DNA of 51,328 nt, from assembly GCF_003574085.1 (NCBI RefSeq), contig NZ_QWKZ01000002.1:1-51328 (forward strand), read 5' to 3'. Numbering within the stretch: the stretch's first letter is position 1; each line of letters opens with the position of its first letter. Shown here piece by piece: positions 1 through 51,328 of this stretch. The notes under the pieces were generated by a model. The model was not told where the DNA came from, ran no database searches, and was given only the letters and a program-made list of their open reading frames with translations. The DNA comes from Meiothermus luteus (GTDB lineage: Bacteria; Deinococcota; Deinococci; Deinococcales; Thermaceae). Both the position numbers and the translations under genes were made by a program.

Positions 1-558
1 GCCCCCACCCCCCAAAGCGGCAGCCTCCAGGGCTTGCTCCCCTATGTGCTGGGGGCCACGGTAACTTACGTGGCTGCGGAACTGGTGGTCTCGAGCTTCT
101 CCGGCCTCTATCTGCGCCACCTGAACTACGAGCCGCGCCTGGTGGGGGTGCTGCTCTCGCTGTTTTGGGTGGCCTTTACCCTGGGCCGGCTTGGGCTCGC
201 TGCCCTAATGGCCGAGCGACCGCTGGTCCGGCTGCTTGGCCTGCACCTGCTGGCTTTGGGGACGGTGGCTTGCTACCTTGTGCCCCCTTTAGCCTGGGCC
301 TTTCCCCTGCTGGGCTTCCTGCTGGCCCCCACCTTTCCCACCCTCTACAGCTTTGCCCGGGAGGCCATTGGCCCTCACACCGCCACCCACCTCTTCTACG
401 CCGGGGCGGTGGGGGCCAATCTAATCCCTGCAGCCTTCGCCTGGATGCCCCCAGGGGCGCTGGGCTGGGGGATGCTGGGGGTGATGGCCTGGATGGCCTT
501 GGCGACCCACCTCCTGAGGAGCCAACATGAAGCTGCGAGCCCTGCTCTTCGATCTTGA
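1..558 (+). CDS. MFS transporter, C-terminal part (cut by window edge)
   Basis: The reading frame is open from base 1 to a TGA at 556-558, so about 185 C-terminal residues are visible. They hold roughly five to six hydrophobic helices. A basic cytoplasmic-type stretch is absent except for the short loop with 'MAERPLVR'. The Gly/Ala-rich helices and a helix-final 'ATHLLRSQ' tail fit the second half of a major facilitator superfamily permease. Substrate cannot be read from this half. The last 32 bases overlap the start of the HAD phosphatase gene, so the two are probably co-transcribed and translationally coupled. The family call rests on hydrophobicity pattern and general resemblance only. Confidence 0.6.
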   Translation, partial: APTPQSGSLQGLLPYVLGATVTYVAAELVVSSFSGLYLRHLNYEPRLVGVLLSLFWVAFTLGRLGLAALMAERPLVRLLGLHLLALGTVACYLVPPLAWAFPLLGFLLAPTFPTLYSFAREAIGPHTATHLFYAGAVGANLIPAAFAWMPPGALGWGMLGVMAWMALATHLLRSQHEAASPALRS

Positions 559-1189
559 CGGCACCCTAGCCGACACCGACCGTCTGCACGAGCAAGCCTG
601 GCTCGAGGCCCTGGCCCGCCACGGCATAAAGGCCGACCACCACTACTACCAGACCCAGATCAGCGGGGGCCTGAACCCCGAGATTGTCCGGCGGGTGCTG
701 CCCCAGCTTTCCCAGGCTGAAGGTGAGCGGTTCCTGGCGCAGAAGGAGGCTCGCTTCCGCGAGCTGGCCGCCCGGGTAACGCCGCTGCCGGGGTTGCTGG
801 AGCTTTGGGGGTGGGCCCAGGAAAGGGGCCTGAAGCGGGCTCTGGTCAGCAATGCGCCCAGGGAGAACGCCGAGCACCTGCTGGAGCGGCTCAGCCTCCG
901 CTTTGATCTTGTGGTGCTTTCCGAAGAACTCCCCCTCGGCAAACCCGACCCCCTGCCCTACCGCACCGCGCTGCAACGCCTGGGCCTTGGCCCAGAGGCG
1001 GCGCTGGCCTTTGAGGACTCCCCCTCAGGGGTGCGCGCGGCGGTGGGGGCCGGCATCCCCACCGTGGCCCTCACCACCGGCCACAAGGCCCGCGACCTGG
1101 AGCAAGCCGGGGCCTTTCTCTGCATCCCCAACTTCACCGACCGGCGGCTGTGGGACTGGCTGAAAGACCACGATCCAGCGATGTCCTAA
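527..1189 (+). CDS. HAD-superfamily phosphatase (beta-phosphoglucomutase-like)
   Basis: The 220-aa protein has all four HAD motifs in order. Motif I is DLDGT at residues 9-13 (nucleophile Asp9, acid/base Asp11). Motif II is the Ser of 'SNAPREN' near 108. Motif III is the Lys of 'KPDPLPY' near 139. Motif IV is 'FEDSPSG' near 162. A helical cap lies between motifs I and II, as in subfamily IA enzymes such as beta-phosphoglucomutase, phosphoglycolate phosphatase and sugar-phosphate phosphatases. It acts in the cytoplasm on a small phosphorylated metabolite. The exact substrate is not readable. The ATG start lies inside the 3' end of the MFS gene. The 3' end overlaps the convergent methyltransferase gene by 4 bases. 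Confidence 0.85.
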   Translation: MKLRALLFDLDGTLADTDRLHEQAWLEALARHGIKADHHYYQTQISGGLNPEIVRRVLPQLSQAEGERFLAQKEARFRELAARVTPLPGLLELWGWAQERGLKRALVSNAPRENAEHLLERLSLRFDLVVLSEELPLGKPDPLPYRTALQRLGLGPEAALAFEDSPSGVRAAVGAGIPTVALTTGHKARDLEQAGAFLCIPNFTDRRLWDWLKDHDPAMS

Positions 1190-1641
1190 TACACTCCAGG
1201 GATCAGCTTTCTAACCCGGCGCCTGTAGTCCCGGTACTCGGGGTAGAGCCGCTCCAAAAAGCGCTCCTCGAGCCCCGCCTTCCGGTCCAGCAGCCCAAAC
1301 AAAAGCCCGCTCAGCAAAAACGTCCAGGGGTTGAGATGGGCCAGGCTCCCTCCCAAGGCCCAAAGCAGCAACCCAAAGTAGATGGGGTGGCGCACCACCC
1401 GGTAAAGCCCCTCCTGCACTAGATACCCCTCCGGCTTTGGTCTAGGTACGGCGGTCAGGTTGCGCCCAAGCTGCCTGGCGGCCAGCAAGGCCACCAAGAG
1501 ACCTCCCCAGGCCAGACCCCACCCCAGCCCGACCAACCAGGCCGGGCTGGACGAAGGCATAAGCCACCAGGCCAGGGCCAGCAAGCCCAGCAGAGCAAAC
1601 TGCCCCACCACATACCCCTCGCCCCAGCGACCAAAGCCCAT
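1186..1641 (-). CDS. isoprenylcysteine carboxyl methyltransferase (ICMT)-family membrane protein
   Basis: The 151-aa integral membrane protein has about four hydrophobic helices. Its family signature is at residues 75-91 ('QEGLYRVVRHPIYFG', with Arg83-His85-Pro86), followed by a Glu-Glu pair at 125-126 in 'GLEERFLERLYPEYRDY'. These elements bind S-adenosylmethionine and metal-free substrate in ICMT/PEMT-fold methyltransferases. Bacterial members methylate small or lipid substrates that are mostly unknown; protein prenylation is not implied. The ATG at 1641 is preceded by TATTCT seven nt upstream and no Shine-Dalgarno sequence, so the mRNA is probably leaderless. It is divergent from the glycosyltransferase and convergent with the HAD gene. 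Confidence 0.75.
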   Translation of the reverse strand: MGFGRWGEGYVVGQFALLGLLALAWWLMPSSSPAWLVGLGWGLAWGGLLVALLAARQLGRNLTAVPRPKPEGYLVQEGLYRVVRHPIYFGLLLWALGGSLAHLNPWTFLLSGLLFGLLDRKAGLEERFLERLYPEYRDYRRRVRKLIPGVY

Positions 1642-1648
1642 GAGGTAT

Positions 1649-1654
1649 AGAATA
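1649..1654 (-). promoter_or_regulatory. -10 box of a predicted leaderless promoter (methyltransferase gene)
   Basis: Minus-strand TATTCT ends 7 nt before the ATG at 1641. No ribosome binding site is present. No convincing -35 is seen in the GC-rich 116-bp divergent region. Confidence 0.5.
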
Positions 1655-1745
1655 CCCCGCCCCCTCGCGCCGGAGCGGGGCCTTCGGGAGGTCCCACCCC
1701 TGGCCGGGCCCGAAACCCCCCGGAAGGGACACCAGAGGGCTGTGC

Positions 1746-1751
1746 TAACAT
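1746..1751 (+). promoter_or_regulatory. -10 box of a predicted leaderless promoter (glycosyltransferase gene)
   Basis: TAACAT ends 6 nt before the GTG start at 1758, and no Shine-Dalgarno sequence precedes it. The -35 position has no good match. Confidence 0.5.
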
Positions 1752-1757
1752 ATACCC

Positions 1758-2957
1758 GTGCGCCTATACCGTATCGGCCTGTTTACCGACACCTATTTAC
1801 CAGGGCCAAACGGGGTCGCCACCAGTGTGTATCTGCTCAAGCGCGAGCTGCGGCGCATGGGCCACGAGGCCTGGGTGCTGGCGCCGGAGATGCCCGATGC
1901 CGACCCCCGCGAGGAAGGGGTGGTGCGGGTGCCCAGCGTGCCCTATCCGTTTTTTGAGAACCAGCGCCTGGCTATGCCCAGCAGCCGGTACCTTCCTACC
2001 GAGTTTGAGATATTCCACACCCACACCCCTCTTTTCATCGGCATCTGGGGGGCCAGGCTGGCCTACCGGCATCGGCTGCCTCACGTCTCCACCTTCCACA
2101 CCCATCTGGAAAAGTACGCCCACTACATCCCCGGGGTGGCCACGCTCAACAAGTACGTGGGCATCATGCAAAAAGTCTGCCAGGCCTTCTACAACCGGGC
2201 GGACGTGGTCATTGCCCCTACCGAGCCGGTGAAGCGCTTGGCTGAGAGCTACGAGATAGAACGGGAGATTAAGGTAATCCCCACCGGCATAGACACCGAC
2301 CTCCTGGAGGCCGCCCCCGACCCCGCCTCTCCATGGCCCTCGGGCAAGCGCCGCCTACTGCACGTGGGGCGCTTGGGCAAGGAAAAAAGCGTGGATGTGG
2401 TCATCCGGGCCCTTGCCGAGATACGCCACCACGTTGACGCCCACCTGGCCTTGGTAGGCATGGGCCCCGAGCAACAAGAGCTGGCCCGGCTGGCCCGCCA
2501 GCTAGGGGTGGAAGAGTGCCTTACCTTCGTGGGGCCGGTGCCCTACGAGAAAATCGGCGGCTACTACCGTATGGCCGAGCTCTTCCTCTTCGCCAGCGAG
2601 ACCGAGACCCAAGGGCTGGTCATCTGGGAAGCCCAGGCGGTAGGCCTGCCGGTGGTGGCGGTGGGCGCAGGCGGCACCCTTCAAGGGGTAGACGACGGAA
2701 GAAGCGGCTACCTGGTGCCTCCCGGAGATTACCAGGCCATGGCCGCGCAGGCCCTAAGGCTGCTCCAGGACGAGAACCTGCGGCAGCGCTTCAGCCAGGG
2801 GGCCCGGCGTTTTGCTGACCAGCGCACCGCCCGGCGGGTGGCCGAGCAGATTGTGGCGGTCTACGACGAGGCCAGCCGGCTGGTGCAGGTTGAACCACGG
2901 CGGCTCACCCTCCCCTTCCCGCGGTTTCCGCAAAGCGGCCTCACCGGCCCGCGCTAG
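1758..2957 (+). CDS. GT4-family glycosyltransferase (glycolipid-type)
   Basis: The 399-aa protein has the GT-B layout of family 4. The N-terminal Rossmann half opens with 'RIGLFTDTYLPGPNGVATSV'. The C-terminal donor half carries 'HVGRLGKEKSV' near residue 202 and an EX7E-type nucleotide-sugar motif in 'ETETQGLVIWEAQAVG' near 282. The N-terminus resembles diacylglycerol glucosyltransferases that take a UDP-sugar and make membrane glycolipids. Glycolipids dominate Thermaceae membranes, so this role is plausible but inferred. A lipopolysaccharide-like or other sugar transfer is possible. The GTG start with a -10 box just upstream suggests a leaderless transcript. No other sugar genes are adjacent. 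Confidence 0.8.
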   Translation: MRLYRIGLFTDTYLPGPNGVATSVYLLKRELRRMGHEAWVLAPEMPDADPREEGVVRVPSVPYPFFENQRLAMPSSRYLPTEFEIFHTHTPLFIGIWGARLAYRHRLPHVSTFHTHLEKYAHYIPGVATLNKYVGIMQKVCQAFYNRADVVIAPTEPVKRLAESYEIEREIKVIPTGIDTDLLEAAPDPASPWPSGKRRLLHVGRLGKEKSVDVVIRALAEIRHHVDAHLALVGMGPEQQELARLARQLGVEECLTFVGPVPYEKIGGYYRMAELFLFASETETQGLVIWEAQAVGLPVVAVGAGGTLQGVDDGRSGYLVPPGDYQAMAAQALRLLQDENLRQRFSQGARRFADQRTARRVAEQIVAVYDEASRLVQVEPRRLTLPFPRFPQSGLTGPR

Positions 2958-3030
2958 GGCGGGGCGTTTGTTTATACGAGCAAGCTGCAACTCTATGCAC
3001 CCCGGGGTAGCCAGAAGCCCCCAGGGATGC

Positions 3031-3036
3031 TATGCT
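3031..3036 (+). promoter_or_regulatory. -10 box upstream of carB
   Basis: TATGCT ends 11 nt before the ATG at 3048, which would give a leader of only about 4 nt. This supports the ATG at 3048 over the in-frame ATG at 3027, which lies upstream of the box. Confidence 0.4.
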
Positions 3037-3047
3037 CTTGCTTTGGT

Positions 3048-6000
3048 ATGCCCGCCCGCACCGACCTTAAAAAAATACTGATTATCGGCTCAGGCCCCAT
3101 CACCATCGGTCAGGCCGCCGAATTTGACTACTCCGGAACCCAGGCCCTAAAGGCCCTAAAGAGCGTGGGCTATGAGGTGGTGCTGGTGAACTCCAACCCC
3201 GCGACCATCATGACCGACCCCGAGCTTTCGGAAAGCACCTACCTCGAGCCCCTCACGGTGGACTTTCTGGAAAAAATCATCGCCAAAGAGCGTCCGGATG
3301 CCCTCCTGCCCACCCTGGGGGGCCAGACCGCGCTTAACCTGGCCATGGCCCTCTTTGAGCAGGGCATCTTGGAGAAGTACGGGGTAGAGCTCATCGGGGC
3401 CAATGCGGCGGCCATAAAGAAGGGGGAAGACCGGGAGGAATTCCAGCGGGCCATGCTCAGAATTGGACTGGATGTACCCCGGGGCAGGATGGTGGGAAGC
3501 CTCGAGGAGGGCCTGGCGTTTGTCCGTTCGGTAACCGGCTATCCGGTGGTGGTGCGGCCCAGCTTCACCCTGGGGGGCACCGGCGGGGGCATCGCCGAAA
3601 GCGAGGCCGAGTTTGTGGAAATCCTCTCCCGGGGGCTTTCCCTCTCCCCCACCCACACCGCCTTGGTGGAAGAGTCCATCGTGGGCTGGAAGGAGTACGA
3701 GCTCGAGGTGATGCGCGACAAGAACGACACCGTGGTCATCATCACCTCCATCGAGAATGTAGACCCCATGGGGGTCCACACCGGCGACTCCATCACCGTG
3801 GCCCCCGCGCAGACCCTTTCGGACGTGGAGTACCAAAGGATGCGCGATGCGGCCATCGCCATCATCCGCGAGATCGGGGTGGAGACCGGCGGCTCCAACA
3901 TCCAGTTCGCCATAGACCCCAAGACCGGGCGGATGATCGTGATCGAGATGAACCCCCGGGTCTCGCGCTCCAGCGCCCTGGCCTCCAAGGCCACCGGCTT
4001 TCCCATCGCCAAAATCGCGGCTTTGCTGGCGGTGGGCTACACCCTAGACGAAATCCCCAACGACATCACCCAGAAGACCCCGGCCTCCTTCGAGCCCACC
4101 ATTGACTACGTGGTGACCAAAATCCCCCGCTTCGCCTTTGAGAAGTTCAGCACGCTGCCCAACACCCACCCGGGTGGCTTCTCTGACCGGCTCGGCACGC
4201 AGATGAAGAGCGTGGGCGAGGTGATGGCCATCGGCCGCACCTTCAAGGAGTCGTTTGGTAAGGCCCTGCGGAGCCTCGAGGCCGACGTGCGGGCGGAGTT
4301 TTCCGGCTACACCACCGACGAACTCTACAAGCGGCTCTACCCTAGCCCCACCCGCATCCACGCGGTGCTGGAGCTGCTGCGGCGGGGAGAACCCATAGAA
4401 CGTCTGTATGAGAGAACCCGCATTGAACCCTGGTTCCTGCACCAGTTCAGGGAAGTCATAGAGGCCGAGGAAAACCTCCGGCGATCGCCGCCCCAGGACG
4501 CCGAGGACTGGCGCTATCTAAAGGGGTTGGGCCTATCGGACAAACGGCTGGGGGAGCTGCTTAGGACCGGTGAAGGAGAGGTGCGCCGCACCCGCCAAGC
4601 CCTGGGGGTGCGCCCGGTCTACAAAACCGTGGACACCTGCGCCGCCGAGTTCGAGGCCTACACGCCCTACCACTACAGCGCCTACGAGCTGGAGGACGAG
4701 GTGCGCCCCACCGATAAACCCAAGGTGGTGATTCTGGGCTCGGGCCCCATCCGCATCGGACAAGGCGTGGAGTTTGATTATGCCACCGTGCACGCGGTCT
4801 GGGCCCTGCGCGAGGCCGTGATACCGCCTGAGCGGCCCGGCGAGGCCGGGGCACAGGGCTACGAGACCATCATGGTCAACTCCAACCCCGAGACCGTTTC
4901 CACCGACTACGACACCGCCGACCGGCTCTACTTTGAACCCCTTACGCTGGAGGACGTGCTCAACTTAGTTGAGCACGAAAAACCGCTGGGGGTCATCGCC
5001 ACCCTGGGCGGCCAGACCCCCCTTAAGCTGGCCCGCCCCTTGGCCGAGGCCGGGGTACAGCTGTTGGGCACCCCCTGGGAGGCCATCCACAAGGCCGAAG
5101 ACCGCGCCGAGTTCAATAAGCTCTGTACCGAGCTGGGCATTCCCCAGCCCAAAGGGGCAGTAGCCCAAGACCCAGAGGAGGCCCTGCGGCTGGCCGAGAA
5201 GCTGGGCTACCCCCTGATGGCCCGGCCCAGCTATGTGCTGGGGGGGCGGGCCATGCAGGTGGTGCGGAGCCCCGAGGAGCTGCGCTGGTACCTGAGCGGC
5301 ATCTACGCCGCCCTGGCCGAGCGGCCCTCCATCCTCCTGGACCAGTACTTGGAAAACGCGCTCGAGCTGGACGTGGACGCCCTATCGGATGGAAAAAAGG
5401 TGGTGGTGGCGGGCATCATGGAGCACATTGAGCGGGCCGGGGTCCACTCCGGCGACTCGGCCACCATCCTGCCCCCCATCTCGCTTTCTCCCCAGCAGCT
5501 TCAGCTCGTCAAAGACTACACCCGCAGGCTGGCCTTGGCGGTGGGGGTTAGGGGCCTTATCAACGTGCAGTACGCCGTCAAGGATGATGTGGTCTACATC
5601 CTGGAGGCCAACCCCCGGGCCTCCCGCACGGTGCCCTTCGTCTCCAAGGCCATCGGGCACCCGCTGGCCAAGTACGCCGCCCTGATTGCCGTAGGCCAAA
5701 CCCTGGACGACCTGGGCTTCACCCAAGACCCCACCCCAGGCTTCTACTCGGTCAAGGAGGTGCTCATCCCCTGGCTTAAGTTCCCCGGGGTGATCCCGGT
5801 GCTGGGGCCGGAGATGCGCTCCACCGGTGAGAGCATGGGCATAGACACCGACCCCTACCTGGCCTACTACCGGGCCGAGCTGGGGGTGGGCCAGCGCCTG
5901 CCGCTTTCGGGCAAGGTGCGCTTCATCGGGGCGAATGACCTCAAGGCCGAGTGGGCGAAGGCGGGGTTTGAGGTTTCCGAGGACGACTACGACCTGCTCA

Positions 6001-6173
6001 TCGCCCTCACCCCGCACCCCGAGCTGCGCCGGGCGGTGGAGACCGGTAAACCCTTCATCACCACGGCGGAGGGGGCCCGGTGGAGCCTTATGGCCATCCT
6101 GCGGGCCAGGGCCTCCGAGCTGCCGGTGCGCTCCTTGCAGAGCTGGCAAAAGGAAGGGGTGGCCCTGCGCTAA
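3048..6173 (+). CDS. carB: carbamoyl-phosphate synthase large subunit
   Basis: The enzyme makes carbamoyl phosphate from bicarbonate, glutamine-derived ammonia and two ATP, feeding arginine and pyrimidine synthesis. The 1041-aa protein has the duplicated architecture. Each half begins with a Gly-rich entry ('[19 protein letters not shown]' near residue 11, '[18 protein letters not shown]' near 562) followed by an ATP-grasp domain with 'NPR' metal-binding motifs ('[10 protein letters not shown]', '[10 protein letters not shown]'). The start at 3048 gives the usual '[17 protein letters not shown]' N-terminus. The C-terminal MGS-like allosteric domain after about residue 953 is only about 88 residues, against roughly 140 in E. 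coli. The small subunit gene carA is not in this window. Confidence 0.97.
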
Positions 6174-6174
6174 A

Positions 6175-6212
6175 GCTCCTCGGCTGCAAAGGAGCGAGCC
6201 CAGGGGGTTTTT
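6175..6212 (+). terminator. possible terminator after carB
   Basis: A weak hairpin (GCTCCT at 6175-6180 with AGGAGC at 6190-6195) is followed by a run of Gs and TTTTT at 6208-6212, directly behind the carB stop. The stem is short and not next to the T tract, so this is tentative. Confidence 0.3.
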
Positions 6213-6233
6213 CGGGTGCTAACCAGGCTACAC

Positions 6234-6297
6234 ACACCAGGTTGGTGTAGGTGTACCCAGTAGAAATCTACACTACTTTGTAGGTGTTTACAACACC
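6234..6297 (+). promoter_or_regulatory. three evenly spaced palindromes upstream of aceA (candidate operator array)
   Basis: ACACCAGGTTGGTGT (6234-6248), GTAGAAATCTAC (6260-6271) and GGTGTTTACAACACC (6283-6297) are perfect inverted repeats centred at 6241, 6265.5 and 6290, exactly 24.5 bp apart. The outer two share the GGTGT/ACACC half-site. The third covers the predicted -35 of aceA, a typical position for a repressor operator. The binding protein is unknown. Confidence 0.55.
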
Positions 6298-6315
6298 GAT
6301 ATACACCAATAATAC
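6287..6315 (+). promoter_or_regulatory. predicted sigma70-type promoter of aceA
   Basis: TTTACA (6287-6292), a 17-nt spacer and TAATAC (6310-6315) form a good vegetative promoter. It predicts a leader of about 30 nt containing the AGGAGGT ribosome binding site at 6344-6350. The -35 lies within the third palindrome. Confidence 0.6.
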
Positions 6316-6353
6316 ACAAAGGTTTCCCTCCATACTCAAAGCCAGGAGGTTGT

Positions 6354-7649
6354 ATGTCCAAGCTGACCCCCGAGATGAAGCTGGAAGCCGAGAAGCTGCG
6401 CAGAGAGTGGGAAACCAACCCGCGCTGGAAAGGCATCAAGCGCGACTACAGCGCCGAGGATGTGGTGCGCCTGCGGCCCAGCCTGCTGCCCGAGCAGACC
6501 CTGGCCAAAGCCGGGGCCGAGCGGCTTTGGGAACTCCTGCACACCCGCCCTTACGTTAACACCTTCGGGGCCTACACCGGGGCCCAGGCGGTGCAGATGG
6601 TGAAGGCTGGGCTGGAGGCCATCTACCTCTCGGGTTGGCAGGTGGCCGCCGACGCCAACTTGGCCGCCCAGACCTACCCGGATCAGTCCCTCTACCCCGC
6701 CAACTCGGTGCCGGCAATTGTAAAGCGCATCAACAACGCCTTGATGCGGGCCGACCAGATTGAGCGGGCTGAAGGAAAAAGCGGCCGGTACTGGTATGCC
6801 CCCATCGTAGCCGACGCCGAGGCGGGGTTCGGCGGTCCCCTGAACGCCTTCGAGCTGATGAAGGGCATGATTGAGGCCGGGGCTGCCGCGGTCCACTGGG
6901 AGGACCAGCTTTCAAGCGAGAAGAAGTGCGGCCACCTGGGGGGCAAGGTGCTCATCCCCATCTCTCAGCACATCCGCACCCTGAACGCTGCCCGGCTGGC
7001 CGCCGATGTGATGGGCGTGCCCACCCTCATCATCGCCCGCACCGACGCTGAGGCGGCAACGCTGATTACCAGCGACATAGACGAGCGCGACCGACCCTTC
7101 GTGAAGGCAGGAGAGCGCACCCCAGAGGGCTTCTACCGCTTCAAAAACGGCCTGGAGGCCTGCATTACCCGCTCCTTGGCCTACGCCCCTTACGCCGACC
7201 TCCTGTGGATGGAGACCAGCACCCCCGACCTCGAGGTGGCCCGCAGGTTCGCCGAGGCCATCCATAAGGAGTTCCCCGGCAAGATGCTGGCCTACAATTG
7301 CTCTCCCAGCTTCAACTGGAAGAAAAACCTTGACGACGAGACCATCGCCAAGTTCCAGCGTGAGCTGGGGGCCATGGGCTACAAGTTCCAATTCATCACC
7401 CTGGCCGGCTGGCACAACCTCAACTACCGCACCTTTGAGCTGGCCAAGGCCTACCGGGAGCGTGGCATGAGCGCCTTTGTGGAGCTGCAGCAGCTCGAGT
7501 TCGCTGCCGAAAAAGACGGCTTCACCGCGGTCAAGCACCAGCGCGAGGTGGGGGCGGGCTACTTCGACGAGGTGCTGATGGCCATCACCGCCGGGCAGGC
7601 CTCCACCGCGGCGCTGGCCGGTTCAACCGAGGAGGCCCAGTTCCACTAA
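6354..7649 (+). CDS. aceA: isocitrate lyase
   Basis: The enzyme cleaves isocitrate to glyoxylate and succinate, the first step of the glyoxylate shunt used for growth on acetate or fatty acids. The 431-aa length is normal for the bacterial form. The catalytic loop '[10 protein letters not shown]' with its nucleophilic Cys lies near residue 192. Family blocks '[12 protein letters not shown]', '[12 protein letters not shown]' and '[10 protein letters not shown]' are present. A strong AGGAGGT ribosome binding site sits 3 nt before the ATG, unlike the many leaderless genes nearby. Malate synthase is not in the window. The upstream promoter and palindromes suggest tight control by carbon source. 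Confidence 0.95.
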
Positions 7650-7657
7650 GCCCCACA

Positions 7658-7688
7658 CCCCACGGGAAGCCCGGGGCTTCCCGTGGGG
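7658..7688 (+). terminator. long GC hairpin after aceA
   Basis: Fifteen-base perfect inverted arms (7658-7672 and 7674-7688) start 8 bases after the aceA stop. There is no T tract, so it may act as a terminator or RNA-stabilising 3' hairpin. Confidence 0.55.
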
Positions 7689-7708
7689 GCCCCAACCAGC
7701 CCAGGGTT

Positions 7709-7739
7709 TTGACAAGGCCCCTCCTGGGGGGCTTAGCAT
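7709..7739 (+). promoter_or_regulatory. promoter of the DUF58 gene
   Basis: A perfect TTGACA -35 (7709-7714) is followed after 19 nt by TAGCAT (7734-7739). TAGCAT overlaps the ATG at 7738, so transcription would begin near 7746. That makes the GTG at 7747 the likely leaderless start. Confidence 0.45.
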
Positions 7740-7746
7740 GGTTTTT

Positions 7747-8466
7747 GTGACCCGCTACCGCATCCGCGCCCGGCCCACTCAGCCCTTTGCCGGCGAGCGC
7801 ACCCAGGCCAGACCGGGCCGGGGGCTGGAGTTCCACGAGCTGCGCGGATATGCCCAAGGCGACGAGCCACGGTTTATAGATTGGCGTGCTTTTGCCCGCA
7901 CCGGCCGGCTCTACACCCGGCGCTTCCAGGCCGAGGCCCCTGCCCGCTTTACCTTTTTCTTGGACGGTTCGCCCAGCATGGGGCTTTTGGGCAAGCAGGC
8001 CTTCGCCGAGCGGGTCTTCCGGCTCCTGGTCGGACTAGCCCGCCCGGAGGGTGTTTTTCTCTGGGGAAAAGGGCGTTTCCGAGGACAGCCCGCCCCGGTG
8101 GTGGAAGGCCCCAAAGCGCTCCTGAGCGCCCCTCGGCCCGGAGGGGTGACGGTGCTCATCACCGACGGGCTGGACGAACTAGACTGGCTGCGGCTGCTGA
8201 AGCGGCTAAGGCGGGTGGTCCTGATCCAGGTGATGGCCCCTGAGGAGCTGGCCCCCGGCTTCACCGAGGCGCTCTTGCGCGATGTGGAGACCGGAGGGCA
8301 GCTCGAGGTGGGCCCCGCCGAGGTGCGGGGCTACCAGGAGGCTCTGGAAGAACACCTCCTGCGGCTGCGAACCACAGCCCGCAGGCTGGGAAGCTACGCC
8401 TTGTTGCGGGTTGGGGAACCCATCCTGCCCGCGCTCCTTCGGCAGGGGGTTCTGGAGGAACGATAA
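7747..8466 (+). CDS. DUF58 domain protein
   Basis: The protein is 239 aa from GTG 7747, or 242 aa from ATG 7738. DUF58 hallmarks are visible: 'GRGLEFHELRGYAQGDEPRFIDWRAFARTGRLYTRRF' spans residues about 24-60 as several adjacent short motifs, followed by a von Willebrand A-like strand with the metal-site pattern D-G-S-P-S near 76. DUF58 proteins usually sit next to MoxR AAA+ ATPases and membrane VWA proteins, where they are thought to act as metal-dependent interaction modules. No such partner is adjacent here, and the protein is shorter than many members, without transmembrane helices. Function is unknown. It converges on the AroE-like gene, 6 nt away. Confidence 0.75.
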   Translation: MTRYRIRARPTQPFAGERTQARPGRGLEFHELRGYAQGDEPRFIDWRAFARTGRLYTRRFQAEAPARFTFFLDGSPSMGLLGKQAFAERVFRLLVGLARPEGVFLWGKGRFRGQPAPVVEGPKALLSAPRPGGVTVLITDGLDELDWLRLLKRLRRVVLIQVMAPEELAPGFTEALLRDVETGGQLEVGPAEVRGYQEALEEHLLRLRTTARRLGSYALLRVGEPILPALLRQGVLEER

Positions 8467-8472
8467 AGGGGC

Positions 8473-9225
8473 CTAGAGCACGAAGGCTTCCGGCGGCAGG
8501 GTGTAGCCCAAGGGCTCCAAAAGCGCTGAAAGCCAGAACCGCTGCCACAACTCTGGGGGGAAGCACTCCCCTACCCGCAGGAGGGCCTCGGGGGAAAGGG
8601 GCCTGAGGGCCAGCACCCGGTGGTAGGGTTGGATCAGGCCCAAAGGCAGGGGCCCACCCGCGTAGATGAGGAGGTCGGCCTGGCGGGCCACAGCCTGGGC
8701 CTGGGGTTCGCTGACCGCCACCACCCCCCGCTGAGGGGAAGGAAGCTGCTGCAGAAAGGCCTCACCCTCAGGAAAGCTAGGCCCCACCACCGAAACCGCG
8801 CTAAGCCCCCGCAGGCCCAAGGCCAGCTCGGGGGACAATGGGCCCACCCAAAGGGCCTTGTCGCCCAAAGCGTAGCGTCCAATGAGCCGGGCCAGGGCTA
8901 TGGGCCCTTGGTAAAAGCCCCGGCTGCCTGTGGGCTCGGGAACCACCAGATCCACCCGCCGGGCCTGGGCCGCTTCCGGCTCGAGGTGCGCGAGGTGGGC
9001 CGCGGCCCGGGCCTGCAGGGCAGGGTCCTCCAGCACGGCCCCACCCAATCCCAAGGGCAGTAGCCCTTCTAGGGCGGCCTCGAGGGGCCCCCGGGGCTCG
9101 TGAGCGTACACGAAGAGGGGCAGCTCGAGCTGCAAGACCACCGTCAGCAGGGGGGGATACCACTGGCTCTTCCCCCGGTAGAGCACCACTAGTGGACGAA
9201 GCGCGGTGTGTCCGCGAGGGCCCAT
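8473..9225 (-). CDS. uncharacterised protein resembling a degenerate shikimate dehydrogenase
   Basis: The 250-aa soluble protein is Ala/Leu/Gly-rich. Its order of elements recalls AroE: an N-terminal alpha/beta region with 'GLLPLGLGGAVLEDPALQ' where AroE has its 'G-x-N-V-T-x-P-x-K' block, then 'ADLLIYAGGPLPLGLI' where AroE has its C-terminal 'inaTplGm' strand. The catalytic Lys and the NTD Asp of AroE have no counterpart (the matching spots read 'EDPA' and 'SRGFYQGP'). If related, it is therefore not a shikimate dehydrogenase. The similarity was judged by eye and is weak. It follows the small exported protein by 3 nt in the same transcript, whose stop codon is part of the sequence just before this ATG. 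Confidence 0.5.
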   Translation of the reverse strand: MGPRGHTALRPLVVLYRGKSQWYPPLLTVVLQLELPLFVYAHEPRGPLEAALEGLLPLGLGGAVLEDPALQARAAAHLAHLEPEAAQARRVDLVVPEPTGSRGFYQGPIALARLIGRYALGDKALWVGPLSPELALGLRGLSAVSVVGPSFPEGEAFLQQLPSPQRGVVAVSEPQAQAVARQADLLIYAGGPLPLGLIQPYHRVLALRPLSPEALLRVGECFPPELWQRFWLSALLEPLGYTLPPEAFVL

Positions 9226-9228
9226 ACC

Positions 9229-9684
9229 CTACCGGAGCTCCACCACAAAACCCACGGTAAAGCGCTGAAAACTCTCCGAACCCACCACCTGGCTGAACTC
9301 CAGGTAGGGCCGGTACCCCCGCTCCGGGAACTGCAGGCCCAGTGAAAAAACGGCGTACCAACGCTCGCCAAAGCGCAGCCGCAGCTCGTTTTGGGCGGTG
9401 TAACCGGTAATGCCCAGAGCCAACCCGGCCGCCAGGTAGGGCCGCAGCAACAGGTAAAGTGGTGGGGAGTAGACCGCCTCCGCACTCAGGTAAAGCCCGC
9501 CAGGGGAGCCCAGCACCAGCTGGGAGCGGTAGTCTACCGGGAAGCCATCCAGATACATCCCCAGATGCCCCATGAAATTCCCATTGGGCCCGTTGCGCAC
9601 CGAGAAGCCAAGGTCGGCCCCGCCGGCCCTACCCGACCCCCAGAACAGCAGGCCCACCAAGAAGGCCAACAGAAACCGCCGCAT
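9229..9684 (-). CDS. small exported beta-rich protein
   Basis: The 151-aa protein begins with a signal peptide ('MRRFLLAFLVGLLFWGSGRAGG'). It is followed by alternating hydrophobic/polar strands with many Tyr and Gly and a final aromatic-Val-Glu-Leu-Arg, the look of a small outer-membrane beta-barrel or periplasmic beta protein. No family is recognised. The ATG at 9684 is preferred over the one at 9690, because TAGGGT ends 6 nt before it and overlaps the position directly before 9690. The gene heads a two-gene unit with the AroE-like protein. Functional linkage between an exported barrel and a Rossmann-like cytoplasmic protein is unclear. Confidence 0.6.
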   Translation of the reverse strand: MRRFLLAFLVGLLFWGSGRAGGADLGFSVRNGPNGNFMGHLGMYLDGFPVDYRSQLVLGSPGGLYLSAEAVYSPPLYLLLRPYLAAGLALGITGYTAQNELRLRFGERWYAVFSLGLQFPERGYRPYLEFSQVVGSESFQRFTVGFVVELR

Positions 9685-9690
9685 GCCCAT

Positions 9691-9696
9691 ACCCTA
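9691..9696 (-). promoter_or_regulatory. -10 box of a predicted leaderless promoter (small exported protein)
   Basis: Minus-strand TAGGGT ends 6 nt before the ATG at 9684 and abuts the alternative ATG at 9690. Confidence 0.4.
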
Positions 9697-9729
9697 CCCA
9701 ACCCCAGGCCCTTTGGCAAGGAAAATCCC

Positions 9730-9758
9730 TTGCGCTGGGGCCTGGCCTTGGGAATACT
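9730..9758 (+). promoter_or_regulatory. possible promoter of the ATP-grasp/esterase pair
   Basis: TTGCGC (9730-9735), a 17-nt spacer and AATACT (9753-9758) precede a GGAGG ribosome binding site at about 9778-9782. Confidence 0.35.
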
Positions 9759-9788
9759 GGGGGCAAAGCGAAAGCCTGGAGGCATGAG

Positions 9789-10949
9789 ATGAATGTAGTC
9801 TTCCTGTCCCCCCACTTCCCCCCCAACTTCTGGCCGTTCTGCGTTCGCCTGCGGGAGGCCGGGCACAACGTGCTGGGCCTGGCCGACGCCGAGTACGACC
9901 ACTTGCGCCCGGAGCTGCGCCAAGCCCTTACCGAGTACTACAAGGTGGGGGACCTGCACCACTACGACGAGCTCCTGCGGGCCCTGGGCTACTTCACCCA
10001 CCGCTACGGCAAGCTAGACCGCCTGGACTCCCTCAACGAATACTGGCTGCAAACCGAGGCCAGGCTTCGCGAGGACTTTAACATCTTCGGCCTAAGGCCC
10101 GCCGAGATGGACCGCTTCAAGCGCAAATCGGTGATGAAGCAGTTCTTCCAAAAAGCCGGGCTACGGGTGGCCCGGGGCAGGGTCTGCAAGAGCGCCGCCG
10201 AGGTGCAGGACTTCATAGACGAGGTGGGCTACCCGGTGGTGGCTAAACCCGACATCGGGGTGGGCGCAGCCAAAACCTACAAGCTAACCAACGACGAGGA
10301 GCTGAAGCACTACATCGCCACCAAGCCCCCGGTAGACTACATCGTGGAGGAGTTCATCCCGGGTCGCATCGTTACCTACGACGGGCTTACCGACCTAAAG
10401 GGCCAGGTGGTGCTGGACAGCTCGCTGGAGTACTCCAAAGGCGTGATGGAGGCAGTCAATGAGGACAGCGACATCTACTACTACATGGTCCGGCAAATCC
10501 CCGAAGACCTGCGCGAGGCCGGCAAGAAGGTGGTGGAGACCTTCGGAATACGGGAGCGCTTCTTCCACTTTGAGTTCTTCCGCCTGGAGGACGGCTCACT
10601 GGTAGCGTTGGAGGTGAATGTGCGCCCACCCGGGGGGCTTACTGTGGACATGTTCAACTACGCCAACGACATGGACATCTTCCGGGAGTGGGCCAACCTG
10701 CTCACCTACGGCGAGGTAAGGGAAAAGCCCACCTACCCCTACTTCGCCACCTACGTCGGGCGCAAAGATCACATCCCCTATCGGCGCTCCCACGACCAGG
10801 TCCTGGCCGAGTTCGGACCCCTCATCGCTCACCACGAACCCATCAGCGGCATTTTTTCCGGGGCCATCGGCAACTACGGCTACATCTTGCGCCACCCTGA
10901 GCTGGATACCCTGCTGGCTGCCGCCCAGGCCATTCAGGAGCGGGCCTAG
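9789..10949 (+). CDS. ATP-grasp ligase-like protein
   Basis: The 386-aa cytoplasmic protein has the ATP-grasp order. It starts with an N-terminal Rossmann-like region ('MNVVFLSPHFPPNFWPF'). An ATP-binding lid follows with 'VGYPVVAKPDIGVGAAKTY' near 141-159 and 'YIVEEFIPGR' near 183. The metal-binding 'ALEVNVRPPGG' lies near 272. Such enzymes join a carboxylate, through an acyl phosphate, to an amine or thiol. The substrate is unknown. The esterase gene begins 2 nt after its stop, so the two are co-translated. ATP-grasp and this esterase type occur together in other bacteria to my recollection, which suggests a short ligation/hydrolysis pathway. Start: a GGAGG motif precedes the ATG. Confidence 0.8.
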   Translation: MNVVFLSPHFPPNFWPFCVRLREAGHNVLGLADAEYDHLRPELRQALTEYYKVGDLHHYDELLRALGYFTHRYGKLDRLDSLNEYWLQTEARLREDFNIFGLRPAEMDRFKRKSVMKQFFQKAGLRVARGRVCKSAAEVQDFIDEVGYPVVAKPDIGVGAAKTYKLTNDEELKHYIATKPPVDYIVEEFIPGRIVTYDGLTDLKGQVVLDSSLEYSKGVMEAVNEDSDIYYYMVRQIPEDLREAGKKVVETFGIRERFFHFEFFRLEDGSLVALEVNVRPPGGLTVDMFNYANDMDIFREWANLLTYGEVREKPTYPYFATYVGRKDHIPYRRSHDQVLAEFGPLIAHHEPISGIFSGAIGNYGYILRHPELDTLLAAAQAIQERA

Positions 10950-10951
10950 CC

Positions 10952-11692
10952 ATGCACACCGAGTACCACAAGTGGTACAGCCCCCACCTGGGCCAGGAAA
11001 TGGAGCTCAAGGTGTACGGCCACTACGGCCAGCCCATCGTGGTCTTCCCAGCCCAGAACGGCCGCTGGTACGACTGGGAGGGGCATGGGGGAATGGTGGA
11101 GGCCTGCGGGTACCTGCTCGAGGCGGGCCGGATTAAGTTCATCTGCGTGGACGGGATTGACTGGCAGAGCTGGACCAACCAGAGCGTCCCCCCTTGGGAA
11201 CGGGCCCGCCGGCACAACGACTACGACGCCTACATCATGGGGGAGGTGGTGCCCTTTGTGCAGAAGAACACCGGCCTGCCCACCATGTGGCTCACCGGGT
11301 GCAGCATGGGGGCTTTTCACGCCGCTAACTTCTTCTTTAAGCATCCCGAAGCCTTTGACGGGGTAATCGCCCTCTCGGGGCTCTACCAGGTGCGGGGCTT
11401 CGTGGGGGACGAAGGGGGAATGGACGCTTACTTCAACTCGCCCCTTTGGTACCTGGCCAACATGCACGACGAGGCCCTATTGGAGCGCTACCGCCATGGG
11501 AAAAAAATCGTCTTTGTGGTCGGGCAGGGCCGCTGGGAGGAGGAGTGCATCGCCGATACGCGGGCCATGGAGCGGGTGTTGGCCGAAAAGCGCATCCCCG
11601 CTTTGGTGGAGTACTGGGGCCACGACGTGGACCACGACTGGCCTTGGTGGCGTAGGATGCTGCCCTACTACCTCGAGCGCCTGGGGGTCTGA
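10952..11692 (+). CDS. alpha/beta-hydrolase esterase family protein (COG4947-like)
   Basis: The 246-aa protein lacks a signal peptide. It has a strand-rich N-terminus with 'GQPIVVFPAQNGRWYDWEG' and a nucleophile elbow 'TGCSMGAFHA' (Ser near 118). A likely catalytic His lies in 'YWGHDVDHDWPWW' near the C-terminus. This matches a cytoplasmic esterase/D-type fold in which the oxyanion region is aromatic-rich. The substrate is not known. Its start lies 2 nt after the ATP-grasp stop. The two products likely act on the same metabolite, one forming and the other cleaving or trimming an ester or amide. The 3' end is 4 nt from the end of the convergent mrpG. Confidence 0.8.
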   Translation: MHTEYHKWYSPHLGQEMELKVYGHYGQPIVVFPAQNGRWYDWEGHGGMVEACGYLLEAGRIKFICVDGIDWQSWTNQSVPPWERARRHNDYDAYIMGEVVPFVQKNTGLPTMWLTGCSMGAFHAANFFFKHPEAFDGVIALSGLYQVRGFVGDEGGMDAYFNSPLWYLANMHDEALLERYRHGKKIVFVVGQGRWEEECIADTRAMERVLAEKRIPALVEYWGHDVDHDWPWWRRMLPYYLERLGV

Positions 11693-11696
11693 AGCC

Positions 11697-12077
11697 TCAC
11701 TCCGAAGGGTCGGACGCAGGGGGCTTGACCTCCACCGACTCGAGCTTGTGGTTTTTTTGGTAGTGCCCGGCCAGCTCATCTATATAGGTATCCTCACAGG
11801 GCTTGACCCCCGACAGGTAGGCGGCCCGGCCTAGGGCATGGGCCGCCACGGGCGCAGTCAGAACGATAAAGGCCAGCGTGGCCAAGGCCCGCGCGGCCAC
11901 CGAGAGCTCCCAGTAGAAAACCGCCACCGCTACCAGAATGAGGCCCACCCCTAAGGTGGCGGCCTTGGAGGTAGCGTGCATCCGGTTGTAGAGGTCGGGC
12001 ATCCGCACCACCCCTACAGCGGCGATGAAGAGGAAAAAGATACCGCCCAGGACCAGGGCATAAACCAGCGTCAGCAT
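11697..12077 (-). CDS. mrpG: Na+/H+ antiporter subunit G
   Basis: The 126-aa membrane protein has three helices. The MrpG signature 'GVVRMPDLYNRMHATSKAATLGVGLIL' is split over residues 22-50, followed by an MrpG-like 'FIVLTAPVAAHALGRAAY'. It is the last gene of the seven-gene operon, 30 nt after mrpF. MrpG is required for assembly of the hetero-oligomeric antiporter and sits near MrpE/F. The C-terminal tail is charged (about 35 residues), as in other family members. Confidence 0.92.
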   Translation of the reverse strand: MLTLVYALVLGGIFFLFIAAVGVVRMPDLYNRMHATSKAATLGVGLILVAVAVFYWELSVAARALATLAFIVLTAPVAAHALGRAAYLSGVKPCEDTYIDELAGHYQKNHKLESVEVKPPASDPSE

Positions 12078-12107
12078 CAGGGCTTCCTCCTTGGGTGGGG
12101 TTTCTGC

Positions 12108-12374
12108 TCAGTCCTCCTTGTGGCCGCGGTACTCAATGTAGCGGGCCAACCCCAGGGTCGCCAGAAAAGCGAAGAGGGCCAGGGCCGTAGCCACGTCAAG
12201 GAAGGCGGTCTGGCCGCTTACCAAAGCGTACAAAGCGGCCAGGGCCACCGAGACCGTGGTGATGAGGTCAAGCCCCACCACCCGGTCGGGGAGGGTGGGG
12301 CCCCAGACAAGCCGGTAAACAGCAAAGGGCAAGGTGAGCAGGAGGGCGATAAGCGCCCCTTCCAGAAAACTCAT
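12108..12374 (-). CDS. mrpF: Na+/H+ antiporter subunit F
   Basis: The 88-aa protein starts 'MSFLEGALIALLL' and has three helices with the MrpF block 'RLVWGPTLPDRVVGLDLI' near 21-38. The frame is open far upstream, but the ATG at 12374 overlaps the mrpE stop in an ATGA arrangement and gives the normal family length. Subunit F is part of the membrane core beside MrpG. Confidence 0.92.
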   Translation of the reverse strand: MSFLEGALIALLLTLPFAVYRLVWGPTLPDRVVGLDLITTVSVALAALYALVSGQTAFLDVATALALFAFLATLGLARYIEYRGHKED

Positions 12375-12850
12375 CGGGTCACCTCCAACACCGCCTTTTC
12401 CAGGCTGTGGTGAATGGAGCTCATAACCGCCTTGGGGTCGTCCATGAACATCCCGTGGACGTAGAGCACCCTGCGGTCGGTGGAGACATCCAGGCTCAGG
12501 GTGCCTGGGGTCAGGGTGATCAGGTTGGCCAGCAGGGTGATCTCGAGGTCGCTCCGGGCTTCCAGCGGATAGGCCAAAATCCCCGGCCTGATGCGCACCC
12601 GAGGCGAGAGCACCGCCCGGGCCACCTGTAGGCTGGAGAGGAGAATCTCCCAAAACATCAGGGCCACAAAGCGGGGAAGCTTCCACGCCAGGGTGAAGTA
12701 GCGCCTCGAGGTGGGGTCAAAGAGGGAGCGGGCCAGCAAAAGCAGCAAAAAGCTGATGAAGAACCCCACCAGGAAGTTGGCCAGGGTAAAGCTCTCGGTC
12801 ACCAGCATCCAAAAGATGGTGAGGAGGACGTTGTGGGAAAAAGCCCTCAT
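12371..12850 (-). CDS. mrpE: Na+/H+ antiporter subunit E
   Basis: The 159-aa protein has two N-terminal hydrophobic helices and a soluble C-terminal half with the MrpE motif 'LLANLITLTPGTLSLDV' near 108-124 and 'VLYVHGM' after it. The ATG at 12850 overlaps the mrpD stop by 4 nt, which fixes the start despite a longer open frame. Family length is about 160 aa. Confidence 0.93.
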   Translation of the reverse strand: MRAFSHNVLLTIFWMLVTESFTLANFLVGFFISFLLLLLARSLFDPTSRRYFTLAWKLPRFVALMFWEILLSSLQVARAVLSPRVRIRPGILAYPLEARSDLEITLLANLITLTPGTLSLDVSTDRRVLYVHGMFMDDPKAVMSSIHHSLEKAVLEVTR

Positions 12851-14322
12851 CGGCTCACCCCCAGCACAGCCTGGATGTAAGGGGTGGGCTCGAGCAGCTC
12901 CCGAGCAGCCTGCTGTGAGAGGGCCATCAGGGGCTCGGCCCAAAGCCCAATACCCAGGGTCAAGACCGCGAGCAGAACCACCGGAAAGACCAGCCTTTCC
13001 CAGCCCCCCGGGACGGCCCTTTCCTCAGGGGGGGTCTTCCAGAAAACCTCAGCGAAGACCATCCCCATGGAAAGAAGGGTCAGCAGGCCTACCAAGAGCG
13101 CCACCCCCACAATCGCATAGGCCCCGGCCTCCAGCCCCGCGGCGGCCAGGGTGAACTTGGCCCAAAACCCTGAAAAGGGCGGCAGGCCGGCCAAGGAGAA
13201 GGCCGGGAGCAGGAAGAGCAGGGCCAACCCGGGGTGGCTGCGGTAAAGGCCGCCCATCCTCACCAGCACCGAGGTGCCCTGCAGGTGGTAAAGCAGCCCT
13301 GCCAGCAGGAAAAGGGCCGAGATGACCAACATGTGGTTGAGGGCGTAGAAAACCGAACCGGCCAGGGCCAGCGGGGTCAGGAGGCCCAGCCCCATAAGCA
13401 TATAGCCGATGTGGCTCACGAGCTGAAAGGACAAGAGGCGGCGGAGCTCCCCCTGGGCCAGGGCCAAAAAGGCCCCCAGAAGGAGGGTCAACCCAGCCAC
13501 CCAAAGGATCACCCCATGGCTGAAGGCCGGGTCTTGGGCAAAAAGCAGGGTAAAAACCCGCAGCAAGGCATAGACCCCTACCTTGGTCAAGAGCCCAGCG
13601 AAAAGGGCCGATATGGTGACCGGGGGAGCCGGATAGGAGGCGGGCAGCCAGAAGAAGAAGGGAAAGACCGCCGCCTTAAGTCCAAAGGCCACCAAAAAGA
13701 GCATGGCCAAGGCGTTTTGGAAGCCCGAGGGCAGTCCAGCCACCCGGGTGGCCAGGTCGGCCAGGTTCAAAGCCCCGGTAGAGCCGTACAAAAGCCCCAC
13801 CGCCACCAGGAAGAGGACCGAGGAGAAAAGGGAGACGGCAAAATACTTAACCCCCCCAGCGAGCTGGGCCTTACCACTGCCCAACACCATCAGCACGAAG
13901 GAAGAGAGCAGGAGCACCTCAAACCAGACGTACATGTTGAAGATGTCGCCGGTGAGAAAGGCTCCGTTCACCCCGAAAAGCAGGAAATGGCTGAGGGGGT
14001 AGTAGCCCAGCCGCTCCCGGGGAAGGTCGGGCTCGGCCAGGGCAAAAAGCGCCACCGCCACCGCCACTACCCCGCCAGCCACAACCATCAGCGCCGAGAG
14101 GTGGTCGGCTACGAAGGTGATGCCAAAGGGGGCCGGCCAGTTCCCGATTTGCACCGCCTGGATGCCCCGCCGGTGCACCTCGAGGAGAAGGGCCAAGGCT
14201 GAGACCAGTAAAGCCAGGGCCCCCAGCAAGCCCAAAACGCGCTGGACCTTAGGCCGGGCCACCACCAAACAGAGCACAGCCGTGGTGAGGGGTACCAAAA
14301 GGGGCAGCACCAAGGGGCTCAT
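12847..14322 (-). CDS. mrpD: Na+/H+ antiporter subunit D
   Basis: The 491-aa polytopic protein is homologous to the proton-pumping subunits NuoN/NuoM of complex I, with about 14 helices. Family blocks visible are 'YFAVSLFSSVLFLVAVGLLYG', split around residues 156-176, 'WLPASYPAPPVTISALFAGLLTKVG' at about 225-249, and 'LAGLPPFSGFWAKF' near 378. These carry the Lys and Glu residues used for proton transfer. It acts with MrpA to exchange cytoplasmic Na+ for external H+ (or the reverse stoichiometry). Start and stop overlap the neighbouring genes by 4 nt. Confidence 0.95.
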   Translation of the reverse strand: MSPLVLPLLVPLTTAVLCLVVARPKVQRVLGLLGALALLVSALALLLEVHRRGIQAVQIGNWPAPFGITFVADHLSALMVVAGGVVAVAVALFALAEPDLPRERLGYYPLSHFLLFGVNGAFLTGDIFNMYVWFEVLLLSSFVLMVLGSGKAQLAGGVKYFAVSLFSSVLFLVAVGLLYGSTGALNLADLATRVAGLPSGFQNALAMLFLVAFGLKAAVFPFFFWLPASYPAPPVTISALFAGLLTKVGVYALLRVFTLLFAQDPAFSHGVILWVAGLTLLLGAFLALAQGELRRLLSFQLVSHIGYMLMGLGLLTPLALAGSVFYALNHMLVISALFLLAGLLYHLQGTSVLVRMGGLYRSHPGLALLFLLPAFSLAGLPPFSGFWAKFTLAAAGLEAGAYAIVGVALLVGLLTLLSMGMVFAEVFWKTPPEERAVPGGWERLVFPVVLLAVLTLGIGLWAEPLMALSQQAARELLEPTPYIQAVLGVSR

Positions 14323-14732
14323 ACCGGTATGCGCTCCTTCTCGGGCGTAGGAGCCCGAACTTGGTCCACCGGGGAAGGAGCAGGGGCCGGCTCAAACACC
14401 TCGGGCATGGCCTCGGCGTTGAGCGTGCCCAGGGCCTGCTCGGCTTTGTAGAAAAGCACGATACCAAAAGCGGCCAGGCCAAAGCCGATTACGATGGCCG
14501 TAAGAATTAGCGCCTGTGGCAGTGGGTTGGCGATGGTCTCCAGCAGACTGCCATCCCGCTGCACAAGGGGAGGGGACTGGCTTCCCAAGCGGCCTGCAGT
14601 GAAGATGAGCAGGTTTGCGGCGTTGCCCAGCACCAGAAAGCCAATCAAAAACTGAATCAGGTGAGGCCTGAGCATCAGGTAAACCCCCACCGCCGCCAGC
14701 CCCCCCACTAGGAAAGCGATCAGGACCTCCAT
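14319..14732 (-). CDS. mrpC: Na+/H+ antiporter subunit C
   Basis: The 137-aa NuoK-like protein has three helices. It has 'GVYLMLRPHLIQFLIGFLVLGNAANLLIF' split over residues 16-44, with the family's polar residues in helix 2, and 'DPLPQALILTAIVIGFG' as 'NPLPQALILTAIVIGFG' near 88. The tail beyond residue 105 is soluble and Pro/Glu-rich, somewhat longer than in Bacillus. It shares one base with mrpB and overlaps mrpD by 4 nt. Confidence 0.94.
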   Translation of the reverse strand: MEVLIAFLVGGLAAVGVYLMLRPHLIQFLIGFLVLGNAANLLIFTAGRLGSQSPPLVQRDGSLLETIANPLPQALILTAIVIGFGLAAFGIVLFYKAEQALGTLNAEAMPEVFEPAPAPSPVDQVRAPTPEKERIPV

Positions 14733-15157
14733 CAGCCCTCCTCCGACCTGTGGGCCTTGGCGGACTCCTCGAGCCCAAAAATAGCCGACAACAACGCCCC
14801 AAACACGGTCAAGTAAACCCCGATGTCAAAGATGACCGGGGTGCCCACCTTGACCCCCAGCAGGCTGAACCAGACCCCGGTCATGAGCGGTTTACCCAGG
14901 AGAAAGGCCACCAGCGCGCTCAGGAGGGCCACTAGAAGACCCCACCCCACCAGCCGCAGAGGGTGCAGGGGCAGCAGCCTGCGGGCCGCCGAAAGCCCGT
15001 GGGCCAGGGCATAAAGGGCATAGGCCCCCACCGCCACCAGCGCCCCGATAAAGCCCCCCCCCGGCTCGTTGTGGCCTCGGAACAACAGGAAGACCGAGAG
15101 TAGGAGCAAAAGGGTGAAGAGGAAGCTCGAGGTCGTCCTTAGAATCAGCGTGTTCAA
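14732..15157 (-). CDS. mrpB: Na+/H+ antiporter subunit B
   Basis: The 141-aa protein has four helices and the MrpB signature '[25 protein letters not shown]', split around residues 28-52. A typical '[17 protein letters not shown]' lies near 107-123. It overlaps mrpA by 4 nt. It forms part of the membrane arm of the Mrp complex. Confidence 0.94.
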
Positions 15158-17430
15158 GGCTTTTCCTCCCTTCTAAGACGCTGCAAAAGGGCATAAACCC
15201 CTAACCCAGCCAGCCCCACCACGGTAATCTCCCCAAAGGTATCAAGGCCACGGAAGTCCACCAGGATGACGTTCACGATGTTGCGCCCGAAGCCTTCAGG
15301 CAGGCTCTTCTCGGCAAAGAATTGGGAAAGGTGGGGGCTCATGGGCTGGGCCAGCATGGAAAGCATCAGCAGGGTCAAAACCCCCCCAAAGCCCAGCGCC
15401 ACCAGCTTGTCCAAGAAACGCCCTCTGGGCACTGCCCCGATGCGGCGAATCTGCAACAGCACCAGCGCAATCAGCACGGCGGTCAGGGTCTCTACCAAAA
15501 ACTGGGTGATGGCCAGGTCGGGAGCGTTCTGCAGCAGGAAAATAATCGCCACGCCGGCCCCCACGATGCCCACCACCACCACCATCGCCAGGTGGGCCCG
15601 CAGCCGGAGTGCGGCCAGCGCAGCAAGCAGCATGAGGACCAGCAAAACGGCCTGGCCAGGGTGCGGTCCTAAGGGGAGTTGGGGCCAGAAAAGCCCGTTG
15701 CCACGTAGCAAGGCCAGGCCCACCAGGACCACCAGCCCCGAAAACGTCCAAACCAGGTAGGCTCTGAGGGAGCCACTTTGCAGGAGCCGCTCGAGCCCGC
15801 TTGAAAACCGCATCAGCCCCCGCATGAGGCCCACATAGGCGCTCTCCGGTCCAGGGACCGGCTCCCGGGCCATCCAGTCCTGTAGGCGCGGGTACAGGAA
15901 ATAAAGCCCCACGCCCAGGAACACCGTAAGCAAGCTCAACAGCAGTGGCAGGTTGAGGCCGTGCCAGAGCTTCAGGTGGTATTCAACCGGATGGCCCTTC
16001 ACCGCGCTGGCCACAGCATCGGCCAGGGGGTTGTAAAGCCCCGGAAACAACCCCACCAAGAGGCCTAGCCCCGCCAGCACCACCGGCCCCAGCCAGAGGC
16101 TCGGGGGCCCCTCGTGCACCCCCTCGGGGGGCCGGCCTCGGAAAAAGGGCACTGTGAGGATGAGGGCCAGGGTAGCCCCCACCGCAAAACCCAGCACCGC
16201 CAGCCCAATCATCCAGGGCCGAGCCGCCTCCAAAGCGGCGCTGTAGAGCACCTCCTTGCCCAAAAAGCCCAGCACCGGCGGCAGCCCGGCCAGCGACAGG
16301 GCCGCCAGCACCACCGCCACCCCCGTAATGGGCATGGCTCGAAAGAGGCCCGAGAGCTGACCGATGTTACGGGTTCCGGCCTCGTGGTCCACTGCCCCCG
16401 CCGCCATGAAAAGCCCCCCCTTGTAGAGCGAGTGGGCCAGCAGGAAGGTGGCAAACCCCACCGCCCCGTAGTAGCTGGTAAGGGGCACCATCCCAATCGC
16501 AAAGACCAGGGCCCCCAGCGCGGCCACCGTGGAGTAGGCCAAAAGCCGCTTGAGGTCGGTGTGGCGGAAGGTCAGGGTGGCCCCGGTGAGCAGGGTGGCC
16601 AGTCCAAAGGCCATCAGGGTGCTGTTCCAGACCTCGGTGCCGCCCAGGGCGGGCTGGAGCCGGGCCAGTAGATACACCCCCGCCTTGACCATGGTGGCCG
16701 AGTGCAGGTAGGCCGAGACCGGGGTGGGGGCCTCCATGGCGTTGGGGAGCCAGAAGTGGAAGGGGAACTGGGCCGACTTGGTAAAAGCCCCTAGAAGCAC
16801 CAGCACCAGCGCCCCCAGGTACCACGGATGCGCCCGCAGCACCTCGCCCTTGGCGAGCAGCTCGGAAATCTCCCACGAACCCCCCATCCCCGCCAGCAGG
16901 ATGAGCCCCGCCAGCAGGGCCAGCCCACCCCCCGCGGTGACGATGAGGGCCTGGGTGGCCGCTCGGCGCGAGCGGAACTCGGTGTGGTTGAACCCGATCA
17001 GCAGATAGGAGGTGAGGCTGGTGAGCTCCCACATCACAAACAGCGTCACGATGTTGTCGGCCAGCACCAGCCCCAGCATGGAGGCCATGAAGAGCAGGAT
17101 GACCAGGTAGAAGCGCCCCAGGTCGGGGTGGCCCTTCAGGTAGCCGCCGGAGTAGATCACAATGAAGGTGCCGATGCCCGTGATGAGCAGGGCAAACAGG
17201 AGCGAAAGCCCGTCCAGGTAAAAGGACAGGCTCACCCCAAGGCTGGGCACCCAGGGAACCCCGTGGCGCAGGGTCTGACCGGCGAGCACCGCGGGCAGAA
17301 AGCTGGCGAAGTACAGGGTGAGGCCCAAGGGCAAAAGGGCCAACCCCCAGCCCGCCCAGTTCCCCAGGCCTCGGTAGACCCAGGGAGCGCCCAAAGCTCC
17401 AGCGAAAGCAACCAACACAGCAGCGACCAT
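15154..17430 (-). CDS. mrpA: Na+/H+ antiporter subunit A
   Basis: The 758-aa protein is the largest Mrp subunit, related to NuoL. It has about 14 antiporter-fold helices in the first 500 residues, with blocks '[14 protein letters not shown]' near 131, '[30 protein letters not shown]', split near 225-254, and '[13 protein letters not shown]' near 396. A C-terminal domain of about 200 residues ends with '[17 protein letters not shown]', the Mrp-specific MrpB-like extension. The ATG at 17430 has GGAG 7 nt upstream. A TTG at 17436 is possible but lacks a site. It is the first gene of mrpABCDEFG. Confidence 0.95.
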
Positions 17431-17457
17431 ACACAAGCTCCGGAAAAAGCCTTACAC

Positions 17458-17487
17458 AAGATAACAAAGGGCGAAGGCCTTTGACAG
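17458..17487 (-). promoter_or_regulatory. predicted promoter of the mrp operon
   Basis: On the minus strand CTGTCA (plus 17482-17487), an 18-nt spacer and TATCTT (plus 17458-17463) precede a leader of about 20-25 nt with a GGAG ribosome binding site. Confidence 0.4.
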
Positions 17488-17600
17488 CCTCCACCTAAAA
17501 ACGCCGCTCGAGAGCAGCCCAGTTATTCTGGGAAATTGTATTGCAAAGCCTAGACTTCACTGCAACATTGAGAACCAGACCTTTTGGGTATCCTAAGGAC

Positions 17601-18044
17601 ATGTACGAGCTCCTGCTCACCTTTCACAACCTGGCCCGCTGGCTGGTCCTGCTGGCCGCGGCCTACCTGCTCTACCGGGCTTGGACGGGTCTGCGCCGCC
17701 GCAGCTACACCCCTGCCGACCGCCGCGCAGGGCTGGCCTACACTGCCTTAATGGACCTTCAACTCCTGGTAGGGGCTTTGCTGATGGTCTTTAGCCCCTT
17801 TATGGCCAGCCTCTACGCGGACCCAAGCGCAGCGATGAAGGCCAGCCCAAGCCGATTCTTTCTGGCCGAGCACTGGGTGCTGATGCTCCTGGCGGTGGTG
17901 CTGGTCCACTTGGGCAGCGCGCGGGTGAGGAAGGCCAGCAGCGATGAGCTCAAGCAGCGCCAGGCCCTCCTGTGGTACGGCCTAAGCCTGGCCCTGGTGC
18001 TCCTGGCAATCCCCTGGTGGCGCCCGCTCCTAAGGCTGGGCTGA
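17601..18044 (+). CDS. small four-helix membrane protein, unknown function
   Basis: The 147-aa protein has four predicted membrane helices (about 5-25, 48-68, 88-108, 122-140). The first carries 'FHNLARWLVLLAAAYLLYRA'. Conserved-looking His residues (His9 and the His of 'LAEHWVLML', and 'VLVHLGSARV') sit near helix ends. That pattern recalls diheme or copper membrane proteins such as cytochrome b561 relatives, but assignment is not secure. An AAGGA ribosome binding site lies 4 nt before the ATG at 17601. A longer frame from 17541 would have a polar N-terminus and no site. It is divergent from the mrp operon, with which it could share control. Confidence 0.6.
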   Translation: MYELLLTFHNLARWLVLLAAAYLLYRAWTGLRRRSYTPADRRAGLAYTALMDLQLLVGALLMVFSPFMASLYADPSAAMKASPSRFFLAEHWVLMLLAVVLVHLGSARVRKASSDELKQRQALLWYGLSLALVLLAIPWWRPLLRLG

Positions 18045-18055
18045 TGGGGCCTCCT

Positions 18056-18490
18056 TCACTTGTTCCGAAGCACCAGCACCGGCTTCTCCGAACGGTGCAG
18101 CACGGCTTCGGTCACCGAGCCGAGCATGAACCGGTCCAGGCCGCTGCGCCCGTGGGTTCCCATCACGATCAGGTCGTGGTCCTTGGCCTCGGCCAGGATG
18201 GCCTCCACCGGCCGGCCCTCCACGAGCTTGGCCTCGTAGGGCACCCCCGCCGCCTGGGCCAGTTCGGCGGCTTTTTGGAGGGCCTCTTGGCCCACCCGCT
18301 TGAGGTCTTCCATCAGCTCTAGCCCATACGGGAGGCTCTCGGGGCTAATCCAGAGGCTGTAGCTGACATTCTCCAACACGTACAAAAAGGTCACTTGGGC
18401 CCCGCTAAGCCTGGCCAGCTCGAGTCCCTGGCCAATGGCTTTTTGGCTGGCCGCGCTCCCATCCGTCGGCATCAAGATTTTTTTGTACAT
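18056..18490 (-). CDS. universal stress protein (UspA family)
   Basis: The 144-aa single-domain Usp protein begins 'MYKKILMPTDGSAASQKAI'. The C-terminal ATP-binding signature G-2x-G-9x-G-(S/T) is intact in 'GTHGRSGLDRFMLGSVTEAVL' (about residues 111-130), so it is of the nucleotide-binding type. Usp proteins help cells survive starvation and stress; the client process is unknown. GGAG precedes the ATG at 18490 and TAGAGT lies about 20 nt further upstream as a possible -10. It is convergent with the small membrane protein. Confidence 0.93.
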   Translation of the reverse strand: MYKKILMPTDGSAASQKAIGQGLELARLSGAQVTFLYVLENVSYSLWISPESLPYGLELMEDLKRVGQEALQKAAELAQAAGVPYEAKLVEGRPVEAILAEAKDHDLIVMGTHGRSGLDRFMLGSVTEAVLHRSEKPVLVLRNK

Positions 18491-18634
18491 AGCTCCCCCC
18501 GGCTTGCTGCTCTACTCTAACGGATAACCCAGGGGACGAAAGCCCTGCTCAGCGGCCCCCCGCCACGAACGCGGGCAGCCCATTAACGTAACGCCCGGGC
18601 GTGCATTCTACCCAAGGGGTGGGGCCGAGCAATC

Positions 18635-18640
18635 TAGAAT
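18635..18640 (+). promoter_or_regulatory. -10 box of a predicted leaderless promoter (pilT-like gene)
   Basis: TAGAAT ends 8 nt before the ATG at 18649, without a ribosome binding site. The 158-bp divergent region also holds the 12-bp palindrome ACGCCCGGGCGT at 18591-18602, which may be chance in GC-rich DNA. Confidence 0.5.
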
Positions 18641-18648
18641 CAGCCCGT

Positions 18649-19758
18649 ATGACCTTTAGCGAGCTTCTCTCCAGTTTGGTAGGCCGAGGGGCCTCCGACA
18701 TCCACATGCACGCCGGGCTGCCCATGATGGCCCGGATACACGGCAAGCTGAGCCCTGTCACCCAAAGCCCCCTCACCCCTCAGTACACCGAGGCCCTGGT
18801 GGAGATGATGTGCAACGAGCGGCAAAAGCTGGTCTTCTCCGAGCGCAACCAGGTGGACCTGGCCTACTCGGTCCCCGGGGTAGCCCGTTTCAGGGTCAAC
18901 CTCTTCCGCCAGCGGGGCTCGGTGAGCTGCGTGATGCGGGTGGTCAACTCCGACGAGGACCGGCTCAAAATCGTCTCGCTTCCGCAGGAAACCCTTCAGT
19001 ACTTCCGCGACCAGGAAAAGGGCCTGGTGCTTGTAACAGGCCCCACCGGGTCGGGCAAATCCACCACACTGGCCCGCATCATTGACGAGATTAACCAGCA
19101 GCACGCCAAGATGATCATCACCCTGGAGGACCCCATTGAGTACCTGCACAGGAGCAAAAAGTCCATCGTAGTGCAGCGGGAAATCGGGCAGGATGTTCCC
19201 AGCTTCAAGGACGGCCTGGTGGCGGCCATGCGCCAAGACCCCGACGTGATCATGATTGGGGAGATTCGGGACCACGCCACGGCGGCCGCGGCCCTGGAAG
19301 CGGCCCAGACCGGGCACCTGGTCTTTTCCACCCTGCACACCCTAGACGCCGTGCGCACCGTCAACCGGGTGCTTGACCTGTTTCCACCCCACGAGCGGAA
19401 CGTGGCCCGGATCCTCTTCGCCGAGTCGCTGGTGGGCATTGTCTCTCAACGCCTGCTGCCCAGCAAGCAAGGCGGGCGGGTCTGCGCCATGGAGATTCTC
19501 AAGGGAACCCTGCGCATCCGCGACCTGATTAAGGACCCTGAGCGCACCCACGAGATCTATCAGGCCCTAAAGGACTCCTCGCTGGACGGCATGCAAACCT
19601 TTGACGACCATCTAGCCGAGCTGTACGCCCGCGACCAGATTGACCTGGAAACCGCCCTAGCCCACGCCACCAGCGCCCAGTACGTCAAGGTGAAGGCGCT
19701 GCAGATTAACGCCGCCCGGCAAACCCTAATTGACGAGGCCGCGGCGCAGGGCAACTGA
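18649..19758 (+). CDS. pilT: PilT-family twitching motility ATPase
   Basis: The 369-aa hexameric secretion/retraction ATPase powers type IV pilus disassembly, twitching and DNA uptake. Walker A 'GPTGSGKST' lies at about residues 131-139, the Asp box 'LEDPIEYLH' near 160, Walker B 'DVIMIGEIRD' near 199 and the His box 'GHLVFSTLHT' near 222. The N-terminal PAS-like region 'GASDIHMHAGLPMMARIHGKL' is typical. The canonical PilT C-terminal AIRNLIRE element reads 'TLRIRDLIKD' here, so it may be a PilT paralogue (PilT2/PilU-like). No other pilus gene is adjacent. The start at 18649 is supported by the -10 box; longer frames have no basis. Confidence 0.9.
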   Translation: MTFSELLSSLVGRGASDIHMHAGLPMMARIHGKLSPVTQSPLTPQYTEALVEMMCNERQKLVFSERNQVDLAYSVPGVARFRVNLFRQRGSVSCVMRVVNSDEDRLKIVSLPQETLQYFRDQEKGLVLVTGPTGSGKSTTLARIIDEINQQHAKMIITLEDPIEYLHRSKKSIVVQREIGQDVPSFKDGLVAAMRQDPDVIMIGEIRDHATAAAALEAAQTGHLVFSTLHTLDAVRTVNRVLDLFPPHERNVARILFAESLVGIVSQRLLPSKQGGRVCAMEILKGTLRIRDLIKDPERTHEIYQALKDSSLDGMQTFDDHLAELYARDQIDLETALAHATSAQYVKVKALQINAARQTLIDEAAAQGN

Positions 19759-19829
19759 CCGGCCCGCCTTGAGCTCTCCTTAACCCTAGAAAAGCGCCCG
19801 CCTCCCCGCGATAGACTAAGCCTGGTCTT

Positions 19830-21230
19830 ATGGGGAGCTGGAGGCAGCGCATCTTTTTGGCCTGGGTTGGGCTGGCCTTGCTGGGCTGCGGGGAGGTGGG
19901 CGAAACCTCCACCCCAGGCGGGGGCAGCGTCCCGGTACTCCCGCCCATGAGCGGCCGCACCATCGTTTACCAGCCAAGCGATGAGGACTTCCTCAACCCC
20001 GAGCGGGGCTTTCACGTGGCCTTCCAGCTCCAGGAGTACAACGACTACCGCACGGTGCGTTCAGGGGGCTGGTTCGGCCTTCCAGCCAGCGTGGTCTTCG
20101 CCTACGTGAGCCTATACGAGTACCGCAACAGCGACATCCCCCAAAGCTATCTGAACCACCTGCGGGGCCGGCTGGAAAATGCCCGGCAGGGCGGGGTGAA
20201 GCTCATCCTGCGGCACTACTACGCCTTCCCCGGCAAGACCGGCCCAGAGGACGCGCCCCTAGACCGGATGCTCCGCCACATTGAGCAGCTCCAGCCCCTC
20301 TGGCACGAGTACCAGGACATCATATGGGCCGTGCAAGCTGGGTTCATCGGGCTATGGGGGGAGTGGCACAGCTCGAGCCACGGCCTGGACCGACCCGAAA
20401 GCGAAGACCGGCTGGTGCAGGCCCTGCTCCGGGCCCTCCCCAGCAGCATCCCCCTTCAGCTCCGCTATATGGAGGATATCATCCGGCTCTTCCCCGAGCC
20501 GCTTTCCTCCGCTCAGGCCTTTAGCGGAAGCGACCAGGCCCGCGTGGGCCACCACAACGACTGCTTCTTAGCGGGAGAAAACGACGCCGGCACCTATAGC
20601 TGGAACCAGTGGGATGCCCAAAAGGCCTACCTGGAGAGGATAACCCGCTTTGTGCCGGTGGCTGGCGAGACCTGCCAGGTGAACTTTGGCCATTACCGCC
20701 AGGCCTGCAGCGTGGCCCTAGCCGAGCTGCGCCGCTTTAACTGGCAGGTTCTGAGCGGAACCTGGTACCAGCCCGTGCTGGACCGGTGGAAGCGGGAGGG
20801 CTGCTACGACGAGGTTGCCCGCCGGCTGGGCTACCGCTTCCGGCTGGTGCGGGCCATCATCCCCGAGCAGCTCAGCCGGGGTGGAAAGCTGGAGATGGGC
20901 CTAGAAATCGCCAACGACGGCTTTGCCAACCCCGTCCGGCCCAGGCCGGTGCGCGTCCTGCTGCGCAACCGGGGCAGCAAGGAGGTTTTCCGCTTCCCTC
21001 TGAACGCCGACCCCCGAACCTGGGAACCCGGCAAGACCCAGGCCCTGGTCCTGGAGGCCAGGCTGCCCGGGGAGATGCCAGCCGGGGAGTACGAGGTGCT
21101 CCTCCACCTACCCGACCCTGCGCCGAACCTAGAAGGGCGCCCGGAGTATGCGATCCGCCTGGCCAACGTGGGGGTCTGGGAGCCCAACACCGGCTACAAT
21201 CTCCTCCAGCACACCCTCCGGGTGCAGTAG
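19830..21230 (+). CDS. DUF4874/DUF4832-like lipoprotein (paralogue 1)
   Basis: The 466-aa predicted lipoprotein (signal peptide with LLGC, Cys20) has a large alpha/beta-barrel-like domain with 'FLNPERGFH' near residues 54-62, 'VQAGFIGLWGEWH' near 167-179 and 'VGHHNDCF' near 239-246. A C-terminal beta-sandwich of about 100 residues follows. These are the landmarks of DUF4874 followed by DUF4832, a pair of unknown function with a glycoside-hydrolase-like layout. The acidic residue of 'GEWH' is a candidate catalytic acid (inference). TAGACT at 19812-19817 could be its -10. A clear paralogue lies at 23602-25017 on the other strand. It is convergent with the Nudix gene, 2 nt apart. Confidence 0.75.
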   Translation: MGSWRQRIFLAWVGLALLGCGEVGETSTPGGGSVPVLPPMSGRTIVYQPSDEDFLNPERGFHVAFQLQEYNDYRTVRSGGWFGLPASVVFAYVSLYEYRNSDIPQSYLNHLRGRLENARQGGVKLILRHYYAFPGKTGPEDAPLDRMLRHIEQLQPLWHEYQDIIWAVQAGFIGLWGEWHSSSHGLDRPESEDRLVQALLRALPSSIPLQLRYMEDIIRLFPEPLSSAQAFSGSDQARVGHHNDCFLAGENDAGTYSWNQWDAQKAYLERITRFVPVAGETCQVNFGHYRQACSVALAELRRFNWQVLSGTWYQPVLDRWKREGCYDEVARRLGYRFRLVRAIIPEQLSRGGKLEMGLEIANDGFANPVRPRPVRVLLRNRGSKEVFRFPLNADPRTWEPGKTQALVLEARLPGEMPAGEYEVLLHLPDPAPNLEGRPEYAIRLANVGVWEPNTGYNLLQHTLRVQ

Positions 21231-21232
21231 GC

Positions 21233-21709
21233 CTACACCCGAACCCCCTCCCCGCCCCAGCTCGAGTAGGCGTAAAAGCGGCCCCGCTCCCCCCTCAGGT
21301 AGTCCATCAGCGGCTCCAGTAGGGGACGGTGCTCATCCAGCTTGACAGCCACCTCCTCTGCGGTGAAAAAGCGGGCCTCCACAATGTGCCCATCAGGGTC
21401 CTTGGGGTTCAGAAGCCCCTCGTACTCGGCCCGAAAGGCCACCGCCAGCGTGCGCTCGTGCCGGCGGGCGTCCTCCACCTGCACCAAATAGGCCAGATGC
21501 TGGATGGTCCGCACCCTAAGCCCGGTTTCCTCCCGCACCTCCCGCTCCACCGCCATGAGCAGGGTCTCCCCGGCCTCCACCATCCCTCCGGGCAGGGTAT
21601 AGCGCACCCGACCCCGGCGACCCCAGTCGTTGGCCACCAGCAGAACCCGTCCTTGCCTGTCCATCAGGATGGCTGCCACCACCAAAAGGTCACGCCGCAA
21701 CCCTTGCAT
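21233..21709 (-). CDS. Nudix hydrolase
   Basis: The 158-aa protein carries a complete Nudix box GX5EX7REVXEEXG ('GGMVEAGETLLMAVEREVREETGL', seen here in two halves around residues 40-63), which binds the metals for pyrophosphate cleavage. Substrates could be a nucleoside diphosphate derivative, a dinucleotide, or an oxidised nucleotide; the sequence does not decide. It starts 18 nt after the prfA stop and is likely the second gene of that transcript, an arrangement without an obvious functional link. Confidence 0.9.
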   Translation of the reverse strand: MQGLRRDLLVVAAILMDRQGRVLLVANDWGRRGRVRYTLPGGMVEAGETLLMAVEREVREETGLRVRTIQHLAYLVQVEDARRHERTLAVAFRAEYEGLLNPKDPDGHIVEARFFTAEEVAVKLDEHRPLLEPLMDYLRGERGRFYAYSSWGGEGVRV

Positions 21710-21727
21710 CGCGGGCCGCCTTTCCCC

Positions 21728-22810
21728 TTAGGCGGACTGGGAGGCCGCGGATTGCGAGAGGGCCTCGAGCTGCCGCTCCTGGTCGGCCTTGCGCAGGGCC
21801 TCGTGGAGTTTAGAAAGGTCGCCCGAGAGCACCCCCTCCAGGTCGTGGGTGGTGAAACCGATGCGGTGGTCGGTCACGCGAGACTGGGGAAAGTTATAGG
21901 TGCGAATCTTCTCACTGCGCTCGCCCGCGCCAATCTGGGCCAGGCGGCTCTCCCTGCGCTTGGCCGCCTCCTCGGCCCGCTTCATCTCCAAAAGGCGGGT
22001 GCGCAGGATGGAGAGGGCCTTTTCCTTGTTCTTAATCTGGCTGCGGGACTCCATGCAGGAAACGATCAGACCGGTGGGCTTGTGGAGTACCTGCACCGCC
22101 GAGTCGGTGGTGTTGACCCCCTGCCCCCCCGGCCCCGAGGCCCGCGAAACGGTAATCTCAAGGTCGGCGGGGTCTATCTCCACGTCCACCTCCTCAGCCT
22201 CGGGCATCACCGCCACGGTGGCGGTGGAGGTGTGGATGCGGCCTTGGGTCTCGGTGGCTGGAACCCGCTGCACCCGGTGCACCCCCGCCTCGTACTTCAG
22301 GTAGCCGTATGCGCCGGGGCCGCTCACCCCAAAGACCACCTTGGAAACCCCCCCTAGGTCGGTCAGGGAGGTGTCCAAAACCTCCACCCGGTACCCCCCC
22401 CGGCGGGCATACTCCATGATCATGTCCCGCAACTCGGCGGCAAAAAGGGCCGCCTCCTCCCCCCCCGTACCCGCCCGAACCTCCACGATGGCGTTCTTCT
22501 CGTCTAGGGGGTCTTTGGGCAACAAGAGCAGCTCCAGCTCCCCCTCGAGCCTGCGGATGCGGCCCTCCAGTTCCTCTAGGTCGGCCCGGGCGATCTCCTC
22601 AAGCTCAGGGTCGGACAAGAGCTCGCGGGTTTCCTCCCGCTGGGCAAGGGCCTGCTTATAGGCACGGATGGTCTCAATGAGGTGGCCCATCTCGGCGTAA
22701 CGCTTGGTGATGCGTTGGTACGCCGTGGGGTTGGCCAGCACCGCTGGGTCCGCCAATTGCTGCTCCAGGGTCTGGTACTCCTTTTCTAAAGGCTCGAGCT
22801 TCTCCAACAT
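21728..22810 (-). CDS. prfA: peptide chain release factor 1
   Basis: The 360-aa factor recognises UAA and UAG stop codons and triggers peptide release. The codon-recognising PxT motif is 'PAT' at 184-186 in 'RVPATETQGRIHTS'. The catalytic GGQ loop is at 228-230 in 'ASGPGGQGVNTTDS'. The long N-terminal coiled region and the RF1 C-terminus are complete. PxT, not SPF, separates it from RF2. No prmC methyltransferase gene is adjacent. A 216-nt region upstream holds a hairpin. No Shine-Dalgarno sequence is seen before the ATG at 22810; TAGTGA ends 7 nt upstream as an imperfect -10. Confidence 0.97.
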   Translation of the reverse strand: MLEKLEPLEKEYQTLEQQLADPAVLANPTAYQRITKRYAEMGHLIETIRAYKQALAQREETRELLSDPELEEIARADLEELEGRIRRLEGELELLLLPKDPLDEKNAIVEVRAGTGGEEAALFAAELRDMIMEYARRGGYRVEVLDTSLTDLGGVSKVVFGVSGPGAYGYLKYEAGVHRVQRVPATETQGRIHTSTATVAVMPEAEEVDVEIDPADLEITVSRASGPGGQGVNTTDSAVQVLHKPTGLIVSCMESRSQIKNKEKALSILRTRLLEMKRAEEAAKRRESRLAQIGAGERSEKIRTYNFPQSRVTDHRIGFTTHDLEGVLSGDLSKLHEALRKADQERQLEALSQSAASQSA

Positions 22811-22872
22811 AGGCGGTCACTATTCACCAGGATACCGCTTCCCGCACCCCCCCGTAGCGGGCCCCTTTCCCA

Positions 22873-22893
22873 AAGCCGGGTAACACCCGGCTT
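22873..22893 (-). repeat. hairpin in the region between prfA and the small lipoprotein gene
   Basis: Perfect 8-bp arms (22873-22880 and 22886-22893) enclose a 5-nt loop. It lies 63 nt upstream of prfA. It could be a terminator of unknown origin or a leader structure if prfA transcription starts further up. Apart from this, I see no gene or other strong signal in 22811-23026. Confidence 0.4.
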
Positions 22894-23026
22894 AACGCCC
22901 CCCTGGGCTTGCAGACGCAGCTTTTAGGGCCTCCTTTGGCCAACAAGCGTGCTTTCACCCATAGATAATGCCCAGGGTAACTGGCCTTTCATGCACGCAG
23001 ACGGCTTTTGCCCTACAAAGTCAGGT

Positions 23027-23605
23027 ATGCGACCGATCTTGCTTGCTTGGGCCGCGGCCATCCTGCTCCTGAGCGGCTGCAGCCAGACCGCTGTGATGGC
23101 CGCGCTTTCGGAACAGATAAAGCACCCCATCGCCACCGCCACCCTAGACGCTGGGAACAATGGACTAGCCGCCTACTACTGCAGGCGGGTTTTCTGTGCC
23201 GGGGATGACGCACAAAACCAACGGGTAGGGGGCTTCTTAGCCTTTGACCTAAGAGGGCTGGAGCCCCCCCAGGACCTCAAGGCCACCCTCCGCCTCTACC
23301 AAGGCGAAGCCCGCTCCGTCTACGCGGAGCTGGGCGAACTCTTCGTGGAACGGATTCAGGTTGAGGAATTCAGGAGCCCCGAGGCCCTCGAGGCCCCCGC
23401 CCTCACCAGCCAGACCAGCCAGGCCGATGGGGAGGGGTACCTCGAGCTTGACGTCACCCAAGCTTTCCAGCAGGCCTTGGCCGAAGGGCAGACCACACTG
23501 CAGTTTCGGCTGCGCTTTAGCCGGCCCACCAACGGGAACCACCGGGGCGACCTGGCCATTTTCGGCGCTAAGGAGGAGTACAAGCCCGCGCTAATCCTGC
23601 GCTAG
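23027..23605 (+). CDS. small lipoprotein with a DNRLRE-like beta domain
   Basis: The 192-aa protein starts 'MRPILLAWAAAILLLSGC' with lipobox LSGC. The mature part has 'GGFLAFDLRGL' followed by 'ATLRLYQGEA' and, after a loop, 'GEGYLELDVTQAFQQALAEGQTTLQFRL' (about residues 125-150, shown in parts). This succession recalls the carbohydrate-binding-like DNRLRE domain, in which a strand motif for load-bearing subunits is followed by 'lDVT.a.q.al..g'. The match is by eye. The start at 23027 is chosen for its signal peptide; TACAAA ends 7 nt upstream as an imperfect -10. Its stop codon overlaps that of the convergent DUF4832-like paralogue by 4 nt. Confidence 0.55.
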   Translation: MRPILLAWAAAILLLSGCSQTAVMAALSEQIKHPIATATLDAGNNGLAAYYCRRVFCAGDDAQNQRVGGFLAFDLRGLEPPQDLKATLRLYQGEARSVYAELGELFVERIQVEEFRSPEALEAPALTSQTSQADGEGYLELDVTQAFQQALAEGQTTLQFRLRFSRPTNGNHRGDLAIFGAKEEYKPALILR

Positions 23606-25017
23606 GGTACCCGCACGGTCTGGTTCAGCCGGTTGTACCCCGTGCCAGCCTCCCAGAGGCCCGCGTTGGCCAAACGGATGGCGTACTCTGGGCGGTTTTG
23701 CAGGCCCTGGGCCGCGTCGGGCAGGTGCAGCAGAAGCTCGTAGTTCCCTGAGGGGATGCCCGCAGGCAGCGGCTCGTCCACCAGCAGGGTCTGGGTGCTG
23801 CCGGGGTACCAGCGGCGCACATCGGTGTTCACTCCCACCGTGTAGACCTGGCCCCCCGAGCCCCGCAGGACCACCCGAACCGGCCGGGGGTTGAAGGGCG
23901 CCGCCCAGCCGTCGTTGCGTAGGACCAGGCGCAACCGGAGCCGCCGGCCCTCGGCTACCTCCGGCACCACCGACTCCACCAAGACCAGCCGGTAGCCCAG
24001 CCTGCGGGCGATGGTGTCGTAGATGCCCCATTGCCGCCAGCGATCCACGTTGCCAAAGTCGTTGGCGATGAAGCTCCAGTTGAAGCGGGCCAGCTCGGCG
24101 AGTTGGCCTTCGGGCGTCCGGCGCCCATAGGGGTCGTAGCCCTGCTCCGGCACGTCCCCACACATCTCGCCCCCCACCGGCATGTAGCGGGCCATGCTCT
24201 GCAAATAGTTGCGGTCGGCGGTACGCTGCGGGTCATCCCAGGCGTAGGTCCCGGCGTCGGACTGGTTCACCATAAAGCAGTCGTTGTGGTGCCCAAGCCG
24301 CGAGGCGATGTGGCTCGGATTGAAGGCCTCGGCCTCGGTGAAGCCGCTCGGGACAAAAAGTCGCAGGTCGTTCACGTAACGGAGCTGTATCTTCCGCTCC
24401 TGGGGAACCGCCCGGGCCAGGGCGTAGAGAATCTCCCGCTTGTCTCCATCGGAGAGGCCGCTGTGGGAGTGCCACTCTCCCCAGGCCCCCACGAACCCGG
24501 CCTGCATCACCGCGATAACATCGGCGTTGTCCCGCAGCAGCGGGGTGAGCTGCTCAATGTGCTGGAGAATCTGAGCCCTAGAAGCGGTGGCGGTCCCACC
24601 CCAGGTGTACCAGAAGCGCACCGAGGCCTTGACCCCGGCCTGGCGCATCTGGGCGAAGCGGGCACCCAGCTGGGCGATGTAGCCGTCGTCAATGCGGCTA
24701 AACTGGAAGGGCTCCAGGCTGATGTAGGCGTGAATCATGCTGTAGCCCCGGGAGCGCATCCCGGCCAGGTCCAACCCCGCCAGGCTGCGCGAGCCGATGG
24801 CGTAGCCGAACTGCACCCCCGGTCGGAAGCCCCGCTCGGGGTTGAGGAAGACCTCGTCGGTGGCCGCGTAGGTCACGGTCTTACCGCTCAGCGGGGAGGG
24901 GCTGCCCGTGCTCGAGCCCGCCTCGGCCTCGCTTTGGGTCTGGGCCCCGCAGGCCGCCAGCAACAAGGCCAGCAAGGGGGCAAGCCAAGGGTAGGGGTAT
25001 GGCTTGTTCGCTCTCAC
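23602..25017 (-). CDS. DUF4874/DUF4832-like lipoprotein (paralogue 2)
   Basis: The 471-aa lipoprotein (lipobox LAAC, Cys23) is collinear with the protein at 19830-21230. It has 'FLNPERGF', 'MQAGFVGAWGEWH', 'LGHHNDCF' and the C-terminal beta-sandwich ending '...GYNRLNQTVRV'. The Ser/Gly-rich linker after Cys23 would tether it to the membrane. Paralogues of this type may act on cell-wall or environmental glycans (inference). The GTG at 25017 is preceded by TAGCCT 6 nt upstream, a leaderless arrangement. Further upstream lies TTTTTGTAAG (minus strand of 25087-25096), matching part of the motif at the protease cluster. Confidence 0.75.
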   Translation of the reverse strand: MRANKPYPYPWLAPLLALLLAACGAQTQSEAEAGSSTGSPSPLSGKTVTYAATDEVFLNPERGFRPGVQFGYAIGSRSLAGLDLAGMRSRGYSMIHAYISLEPFQFSRIDDGYIAQLGARFAQMRQAGVKASVRFWYTWGGTATASRAQILQHIEQLTPLLRDNADVIAVMQAGFVGAWGEWHSHSGLSDGDKREILYALARAVPQERKIQLRYVNDLRLFVPSGFTEAEAFNPSHIASRLGHHNDCFMVNQSDAGTYAWDDPQRTADRNYLQSMARYMPVGGEMCGDVPEQGYDPYGRRTPEGQLAELARFNWSFIANDFGNVDRWRQWGIYDTIARRLGYRLVLVESVVPEVAEGRRLRLRLVLRNDGWAAPFNPRPVRVVLRGSGGQVYTVGVNTDVRRWYPGSTQTLLVDEPLPAGIPSGNYELLLHLPDAAQGLQNRPEYAIRLANAGLWEAGTGYNRLNQTVRVP

Positions 25018-25023
25018 GCCGAA

Positions 25024-25029
25024 AGGCTA
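25024..25029 (-). promoter_or_regulatory. -10 box of a predicted leaderless promoter (DUF4832-like paralogue 2)
   Basis: Minus-strand TAGCCT ends 6 nt before the GTG at 25017. The flanking 131-nt gap is AT-richer and also holds an ACGTTA/TAACGT inverted repeat (25049-25054 and 25068-25073). Confidence 0.45.
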
Positions 25030-25148
25030 ACGGGTGTCCTTTGGCGTGACGTTAGTTGGAGATTAAGTAACGTTTAGACCCCAAGCCTTACAAAAAGCCC
25101 AATCTAAAGAGATTTTTAGCCGTTTCTAAGCAAGCAACAGCTGTCCCT

Positions 25149-26414
25149 CTAGGGGCGCGTCAAGGCCCCTTCCAGGGTCTTCTCGTAGACCTCGAGGTAG
25201 CGGGGCAGCACCACCTCGGGACGGAAGTGGGTGATGGCCCGCTCCCGGGCGGCCTCACCCATGTTGCGCCGGCGGGTGCGGCTTTGCAGAATTTCCAAGC
25301 TGGCCTCCAGCATCGCCTGGATGTCCCCCACAGGGCACAAAAGCCCCGTCCGCCCATCCTCCACCAGCTCCGGCAGCCCCCCCACCCGGCTGGCCACCAC
25401 CGGCACCCCGCTGGCCATGGCCTCCAGGGCCACCAGACCAAAGGACTCCTGTTCTGAGGGCAGCAGCAAAAGGTCAGCCACGCTCATGAACTTCTCTATC
25501 TGCGGGGTGGACTCTAAAAACTGCACCCGGCCGGCTATCTCCAGCTCGTGGGCCAGCTCAATGGCCTCCTGGCGCAAAGGCCCCTCCCCAATCATGAGCA
25601 TCCGAGCAGGCATCCGCTCGGCTATACCAGCAAAGACCTGCAACGCATCCAGCGGGCGTTTGACCGAGCGGAAGTTAGAAACGTGCAGCACAATGGCCTC
25701 CTCGGGCTGGGCAAAGCGGGCCCGGTACGCGGGGTCGCGGTTGGGCTTGAAGCGCTCAGGGTCCACCCAGTTGTAGATCACCTCGATCTCACGCTCCACC
25801 CCTAGTTTGGCCCGGGCGTCCTGGGCCAAGGAGTGGGAAACCGCCGTTACCGCATCCGAGGTGCGCACGGCGTGCCGGGTGGTTCTGGAGAAGGCCGGTT
25901 CCTGGCCCACCAGGGTCACGTCGGTACCGTGCAGGGTGGTCACCACCTTGATGGGCAAGCCCATTTCACGGGCCAGGATGGCGCTGGTGGCGTGGGGAAT
26001 GGCGTAGTGGGCGTGCACCAGCTCAATGCTGTGCTGTTCAATCAGCTCTGCGATGGAGTTGGCCGCGGTGATGGGGGTAAGGGGTTCCCGGAAGAGGGGG
26101 TAGTCGGCCGAAAGCACCTGGTGGAAGTGCAGCGAGCCGGCTCCTAGGGGCTTCTTAAGAAGCCCCAGCCAGCGGGCCACGCTCTTGCGCGACTCCTGGA
26201 AGATGCGGCCCAACCGGCCCACAGGGTTCTGTCCGGTGGAGAGCAGGTTGCTGCTCAGGCCCATCTGGCTAAGCCGCTCCTCGGTCAGACGGAAGGGCCG
26301 CTCGGTGGCCACCACGTGTACGGTGTGGCCCAGCCCGGCTAGGGCCAGCGCCAACTCGGTGGCCACCACCCCAGAGCCCCCTGCGCTGGCGTGGCAAAGA
26401 ATGGCAACCTTCAT
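25149..26414 (-). CDS. bshA: N-acetyl-alpha-D-glucosaminyl L-malate synthase
   Basis: This GT4 retaining glycosyltransferase joins UDP-GlcNAc and L-malate in the first step of bacillithiol synthesis. The BshA N-terminus 'CHASAGGSGVVATELA' and the blocks 'FHQVLSADYPLFREPLTPIT', 'VHAHYAIPHA', 'TLHGTDVTLVG' and 'EQESFGLVALEAMASG' are present. At 421 aa it is about 44 residues longer than the Bacillus enzyme. The extra residues lie between 'PFRL' (41-43) and 'HFHQV' (96-100). The ATG at 26414 has an AAGGAGGT site with good spacing; an upstream ATG at 26438 lacks one. Other bsh genes are not in the window. Confidence 0.93.
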   Translation of the reverse strand: MKVAILCHASAGGSGVVATELALALAGLGHTVHVVATERPFRLTEERLSQMGLSSNLLSTGQNPVGRLGRIFQESRKSVARWLGLLKKPLGAGSLHFHQVLSADYPLFREPLTPITAANSIAELIEQHSIELVHAHYAIPHATSAILAREMGLPIKVVTTLHGTDVTLVGQEPAFSRTTRHAVRTSDAVTAVSHSLAQDARAKLGVEREIEVIYNWVDPERFKPNRDPAYRARFAQPEEAIVLHVSNFRSVKRPLDALQVFAGIAERMPARMLMIGEGPLRQEAIELAHELEIAGRVQFLESTPQIEKFMSVADLLLLPSEQESFGLVALEAMASGVPVVASRVGGLPELVEDGRTGLLCPVGDIQAMLEASLEILQSRTRRRNMGEAARERAITHFRPEVVLPRYLEVYEKTLEGALTRP

Positions 26415-26451
26415 CGGACCTCCTTTCAAGACCCCCATGAGCTCATCCTGC

Positions 26452-26504
26452 CTGCGCTGGTTCAGCGCAGCTTCAGGCGGAGCAGCGTCTTAGGGGTGAG
26501 TGTA
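26452..26504 (-). promoter_or_regulatory. bshA leader with hairpin
   Basis: Minus-strand TACACT (plus 26499-26504) is a candidate -10. It would give a leader of about 78 nt with a perfect 7-bp hairpin (26452-26458 and 26464-26470) and the 10-bp palindrome ATGAGCTCAT (26437-26446) before the ribosome binding site. Confidence 0.3.
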
Positions 26505-26544
26505 CGCTACCGCCAAAGGATGAGAAATTCAGTAGGCTCACCTT

Positions 26545-28044
26545 TCACCTAGGGTACAAGGCCAGCCCGCTCACCACCGGGCGTACCCCCAGCGGGCCCC
26601 CGTTGGGGTTCTTGAGCTGGCCTTTGACCCATAGCTGGGCCGAACCGCCCCCATCCATGCGGATCGCCCCCCAAAAGCCCATCTCCTGCAAAACGCGGGC
26701 CAGCGCCTCGGGGCGCATGGGCTCGGTCACGATAAAGAAGAGGCCGCCGTCCTGCGTCCAGGCCACTGCCGACTGCGCGGCCACCGCCTCCACCGGGGCC
26801 CGGTCGCGGAAGGGCTCGGCGGCGGGGTCAAAAACGTTGGCCCCGGCCTGGATGAGCAAAGGCCCGGCTTCCAAAGCGTAGCTCACCGGGGGCTCGAGCC
26901 GCACCAAAAGCCTAAGCCGCTCCCCGGTGCGGGCCAGGGGCTCGGCCAAAGGGAAGCCCAAGGCCCAGTGGCCCTCGGGAAGCTCCGCAGGGGCCGGGAG
27001 GGTGGCCACGATGCGCTCACCCTGCACCAGGTGCACCCCCTCCCCCGCCCGGCCCACCGCCCCCGGCAGGGTGTAGGCGGTGTAGCGGGCCCGGGCCAGG
27101 TTCAGCCCTACCCGCACCTGCCTCCCATCCGGGAGCTCCACCCAGGCGGCGAACTGGGGGCGGCCCGCAAAGACGCTCTCCCCTTCCCAGAAAAGCGCGC
27201 TGCGGCCGTAGGGGAAGCTCAGGGGCACCCCCTCCCGCACCCAAAGGCCGATCGGGGTGGCGGTGCGGCCGTCAAAGTAACCGCCGTTGAGCAAGGCCAG
27301 GGCCCCCGGGGCCATCTCCGGCAAGGGCCGGCGCTCCCCTGGCCGGCCCACCGGCTCCATGCGCCAGCGACCCGGCAGGGCCTGAAGGGAGTAAATGCGC
27401 ACCGGCTCGGGCGTCCAGGCCCACCGCTCGCGGTAGAAGAAGCCCGGGGCCACCTCCTCCTCCCGCTCGGGCTCGAGGTAGTACACGTCCAGCACGTAGC
27501 GGCGAGGGTTGTCCAGCAAAAAGCTGCGGTAGCGGTAGAGGCGGCCCGGCGGGGGCACCAGGGTGAGCTGGGTGGCCTCCTTCTCGTAGCGGAAGCTCAG
27601 CCCAAGGCCTGGAGGCCGCACCTCCTCCAGCCCCGGCAAAAAGTAGGGCAGGCCCAGCTCGAGCCGGCCCGGATAGGGCGTCAGCTCGGAGAGCACAGGC
27701 TGTACCACGTCGCCCCCGGGCAGGTCCAGCACCAGGCGCAACCTGCGGCCATCGGCCGAGTAGCGCACCCCGGCCTCTGGGGCCTGGACCAGCCCGGCTG
27801 CCCGCACCACCTCTAGGGGGAGCCGGTCCCCTTCCGGTGGGGGCAGCCCCGCCTCCAGCGGGGGGGTCCAGCCCAGGCCGGGCACGTAGGTAAAGCGCAG
27901 CTCACCCCGGCGGAAGGTGGTAACCTCGCCTTCCTGGACCACCTCCAGGCCAAAGCGCCCGGCGGGCAGAAGGCGGGGTGGCCCGCCCACTTGGGCGCAG
28001 GCCACCAGGAGGAGAAAGCTCAGGGCAATCGTCAAGCGCCGCAC
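26545..28044 (-). CDS. phosphodiester glycosidase (NAGPA-type) domain lipoprotein
   Basis: The 499-aa lipoprotein (lipobox LVAC, Cys16) has an N-terminal domain of about 200 residues without assignment. A C-terminal NAGPA/DUF2233 domain follows, with 'LNGGYFDGRTATPIGLWV' near 249-266 and the signature 'MDGGGSAQLWVKG' near 463-475. NAGPA domains hydrolyse phosphodiester-linked sugars or related diesters; the bacterial substrates are largely unknown. Surface location suggests cell-wall or exopolysaccharide phosphodiesters (inference). It is the last gene of the minus-strand lipoprotein run, 45 nt after the astacin gene, and starts with GTG. Unlike the three genes upstream, it contains CTCGAG sites. 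Confidence 0.8.
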   Translation of the reverse strand: MRRLTIALSFLLLVACAQVGGPPRLLPAGRFGLEVVQEGEVTTFRRGELRFTYVPGLGWTPPLEAGLPPPEGDRLPLEVVRAAGLVQAPEAGVRYSADGRRLRLVLDLPGGDVVQPVLSELTPYPGRLELGLPYFLPGLEEVRPPGLGLSFRYEKEATQLTLVPPPGRLYRYRSFLLDNPRRYVLDVYYLEPEREEEVAPGFFYRERWAWTPEPVRIYSLQALPGRWRMEPVGRPGERRPLPEMAPGALALLNGGYFDGRTATPIGLWVREGVPLSFPYGRSALFWEGESVFAGRPQFAAWVELPDGRQVRVGLNLARARYTAYTLPGAVGRAGEGVHLVQGERIVATLPAPAELPEGHWALGFPLAEPLARTGERLRLLVRLEPPVSYALEAGPLLIQAGANVFDPAAEPFRDRAPVEAVAAQSAVAWTQDGGLFFIVTEPMRPEALARVLQEMGFWGAIRMDGGGSAQLWVKGQLKNPNGGPLGVRPVVSGLALYPR

Positions 28045-28089
28045 AGGCCCATCTCACCCCACCCGGGCCCTTTTTGGATGAGAGGCCCC

Positions 28090-29517
28090 TCAGGGCACGG
28101 AGGCGCAGGCCCTGGCCGGGGTGGGGTTGCTCACCGTGGAGTCAAGGGGGGTGAGGGTGAGGCAGACCTCCTGGCCCCTCCGCCCGTCCAGGCGCATAAG
28201 TGCCGTGTACACGGGTTGGGCCCGGTCGGTCTGAATCTCCGCGTAGGGCAGGCCGATGGCTTGCTCCCCAACCTGGGCCTCCACGCGGTACCGCTTGGCC
28301 CAGCTCCACTCGGCAAAGGTGAGCTGCAGGGTCTCAGGCCCAGCCGGGTCAAGGCGCAGCAGGGTCATCTGGCGGGGCTCCTGGTTGCGGTAGCAGGCCC
28401 GGGTGCGGGCCAGGCTGTAGGCCTGGCCCCCTTCCAGCTCTATCCGCAGGGTGTCGGTCTCCAGGCCCGGCGCGGCGCAGGCCTTGGCCTGAAGGCTAAC
28501 CTGTACGCTTTGCCCAGGGACCAGTACCCCGTCCGGGGGCGCGGCCCCGGCCAGCCAGCCCCCGCCCACCTCCATCCTCAGCACCCGCAGCGGCACTGCC
28601 CCCACGTTGCGGAGCTCTTGGGATAGAGGGTAGGCCCCGGTCTGGGTGGTCTGGTGGAACCAGCCCTGTAGGCGCAAAAGAGGCGTTCCGTAGTACGTTT
28701 GGATGGCGGTGATATCCCCCTGGCTCAGCCCCTGGCGCTGCCCTATCCGCTCCAGGGGTACCCCGTTTTTGGGCCGGATGGTGGGCTCTCCGTTTACGGA
28801 GAAGGCCCGGGCTGAGTAGTGCATGATAGAGTCGTAGTCGTACGGCCCTTGGAGCTGCCCGTTGAGGCCAATCTTGTCAAAGTTGTGGCGCTGGTCTTCT
28901 CTGATGTTTTCCCAGAGAATCTCCACGTACTCGTCGCGGTCGGCCCGGCTCTGCTCGTGCCAGAAGCCCAGGGCGTGCAGGATTTCGTGCACTACCGTGC
29001 CCACAAGGGGCACCCCGTCCTGGCCGCAGTAGACGTCCAGGTTCTGCGGCCCGCCCACGCGCCCTATCCGTGACCAGCAGCTCCCCGGGTCGCCGTCCAC
29101 CATAAACTGCACGTAGTCGGCCTCGCTGGTGCGCTCCACGAAGCGGATGGGGGTCTTTTCCTCAATGTGGGCGATGGCCTGGCGGATGCGCTCCCGCTGG
29201 GCCTCGTTCACCTGGGGGTCCACCGTGTAGGGCACCCGCCCCCCGGGCCACAGGTAGCCATAGGAGAAGGGCTCAAAGGTGAACCCGAGCGCCCCAACCC
29301 CCTCGGGCCGGGCCACCCCCTGTCGCGGAACCAGGATGTCCCCCTCCACCAGAAGGTGGTGGGGGTCGTCCGGGATCACCTGGCCCATGAGCTGCGCCTC
29401 GCGCCCGTCCGGCAGGGCCACCCAGACCGGCTCCCAGTGCACCTCTTGGCCCCGCTCAGGACCGGTGAGCTGGGCGCAACCCGCCAGCAACAAGGCTAAA
29501 ATCCACACCCTTCGCAT
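28090..29517 (-). CDS. astacin-family (M12A) metallopeptidase lipoprotein
   Basis: The 475-aa lipoprotein (lipobox LAGC, Cys14) has a catalytic domain at residues about 95-280. It contains the zinc motif HExxHxxGxxHE ('HEILHALGFWHE', ligands His177, His181, His187, Glu178 catalytic) and the astacin Met-turn 'SIMHYSARAF' (Met232, Tyr234). The propeptide region lies before residue 95. The C-terminal half has two beta-rich segments, probably substrate- or surface-binding. It would cleave extracellular proteins. The SD-like GGAGGTGA just before the ATG overlaps the end of the preceding 225-aa gene (3-nt gap), so the two are translationally coupled. Confidence 0.92.
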   Translation of the reverse strand: MRRVWILALLLAGCAQLTGPERGQEVHWEPVWVALPDGREAQLMGQVIPDDPHHLLVEGDILVPRQGVARPEGVGALGFTFEPFSYGYLWPGGRVPYTVDPQVNEAQRERIRQAIAHIEEKTPIRFVERTSEADYVQFMVDGDPGSCWSRIGRVGGPQNLDVYCGQDGVPLVGTVVHEILHALGFWHEQSRADRDEYVEILWENIREDQRHNFDKIGLNGQLQGPYDYDSIMHYSARAFSVNGEPTIRPKNGVPLERIGQRQGLSQGDITAIQTYYGTPLLRLQGWFHQTTQTGAYPLSQELRNVGAVPLRVLRMEVGGGWLAGAAPPDGVLVPGQSVQVSLQAKACAAPGLETDTLRIELEGGQAYSLARTRACYRNQEPRQMTLLRLDPAGPETLQLTFAEWSWAKRYRVEAQVGEQAIGLPYAEIQTDRAQPVYTALMRLDGRRGQEVCLTLTPLDSTVSNPTPARACASVP

Positions 29518-29520
29518 CGT

Positions 29521-30198
29521 TCACCTCCCGCACCCAGCCAGGCAGGGGGCCGCGGCCAGGGTGAAGTCCAGGGTTCGCTCCAACGTCCCCACCCGCACGC
29601 TCAGACGGGCCGGAGCGGCTAGGTAGGACCACACCTGTCTCACCTCCGGCCCCTTAAGCTCCAGCACCAACCGCTCGGGGCCGGAGCGCTCGGGCAGGTA
29701 GCGGTAGGCCACCTGGTCCACTGCGCCGCCCACCAGGGCCCCACTCAGGACCACCGACCAGGCCGCCGGGGGTGCGTTGAAACCCCCCGTGGGCCGCAGC
29801 CCCACGGCCAGCTCCACGGTCGTTCCCGCCGGCACCACCACCGGGTCGGGCACCTGGCCCATGGAAAACTCGCCCACCCGGGCCTCAAAGCGGGCCTCCA
29901 CCCGCCGATCCTGGGCCATCTGGAGGGTACAACCCCCGTAGCCCGCACAATCCCCTGCCCAGCCGGCGAAGAAGAAGTTCCCCTCGGGCCAGGCCCGGAG
30001 CTCCACGGTCTGGTCGGGGCCCAGGCGGTAGGTGCAGGCCTGCCCGGAGGGACAGACCTCGCTCTTCCCGCTATAGCGGAGCTCCACCCGGCCCCCTTGG
30101 CCCACCTGCAGGGCCAGCTCCTTCAGGTTCAGGCTGGCCTGGGGCCCGCTGCAGGCTGCAAGTCCACCCACCAACCACAAGAACACCCAATGCCGCAC
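29521..30198 (-). CDS. small lipoprotein with a bacterial-repeat (Cys-pair) domain
   Basis: The 225-aa lipoprotein (lipobox LAAC, Cys16) has two parts. Residues about 20-107 resemble the secreted 'bacterial repeat' unit: 'GWAGDCAGYGGCTLQMAQDRRVEARF', seen here in halves, with two Cys that likely form a disulfide. Residues about 110-225 form a second beta-rich segment with a final 'CLAGC' pair. No enzymatic motif is seen. It sits directly in front of the astacin gene and could be its partner, inhibitor or anchor (inference). It starts with GTG after an AGGAGGTGA ribosome binding site. Confidence 0.6.
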   Translation of the reverse strand: MRHWVFLWLVGGLAACSGPQASLNLKELALQVGQGGRVELRYSGKSEVCPSGQACTYRLGPDQTVELRAWPEGNFFFAGWAGDCAGYGGCTLQMAQDRRVEARFEARVGEFSMGQVPDPVVVPAGTTVELAVGLRPTGGFNAPPAAWSVVLSGALVGGAVDQVAYRYLPERSGPERLVLELKGPEVRQVWSYLAAPARLSVRVGTLERTLDFTLAAAPCLAGCGR

Positions 30199-30216
30199 GG
30201 TTCACCTCCTATAAGG

Positions 30217-30242
30217 CCCGGCCAGCCCGGAGGCTGGCCGGG
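30217..30242 (-). terminator. strong hairpin between two lipoprotein genes
   Basis: Perfect 11-bp arms (30217-30227 and 30232-30242) with a 4-nt loop lie in the 58-nt gap after the 510-aa gene. There is no T tract, so it may cause partial termination or protect the upstream mRNA's 3' end. Confidence 0.5.
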
Positions 30243-30256
30243 AACCAGAACCTAGC

Positions 30257-31789
30257 TCATGGCAGGGTGCACGCCGTATTCAACAAGTCCACCTGCCCGT
30301 AGAGTCCGTTCGCATCCCCGTAGTCGGTGCCGTTCCCTGCGGGAGGGAAATCAAAAAGCACTTGGCCGCTTGAGGAGCAGTGTACCTGGCCCCCCGCATC
30401 TATGGCCAGGAAGTAGTACCGCCCCACCATTGGAGGCACCGCCGGCACCAGGATGCGGTAGCGCCCAGCACTGTCGGCGATGGCGATGTTGAAGGCCAGG
30501 AGGTTGTCCCGGTTGAGCACCGCCAGCACCAGGGCGCCCGATTCGGTCTGGCCGTAGAGGTGGTACATGTCGTCGGCCAGGATTTGGCCATTCCCATAGT
30601 TCAGGTCGCTATCGCCCAGGGTGCTAAGGGGGTTATTCGGGTCGATGGCCGCCTCCAGGTGGAAGGTGGGGAAGAGGGGGAAGCCCAGCTTGGTGAGGTC
30701 AAAGAGGCCCACATCGGTCATGAGGGAGAGGACGTTCTGCGCAGCCTGACCCTTCTTTTTGGCGGTCTGCACCACGTAGCGTCCCACGCCCTCACCCGCC
30801 TCGGTGCCGTACTCCAGGGTGCCCAGGCCTAGGAGGTCGGCGGTGGCGTTCTCCAGGTCGTTGGGGTTGCTCACCTCCAGGGTCAGGCCCAGGGCGTACT
30901 GGTACATGAACTGCTGGGCCCCGTCGGGGTTGTAGCCCCCCATCCCACCGCTCGCACTCAGGCCGGGAATGTCCCACTGGAAAGTAGCCTGCACCTTAGG
31001 CCGGGCGGTGTTGGCCGCGTCGCCGCAGTTGTCCACCGGGTTGATGACCCCATCCCCGTCGCTGTCCGTTTTGAAGGTGTTCTGGGTGGCGCTGTCGGTT
31101 TTGAGGCCGGCGGCCGTCACCTGGCTTTGCGCCGAGGCGTTGTGGCCGGTGTCCTCGCTGGCGGCAAAGAGCCCCACCTTCTGGGGTGCGGCCAGGCTGG
31201 CCCCGCTGGCCTGGGCGGAGAAGTTGAACAGGGCCAGCTTGTTGTCGCTGCTGTTCTGGGCGTTCTTCTGGCCCTTCTGGCCGTTCGTAGCGGTGGCTGG
31301 GGTGGGGTCTACCTCCAGAGGGCTCTCGCAGATGGTGGAGTTCCCCTCCTGGTGGGCCACCACCAAGAGGGTGTCCTGGCCGGTGGGCACATCCCCCTCA
31401 AAGTTGCCCTGGGCGTCCACATCCATCTGGGCCACAATCTTGCCGTCCTTGTCCACCGCCACTACCTTTTTCTCGTCGGTGTCGAAGAGGGCCTTCTTGC
31501 CAGCCTGGGTCGCCAGGGCCTCTGAGAGCACCAGGGCGTTGAGCCCGCGGATGGGATCCTGCTGCAGGCCCAGCCGCTGGCGCAGCAGCTGGTTCACCCC
31601 CTGCACCCCCAGGCTCTGCAGGAGCTGAAGGCCCTGGGGGGCCTGCTGCGGGCTCAGGCTGTACTTCGTGCCCCCGTTCAGCGACCCCTGGACGCGGGCG
31701 TTGTTCCCTCCACCGCCCCCGCAGGCCGCCAGGGCGAGCACCCCAGCCAGCGTAAGAAGAATCCCTAGACCACTCCTCCTCTGGTTCAT
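30257..31789 (-). CDS. 510-aa lipoprotein with a calcium-binding-like motif
   Basis: The lipoprotein has lipobox LAAC (Cys23) followed by a Gly/Asn-rich linker. An unassigned region with a Gln/Asn/Ser-rich stretch spans about 170-200. A 'DSDGDGVINPVDNC' motif near 243-256 has the thrombospondin-type-3 or Ca2+-binding pattern. A C-terminal half with many aromatic and Asp residues follows. No enzyme family is recognised. It uses more Gln, Asn, Lys and Thr than its neighbours. It has its own copy of the 36-bp promoter motif upstream (31809-31844) and a GGAGG ribosome binding site. Being membrane-anchored beside two proteases, it could be a substrate-binding or scaffold protein (inference). Confidence 0.6.
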   Translation of the reverse strand: MNQRRSGLGILLTLAGVLALAACGGGGGNNARVQGSLNGGTKYSLSPQQAPQGLQLLQSLGVQGVNQLLRQRLGLQQDPIRGLNALVLSEALATQAGKKALFDTDEKKVVAVDKDGKIVAQMDVDAQGNFEGDVPTGQDTLLVVAHQEGNSTICESPLEVDPTPATATNGQKGQKNAQNSSDNKLALFNFSAQASGASLAAPQKVGLFAASEDTGHNASAQSQVTAAGLKTDSATQNTFKTDSDGDGVINPVDNCGDAANTARPKVQATFQWDIPGLSASGGMGGYNPDGAQQFMYQYALGLTLEVSNPNDLENATADLLGLGTLEYGTEAGEGVGRYVVQTAKKKGQAAQNVLSLMTDVGLFDLTKLGFPLFPTFHLEAAIDPNNPLSTLGDSDLNYGNGQILADDMYHLYGQTESGALVLAVLNRDNLLAFNIAIADSAGRYRILVPAVPPMVGRYYFLAIDAGGQVHCSSSGQVLFDFPPAGNGTDYGDANGLYGQVDLLNTACTLP

Positions 31790-31808
31790 AGGCTTGCACC
31801 TCCGGCTC

Positions 31809-31844
31809 CTACCCTAGCGGCTCTCCCCTTACAAAACCCTTAAC
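31809..31844 (-). promoter_or_regulatory. 36-bp composite promoter motif, copy B (510-aa lipoprotein gene)
   Basis: On the minus strand GTTAAGG, one base, TTTTGTAAG, nine bases and GCTAGGGTAG. The TAGGGT inside can serve as a -10 box 21 nt before the ATG at 31789. Copy A at 33865-33900 has the same parts and spacing. Confidence 0.6.
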
Positions 31845-31852
31845 CGCAGGGC

Positions 31853-33361
31853 CTAGGGCCCCAAAGCCCGGCCCACATCCAGCAGGCGCATCTCGCAAGC
31901 CTGGGGGGCGCAGTTCTCCGGTGGCAGGGGCTGGGCCCGGCTGCGCAGCCGCTCGGCCAGGCCGGCAGGGGACAGGCCGGGTTCGCGGGAGAGGAGCAAG
32001 GCTGCCGCCCCGCTCACCAAAGGCGCGGCAAAGGAGGTGCCCTGGGCGTAGACATACCCCGGGGCCCCTTGGGCAAACCCCAGGCTGAGCAGGCCGTCGG
32101 GCTGGCCGTCGTTGTCGTCGTCGCGTGAAAGCGCCCCACCGGGCGCGTAAAGGTCTACCCGGGGGCCGTAGTTGGAGTAGCTCGCCCGCCGGTTCAGGGC
32201 GTCGGTGGCCCCCACCGCCACCACCCCGGGGCAGGAGGCCGGCTCAAAGCCCTCCGCAGGGCGGTTCTGGTTGCCCGCCGCGGCCACCAGCACCACCCCC
32301 AGGGCCAGCACCCGCTGGGTGGCCTCGTACCAGGGGGAGCCCGGCGGGCAGCTCCCCTCCCCGCCAAAAGAAAGGTTGATCGCCCGCACCGGATAGGGGT
32401 TGAGCGGCACCCCGGGCACCGGCAGCCCAGCCAGCCACAGGAGGGCCTCTATAGCATCGGCGTCCTCCCCCTCAGACCCGCCAAAGGCCCGGGCCATCAC
32501 CCCCCTAGCCCCCCAGTGCACCCCGGCGATGCCCCTTTGGTTGTCGCTTCGGGCCAGCATCAGGCCTATCACCTGGGTGCCGTGAAAGCCGGTTGTCTCT
32601 CCCTTCTGCAAGGGCTCGCTGGGGTCGGGGTCGCGCCCATCGCAGTCGCCCGCTGCCTGGGGGTCGCTCACGAAGTCGTACCCCTCTACCCCCTCCAGGT
32701 CGGGGTGGGGCAGCACCCCGGAGTCCACCGCCCCTATCCAGATGGGCTTCTCCGCCCCGGTTTCGGTGTCCCAGGCCTGCTCCATGCCGATGGCCCGCAG
32801 GTACCACTGCCGGGGGTAGAGGGGGTCGTTGGGCTGCCGGAAAAGGCGCAGCCGCCGGTGGCGCAGCCCAGCCGGGGCGGGCCCCTCCCGCAGGCGGTAA
32901 AGGTCGAAGCCGGGCAGGGCCGAGGGGCGCACCCGCTCGAGCCCGGCCGGCACCGAGGTCCCCTCCCGCAGCAGGTAGGTGGCGCCGCCGGCCGCAGCGC
33001 AGGCCCGCACCACCCGCAGGGCGAAGCCCAGCCGAAGCTCCCCCCGCCCCCAGCGCACCCACAGGGCAGGGGTATAGTCGCCCGCGGGGGTCTCGGGAGG
33101 AACCCGCAAAGGGAGGTCAAGCGAGGTGGGGTAGGCCACCTCCAGGGCCTCCTGGCCCAGGCTAAGCCCCTCGGGCGGCCCCTCCAGGGCCAACCGCACG
33201 GCGAAGGAGGCCCCCGGAGGAGGGTTCAGCCGCAGCCGCAGCGCGGCGCTTCCGCCGGCGTCGGCCACCAAGCGGGGGGGCTCGAGGAAGGCCTCGAGCC
33301 CCCGCTCCCCGGCGCAGCCGGCCAGCGCCAGCCCCAGGCCTAGGAGGACAAACCGCTGCAT
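31853..33361 (-). CDS. subtilisin-family (S8) serine peptidase lipoprotein
   Basis: The 502-aa lipoprotein (lipobox LAGC, Cys16) has an N-terminal immunoglobulin-like segment (about 25-118), a propeptide-like stretch and a complete S8 domain. The catalytic triad is Asp213 ('GAVDSGVLPHPDL'), His260 ('GFHGTQVIGL') and Ser443 ('GTSFAAPLVSG'), with oxyanion Asn364. An Asp-rich insert 'DDDNDGQPDG' at 414-423 looks Ca2+-binding. Most members are secreted; the lipobox tethers this one to the cell surface. Its ATG lies 7 nt after the stop of the small exported protein, so it shares that transcript. Confidence 0.92.
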   Translation of the reverse strand: MQRFVLLGLGLALAGCAGERGLEAFLEPPRLVADAGGSAALRLRLNPPPGASFAVRLALEGPPEGLSLGQEALEVAYPTSLDLPLRVPPETPAGDYTPALWVRWGRGELRLGFALRVVRACAAAGGATYLLREGTSVPAGLERVRPSALPGFDLYRLREGPAPAGLRHRRLRLFRQPNDPLYPRQWYLRAIGMEQAWDTETGAEKPIWIGAVDSGVLPHPDLEGVEGYDFVSDPQAAGDCDGRDPDPSEPLQKGETTGFHGTQVIGLMLARSDNQRGIAGVHWGARGVMARAFGGSEGEDADAIEALLWLAGLPVPGVPLNPYPVRAINLSFGGEGSCPPGSPWYEATQRVLALGVVLVAAAGNQNRPAEGFEPASCPGVVAVGATDALNRRASYSNYGPRVDLYAPGGALSRDDDNDGQPDGLLSLGFAQGAPGYVYAQGTSFAAPLVSGAAALLLSREPGLSPAGLAERLRSRAQPLPPENCAPQACEMRLLDVGRALGP

Positions 33362-33368
33362 TCAGCGC

Positions 33369-33833
33369 TCAGGGGTAGACCCGCAGCCCCGCGCGCATGT
33401 TAATTGCGAAAACGGTCTGTCCGCCAAACGTCACAGTAGGCAGGGTGTCCACCACCAGCGAGACATTCCGGTTGACAGGGTATTCCAGCCCCACTTGCGC
33501 CTGCACGGCAAAGGTGGTGGTTCCCCCACCGAAGTTGGCCCTAAAGCCCAGCCCCGCCTGGGGTATGATGCCCGAGCGGCCAAAGCTAAAAAGCGCGCCC
33601 GCCGACAGATTAAAGCTGGCGGTACCTTGCTCTACATTTATCCCAGCTCCACCCTTGAGGCCAAAGGGCCCCGCCAGCTCCTTCACGCCGCCCGAAAGAT
33701 CCAGCTGCAGCCCAAACTGCGTGGGGTTGGTGAAGGTAAGGTCTATGCTCGAGGTCGATCCTTCCAAAAAGGCCCTTCCCTGAGCGAAAGCCGAGAGCAC
33801 CAGCAAGAAGCCAATCCAGACCAGCTTTTTCAT
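33369..33833 (-). CDS. small exported barrel-like protein heading the protease cluster
   Basis: The 154-aa protein has a cleavable signal peptide ('MKKLVWIGFLLVLSAFAQG'). The rest consists of Gly- and Ser-rich alternating strands ending '...FAINMRAGLRVYP', typical of a small outer-membrane beta-barrel. No family is recognised. The ATG at 33833 has AGGAGG about 9 nt upstream; an upstream in-frame start at 33854 is rejected. The 36-bp promoter motif (copy A) precedes it by 34 nt. It is the first gene of the run that includes the S8 protease. Confidence 0.65.
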   Translation of the reverse strand: MKKLVWIGFLLVLSAFAQGRAFLEGSTSSIDLTFTNPTQFGLQLDLSGGVKELAGPFGLKGGAGINVEQGTASFNLSAGALFSFGRSGIIPQAGLGFRANFGGGTTTFAVQAQVGLEYPVNRNVSLVVDTLPTVTFGGQTVFAINMRAGLRVYP

Positions 33834-33864
33834 CCCTAACCTCCTAAACGGCATTGCGCCAGGG

Positions 33865-33900
33865 CTAGGTTAGCCAAGGGGGGCTTACAAAAACCTTAAC
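33865..33900 (-). promoter_or_regulatory. 36-bp composite promoter motif, copy A (protease cluster)
   Basis: On the minus strand GTTAAGG, one base, TTTTGTAAG, nine bases and GCTAACCTAG. TAACCT is the likely -10. It lies between the cluster and the divergent regulator. An inverted repeat CTAACCT/AGGTTAG (33836-33842 and 33867-33873) overlaps it. Confidence 0.65.
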
Positions 33901-33945
33901 TGGGGTGTGCGAAATACCCCACAAAGCCCCATCGGGAGCGATAAG

Positions 33946-36549
33946 ATGACCCACAGTATGGCCCTAAGCTGGAGTTCCCCCACGTTCCTGGTGCGCGAAA
34001 GGCTGCTGGAGCTCCTGCCCATGACCACCGGATACGTGGTGTTGTTGCAGGCCCCGGCGGGTTTTGGCAAGAGCGTGCTGGCCGGTCAGCTCGCGGCCCG
34101 GCTGGGCTGGCGCACCCTTTGGGCCTCGAGCCTCCTCGGTGACCCTAAGGACCAGGTGGCACGGGCCTTGGGCCTGCCTTCCGAAGCCCCATGGGCCCCC
34201 CTCATTGAGACCCTGGCCCAGGAACCCACCCTCTTGGTGCTGGAAGACCTGCGGGGCGACGAAGCCCTCTCCCCCCTCCTGCGCACCCTACCTGCGCTGG
34301 TGCTCCTGGCCAGCCGGGAGGCTTTGGGCTATCCTGAGCTGCCCAAGCTCCGGGCTGAGGGGCGTCTGATACAGCTTGGGGCCCTGGAGCTGGCCTTCAC
34401 CCCCGAGGAGGCCAAGGCCCTCTTCGCCGGGCGGGACGACTGGGAAAAGGCCTACCGGATGACCGGGGGCTGGCCGCTGCCCCTCTACCTCTCGGCCTTC
34501 ACCCAAGAACCCCCCGACGCCTCAGCCCTGCTGCGCGGACTGCGGGACAGCCTGTCCCCACCCGCCTTTCGCGAAGGGCTGTTGATGAGTGTCCTGCTCT
34601 ACCTGCCCGAGGGAATAGCCACCGAGGCCACCCACGAGCTCTTCCAAAAGGGCCTGGTGCGCAAAACCCCAGAGGGCTTCCAGCTTCACGACCTGCTCAA
34701 GCGCATGGCCCAGCAAAGCCTGATCCAGGAGGTACGGGCGGTAGTGCGGACCGAGCAGACCCGGCTGCCCCCCGGCCTGCGGGCCGAGGCCCTCTGGCAG
34801 GCTGGGCTCCACCAGGAGCTGCTGACCCTCCTGGAAGAGCCCCGCACCCTGGAGATACCCCCAGAGCGGCTGGTGGCCTGGCGGGGCCTTTTGGAGAAGG
34901 GGGGGGCCCGCGCCCGGCTGCGCCTGGGGGAAGCCCTGCTCCAAAGCGGCGACCGGAGCGGCTTTGCCCTCCTGGAATCCCTAACCGACGCCGAGGAAGC
35001 CGGGCTGGCCCTTACCGCCTTGGGCCACCTGGCCTACTACTACGCCGAGCCCATGCTGGGGAAAGACCTGGAGCGGGCCCGGGGCTACCTGAAACGGGGC
35101 CTGGAGCTCTTACCCCGGGTTTCCCCCGAGCTTGCGGGGCGCTTTCTCAACGACGCGGCCCGCATATTCTTTGAAGGCGGCGAACCCAAGGAGGCCGAGA
35201 GGCTCCTGGCAAAGGCCCTGGAGCTGCTGCCCCCGGGCAGCCCCTTCCGCCTAGCCCCCCTTAACAACCTAAGCCTGCTGCGCTTTGAGCTGTACGGCGA
35301 CCTTTTACAGCGGGTGCGCACCTTAGAGGAAATCATCCCCAGCCTCACAGGCCCCCTGCAGAGCAACCGGCCGGGCAGCCTGCGTGACCTGGGCCGGCTG
35401 TACCTGCTTTTAGGGGAGCGCCAGCGGGCTGAGACGTACTTTGAGGAAGCCGTCCACACGCCGGGCAACCCCTTGGCCAGCCTCGAGGCGGAGATGTACC
35501 TGGCCTACCTACAGGAAAACCCCGAGGCCTTGGAGCGGCTGGTAAGCCGGGCCGGGCTGTGGGAAAGCCCCTACCTGGTGGAGCGGGGGCGGGCCTTCCT
35601 GGCCCTGCTGCAAAAAGACCCCGGCTGGGTAGAGGGCCTGGAGGGCTTTTTTGCCGGGCTGGCCCGGGCTGAGCTGGGAAAAGACCTAAGCGCCCTGCCC
35701 CCCTACCCCACCAACCGCGAGGAGCGGCTGCACTGGCACGTGGTGCGGTACCGGATAAGCCGGAACATCCAGGACCTAGAAGCCCTGCTCCACCTAATCC
35801 CCCACCAGGCCAGGCGTGTTCTGCCCGGCCTGCTGCGGCTGGAGGAGCTGCCCCCGGACCGCCCCGAGCTGGCCCAGGCCTACCCCTTACGGGAGGTGCT
35901 GGCCTCGGGCTGGCAGGCCGCGGTTCGGCTGCGGGCGCAGGAGATACCCCCTTTGCGGGCGCAGGTCCTGGGGCGTTTCAGCCTGCAGGGGCCGCTGGGC
36001 AAGGTGGCGCTGGAGGGACGCCGGCGAGAGGTGCTGGCCCTTTTGCTGTTGGGCCTAAGCCGCAGCGAGGTGGCCTTTGAACTCTGGCCCGACCTGGACG
36101 AGGAGAGCGCCCGCAACAACCTCTCGGTTTGGCTGAACCGCCTGCGCAAGAGCCTGGAGCCCTGGGGGGTGCCTACCTATCTACAAAACGACAGGCTGGT
36201 GCGGGTAGAAAGCGACCTCGAGCAGCTCGAGGCCGCCTTGGAAGTGGGCGCAGCCCCCCGGGTGCTGGAGCTCTACCACGAGCCGCTGATGCCGGGGGTG
36301 TACCTGAACGCCCTAGAGGAACGCCGGCACGAGCTAAGGGCAAAGGTGCGGGGGCTATTCCTGCAGCAAAGCGAGCCCCACTACCTTCGGCGCCTACTGG
36401 AGCTGGACCCGCTGGACGAGGAGGCTTTCTCCCGGCTGGTGGAGCTTCACCTGCTGAGGGGTGAGGAGGCTCGAGCCCTAGAACTCCAGCGCGCCTGGCA
36501 AAGGCGGCTTCGCAAGGAGCTAGGCCGCACCCAAAGAAGCCCCAGCTGA
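33946..36549 (+). CDS. STAND ATPase / winged-helix transcriptional regulator (MalT/SARP-like)
   Basis: The 867-aa protein has a P-loop NTPase of the STAND type at the N-terminus, with Walker A 'QAPAGFGKS' near 35-43 and a Walker B-like 'LLVLEDLRGD' near 97. A long helical TPR-like region runs from about 270 to 640. Near 660-760 a winged-helix segment follows: 'LGRFSLQG', 'RRREVLALLLLGLSRSEVAFELWPDLDEESARNNLSVWLNRLRKSL' (in parts), as in SARP regulators, then a short BTAD-like helical tail. This is the layout of signal-sensing regulators that bind a ligand and ATP before activating promoters. GGGAG precedes the ATG. Its divergent position makes it the likely regulator of the protease/lipoprotein cluster (inference). 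Confidence 0.8.
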   Translation: MTHSMALSWSSPTFLVRERLLELLPMTTGYVVLLQAPAGFGKSVLAGQLAARLGWRTLWASSLLGDPKDQVARALGLPSEAPWAPLIETLAQEPTLLVLEDLRGDEALSPLLRTLPALVLLASREALGYPELPKLRAEGRLIQLGALELAFTPEEAKALFAGRDDWEKAYRMTGGWPLPLYLSAFTQEPPDASALLRGLRDSLSPPAFREGLLMSVLLYLPEGIATEATHELFQKGLVRKTPEGFQLHDLLKRMAQQSLIQEVRAVVRTEQTRLPPGLRAEALWQAGLHQELLTLLEEPRTLEIPPERLVAWRGLLEKGGARARLRLGEALLQSGDRSGFALLESLTDAEEAGLALTALGHLAYYYAEPMLGKDLERARGYLKRGLELLPRVSPELAGRFLNDAARIFFEGGEPKEAERLLAKALELLPPGSPFRLAPLNNLSLLRFELYGDLLQRVRTLEEIIPSLTGPLQSNRPGSLRDLGRLYLLLGERQRAETYFEEAVHTPGNPLASLEAEMYLAYLQENPEALERLVSRAGLWESPYLVERGRAFLALLQKDPGWVEGLEGFFAGLARAELGKDLSALPPYPTNREERLHWHVVRYRISRNIQDLEALLHLIPHQARRVLPGLLRLEELPPDRPELAQAYPLREVLASGWQAAVRLRAQEIPPLRAQVLGRFSLQGPLGKVALEGRRREVLALLLLGLSRSEVAFELWPDLDEESARNNLSVWLNRLRKSLEPWGVPTYLQNDRLVRVESDLEQLEAALEVGAAPRVLELYHEPLMPGVYLNALEERRHELRAKVRGLFLQQSEPHYLRRLLELDPLDEEAFSRLVELHLLRGEEARALELQRAWQRRLRKELGRTQRSPS

Positions 36550-36581
36550 AGCAGGCTGTCTGGCTTTGCGCCTCAATGCCC

Positions 36582-36610
36582 TTTCCAGGGGAAAACCCCA
36601 AGCGTATGCT
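36582..36610 (+). promoter_or_regulatory. predicted leaderless promoter of the MFS transporter gene
   Basis: TTTCCA (36582-36587), a 17-nt spacer and TATGCT (36605-36610) end 6 nt before the GTG at 36617. TATGCT is the same -10 sequence seen before carB. Confidence 0.45.
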
Positions 36611-36616
36611 CTAGGG

Positions 36617-37759
36617 GTGCTGCCCTTCTTGCTCTCCTGGTTGCACGCCACCAACGACCTTTTCGGGGCCTTCCTCACCCCCTTATTGCCCAAGCTCCAA
36701 GCCGCCTTCGGCGTGAGCTACGGCGCCGTTTCGTCCCTGGTGGCGCTACAATCCCTCACCGGTAGCCTGCTGCAGCCCCTAGCGGGCCTGGTTGCCGACC
36801 GCTACGACCGGCGGCTGCTGGCGGCTTTAGGGCCCCTGCTCATGGCCCTGGGCGGTGGCCTGCTGGGCTTTTTCCCCAGCCTCTGGGTAGCCGGGATCAT
36901 GCTGGCCCTCTCGGGGCTGGGCTCAGCCCTGTTCCACTCTGCGGGAGCGGCCCTGGTGGGCCAGTACGCCGACCCTGCCCGGCGGGGCTTCTGGATGAGC
37001 TTCTTTGGTACCGGGGGGTACATCGGCCTGGCCCTGGGCCCGGTGGTCTCGCTGGCGGTGGTGAACCAAGGCGGCCTGAAGGCCCTGGCCTGGCTCATCC
37101 CCTTGGCCCTAGTACCGGCTTTGCTCCTCCTGCGCCAGGCCCCTCCTGCCCGGCCCCAAGGCCGGCCCTCCACCTTCCGGGACGTGGGCCGGGTCTTCCG
37201 GGGCCAGGTGGCCCGGCTGTGGGCCGTCTCCACCCTCCGCAGCGTAGTGTTCATGAGCTTCTCCACCACCATCCCCTTCTGGTTCCACCAGCGGGGCCTC
37301 CCCGATGCCCAGGTGGCCCTGGCCCTCTCGGTCTACAGCGTTTCAGCCACGGTAGGGGCTTTTCTAGGGGGTACCCTCTCCGACCGACTGGGGCGGCGCA
37401 ACGTGCTGGTGGGAACCATGGTTTTCGCCATTCCCCTCTACTTGGCGCTGCTCCTGGTTCCGCCCGAGAACCCCCTGTACGTGGGCCTGCTGGCCCTCAC
37501 CGGGGCCCTGATGAACGCTGGGGTACCGGTGGCGGTGGCCATGGCCCAGGAACACGAGCCTGCCCAGATGGCCACCGTCTCGGGGCTGCTGATGGGCTTC
37601 ACCTGGGGTTTCGCCGGGCTCCTCTATGGGGTGGTGGGACCCTTGGTAGAGCGCTTCGGGGTCGTTGAGAGCCTGAGCCTGCTGGGCCTGCTGCTGGTAC
37701 CGGCCCTCACCCTGTCCCTATCCGTGCAGGAGGCAAGGGCAGCGCCCCAGCGGGCCTGA
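36617..37759 (+). CDS. MFS transporter, fosmidomycin-resistance (Fsr) type
   Basis: The 380-aa, 12-helix transporter opens with 'LPFLLSWLHATNDLFGAFLTPLLPKL' (split over residues 2-27), resembling the 'lHfvNDly..f.pplLP' start of Fsr-type permeases. MFS loops 'GLVADRYDRRLL' (between helices 2 and 3) and 'GTLSDRLGRRNVL' (between 8 and 9) are present. Such transporters export drugs or metabolites; the substrate is unknown. I prefer the GTG at 36617, which lies 6 nt after a -10 box, over the TTG at 36566 (397 aa); both are in frame. It follows the regulator gene by a short gap on the same strand. Confidence 0.8.
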   Translation: MLPFLLSWLHATNDLFGAFLTPLLPKLQAAFGVSYGAVSSLVALQSLTGSLLQPLAGLVADRYDRRLLAALGPLLMALGGGLLGFFPSLWVAGIMLALSGLGSALFHSAGAALVGQYADPARRGFWMSFFGTGGYIGLALGPVVSLAVVNQGGLKALAWLIPLALVPALLLLRQAPPARPQGRPSTFRDVGRVFRGQVARLWAVSTLRSVVFMSFSTTIPFWFHQRGLPDAQVALALSVYSVSATVGAFLGGTLSDRLGRRNVLVGTMVFAIPLYLALLLVPPENPLYVGLLALTGALMNAGVPVAVAMAQEHEPAQMATVSGLLMGFTWGFAGLLYGVVGPLVERFGVVESLSLLGLLLVPALTLSLSVQEARAAPQRA

Positions 37760-37783
37760 GGTGGGGTCCTATAGGCGCTTGGC

Positions 37784-37789
37784 TATACT
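37784..37789 (+). promoter_or_regulatory. -10 box of a predicted leaderless promoter (HIT gene)
   Basis: TATACT ends 7 nt before the ATG at 37797. Confidence 0.5.
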
Positions 37790-37796
37790 GTAGGCC

Positions 37797-38123
37797 ATGG
37801 AGAACCCCACCGTCTTCGGCAAAATCATCCGCCGCGAGCTTCCCGCCGACATCGTCTACGAAGACGAGGAGTTCATCGCCTTCAAGGACATCAGGCCCCG
37901 CTCCAAGGTGCACATCCTGGTCTGCCCCAAGGAGTACATCCCCACCCTGGCCGACTACCCAGACACACCAGAGGGGGCCTTAAAGCTGGGCCGGCTGATG
38001 CTCACCGCAAACCGGATTGCTCGAGAGATGGGCCTCGAGGGGTATTTCCTTAGGATTCACGTAGGCGAAAAAGGCGGCCAGGAGGTTTTTCACGTGCACG
38101 TACACCTGCGCTCCGACGCCTAG
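37797..38123 (+). CDS. HIT-family protein (histidine triad nucleotide-binding)
   Basis: The 108-aa protein has the Hint layout. It starts 'TVFGKIIRRELPADIVYEDEEFIAFKDI', seen in parts, and ends with the His triad 'HVHVHL' (His99, His101, His103). Members hydrolyse AMP-linked phosphoramidates and are conserved housekeeping proteins of uncertain cellular role. The gene is a single unit with its own leaderless promoter and converges on the DUF151 gene, 1 nt apart. Confidence 0.93.
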   Translation: MENPTVFGKIIRRELPADIVYEDEEFIAFKDIRPRSKVHILVCPKEYIPTLADYPDTPEGALKLGRLMLTANRIAREMGLEGYFLRIHVGEKGGQEVFHVHVHLRSDA

Positions 38124-38124
38124 C

Positions 38125-38556
38125 TTAGGCCTTGGGCGGCTCGCCCTGACGGGTGAGCTGGGACTCCTGGATGCCGGCCTGCTTGAGCACCTCCTCGGCG
38201 ATAAGGATGGGCGCCCCAGCCCGGATGGCCAGGGCCATCCCGTCGGAGGGGCGGCAGTCTACCTCGTACTCCATACCGCGGTGCTCCAACACCAGCCGCC
38301 CATAGAAGGTGCCCTCCTTGAGTTCCACGATCTCCACCCGCAGCACCTTCACCCCTAGGAGCTCGAGGGTGTTGTAGAAGAGGTCGGGCCCTAGGGGACG
38401 GGGCGGCTTCTCACCGGAAAGGTGGATCATGATGTTCTGGGTCTCCAAGGCCCCGATCACCACCGGCAAAACCAGGTTGTTCTCGGCCTTGAGCATCACG
38501 ATCAGGTTGCCGTTTCCGGGGTCAACCCCCATACCTTCGATGCGCGCGGGCACCAT
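38125..38556 (-). CDS. bifunctional nuclease family (DUF151) protein
   Basis: The 143-aa protein from ATG 38556 (a TTG-initiated frame to 38586 is possible) contains the DUF151 core: 'VLPVVIGALETQNIMIHL' near 32-49, 'LGVKVLRVEIVELKEGTFYGRL' near 68-89 in parts, and 'DCRPSDGMALAIRAGAPI' near 102-119 with the Arg-Pro-Ser-Asp residues. Plant and Thermotoga relatives have ribonuclease/deoxyribonuclease activity. Function here is unknown. TATACT ends 6 nt before the ATG, and the divergent phosphoribosyltransferase gene has its own leaderless promoter 86 bp away. Confidence 0.9.
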   Translation of the reverse strand: MVPARIEGMGVDPGNGNLIVMLKAENNLVLPVVIGALETQNIMIHLSGEKPPRPLGPDLFYNTLELLGVKVLRVEIVELKEGTFYGRLVLEHRGMEYEVDCRPSDGMALAIRAGAPILIAEEVLKQAGIQESQLTRQGEPPKA

Positions 38557-38562
38557 GCTTTG

Positions 38563-38568
38563 AGTATA
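38563..38568 (-). promoter_or_regulatory. -10 box of a predicted leaderless promoter (DUF151 gene)
   Basis: Minus-strand TATACT ends 6 nt before the ATG at 38556. Confidence 0.55.
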
Positions 38569-38579
38569 CGCCCCTGAAA

Positions 38580-38597
38580 GCGGCAAAAGTGTGCCGC
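38580..38597. promoter_or_regulatory. palindrome between two divergent promoters
   Basis: GCGGCA (38580-38585) and TGCCGC (38592-38597) form a perfect inverted repeat around a 6-nt centre, between the DUF151 and phosphoribosyltransferase promoters. It is a candidate shared operator. Confidence 0.35.
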
Positions 38598-38608
38598 AAA
38601 GCAGGCCC

Positions 38609-38636
38609 TTGCTTTTACCCCAGCAGCCTATAAACT
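38609..38636 (+). promoter_or_regulatory. predicted leaderless promoter of the phosphoribosyltransferase pair
   Basis: TTGCTT (38609-38614), a 16-nt spacer and TAAACT (38631-38636) end 6 nt before the GTG at 38643. The box abuts the ATG at 38637, so that ATG is unlikely to be the start. Confidence 0.5.
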
Positions 38637-38642
38637 ATGGCC

Positions 38643-39179
38643 GTGAAAACCTATCCCGTAGAGATTGCCGGCGTGCGCCGGGAGCTTCCGGTGGTGCAGG
38701 TAGGGCCCGACGTGGCGGTAGCGCTGTTCAATATGCTGGGGGATACCGAGGTGGTCGAGCGGGCCGCAGCGGCCCTGGCCGAGCGCCTTCCCCCCGACAT
38801 TGACACCCTGGTCACCCCAGAGGTCAAGGCCGTCCCACTGGCCCACGCCCTCTCCCGTCTGAGCGGCAAGCCCTACGTGGTGGCCCGAAAAACCGAGAAG
38901 CCCTACATGATCAACCCCGTTTCCCGCACGGTCATCTCTATCACCACCGGCAAGCCTCAGCTCTTGGTGCTGGACGGCAGCGACGTGCCCCTCATCAAGG
39001 GCAAGAAGGTGGCCATCGTAGACGACGTGGTCTCCACCGGCAGCACCCTAAAGGGCCTATCCGACCTCATCAGCGAGGTAGGGGGCCAGGTGGGCGCGGT
39101 GCTGGCGGTGTTCACCGAGGGCTCCCCGCGGGATGATGTGATTGCCTTGGGCCACCTGCCCTTGTTCAAACCGGAGTAG
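38643..39179 (+). CDS. phosphoribosyltransferase (APRT/XPRT-like), paralogue 1
   Basis: The 178-aa type I phosphoribosyltransferase fold is clear. The PRPP-binding signature '[16 protein letters not shown]' has both acidic residues (Asp127, Asp128), and '[15 protein letters not shown]' near 75 matches the purine PRT region before the flexible loop. It probably salvages a purine base with PRPP. APRT-like overall, but the base is not decided by sequence. The GTG at 38643 is chosen: it lies 6 nt after a -10 box and gives 'MKTYPVEI', aligning with 'METYPITI' of its neighbour at equal length. A close paralogue follows 54 nt downstream. Confidence 0.85.
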
Positions 39180-39233
39180 GCCTTATGCGTATACTCATCC
39201 TGCACCGATAACCTAAAGGGAAGGAGTCTTTTT

Positions 39234-39770
39234 ATGGAAACCTACCCCATCACAATTGGGAAAATCACCCGTCATGTGCCGGTGGTGGAGACCCTGCCGG
39301 GGGTGCACATCCCGCTGGTGGAGATCATGGGCGATGTGGAGCTGGTGCAGGCCGCTGCCGAGGGCTTGGTCAAGCACCTCCCCCCCGAAACGGACGCCTT
39401 GCTGACCCTGGAGACCTCCCCCATTGTGCTGGCCCACGCCATGAGCGCCATCTGCGGCAAGCCCTACGTGGTGGTCCGGCGCAAGCGCCGCCCTTACATG
39501 CAAGACCCCATCATCCAGGAGGTGGAATCCCTCACCCTGGGGGTGAGCGAGACCCTCTGGCTGGACAGCCGTATGGCTGAGAAGCTGCTGGGCCAGAACG
39601 TGGCCTTGGTCTTTGACGTGGTTTCCTCAGGGGGCACCATGCGGGCCCTCGAGAAGGTAGCCCAACGGGCAGGGGCCAACGTGGTGGCCCGTCTGGCGGC
39701 TTTTCACCAGGGCAACAGCAAGCTGCCCGTCACCTTCCTCTCGGCAATTCCCATCCTGCAAACCGCCTAG
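39234..39770 (+). CDS. phosphoribosyltransferase-like protein, paralogue 2, altered PRPP motif
   Basis: The 178-aa paralogue of the preceding protein aligns with it without gaps over at least the first 138 residues. The PRPP motif reads 'VALVFDVVSSGGTMRA': the first Asp of the normal DD pair is Phe127, while Asp128 remains. That Asp contacts the ribose hydroxyls of PRPP in active enzymes, so activity may be lost or changed. A regulatory or ligand-sensing role, or a complex with paralogue 1, is possible (inference). An AAGGAG site lies 8-9 nt before the ATG. TATACT at 39190-39195 could serve as a separate -10. Its stop overlaps the convergent hydrolase by 4 nt. Confidence 0.82.
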   Translation: METYPITIGKITRHVPVVETLPGVHIPLVEIMGDVELVQAAAEGLVKHLPPETDALLTLETSPIVLAHAMSAICGKPYVVVRRKRRPYMQDPIIQEVESLTLGVSETLWLDSRMAEKLLGQNVALVFDVVSSGGTMRALEKVAQRAGANVVARLAAFHQGNSKLPVTFLSAIPILQTA

Positions 39771-40417
39771 CCCGCGGCCTTCTCCTGGGAAAAAAGCCAG
39801 CGAACAAAGGTGGGGTCTCGGTAAACCCTGTCCCACACGTTGTGTTTCTCGGTGGGATACTCAGTAAAGTGGGCCTGGGTGTTCCCCGCTTTGGCCAAGG
39901 CATCGGCCAGGGCGCGAGAGAAGCTCACCGGGACCACCTCGTCGGCAGCCCCGTGAAAGTTCCAGATGGGCACCTTGGAGAGTCGCTGCCAGACCCAAAA
40001 AGGGTCGGCAGCCCCACAGATGGGAGCCACCGCAGCAAAGCGCTCCGGGTACAGACAGGCCAGGTTCCAACAGCCATAACCGCCCATCGAAAGACCGGTC
40101 AGGTAGACCCGCCGGGGGTTGGTGCGGTACTGCGCCTCCACCCGGTTCAGCAGCTCACAGGCCTTCTGCAAAACTTCCCCCCGCCACCACTCCCCTTTAG
40201 GGCACTGGGGCATTAAGACCACCGCCGGCCAGCCTTCAGGGTTTTCCTGTATAGCCGGCCCCAAACCCACCCGGGTCTGCTTTTTCCCATCGCCGCCCCG
40301 CTCACCGGAACCGTGGAGAAAGAGCACCAGGGACCAACCCCCCTCAGGGGGCTCCCCTTGGGGAAGGTACAGGGCGTAGGGCAACAGGCCGCGGGGCTTG
40401 CGGTAGAGAAAGGGCAT
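39767..40417 (-). CDS. alpha/beta-hydrolase (esterase/PHB-depolymerase-like)
   Basis: The 216-aa hydrolase has 'LVLFLHGSGERGGDG' near 30 (oxyanion hole), the nucleophile elbow 'LTGLSMGGYGCW' near 109-120 and a C-terminal 'TEKHNVWDRVY' His near 195. 'DEVVPVSFS' near 163 carries the likely acid. The layout fits predicted peptidase/phospholipase-carboxylesterase proteins of the polyhydroxybutyrate depolymerase-like group. There is no signal peptide, so it acts in the cytoplasm. The ATG at 40417 follows TAGACT by 6 nt; a TTG at 40423 is rejected. It overlaps the PRT paralogue's stop. Confidence 0.85.
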   Translation of the reverse strand: MPFLYRKPRGLLPYALYLPQGEPPEGGWSLVLFLHGSGERGGDGKKQTRVGLGPAIQENPEGWPAVVLMPQCPKGEWWRGEVLQKACELLNRVEAQYRTNPRRVYLTGLSMGGYGCWNLACLYPERFAAVAPICGAADPFWVWQRLSKVPIWNFHGAADEVVPVSFSRALADALAKAGNTQAHFTEYPTEKHNVWDRVYRDPTFVRWLFSQEKAAG

Positions 40418-40423
40418 GCCCAA

Positions 40424-40452
40424 AGTCTACCGGAGGGCCCACCCTACACCAA
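40424..40452 (-). promoter_or_regulatory. predicted leaderless promoter of the hydrolase gene
   Basis: Minus-strand TTGGTG (plus 40447-40452), a 17-nt spacer and TAGACT (plus 40424-40429) end 6 nt before the ATG at 40417. The -35 lies inside the 3' end of the mutase gene. Confidence 0.5.
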
Positions 40453-42099
40453 CACCGGCTCCTCGTAGACCCCGTACACCGCCCTGAGTTCATCCATCAT
40501 CTCGCCCAGGGTGCAGTAGGCCAGGGCGCAGTCCACAAAGTAGGGCATGGTGTTGCGGCCTTCTTTGGCGGCCTGCCGCAACGCCGCAAGGGCCTGCTTC
40601 ACCGCCTCGGGGTCGCGCTCGCGGCGCACCCGAGCCAGCCGCTCGGCCTGCACCCGCTCCACCTCGGGGTCAATGAGCTGGATGGGCACCTGCAAGCCCT
40701 CGTCCTGGAAGGCGTTCACCCCCACGATGATGCGCTCGCCCCGCTCGACTTCCTGCTGGAAGCGGTAGGAGGCGTCGGCGATCTCGCGCAGGAAATAGCC
40801 CTCCTCAATGGCCCGCACCACCCCGCCCATGCGCCGGATTTCCTCAATGATGGCCATGGCCTGGCGCTCCATCTCGTCGGTGAGCCACTCCACGTAGTAG
40901 CTGCCCCCCAGGGGGTCGGCGGTGTGGGTCACGCCCGACTCGTAGGCGATGATCTGCTGGGTACGCAGGGCAATCTTGGCACTTTCCTCGGTGGGCAGGG
41001 CCAAAGCCTCGTCGTAGGCGTCGGTGTGGAGGCTGTTGGTCCCCCCCAGCACGGCCGCCAGGGCCTGGATGGCCACCCGGGCGATGTTGATGAGCGGCTG
41101 CTGGGCGGTGAGGGAGACCCCGGCAGTTTGGGCGTGGGTGCGGAGCATCCAGCTTTGCGGGTTCTTGGCCCCGTAGCGGTGGCGCATCTCCTTGGCCCAG
41201 ATGCGCCTGGCGGCGCGAAACTTGCAGATTTCCTCAAAGAAGTCGTTGTGGGCGTTGAAGAAGAAGGAGATGCGGGGGGCGAACTCGTCGATGTCCAGGC
41301 CACGCTTTAGGGCCCACTCCACGTACTCAAAGCCGTCGGCCAGGGTGTAGGCCAACTCCTGCACGGCGGTGGAGCCCGCCTCACGAATGTGGTAGCCCGA
41401 GACCGAGATGAAGTTCCACTTGGGCACGTGCTTGGGCCCCCACTCAAAAGTGTCGATGACCAACTTGACGCTGGGCTCGGGTGGGAAGATGAACTCCTTT
41501 TGGGCAATGAATTCCTTCAGAATATCGTTCTGGATGGTGCCGCCCAACTTTTCCCAGCGGTAGCCCTTTTTTTTGGCTGCGGCCAGGTACATGGCCCAGA
41601 TAGCGTTGGCCGGGCTGTTGATGGTCATGGAGGTGGTGACCTCCTCCAGATTGATGCCATCAAAGAGGATTTCCATGTCGGCCAGGCTCGAGACCGCCAC
41701 CCCGCACTTGCCCACCTCGCCCTTGGAGAGGGGGTGGTCGGAATCGTAGCCCATCAGGGTGGGGAGGTCAAAGGCCACGGAAAGTCCCGTCTGACCCGCC
41801 TTGAGGAGTTTTTTGAAGCGCTCGTTGGTCTGCTCGGCGGTACCAAAGCCGGCGAACATGCGCATGGTCCAGAGCTTGGAGCGGTACATGGAGCCGTAGA
41901 CCCCCCGGGTGTAGGGGTACTCCCCTGGGTAGCCGAGCTTCCCCTCGTAGCAAAAATCCTTCAGGTCCTCGGGGGTATAGAGGGGCTCCGGGGCGATATC
42001 CGAGAGGGTGCGGTGGGCCACGGGACGCTCAGGCATCTTTTCCACCGACTTCCGGTAGGTCTCCCGCATCCAAGCATGCTTGGGTCTAGGCTGTGCCAT
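40444..42099 (-). CDS. methylmalonyl-CoA mutase, large (catalytic) subunit
   Basis: The 551-aa protein is the TIM-barrel subunit of the B12-dependent mutase that converts methylmalonyl-CoA to succinyl-CoA in propionate and odd-chain fatty acid breakdown. Blocks include '[32 protein letters not shown]' (in parts near 62-93), '[20 protein letters not shown]' near 103-122, '[17 protein letters not shown]' near 231-247, and '[16 protein letters not shown]' near 324-339. There is no B12-binding domain; that is a separate small subunit in this lineage and is not in the window. TATAAT ends 6 nt before the ATG, the only consensus -10 among these leaderless starts. A close relative acting on another acyl-CoA cannot be excluded. 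Confidence 0.92.
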
Positions 42100-42105
42100 G
42101 GCCAG

Positions 42106-42111
42106 ATTATA
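42106..42111 (-). promoter_or_regulatory. -10 box of a predicted leaderless promoter (methylmalonyl-CoA mutase)
   Basis: Minus-strand TATAAT ends 6 nt before the ATG at 42099, in an AT-rich patch. Confidence 0.6.
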
Positions 42112-42164
42112 TAACGTATTTATCTCAGAAGTGTGTTATTCCGTTAGATTGACCGCCTTGTGGC

Positions 42165-42195
42165 CAAAAAAGTGGGGATGGGCGCAGCCATCCCC
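42165..42195 (-). terminator. rho-independent terminator of argS
   Basis: On the minus strand a perfect 8-bp stem (plus 42174-42181 and 42188-42195, 6-nt loop) is followed by AC and a run of six Ts (plus 42165-42170), 20 nt after the argS stop. It separates argS from the mutase gene. Confidence 0.8.
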
Positions 42196-42214
42196 CAAAA
42201 TGGGCAAAGAAGGG

Positions 42215-44056
42215 CTACATCACCTCAGGGGCTTTCAGGCCCAGGAGGCCCAGGCCCTGCCGTAGGGTCTGGCGCAGGGCTGCGACCAGCGCGAGCCGCA
42301 CCCCTCGCAGCCCCGGAGGTGCGGTGAGGACCGGGGTAGCGGGCTTTCCCTCGGGGGTCTTGGCGTTGTAGAAGCTATTCCAGGCCGCCGCCAGGTCCAG
42401 AAGGTACTGAGCCAGGAGGTGGGGGGCCCTAGCTCGGGCCGCCTCCTGCACCACCTCCCCAAAACGCAGGAGGGTCTTGGCCAGGGCAACCTCGTAAGGG
42501 GTGGCCTGGGCAAGGTCAGGCCTCTCCCCCAACAGGTCCATCTCCTCGGCCTTGCGCAGAATGGAGCCAGCCCGGGCATAGGCGTACTGCACATAGGGGC
42601 CGGTGTCCCCCTCCAGGCTCAGGGCCTGCTCGTAGCGGAAGTCTATCTGCTTTTTGGCCTCGGTCTTGAGCATGGCAAAGCGCACCGCCCCTACGCCAAT
42701 CTGCTCGGCGGCCTCCTCGGGGCTGGGGTGATCGGGGTTTTTCTCGGCGATTACCGCCCGCACCCGCCGCACTGCCTCGTCCAGCACCTCATCCACCGAA
42801 ACGGTGATGCCTTTCCGCCCAGACATCTGCTGGCCCTCCAACAGGACCGTTTCATAGGCCAGATGGAAGCAACGCTCTGCCAAGTCATGCCGTCCTTCGA
42901 CCTCGAGCGACGCCTGCACCACCCTCAGGGCGTGGCTCTGGCGGGCATCCACCACGTTGATGGTCTCCTGGGCCCCGCCGAAGGGCATGGGCTCCCCTTG
43001 GGGATGGGTACTGTAGAGGGGGGCCCCGCTGGGCTGGGTGTCGTAGAGGCGGAACCTGAGGCCTTCCAGAAGCCCCATCTTCCAGAACTGCAGCGCAATG
43101 TCCTTAGCGGTGTAGGTGGAGGTACCGTTGGAGCGGATGAGCACCAGGTAGGGGTCCTCCAGCCCTGGGATAAAGGGGCTGGTGTCCATCACCAAGGCCC
43201 CCGCGTACTTACCCTGGCTGGGGCGAAAAACGTAGGGGGTGGCCTCTAGGGCCCGCATGGCCTTTTGCAGTAGGCCTTCCCGCACGATGTCCGACTCCCA
43301 GACCAACGCGTCGTACTCAGCCCCTAAGCGGTACATGGTGAGGAGCTGGGCCCGCAGAATCCGGTCCACCTCATCCCTAAGCTCCCCGGCCTCCAAGCAG
43401 TGTAGGGTGGCCTGCACCCCCGCCTCAATCTGGGCCTTCTGCTCGGCATCGGCCATGGCCCGGTGGAGCCGCACGTAGGCCTCCCCCACCCAGTGGTCGT
43501 ACTTGACCGAGGGGTCTGGGTCCTTGAGGCCAAAGTACGCCAGTGCGAAAAGGCTCTCCGCAGCCTGACGCCCGGTGTCGTCAATGTAGTTCATCACCTC
43601 CACGCGATGCCCCACGAAGCGCAGGATGCGGGCCAGGGAATCGCCCAAGCAGATGTTGCGCAGGTGGCCCACGTGCAGTTCCTTGTTGGGGTTGACCGAG
43701 GTGTGCTCCAGGAGAACCTTCCCCCCCTTGGGGGCAAAGGGGGGAAGGGGGGCAAGGGCGTTTTCCAGAAGGAAGGCGGGCTCGAGCTCAAAGTTCAGGT
43801 AGCCCCCCACCACGAAGGCCCGCCGCACCCAGGGGGGCAGCACGATGCGCTGCAGGAGCTCAGTGGCGATCTGAGGGGGGGGCTTGCGCAGGGCACGGGC
43901 CAGGCTCATGGCCAGCGGCGTGCCGTAGTCGCCCTCCTTGTCCGGCGGGGTCTCCTGGACCACCACCTCGGGCAGCTCATCCAGGCCGAGGGCGAGCAGG
44001 GCTTCTCTTAGGGCCTGCTTGAGCTGGGCTTTGATGTCCTGACGCGGCGCCAACAC
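42215..44056 (-). CDS. argS: arginyl-tRNA synthetase
   Basis: The 613-aa class I synthetase charges tRNA-Arg. The HIGH-type motif is 'ELHVGHLRN' near residue 130, followed by 'NYIDDTGRQAAE'. The KMSKS equivalent is 'QMSGRKGI'. The C-terminal anticodon domain with 'SLEGDTGPYVQYAYAR' and the final 'APEVM' closely recall Thermus ArgRS. The frame is open 33 bases further (to 44089), but a TATTCT -10 box at 44063-44068 would then be inside the gene. The GTG at 44056, 6 nt after that box, gives an N-terminus of Thermus-like length. It follows the MogA-like gene by 25 nt but probably has its own promoter. Confidence 0.97.
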   Translation of the reverse strand: MLAPRQDIKAQLKQALREALLALGLDELPEVVVQETPPDKEGDYGTPLAMSLARALRKPPPQIATELLQRIVLPPWVRRAFVVGGYLNFELEPAFLLENALAPLPPFAPKGGKVLLEHTSVNPNKELHVGHLRNICLGDSLARILRFVGHRVEVMNYIDDTGRQAAESLFALAYFGLKDPDPSVKYDHWVGEAYVRLHRAMADAEQKAQIEAGVQATLHCLEAGELRDEVDRILRAQLLTMYRLGAEYDALVWESDIVREGLLQKAMRALEATPYVFRPSQGKYAGALVMDTSPFIPGLEDPYLVLIRSNGTSTYTAKDIALQFWKMGLLEGLRFRLYDTQPSGAPLYSTHPQGEPMPFGGAQETINVVDARQSHALRVVQASLEVEGRHDLAERCFHLAYETVLLEGQQMSGRKGITVSVDEVLDEAVRRVRAVIAEKNPDHPSPEEAAEQIGVGAVRFAMLKTEAKKQIDFRYEQALSLEGDTGPYVQYAYARAGSILRKAEEMDLLGERPDLAQATPYEVALAKTLLRFGEVVQEAARARAPHLLAQYLLDLAAAWNSFYNAKTPEGKPATPVLTAPPGLRGVRLALVAALRQTLRQGLGLLGLKAPEVM

Positions 44057-44062
44057 CGCAAT

Positions 44063-44068
44063 AGAATA
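44063..44068 (-). promoter_or_regulatory. -10 box of a predicted leaderless promoter (argS)
   Basis: Minus-strand TATTCT ends 6 nt before the GTG at 44056, supporting that start. Confidence 0.5.
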
Positions 44069-44081
44069 GCAGAGTTCAGCC

Positions 44082-44588
44082 TCACTCAAACCAGAAGGAC
44101 TGGGCGAGCTGGCCCACCGGCCGACCGGTGATGCGCTCCACCGCCTCGGGCAAAAGGGGAAGGAGCACCTCGAGGGAGTCCCGGCAGGCCTGGGGCCCCC
44201 CGGGCAGGTTCACGATCAGGGTCTTGCCCCGCACCCCCGCCACCCCCCGCGAGAGGGCAGCCAAGGGGTTTTTCTTGTAGGCTTCCCGCCGGATAAGCTC
44301 GGCGATGCCCGGGGCCTCTTTTTCCAGCATCTCGCGGGTGGCCTCGGGGGCGTGGTCGCGGCGGCTTAGGCGGATGCTGCCGCTGGTGAGGACGACGTCC
44401 AGGCCCTCGCGGTCCGTCCACAAGCGCAGCACCCGCTTAATCTGGGCGGGTTCGTCGGGCACGATCTCGTAGTGGGTAATCTCGTAGGGGCCCAGGGCCA
44501 GAGCCTCGCGAATGGCCGCGTAGGCCAAATCTTCCACCTCGCCGCGGGCCTCGCGGTCGGAAATGGTCAGCACGCCCACTCGAATCAC
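44082..44588 (-). CDS. molybdenum cofactor biosynthesis protein, MogA/MoaB family
   Basis: The 168-aa protein starts 'VGVLTISDREARGEVEDLA', as in MogA/MoaB, which adenylylate molybdopterin before molybdenum insertion. 'KTLIVNLPGGPQACRDSLEVLLP' (in parts near 128-150) is the usual 'NLPGSP' region. The core ligand loop, normally T-G-G-T-G-x-x-x-R-D-x-T-P-E-A, reads 'TSGSIRLSRRDHAPEA' near 69-84, with the Gly-Gly and Thr-Gly changed; this may alter activity. The GTG start at 44588 is 6 nt after TAGACT, with GGAGGG in between. Other Mo cofactor genes are not adjacent. Confidence 0.85.
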   Translation of the reverse strand: MIRVGVLTISDREARGEVEDLAYAAIREALALGPYEITHYEIVPDEPAQIKRVLRLWTDREGLDVVLTSGSIRLSRRDHAPEATREMLEKEAPGIAELIRREAYKKNPLAALSRGVAGVRGKTLIVNLPGGPQACRDSLEVLLPLLPEAVERITGRPVGQLAQSFWFE

Positions 44589-44594
44589 CCCTCC

Positions 44595-44600
44595 AGTCTA
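44595..44600 (-). promoter_or_regulatory. -10 box of the MogA/MoaB-family gene
   Basis: Minus-strand TAGACT ends 6 nt before the GTG at 44588. The intervening GGAGGG could also act as a ribosome binding site if transcription starts further up. Confidence 0.45.
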
Positions 44601-44614
44601 GCCCAACAGGATGG

Positions 44615-44620
44615 TAGGTT
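44615..44620 (+). promoter_or_regulatory. -10 box of the GNAT gene
   Basis: TAGGTT ends 8 nt before the ATG at 44629, which is why the ATG at 44611 is not used as start. Confidence 0.4.
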
Positions 44621-44628
44621 TGGGTTAT

Positions 44629-45219
44629 ATGTGGCACCAGAGCGTCCCCCTGGAAGGCCGGTTCATCCTCCTAGAACCCCTGCGCTTGGAACACGCCCCG
44701 GCGCTGCTCGAGCACTATGACCCCAGGATGGTCCAGTACCTGAGCAACGCCCCCCAGGAGGCCAGCTTGGAGGCCATGGAGGGCTACATCCGCTCGCTCC
44801 TCGCGGCCCCTGACCGGGTCAACTGGGCCATCGTGGACAAGGCCAGCGGCCGCATGGCTGGGCGTACCGGCTACGTGCGGGTCAACCCGACCTACCGCTC
44901 TGTGGAAACCACCACCTGGATATTCACCCCCTTCCAGGGGGGGTACGCCAACCCCGAAAGCAAGTACCTGCTGCTCAAGCACGCCTTTGAAACCCTGGGG
45001 GCCATACGGGTGCAGTTCCGCGCCGATGCCCGCAACCTGCAAAGCCGCCGGGCGATAGAGAAGCTGGGGGCCACCCTTGAGGGAATTTTGCGCAAAGACC
45101 AGATATACCCCAACGGGACCGTGCGGGACACCGCCATCTACTCCATCCTGGACGAGGAGTGGCCCCAGGTGAAGGCCCGGCTCGAGGCCCGGCTGTACGG
45201 AGCGGAGCCTAGCGCCTGA
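44629..45219 (+). CDS. GNAT-family N-acetyltransferase (RimJ/RimL-like)
   Basis: The 196-aa acetyltransferase has 'PLEGRFILLEPLRLEHAPAL' near the start, as in the RimJ/RimL-like group. It shows 'VNWAIVDKASGRMAGRTGYV', 'ESKYLLLKHAFETLGAIRVQFRADARNLQSRRAIEKLGA' (in parts) with the acetyl-CoA-binding loop, and a final 'RLEARLYG'. This is strikingly like the Thermus thermophilus TTHA1209-type protein as I recall it. The substrate is unknown; N-terminal amino groups of proteins or small amines are options. The ATG at 44629 gives 'MWHQSVPLEGRF', the usual N-terminus. The 3' end overlaps the convergent exported-protein gene by 11 nt. Confidence 0.88.
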   Translation: MWHQSVPLEGRFILLEPLRLEHAPALLEHYDPRMVQYLSNAPQEASLEAMEGYIRSLLAAPDRVNWAIVDKASGRMAGRTGYVRVNPTYRSVETTTWIFTPFQGGYANPESKYLLLKHAFETLGAIRVQFRADARNLQSRRAIEKLGATLEGILRKDQIYPNGTVRDTAIYSILDEEWPQVKARLEARLYGAEPSA

Positions 45220-45817
45220 ACTCCAGGAGCTCGCTGCTGATCCCTCCGAAGCTGCCCTCGCTCACCTGCTTGACCACCCCTACCCCCTCAGCGAACCAGT
45301 AGGTGGCCCTACCCCCGAAGCCGATGCCAAACTCTCCTCGGAAACTGGCCTCAACCCGCAGGGCCTCAAATCGCCCCGCCGGAACGGTGATGTCCTCCTT
45401 GGCCACAATGCGGTTTTCCACCTCAAGGAAGCCCTGCAGCTCAAAAAAGGCCACCCTCCCCTTTAGCTCGTAGCGGTAGTTCCAGGCCTCTCCCACCCGC
45501 CAGCGCTCGCCGCTGGGGAGCACCACCCCCTTGAGCCCGGTGAACCGCAGGCTCCCCCCGGGGATGGCCCGTTCCCCTTCCGGTAGGGTGCGCAGCCCCT
45601 GGGGGGTGCAGGTCCAAGGGGTGGTCTCGGTGCGGTCGGGAAACTCCCGCCGCTCCAGAAGGGTGTTGGGGCCTGTGGGGGTAAAGCTTTGCAGGTAGGT
45701 CCGGTTCTCTCCCAAAATCCGGTAGCGCCAGCGCAAGCCCGGGTCGGTGGGGTAAAAGGCCGTGGAGCACGCCAGGGCCGGGCCAAGGACTGCCATGCTA
45801 AGGAGCAAAAACCGCAT
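45209..45817 (-). CDS. small exported protein of unknown function
   Basis: The 202-aa protein has a signal peptide 'MRFLLLSMAVLGPALAC', possibly a lipoprotein signal with an atypical ALAC site. It contains a beta-rich mature part. The mature sequence alternates Tyr, Trp, Arg and Gly, with 'DLGLRWRYR'-like openings ('DPGLRWRYRILGENRTYL') and 'EDITVPAGRFEALRVEA' near 145-161. That resembles exported proteins of the 'conserved hypothetical, DUF3108-like' kind, whose strand 'tv.aG.f.alrve' is common. No enzyme motif is seen. The ATG at 45817 is chosen for the signal peptide. It is convergent with GNAT and divergent from the esterase. Confidence 0.55.
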   Translation of the reverse strand: MRFLLLSMAVLGPALACSTAFYPTDPGLRWRYRILGENRTYLQSFTPTGPNTLLERREFPDRTETTPWTCTPQGLRTLPEGERAIPGGSLRFTGLKGVVLPSGERWRVGEAWNYRYELKGRVAFFELQGFLEVENRIVAKEDITVPAGRFEALRVEASFRGEFGIGFGGRATYWFAEGVGVVKQVSEGSFGGISSELLEFRR

Positions 45818-45885
45818 CAGGGCCAGTCTGGCCAAAAAACCCCTAGGGGATGTTGGCCCGACCAACAAAACCAACCTGGAGGCCG

Positions 45886-45891
45886 TAGAAT
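45886..45891 (+). promoter_or_regulatory. -10 box of a predicted leaderless promoter (esterase/purU)
   Basis: TAGAAT ends 6 nt before the ATG at 45898. The same hexamer precedes the pilT-like gene. Confidence 0.5.
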
Positions 45892-45897
45892 AGCCCA

Positions 45898-46761
45898 ATG
45901 CGTGCCCCTGGCGTGCAAAGCTGGAAGCCCCACCCCAACGGTCCCGGCCACAGCGTGGTGGGCGAGGTGTGGGTCTACGAAGGGTTCTACAGCCCCGAGC
46001 TGGGCAACCGGCGGGACATCCTGGTCTACCTACCGCCCTCCTACCGCCAAAGCGCGGGGCGCTATTCGGTTCTTTACATGCACGACGGACAAAACCTCTT
46101 TGACCAGGCCACCAGCTACGTGGGGGAGTGGGGGGTGGATGAGAGCATGGAGGCCCTGGCCAGGGAGTCGCTGGAGGCCATCGTGGTGGGCATCCCCAAC
46201 ATGGGCCTGGAGCGGCTGGACGAGTACAGCCCCTTCCGCGACCCCCGGTACGGGGGAGGGCGGGGGAAGCAGTACCTGCGCTTTTTGGTGGAGACCCTAA
46301 AACCCTTCATTGACGGGGAGTTTCGCACCCTGCCCACCCGCGAGCACACCGCCATCGCGGGCTCCTCAATGGGCGGGTTTATCAGCCTCTGCGCCTACCA
46401 CCTTTACCCCCAGGTCTTCGGCCGGGCCGGGGTGATGAGCCCCTCCTTTTGGTTTGCCGAAGGGGCCATCTACGCCCTCATAGAGCAGGCCCCGCGGGCA
46501 CCGGGTCGGCTGTATATGGACGTGGGCCACCTGGAGCAAACCCTCTCCGGACGGGAAGCCCACCGCTACCTAGAGGATGTGCGCCGCATGCACCGTCTGC
46601 TTCTGCGCAAGGGCTGGCGTCCGGGGGTGGACTACCTATACCTGGAGGACGAACACGGCGCGCACCACGAAGCCCACTGGGCCCGGCGCTTTCCCGGAAT
46701 GGTGCGCTTCCTGCTGGGCCAGGGGTGGTTGAGCCCAGGGCCCAAAGCCGATACCCTTTAG
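45898..46761 (+). CDS. alpha/beta-hydrolase, putative esterase (D-type/enterochelin-esterase-like)
   Basis: The 287-aa cytoplasmic esterase shows the esterase-D/Fes layout: '[32 protein letters not shown]' near 39-70 in parts, the nucleophile elbow '[13 protein letters not shown]' near 157-169 and a terminal His in '[17 protein letters not shown]' near 254. The Asp is likely in 'MDVGHLEQ' near 203. Substrates of this family vary (sugar esters, siderophores, formyl-glutathione). There is no signal peptide. It starts 6 nt after a -10 box and ends 5 nt before purU, so the two are probably one transcript. Confidence 0.88.
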
Positions 46762-46766
46762 CCGGT

Positions 46767-47627
46767 ATGCGCTCCGACACAACCGCCCGGCTGCTCATCA
46801 CCTGTCCTGACCGACCCGGCATCGTGGCGGCGGTCTCGAGCTTCCTCTTCCACCACGGGGCCAACATCACCGCCTTGGACCAACACTCCACCGACCCTGA
46901 GGGAGGGCTTTTCTTCATGCGGCTGGAGTTTCAGACCCCCCACCTGGACGTCTCCCGCGAGATTCTGGAGAAAGCCTTTGCCGAGACCGTGGCGGCCCGC
47001 TTTGAGATGGACTGGCGCATCGCCTATGCCGCCGACCTGAAGAAGGTGGGCATCCTGGTCTCCAAGTACGACCACGCCCTGCTGGAGTTGCTCTGGCGCC
47101 ACAGCAACCGGGAGCTGCCCTGCGAGATTACCCAGGTGGTCTCCAACCACCCCGACCTTAGGGCCGAGGTGGAGCGCTTTGGCATTCCCTTTCACCATGT
47201 CCCGGTGGAAAAGGATAAGAAGGAGGAGGCCGAGGCCCGAATGCTGGAACTCCTAGCGGGCAGCGACCTTTTGGTGCTGGCCCGCTACATGCAGATTCTC
47301 TCCCCAAACTTCGTGGCCCACTACCCCAACCGCATCATCAACATCCACCACTCCTTTCTCCCCGCCTTCGTGGGGGCCAACCCCTACAAGCAGGCCTACC
47401 AGCGAGGGGTAAAGATTATCGGGGCCACCGCGCACTACGTGACCGAAGAGCTCGATCAGGGGCCCATCATAGAGCAGGATGTGGTCCGGGTCTCCCACCG
47501 GCACGACGTGGCCGACCTGGTACGGCTGGGCCGGGACCTGGAGCGCACCGTGCTGGCTCGAGCGGTGCAGTGGCACCTGGAGGACCGCATCATCGTCCAC
47601 GGCAACAAGACCGTGGTCTTTTCATAA
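46767..47627 (+). CDS. purU: formyltetrahydrofolate deformylase
   Basis: The 286-aa enzyme hydrolyses 10-formyl-THF to THF and formate, balancing one-carbon pools and supplying formate for purine synthesis. An N-terminal ACT domain ('[20 protein letters not shown]' near 9-28) is followed by the formyltransferase-fold catalytic domain. '[21 protein letters not shown]' (in parts near 192-212) contains the catalytic His. '[17 protein letters not shown]' contains the Asp of the N-H-D triad. The length matches the family. The ATG lies 5 nt after the esterase stop. TACCCT ends 9 nt upstream, a possible internal -10. Confidence 0.95.
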
Positions 47628-47685
47628 TCGGGGTTCACGCCGTCTTCACCGAGCCTGGCTACACTAGAGGGAGGAGGTTTTTGAG

Positions 47686-48924
47686 ATGCGGATGAGAAAC
47701 GCTTCGCTGCTCCTAGGGTTGCTCCTGATGGTAGGGGGCGGGGTGGCCTGGTTCAACCTGAGCAAGAGCCAAAGCCCCTCTGCCGAGCCTGCGCTGCAGG
47801 CCCAGACGCAGCCCTTTGACCAAAACCGGGCCTTCTTGGAGAACGAGCGCAACACCATAGAGGTGGTCCAGCGCAGCGGGGATGGGGTGGTCTTCGTGGC
47901 GGTGCGCAGCACCCCGCAGGTGAGCCGCGACCTGGGTTTCTTCGCACCCTTCCTCCAACCCCAGCCCCAGGAGGGCTCGGGCTCGGGCTTCGTGCTTGAC
48001 CAAGACGGCCTTATCCTCACCAACTACCACGTGATTGAGGGCGCCAACCAGATAACCGTCCGCTTCCACAACGACCCCAAAAGCTACCCGGCCCGCGTGG
48101 TGGGCACCGCCGAGCCGCTGGACCTGGCCCTCATCCGGGTACAGGCCCCCCGCGACCGGCTCAAACCTATGCGGCTGGGCGACTCCGACCAGGTGCGGGT
48201 GGGCCAAAAAGCCATCGCCATGGGCAACCCATTCGGGCTGGAGTTCACCGTGACCGAGGGCATTGTCTCGGCCATCCGGCGCAACCCCAACGACGGCAGC
48301 GGCAGCGGCAAGGGGGCCTTCGTGCCCACCGTGATTCAGACCGACGCGGCCATCAACCCGGGCAACTCGGGAGGGCCCTTGCTCAACTCGAGGGGCGAGG
48401 TCATCGGCATCAACACCTTTATCTACAGCTCCACCGGGATGCTCGGAACAGCCCAGTCGGCGGGCATTGGCTTCGCCATCCCCATCAACCTGGCCAAGCA
48501 ATACCTGGCCGACCTGAAGGCCGGCAAGAACATCACCGCCGAAGAAATCGTGCGCTCCCGGCCCCGCCTAGGGGTGACCCTCTCCCTCCTCTCTATGGCC
48601 GAGTACCCGGAGAACATCCGTCGCCAGAACCGCCTGCCCGACACGGGGCTTATGATCCAGCAGGTTGAACGGGGCAGCCCCGCCGAGCGGGCCGGACTGC
48701 GGCCAGCCACCCGCACCGTGCAGCTTCAGCTTCGCACCGGCCAGGTCATTGAGCTGGGGGTGAACGGGGACATCATCCTGGAGGCCGACGGCAACCCCAT
48801 CGGGAACATCAACGACCTGCGGGCGGTGCTCCTCTCCAAAAAGCAGGGGGAGGCCGTGACCCTAAAGGTCTGGCGGGAGGGGCAGACCCGCGAGGTGCGG
48901 GTGGTGCCCCAGATCATCCGTTAG
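47686..48924 (+). CDS. HtrA/DegP-type serine protease with one PDZ domain
   Basis: The 412-aa protein has an N-terminal membrane anchor (about residues 7-24, 'LLLGLLLMVGGGVAW') followed by a trypsin-like domain. The catalytic triad is His in 'LTNYHVIEG' near 110, Asp in 'DLALIRVQ' near 146 and Ser in 'NPGNSGGPLLN' near 225. A single C-terminal PDZ-like domain (about 290-405) has 'GLMIQQVERGSPAERAGLRPAT'. It degrades or refolds damaged proteins in the envelope. GGAGGAGG precedes the ATG, so it is Shine-Dalgarno-led. The BtuF-like gene starts 5 nt after its stop. Confidence 0.95.
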   Translation: MRMRNASLLLGLLLMVGGGVAWFNLSKSQSPSAEPALQAQTQPFDQNRAFLENERNTIEVVQRSGDGVVFVAVRSTPQVSRDLGFFAPFLQPQPQEGSGSGFVLDQDGLILTNYHVIEGANQITVRFHNDPKSYPARVVGTAEPLDLALIRVQAPRDRLKPMRLGDSDQVRVGQKAIAMGNPFGLEFTVTEGIVSAIRRNPNDGSGSGKGAFVPTVIQTDAAINPGNSGGPLLNSRGEVIGINTFIYSSTGMLGTAQSAGIGFAIPINLAKQYLADLKAGKNITAEEIVRSRPRLGVTLSLLSMAEYPENIRRQNRLPDTGLMIQQVERGSPAERAGLRPATRTVQLQLRTGQVIELGVNGDIILEADGNPIGNINDLRAVLLSKKQGEAVTLKVWREGQTREVRVVPQIIR

Positions 48925-48929
48925 AGACC

Positions 48930-49712
48930 ATGCGCCTGGTCAGCCTGACCTGCTCCAACACCGAAATCGTCTGGGCCCTGGGCTGCTTGGACTGGCTGGT
49001 GGGGGTGGACGACCATTCCGATCACCCCCCGGAGGTGGCCCGGCTGCCCCGGGTGGGGCCGGACCTGCAGGTGGATCTGGACAAGGTGGAGGACCTTAGG
49101 CCTGACCTGGTGCTGGCCAGCTTGAGCGTGCCGGGCATGGAGCGGGTGGTGGAGGGCCTGCAGGCCCGGAGAATTCCCCACCTGGTGCTTGACCCGCAAA
49201 GCCTCCAGGAGGTCTACGGCGACATCCTACGGGTAGCCCAGGCGCTCGGGGTGGTGCAACGGGGCAGCTTGGTGGTGCGGGCCATGCAGCAGATGCTGGC
49301 CCGGGCCCGGGGCTCCCTCCCCCACTGGGTCAGGCCTCCCCGGGTGATGGTGGAGTGGTGGCCCCGGCCCATGATTGCGGCGGGGAAGCATAGCTGGGTA
49401 ACGGGGCTGCTCGAGGCCCTAGGGGCAAAAAACGCCTTCGAGCACCTGCCGGTGCGCTCCAAACCCCTCACCCCCGGCGAGGTGGAGGAGGCCCAGCCTG
49501 ACCTGATCGTGGTCTCCTGGTGCGGGGCCAAAAAGCTCCGCCCAGAGCTGGTGCTGCGCCGGGGGCTGGATGTCCCGGCCCTGCGCAACCAGCAGATCTT
49601 CGCCCTCCCAGAGGCCTTTCTGGGGCGGCCGGGGCCGCGGCTGGCCGAGGGGGCTGTGAGGCTGGCCGAGGCCTTGCGGGGGGTTCCGGTCTTCGCTCGA
49701 GGGACCGGTTGA
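48930..49712 (+). CDS. BtuF-like periplasmic-binding-fold protein without signal peptide
   Basis: The 260-aa protein has a PeriBP-class III layout (COG0614): 'RLVSLTCSNTEIVWALGCLDWLVGVDDHSDHP' (in parts near 2-34), 'DKVEDLRPDLVLA' near 51 and 'EVEEAQPDLIVVSWCG' near 184. It resembles cobalamin-binding BtuF domains. There is no signal peptide or lipobox. No permease or ATPase gene is adjacent, so import is unlikely in this form. It may bind a corrinoid or iron chelate in the cytoplasm, perhaps for B12-dependent enzymes such as the mutase nearby (inference). It starts 5 nt after the HtrA stop. Confidence 0.7.
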   Translation: MRLVSLTCSNTEIVWALGCLDWLVGVDDHSDHPPEVARLPRVGPDLQVDLDKVEDLRPDLVLASLSVPGMERVVEGLQARRIPHLVLDPQSLQEVYGDILRVAQALGVVQRGSLVVRAMQQMLARARGSLPHWVRPPRVMVEWWPRPMIAAGKHSWVTGLLEALGAKNAFEHLPVRSKPLTPGEVEEAQPDLIVVSWCGAKKLRPELVLRRGLDVPALRNQQIFALPEAFLGRPGPRLAEGAVRLAEALRGVPVFARGTG

Positions 49713-49733
49713 GCCGGGCTAGAGGCGGCCACA

Positions 49734-50027
49734 ATGAGGGCCCTCAAGGTAACCGTCTTCTGGGTGCGCCCGCCCGAGGAGGCACCCCTGCCGGAGGCCC
49801 GGTCCACCCTGGAGTCCTTGCTGGCCTCCTTCTACCAGGCTTTTCCCGAGTACGCTGGGGCCCTGGCCTTCAGCCAAACACCCCACCCGCCCCGCCACGT
49901 CTTCTTGTACGTGGGCCAAGACTGCAGCGGCTTGCTCCCAGAGGCGGGGCGGTTCTTGCAGGAGCTCTTGGAGCAGGCCTTCCCCCAAGGCGAGGTGCGG
50001 GCTTACGGCAGGGTCTGGCTTGACTAG
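49734..50027 (+). CDS. 97-aa hypothetical protein
   Basis: The small protein has 'RALKVTVFWVRPPEE' near the N-terminus, a helix 'LESLLASFYQAFPEYAGALAF' near 26-46, and 'RHVFLYVGQDCSGLLP' followed by 'ELLEQAFPQGEVRAYGRVWLD'. Predicted secondary structure is alpha/beta; no family is recognised. It lies 21 nt after the BtuF-like gene and probably belongs to the same transcript. Its TAG stop overlaps the stop of the convergent WD40 gene by 4 nt. The upstream window shows no clear ribosome binding site. Confidence 0.55.
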   Translation: MRALKVTVFWVRPPEEAPLPEARSTLESLLASFYQAFPEYAGALAFSQTPHPPRHVFLYVGQDCSGLLPEAGRFLQELLEQAFPQGEVRAYGRVWLD

Positions 50028-51328
50028 GGCCTGATAAGGGTGATGGTCCCACCCTGCCCCAGCCTCCCGCTCCCCACCGCCAGCTCGCCTTTGCTCCCCC
50101 AGGCCACCGCATAGAGGGGACGGACGAAACCCGAGAAGTCCCGAAGGGGCTGGCCCCAGAGGCCCCAAAGCCGAAGGCTCTTGTCCCAGCCCACGCTGGC
50201 CAGCCTTCTTCCCTCGGGCGAGAAGGCCAGGGCCCGCACGGGCTCCCGGTGCCCTTCCAGGACACCCTTGAGGGCCCCTGTCCGGGTCTCCCAAAGCCGC
50301 ACCCGCAGGTCGTGGCCAGCGGTGGCCAGGGTCCGTCCATCCGGGCTTTGGGCCAGGCCGTGGATGCTCCCCGGATGGGCCACCCGGCGCAAAAGCCGCG
50401 GCCCCTCGGGGCCCAAAGCCCACCAGGCCAGGCTTCCATCGCTGCTGGCACTGACCAGAACCCAGCCCTCCGGGGTGAAGGCCAGGCCCGTGACGTGGGA
50501 CTCGTGCGCGCGGAACTCCAGCCGCTTCCACCCCCCCTGCCAGTCCCAAAGCCGCACCAACCGGTCCCGACCTCCCGTGGCCAGGCTCCGCCCATCGGGG
50601 CTAAAGGCCAGTGAGCCAACCCCGTTCTCGTGGGCCTCTAAGACCCGCTCCAGGCGGCCGCTCTCCACGCGGTAGATGCGGGTCAGGCCGTCCCGGCTGC
50701 CCGCGGCCAGGTATCGCCCATCCGGGCTAAAGACCAGGGCCACCACCTCCAAGGTGGCCTCGCCCAGCCTGCGGACGGGCTGGCCCTGGCGGCTCCAGAG
50801 CCACACCTCCCCCTCCCAACCCCCGCTGGCCAGGAGGTTTCCGTCCGGGCTGTAGGCCAACGCCGCCACCGAGGCCGCTGGGGGCTCGAGGGTGCGCAGG
50901 AGGCCTCCCTGGAGGCTCCAAAGCCGGGCTCGAGCGTCGTCGTGCCCGCTCAAAAGCCGCCCACCCCGCACCGCCAGGCTCAGCACCGGTGCGCTCTCCC
51001 AGGCCGCCTTAGGGCGCTCCCCCTCCCAGCGGACAATCCGCCCGTCCTGGCCCCCGCTGAACAATCCCTCCGGGGCCCAGACCAGGGCGCTCACCGCCAG
51101 GCGGTGGGCAGCGAACTGCCGGACAAATAGGCCCTCTTGGCTCCAGCGATGAACCTGCCCCTCGCGGTCGCCGGTGAACAGGCCCTCAACCCCCCAGGCC
51201 AACGCCCGGACCGAAGGCCGTCCCAAAAGGCTCAAAAACCTATCATCCTCCGGGCTCCACAGGACCACCCCGTCCTCGCCCCCTCCGGCCGCAAGCCTCC
51301 CATCGGGGGAAAAGCCCACCCCGTAGAC
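50024..51328 (-). CDS. WD40 repeat protein (5' end beyond window)
   Basis: At least 434 residues are visible. The frame stays open to the window edge ('VYGVGFSPDG'), so the protein starts beyond it. About 11 repeats of roughly 39 residues carry 'FSPDG', then 'A.GG..G.V.LW' strands ending in LW/RW (for example 'DGRIVRWE', 'ARLWSLQG', 'VWLWSRQG', 'VRLWDWQG', 'VRLWETRTG', 'LRLWGLWG'). Such repeats fold into beta-propellers that act as protein interaction platforms. Bacterial WD40 proteins are often found with kinases, caspase-like or NACHT domains; none can be seen here. The last repeats at the C-terminus are less regular. Confidence 0.88.
   Translation of the reverse strand, partial: VYGVGFSPDGRLAAGGGEDGVVLWSPEDDRFLSLLGRPSVRALAWGVEGLFTGDREGQVHRWSQEGLFVRQFAAHRLAVSALVWAPEGLFSGGQDGRIVRWEGERPKAAWESAPVLSLAVRGGRLLSGHDDARARLWSLQGGLLRTLEPPAASVAALAYSPDGNLLASGGWEGEVWLWSRQGQPVRRLGEATLEVVALVFSPDGRYLAAGSRDGLTRIYRVESGRLERVLEAHENGVGSLAFSPDGRSLATGGRDRLVRLWDWQGGWKRLEFRAHESHVTGLAFTPEGWVLVSASSDGSLAWWALGPEGPRLLRRVAHPGSIHGLAQSPDGRTLATAGHDLRVRLWETRTGALKGVLEGHREPVRALAFSPEGRRLASVGWDKSLRLWGLWGQPLRDFSGFVRPLYAVAWGSKGELAVGSGRLGQGGTITLIRP

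Follow-up and report, generated by a model that had tools for sequence, protein, structure and literature searches.

A cluster of protease genes in Meiothermus luteus carries the same composite promoter motif twice, which raises the question of which protein reads this motif and which genes it controls. The cluster lies in a window of 51,328 nucleotides, the whole stretch of DNA that was analysed. A preliminary description had proposed either an activator, perhaps the divergently transcribed 867-aa regulator, or an alternative sigma factor as the reader of the motif.

The repeated box and the genes behind it

Two 36-bp copies of the motif were found where they had been described, on the minus strand at 33865-33900 and 31809-31844, and their pattern did not occur in any of 200 first-order Markov (dinucleotide-based) randomisations of the window. 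In pairwise comparison the copies agree at 23 of 36 positions. These are all 23 defined letters of GTTAAGG-N-TTTTGTAAG-N9-GCTA-NNN-TAG; the preliminary description had the right number of identities, but gave 27 defined positions in place of 23. As it had noted, the spacers differ completely (agreement at 0 of 9 positions). The promoter elements are as follows.

33879 to 33900, minus strand: box 1, direct repeat GTTAAGGTTTT / TGTAAGCCCCC with an 11-bp period
33867 to 33872, minus strand: putative -10 element of promoter 1, TAACCT, at a box-relative position kept in 40 of 45 sites
31823 to 31844, minus strand: box 2, direct repeat GTTAAGGGTTT / TGTAAGGGGAG
31811 to 31816, minus strand: putative -10 element of promoter 2, TAGGGT, placed by its position relative to the box

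Comparison of orthologous loci defines the core of the motif as a two-unit direct repeat, [G/T]TTAAG-N5-TGTAAG, with an 11-bp period, followed after 10-11 nt by TANNNT. The 11-bp direct repeat is the invariant part, and exact repeats in 61 genomes were found 49 times at a period of 11 bp and 8 and 6 times at 10 and 12 bp, respectively. The T-run between the half-sites was rejected as a recognised sequence, as it varies in orthologues and lies outside the conserved core. The exact form [GT]TTAAG-N5-TGTAAG is present three times in the 2.87-Mb genome of the organism, against about 0.09 expected. All genome-wide searches were pattern searches. A search of the own genome with a 34-bp pattern and up to three mismatches gave seven matches, and the reversed control gave none. 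The best five stand before signal-peptide or lipoprotein genes with equally spaced -10-like elements, one of which is a perfect TATAAT at the identical distance. The matches are thus not a multitude of random hits in coding sequence.

If TANNNT starts at -12, the 22-bp box extends from -40 to -19 with its centre at -29.5. The direct repeat overlaps the -35 region of promoters that have no -35 element, in keeping with the earlier observation of a conserved block in the usual -35 place. The T at box positions 3 and 14 (-38 and -27) is invariant. With the repeat read as TTAAGNN, the 3' repeat is separated from the -10 by 9 bp in the window and by 8 bp in most Thermus-type sites. The final TANNNT, previously likened to a -10, is of the sigma-A type; ANNNT occurs at offset 27 or 28 in 40 of 45 distinct exact sites, and the background rate of -10-like matches is about 5%. 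Transcription may start near 33860 at promoter 1 and near 31804 at promoter 2.

A 112-bp gap separates the start of the 154-aa target gene (33833) from that of the divergent regulator gene (33946), and box 1 is located in it. A footprint comparison showed that box 1 and box 2 are invariant in three species in which the spacers diverge. Duplication of a DNA segment was rejected as the source of the likeness, given the 0 of 9 agreement of the spacers and the box-specific base differences that are conserved in the three species. A further sequence conserved in three species, GGTATTTYGCA, lies at 33901-33945 of the window between box 1 and the regulator gene (GTTATTTTGCA in G014), and is perhaps the regulator's own promoter. 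A partial third copy had been reported at 25087-25096. There ATTGGG replaces KTTAAG, so that the first repeat is missing, as is a TANNNT -10, and for these reasons the place was not counted as a site.

The genes behind the two promoters are listed below.

33369 to 33833, minus strand: target 1, a 154-aa signal-peptide protein (MKKLVWIGFLLVLSAFAQG...), with AGGAGG before the start
31853 to 33361, minus strand: S8 subtilase with a lipobox (LAGC), Pfam Peptidase_S8 6.4e-39
30257 to 31789, minus strand: target 2, a 510-aa lipoprotein (LAACGGGGG), with no Pfam family above cut-off
28090 to 30198, minus strand: genes downstream of target 2, encoding a 225-aa protein and an astacin-family protease (Pfam Astacin 4.5e-54)

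The distance from the end of the box to the start codon is 31 nt for the first gene and 19 nt for the second. Distances of 34 and 20-odd nt had been given before. The start of target 1 is placed at 33833, behind the AGGAGG, and not at the upstream ATG at 33854. Pfam gave no match to the 161-aa open reading frame 33369-33854 of target 1. Operon structure was deduced from gene spacing only. The S8 subtilase gene is probably in one operon with target 1 because the gap between them is 7 bp, and the genes of the 225-aa protein and the astacin-family protease are possible members of the target 2 operon. Beside the protease cluster, the window region 23602-28044 encodes a DUF4832/DUF4874 protein, a phosphodiester glycosidase (NAGPA) protein and a glycosyltransferase.

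A simple rule applied to the 45 distinct exact sites called the gene behind the site a lipoprotein gene at 26 of them and a signal-peptide-like gene at 10; it calls lipoproteins at 1.7% of random positions and 5.1% of long-ORF starts. One contig of 342,792 bases (G034:C2), which may be a Thermus megaplasmid, contains seven exact boxes, and at six of these the rule calls the gene behind the box secreted.

The divergent 867-aa regulator

The regulator gene and the features of its product are as follows.

33946 to 36549, plus strand: 867-aa regulator, with a MalT-like STAND NTPase, a TPR array and a C-terminal SARP domain (winged helix-turn-helix and BTA)
34051 to 34074, plus strand: Walker A motif APAGFGKS of the STAND ATPase, read in the sequence
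35947 to 36213, plus strand (approximate limits): OmpR-type winged helix of the SARP module, from profile matches to AfsR, EmbR and PhoB-family winged helices and AfsR as top Foldseek match
36100 to 36156, plus strand: putative recognition helix EESARNNLSVWLNRLRKSL, from the model helix, the AfsR alignment and the covariation table
36214 to 36522, plus strand (approximate limits): all-helical BTA (bacterial transcriptional activation) domain, from a Foldseek alignment to AfsR/EmbR of about 235 columns

The start is placed at 33946 because in an orthologue of 86% identity the upstream extension is interrupted by stop codons. The N-terminal part has the P-loop and TPR array of MalT-like STAND ATPases. 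The Walker A residues A36, P37, G39, G41 and K42 are at least 90% conserved among 24 orthologues, and TPR families of Pfam were matched. The NCBIfam MalT model gave a weak match below its curated cut-off (residues 25-69 of the 880-aa open reading frame). The SARP module occupies residues about 654-867 of 867. As a single sequence, the regulator scores below the cut-offs of Pfam BTAD and Trans_reg_C, and a profile of 25 orthologues matched AfsR over the whole SARP domain with an E-value of 9e-11, as well as EmbR and PhoB-family winged helices. An AlphaFold prediction for this module reaches a pLDDT of 92, and its six best Foldseek matches are AfsR and EmbR (EmbR 2e-5). The full-length model matched mostly TPR proteins, with the MalT complex 8BOB among the matches. 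From sequence and model, the predicted order of an OmpR-type winged helix followed by a BTA domain is that of the SARP family. The N-terminal position of the SARP domain, another trait of that family, is not shared: since the module is C-terminal, the protein is termed a SARP-domain protein and not an AfsR-type SARP.

AfsR of Streptomyces coelicolor is a large SARP with known structures (PDB 8HVR, 8JKE and 8K60). Its box consists of two 11-bp repeats at -40 to -19, centred at -29.5, with the upstream repeat over the -35, an essential T at -38 and -27, and a gap of about 8 bp between the 3' repeat and the -10 (PMC10936776). AfsR combines an OmpR-type winged helix, a BTA domain, a STAND/NOD ATPase and TPRs in one protein, as does the regulator, and the Meiothermus box shares with the AfsR box the two 11-bp direct repeats at -40 to -19, the T at -38/-27 and the poor -35 and -10. 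The predicted operator accordingly carries the marks of SARP operators, namely direct repeats 11 bp apart, a box over the -35 and a 3' repeat about 8 bp from the -10. The domain order, in contrast, is reversed, with the MalT-like part N-terminal and the SARP module C-terminal; the half-site is TTAAG/GTAAG and not that of the afs box; and the targets are surface lipoproteins, whereas those of AfsR are antibiotic regulators. Activation of antibiotic biosynthesis, a trait of the SARP family, was not found here, where box-bearing genes encode secreted proteins and lipoproteins. The phosphate-contacting W74 and K95 of AfsR correspond to invariant residues in the regulator orthologues, the equivalent of R94 is nearly invariant (Lys in one), and the base-contacting T88 is replaced by Val in the regulator.

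Other known proteins share parts of this architecture. EmbR of Mycobacterium tuberculosis (PDB 2FEZ/2FF4) has the SARP domain fold, but carries an FHA domain where the regulator has the ATPase and TPRs. MalT regulates maltose genes and carries a LuxR-type HTH, whereas the DNA-binding end of the regulator is the SARP module. MalT is the STAND archetype, with an N-terminal STAND ATPase followed by a TPR-type sensor (PMC4381067, PMC6468293), and the regulator has the same order. Within the Deinococcota, one relevant paper was found that names a SARP regulator, the SARP-family response regulator Deide_19260 of Deinococcus deserti, the targets of which still need study according to its authors (PMC3564903). 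Deide_19260 is likewise a SARP-type DNA-binding protein of the same phylum, but it has a CheY-like receiver domain, and no box or targets are known for it. No receiver domain was detected by Pfam in the 867-aa regulator, in which ATPase and TPR are present. The open literature searched contained no paper describing a SARP regulon in Thermus or Meiothermus.

Occurrence of box and regulator among genomes

Close orthologues of the regulator were defined by about 59% identity or more. Of 49 exact boxes in the 61 genomes searched, 42 belong to the 18 genomes with a close orthologue. At the family level, the box was present in 15 of 18 genomes with a close orthologue versus 1 of 19 without (p=1.2e-6), and at the genus level in 4 of 4 versus 1 of 14 (p=0.0016); these p-values are only indicative, because the genomes are related and p overstates their independence. 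The few exact boxes in genomes without a close orthologue include some that do not precede secreted genes. Distant orthologues in other families (36-42% identity) have a box of the form TTAAG-N6-KTAAG-N10-12-TANNNT in the same neighbourhood, and 16 strict sites were found in 23 regulator regions (about 0.4 Mb) versus 0.0 in randomisations. Two more sites apparently lie upstream of the regulator gene itself (L110, L111). Since most Thermus regulator regions read have no box adjoining the regulator gene, the link in Thermus rests on co-occurrence. Three boxes in a row, each with TGTAAA as its second half-site, follow the regulator gene at one locus (L099, G019:C36), and the genes behind the second and third boxes were read as lipoproteins in own gene calls. 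One regulator orthologue (G032:C1:890967-893554) is split over two reading frames by a frameshift or sequencing error.

The residue equivalent to R92 of AfsR varies together with the second half-site. It is Arg in 6 of 6 loci with TGTAAG, including one from another family (G037), and Leu, His, Met, Gln or Ala in 8 of 8 loci with NTTAAG, including one from the genus of the window (G017). The covariation of this recognition-helix residue with the second half-site consequently holds in all 14 loci.

Such covariation is hard to explain if the box is read by another protein, that is, by a different OmpR/PhoB-type regulator, two-component or SARP-like, with the box merely adjoining the 867-aa gene. 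PhoB/OmpR response regulators have the same winged-helix fold and also bind operators of 11-bp direct repeats over the -35 region, although the regulator differs from them by its BTA domain, TPRs and ATPase and by the absence of a receiver domain. The own genome moreover encodes other SARP-like proteins and has another type of box, to which a separate regulator belongs. Nevertheless, box presence tracks the 867-aa regulator across genomes and the box is kept in unrelated orthologue contexts, which together with the covariation makes another reader unlikely. Repression, in which the regulator would block RNA polymerase from an operator, is very improbable. The box covers the -35 and spacer, a possible seat for a repressor, but promoters without a -35 require assistance, the box shares its geometry with that of the activator AfsR, and the BTA domain is an activation domain. 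Activation is preferred because the promoters are weak and because of the position of the box. An alternative (ECF-type) sigma factor reading the conserved block as its -35 element is likewise very improbable, even though the block lies upstream of a -10 and is common to both promoters: it is a two-unit direct repeat with a strict 11-bp period, only 12 nt separate TTGTAA from TANNNT where such a promoter would have about 16-18 nt between its specific -35 and -10, the TANNNT itself is an ordinary sigma-A-like -10 with TATAAT at one site, and the repeat stands beside a SARP-type gene in several families.

The repeated motif is thus very probably the binding box of the divergent 867-aa regulator, located at activator-dependent sigma-A promoters without a -35 element. 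The first of the two earlier proposals, an activator, is favoured by the SARP geometry, the SARP domain, the co-occurrence, the boxes beside distant orthologues and the covariation.

Other boxes, proposed working and significance

A sister box, TTCAG-N6-TTAAG-N11-TANNNT, was identified in the own genome and relatives. In 13 genomes it covers the stop codon of another SARP-like regulator, a 573-aa protein of the N-terminal type, and because of this overlap its conservation may partly be a coding constraint. In the own genome (L088:4148-5887, contig C205), the 573-aa regulator has a SARP-type start (MLRTLGGLALEG...) and the box TTCAG-N6-GTTAAG-N11-TANNNT over its stop codon, and behind it lies the gene of another S8 subtilase lipoprotein; the regulator-box layout is found in 12 other genomes. 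Variants of the sister box lie, in divergent orientation, 23-29 bp before the genes of a third SARP-like family in eight cases. This family (about 795 aa) has a divergent TTCATGGAGCGTTAAG-type box 29 bp before the gene in several Meiothermus-group genomes, examples being G013:C3:327607-330031 and G003:C98:2889-5307. These sister boxes support a general rule by which SARP-like regulators of the Deinococcota would read 11-bp repeats of the TTAAG type. Three order-level relatives (G038, G042 and G050) contain several GTAAG-N6-GTAAG repeats followed by TANNNT, which are possibly the box of yet another regulator.

In the working proposed here, binding, activation, signal and start sites are predictions; box, period, -10 position, regulator co-occurrence, target type, domain content and residue-base covariation were taken from the sequences. 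A signal would open the ATPase of the regulator, and the ATPase-TPR part would gate the action of the DNA-bound protein in response. Two SARP modules would sit next to each other, one on each 11-bp repeat ([G/T]TTAAG..... and TGTAAG.....), over the -35 region and spacer. Standing in for the -35 element, they would keep sigma region 4 and the RNA polymerase core in place, and sigma-A RNA polymerase could then use the weak TANNNT -10. A small group of genes for secreted proteins would be turned on, most of them lipoprotein genes; the S8 subtilase gene would belong to this group, and the astacin protease gene probably so. Across the Thermus-Meiothermus group, the regulator appears to activate a small set of secreted or membrane-anchored proteins, and would do so by sigma adaptation of the AfsR kind.

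Most knowledge of SARP activators comes from the antibiotic clusters of actinomycetes, and both the promoter type and the DNA-binding module are already known from these bacteria. What is new is their occurrence in this phylum, with a reversed domain order and another half-site, together with a target set of secreted proteins and the covariation between residue and base. The Thermus-Meiothermus group of thermophiles has supplied much of the structural work on RNA polymerase, and a defined operator, a candidate regulator and a target list are now available for it, with surface lipoproteins and proteases as the suggested function class. The residue-base covariation lends itself to a test in which a single amino acid and a single base are exchanged. 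It is rather likely that the Deinococcota use a set of SARP-module activators, several of them of the ATPase-TPR-SARP type, each with its own 11-bp box near its gene (KTTAAG/TGTAAG, TTCAG/TTAAG and TTCATGG/TTAAG) and controlling secreted proteins and proteases, and that a single recognition-helix residue, Arg or not, would set the second half-site as a readable protein-DNA code.
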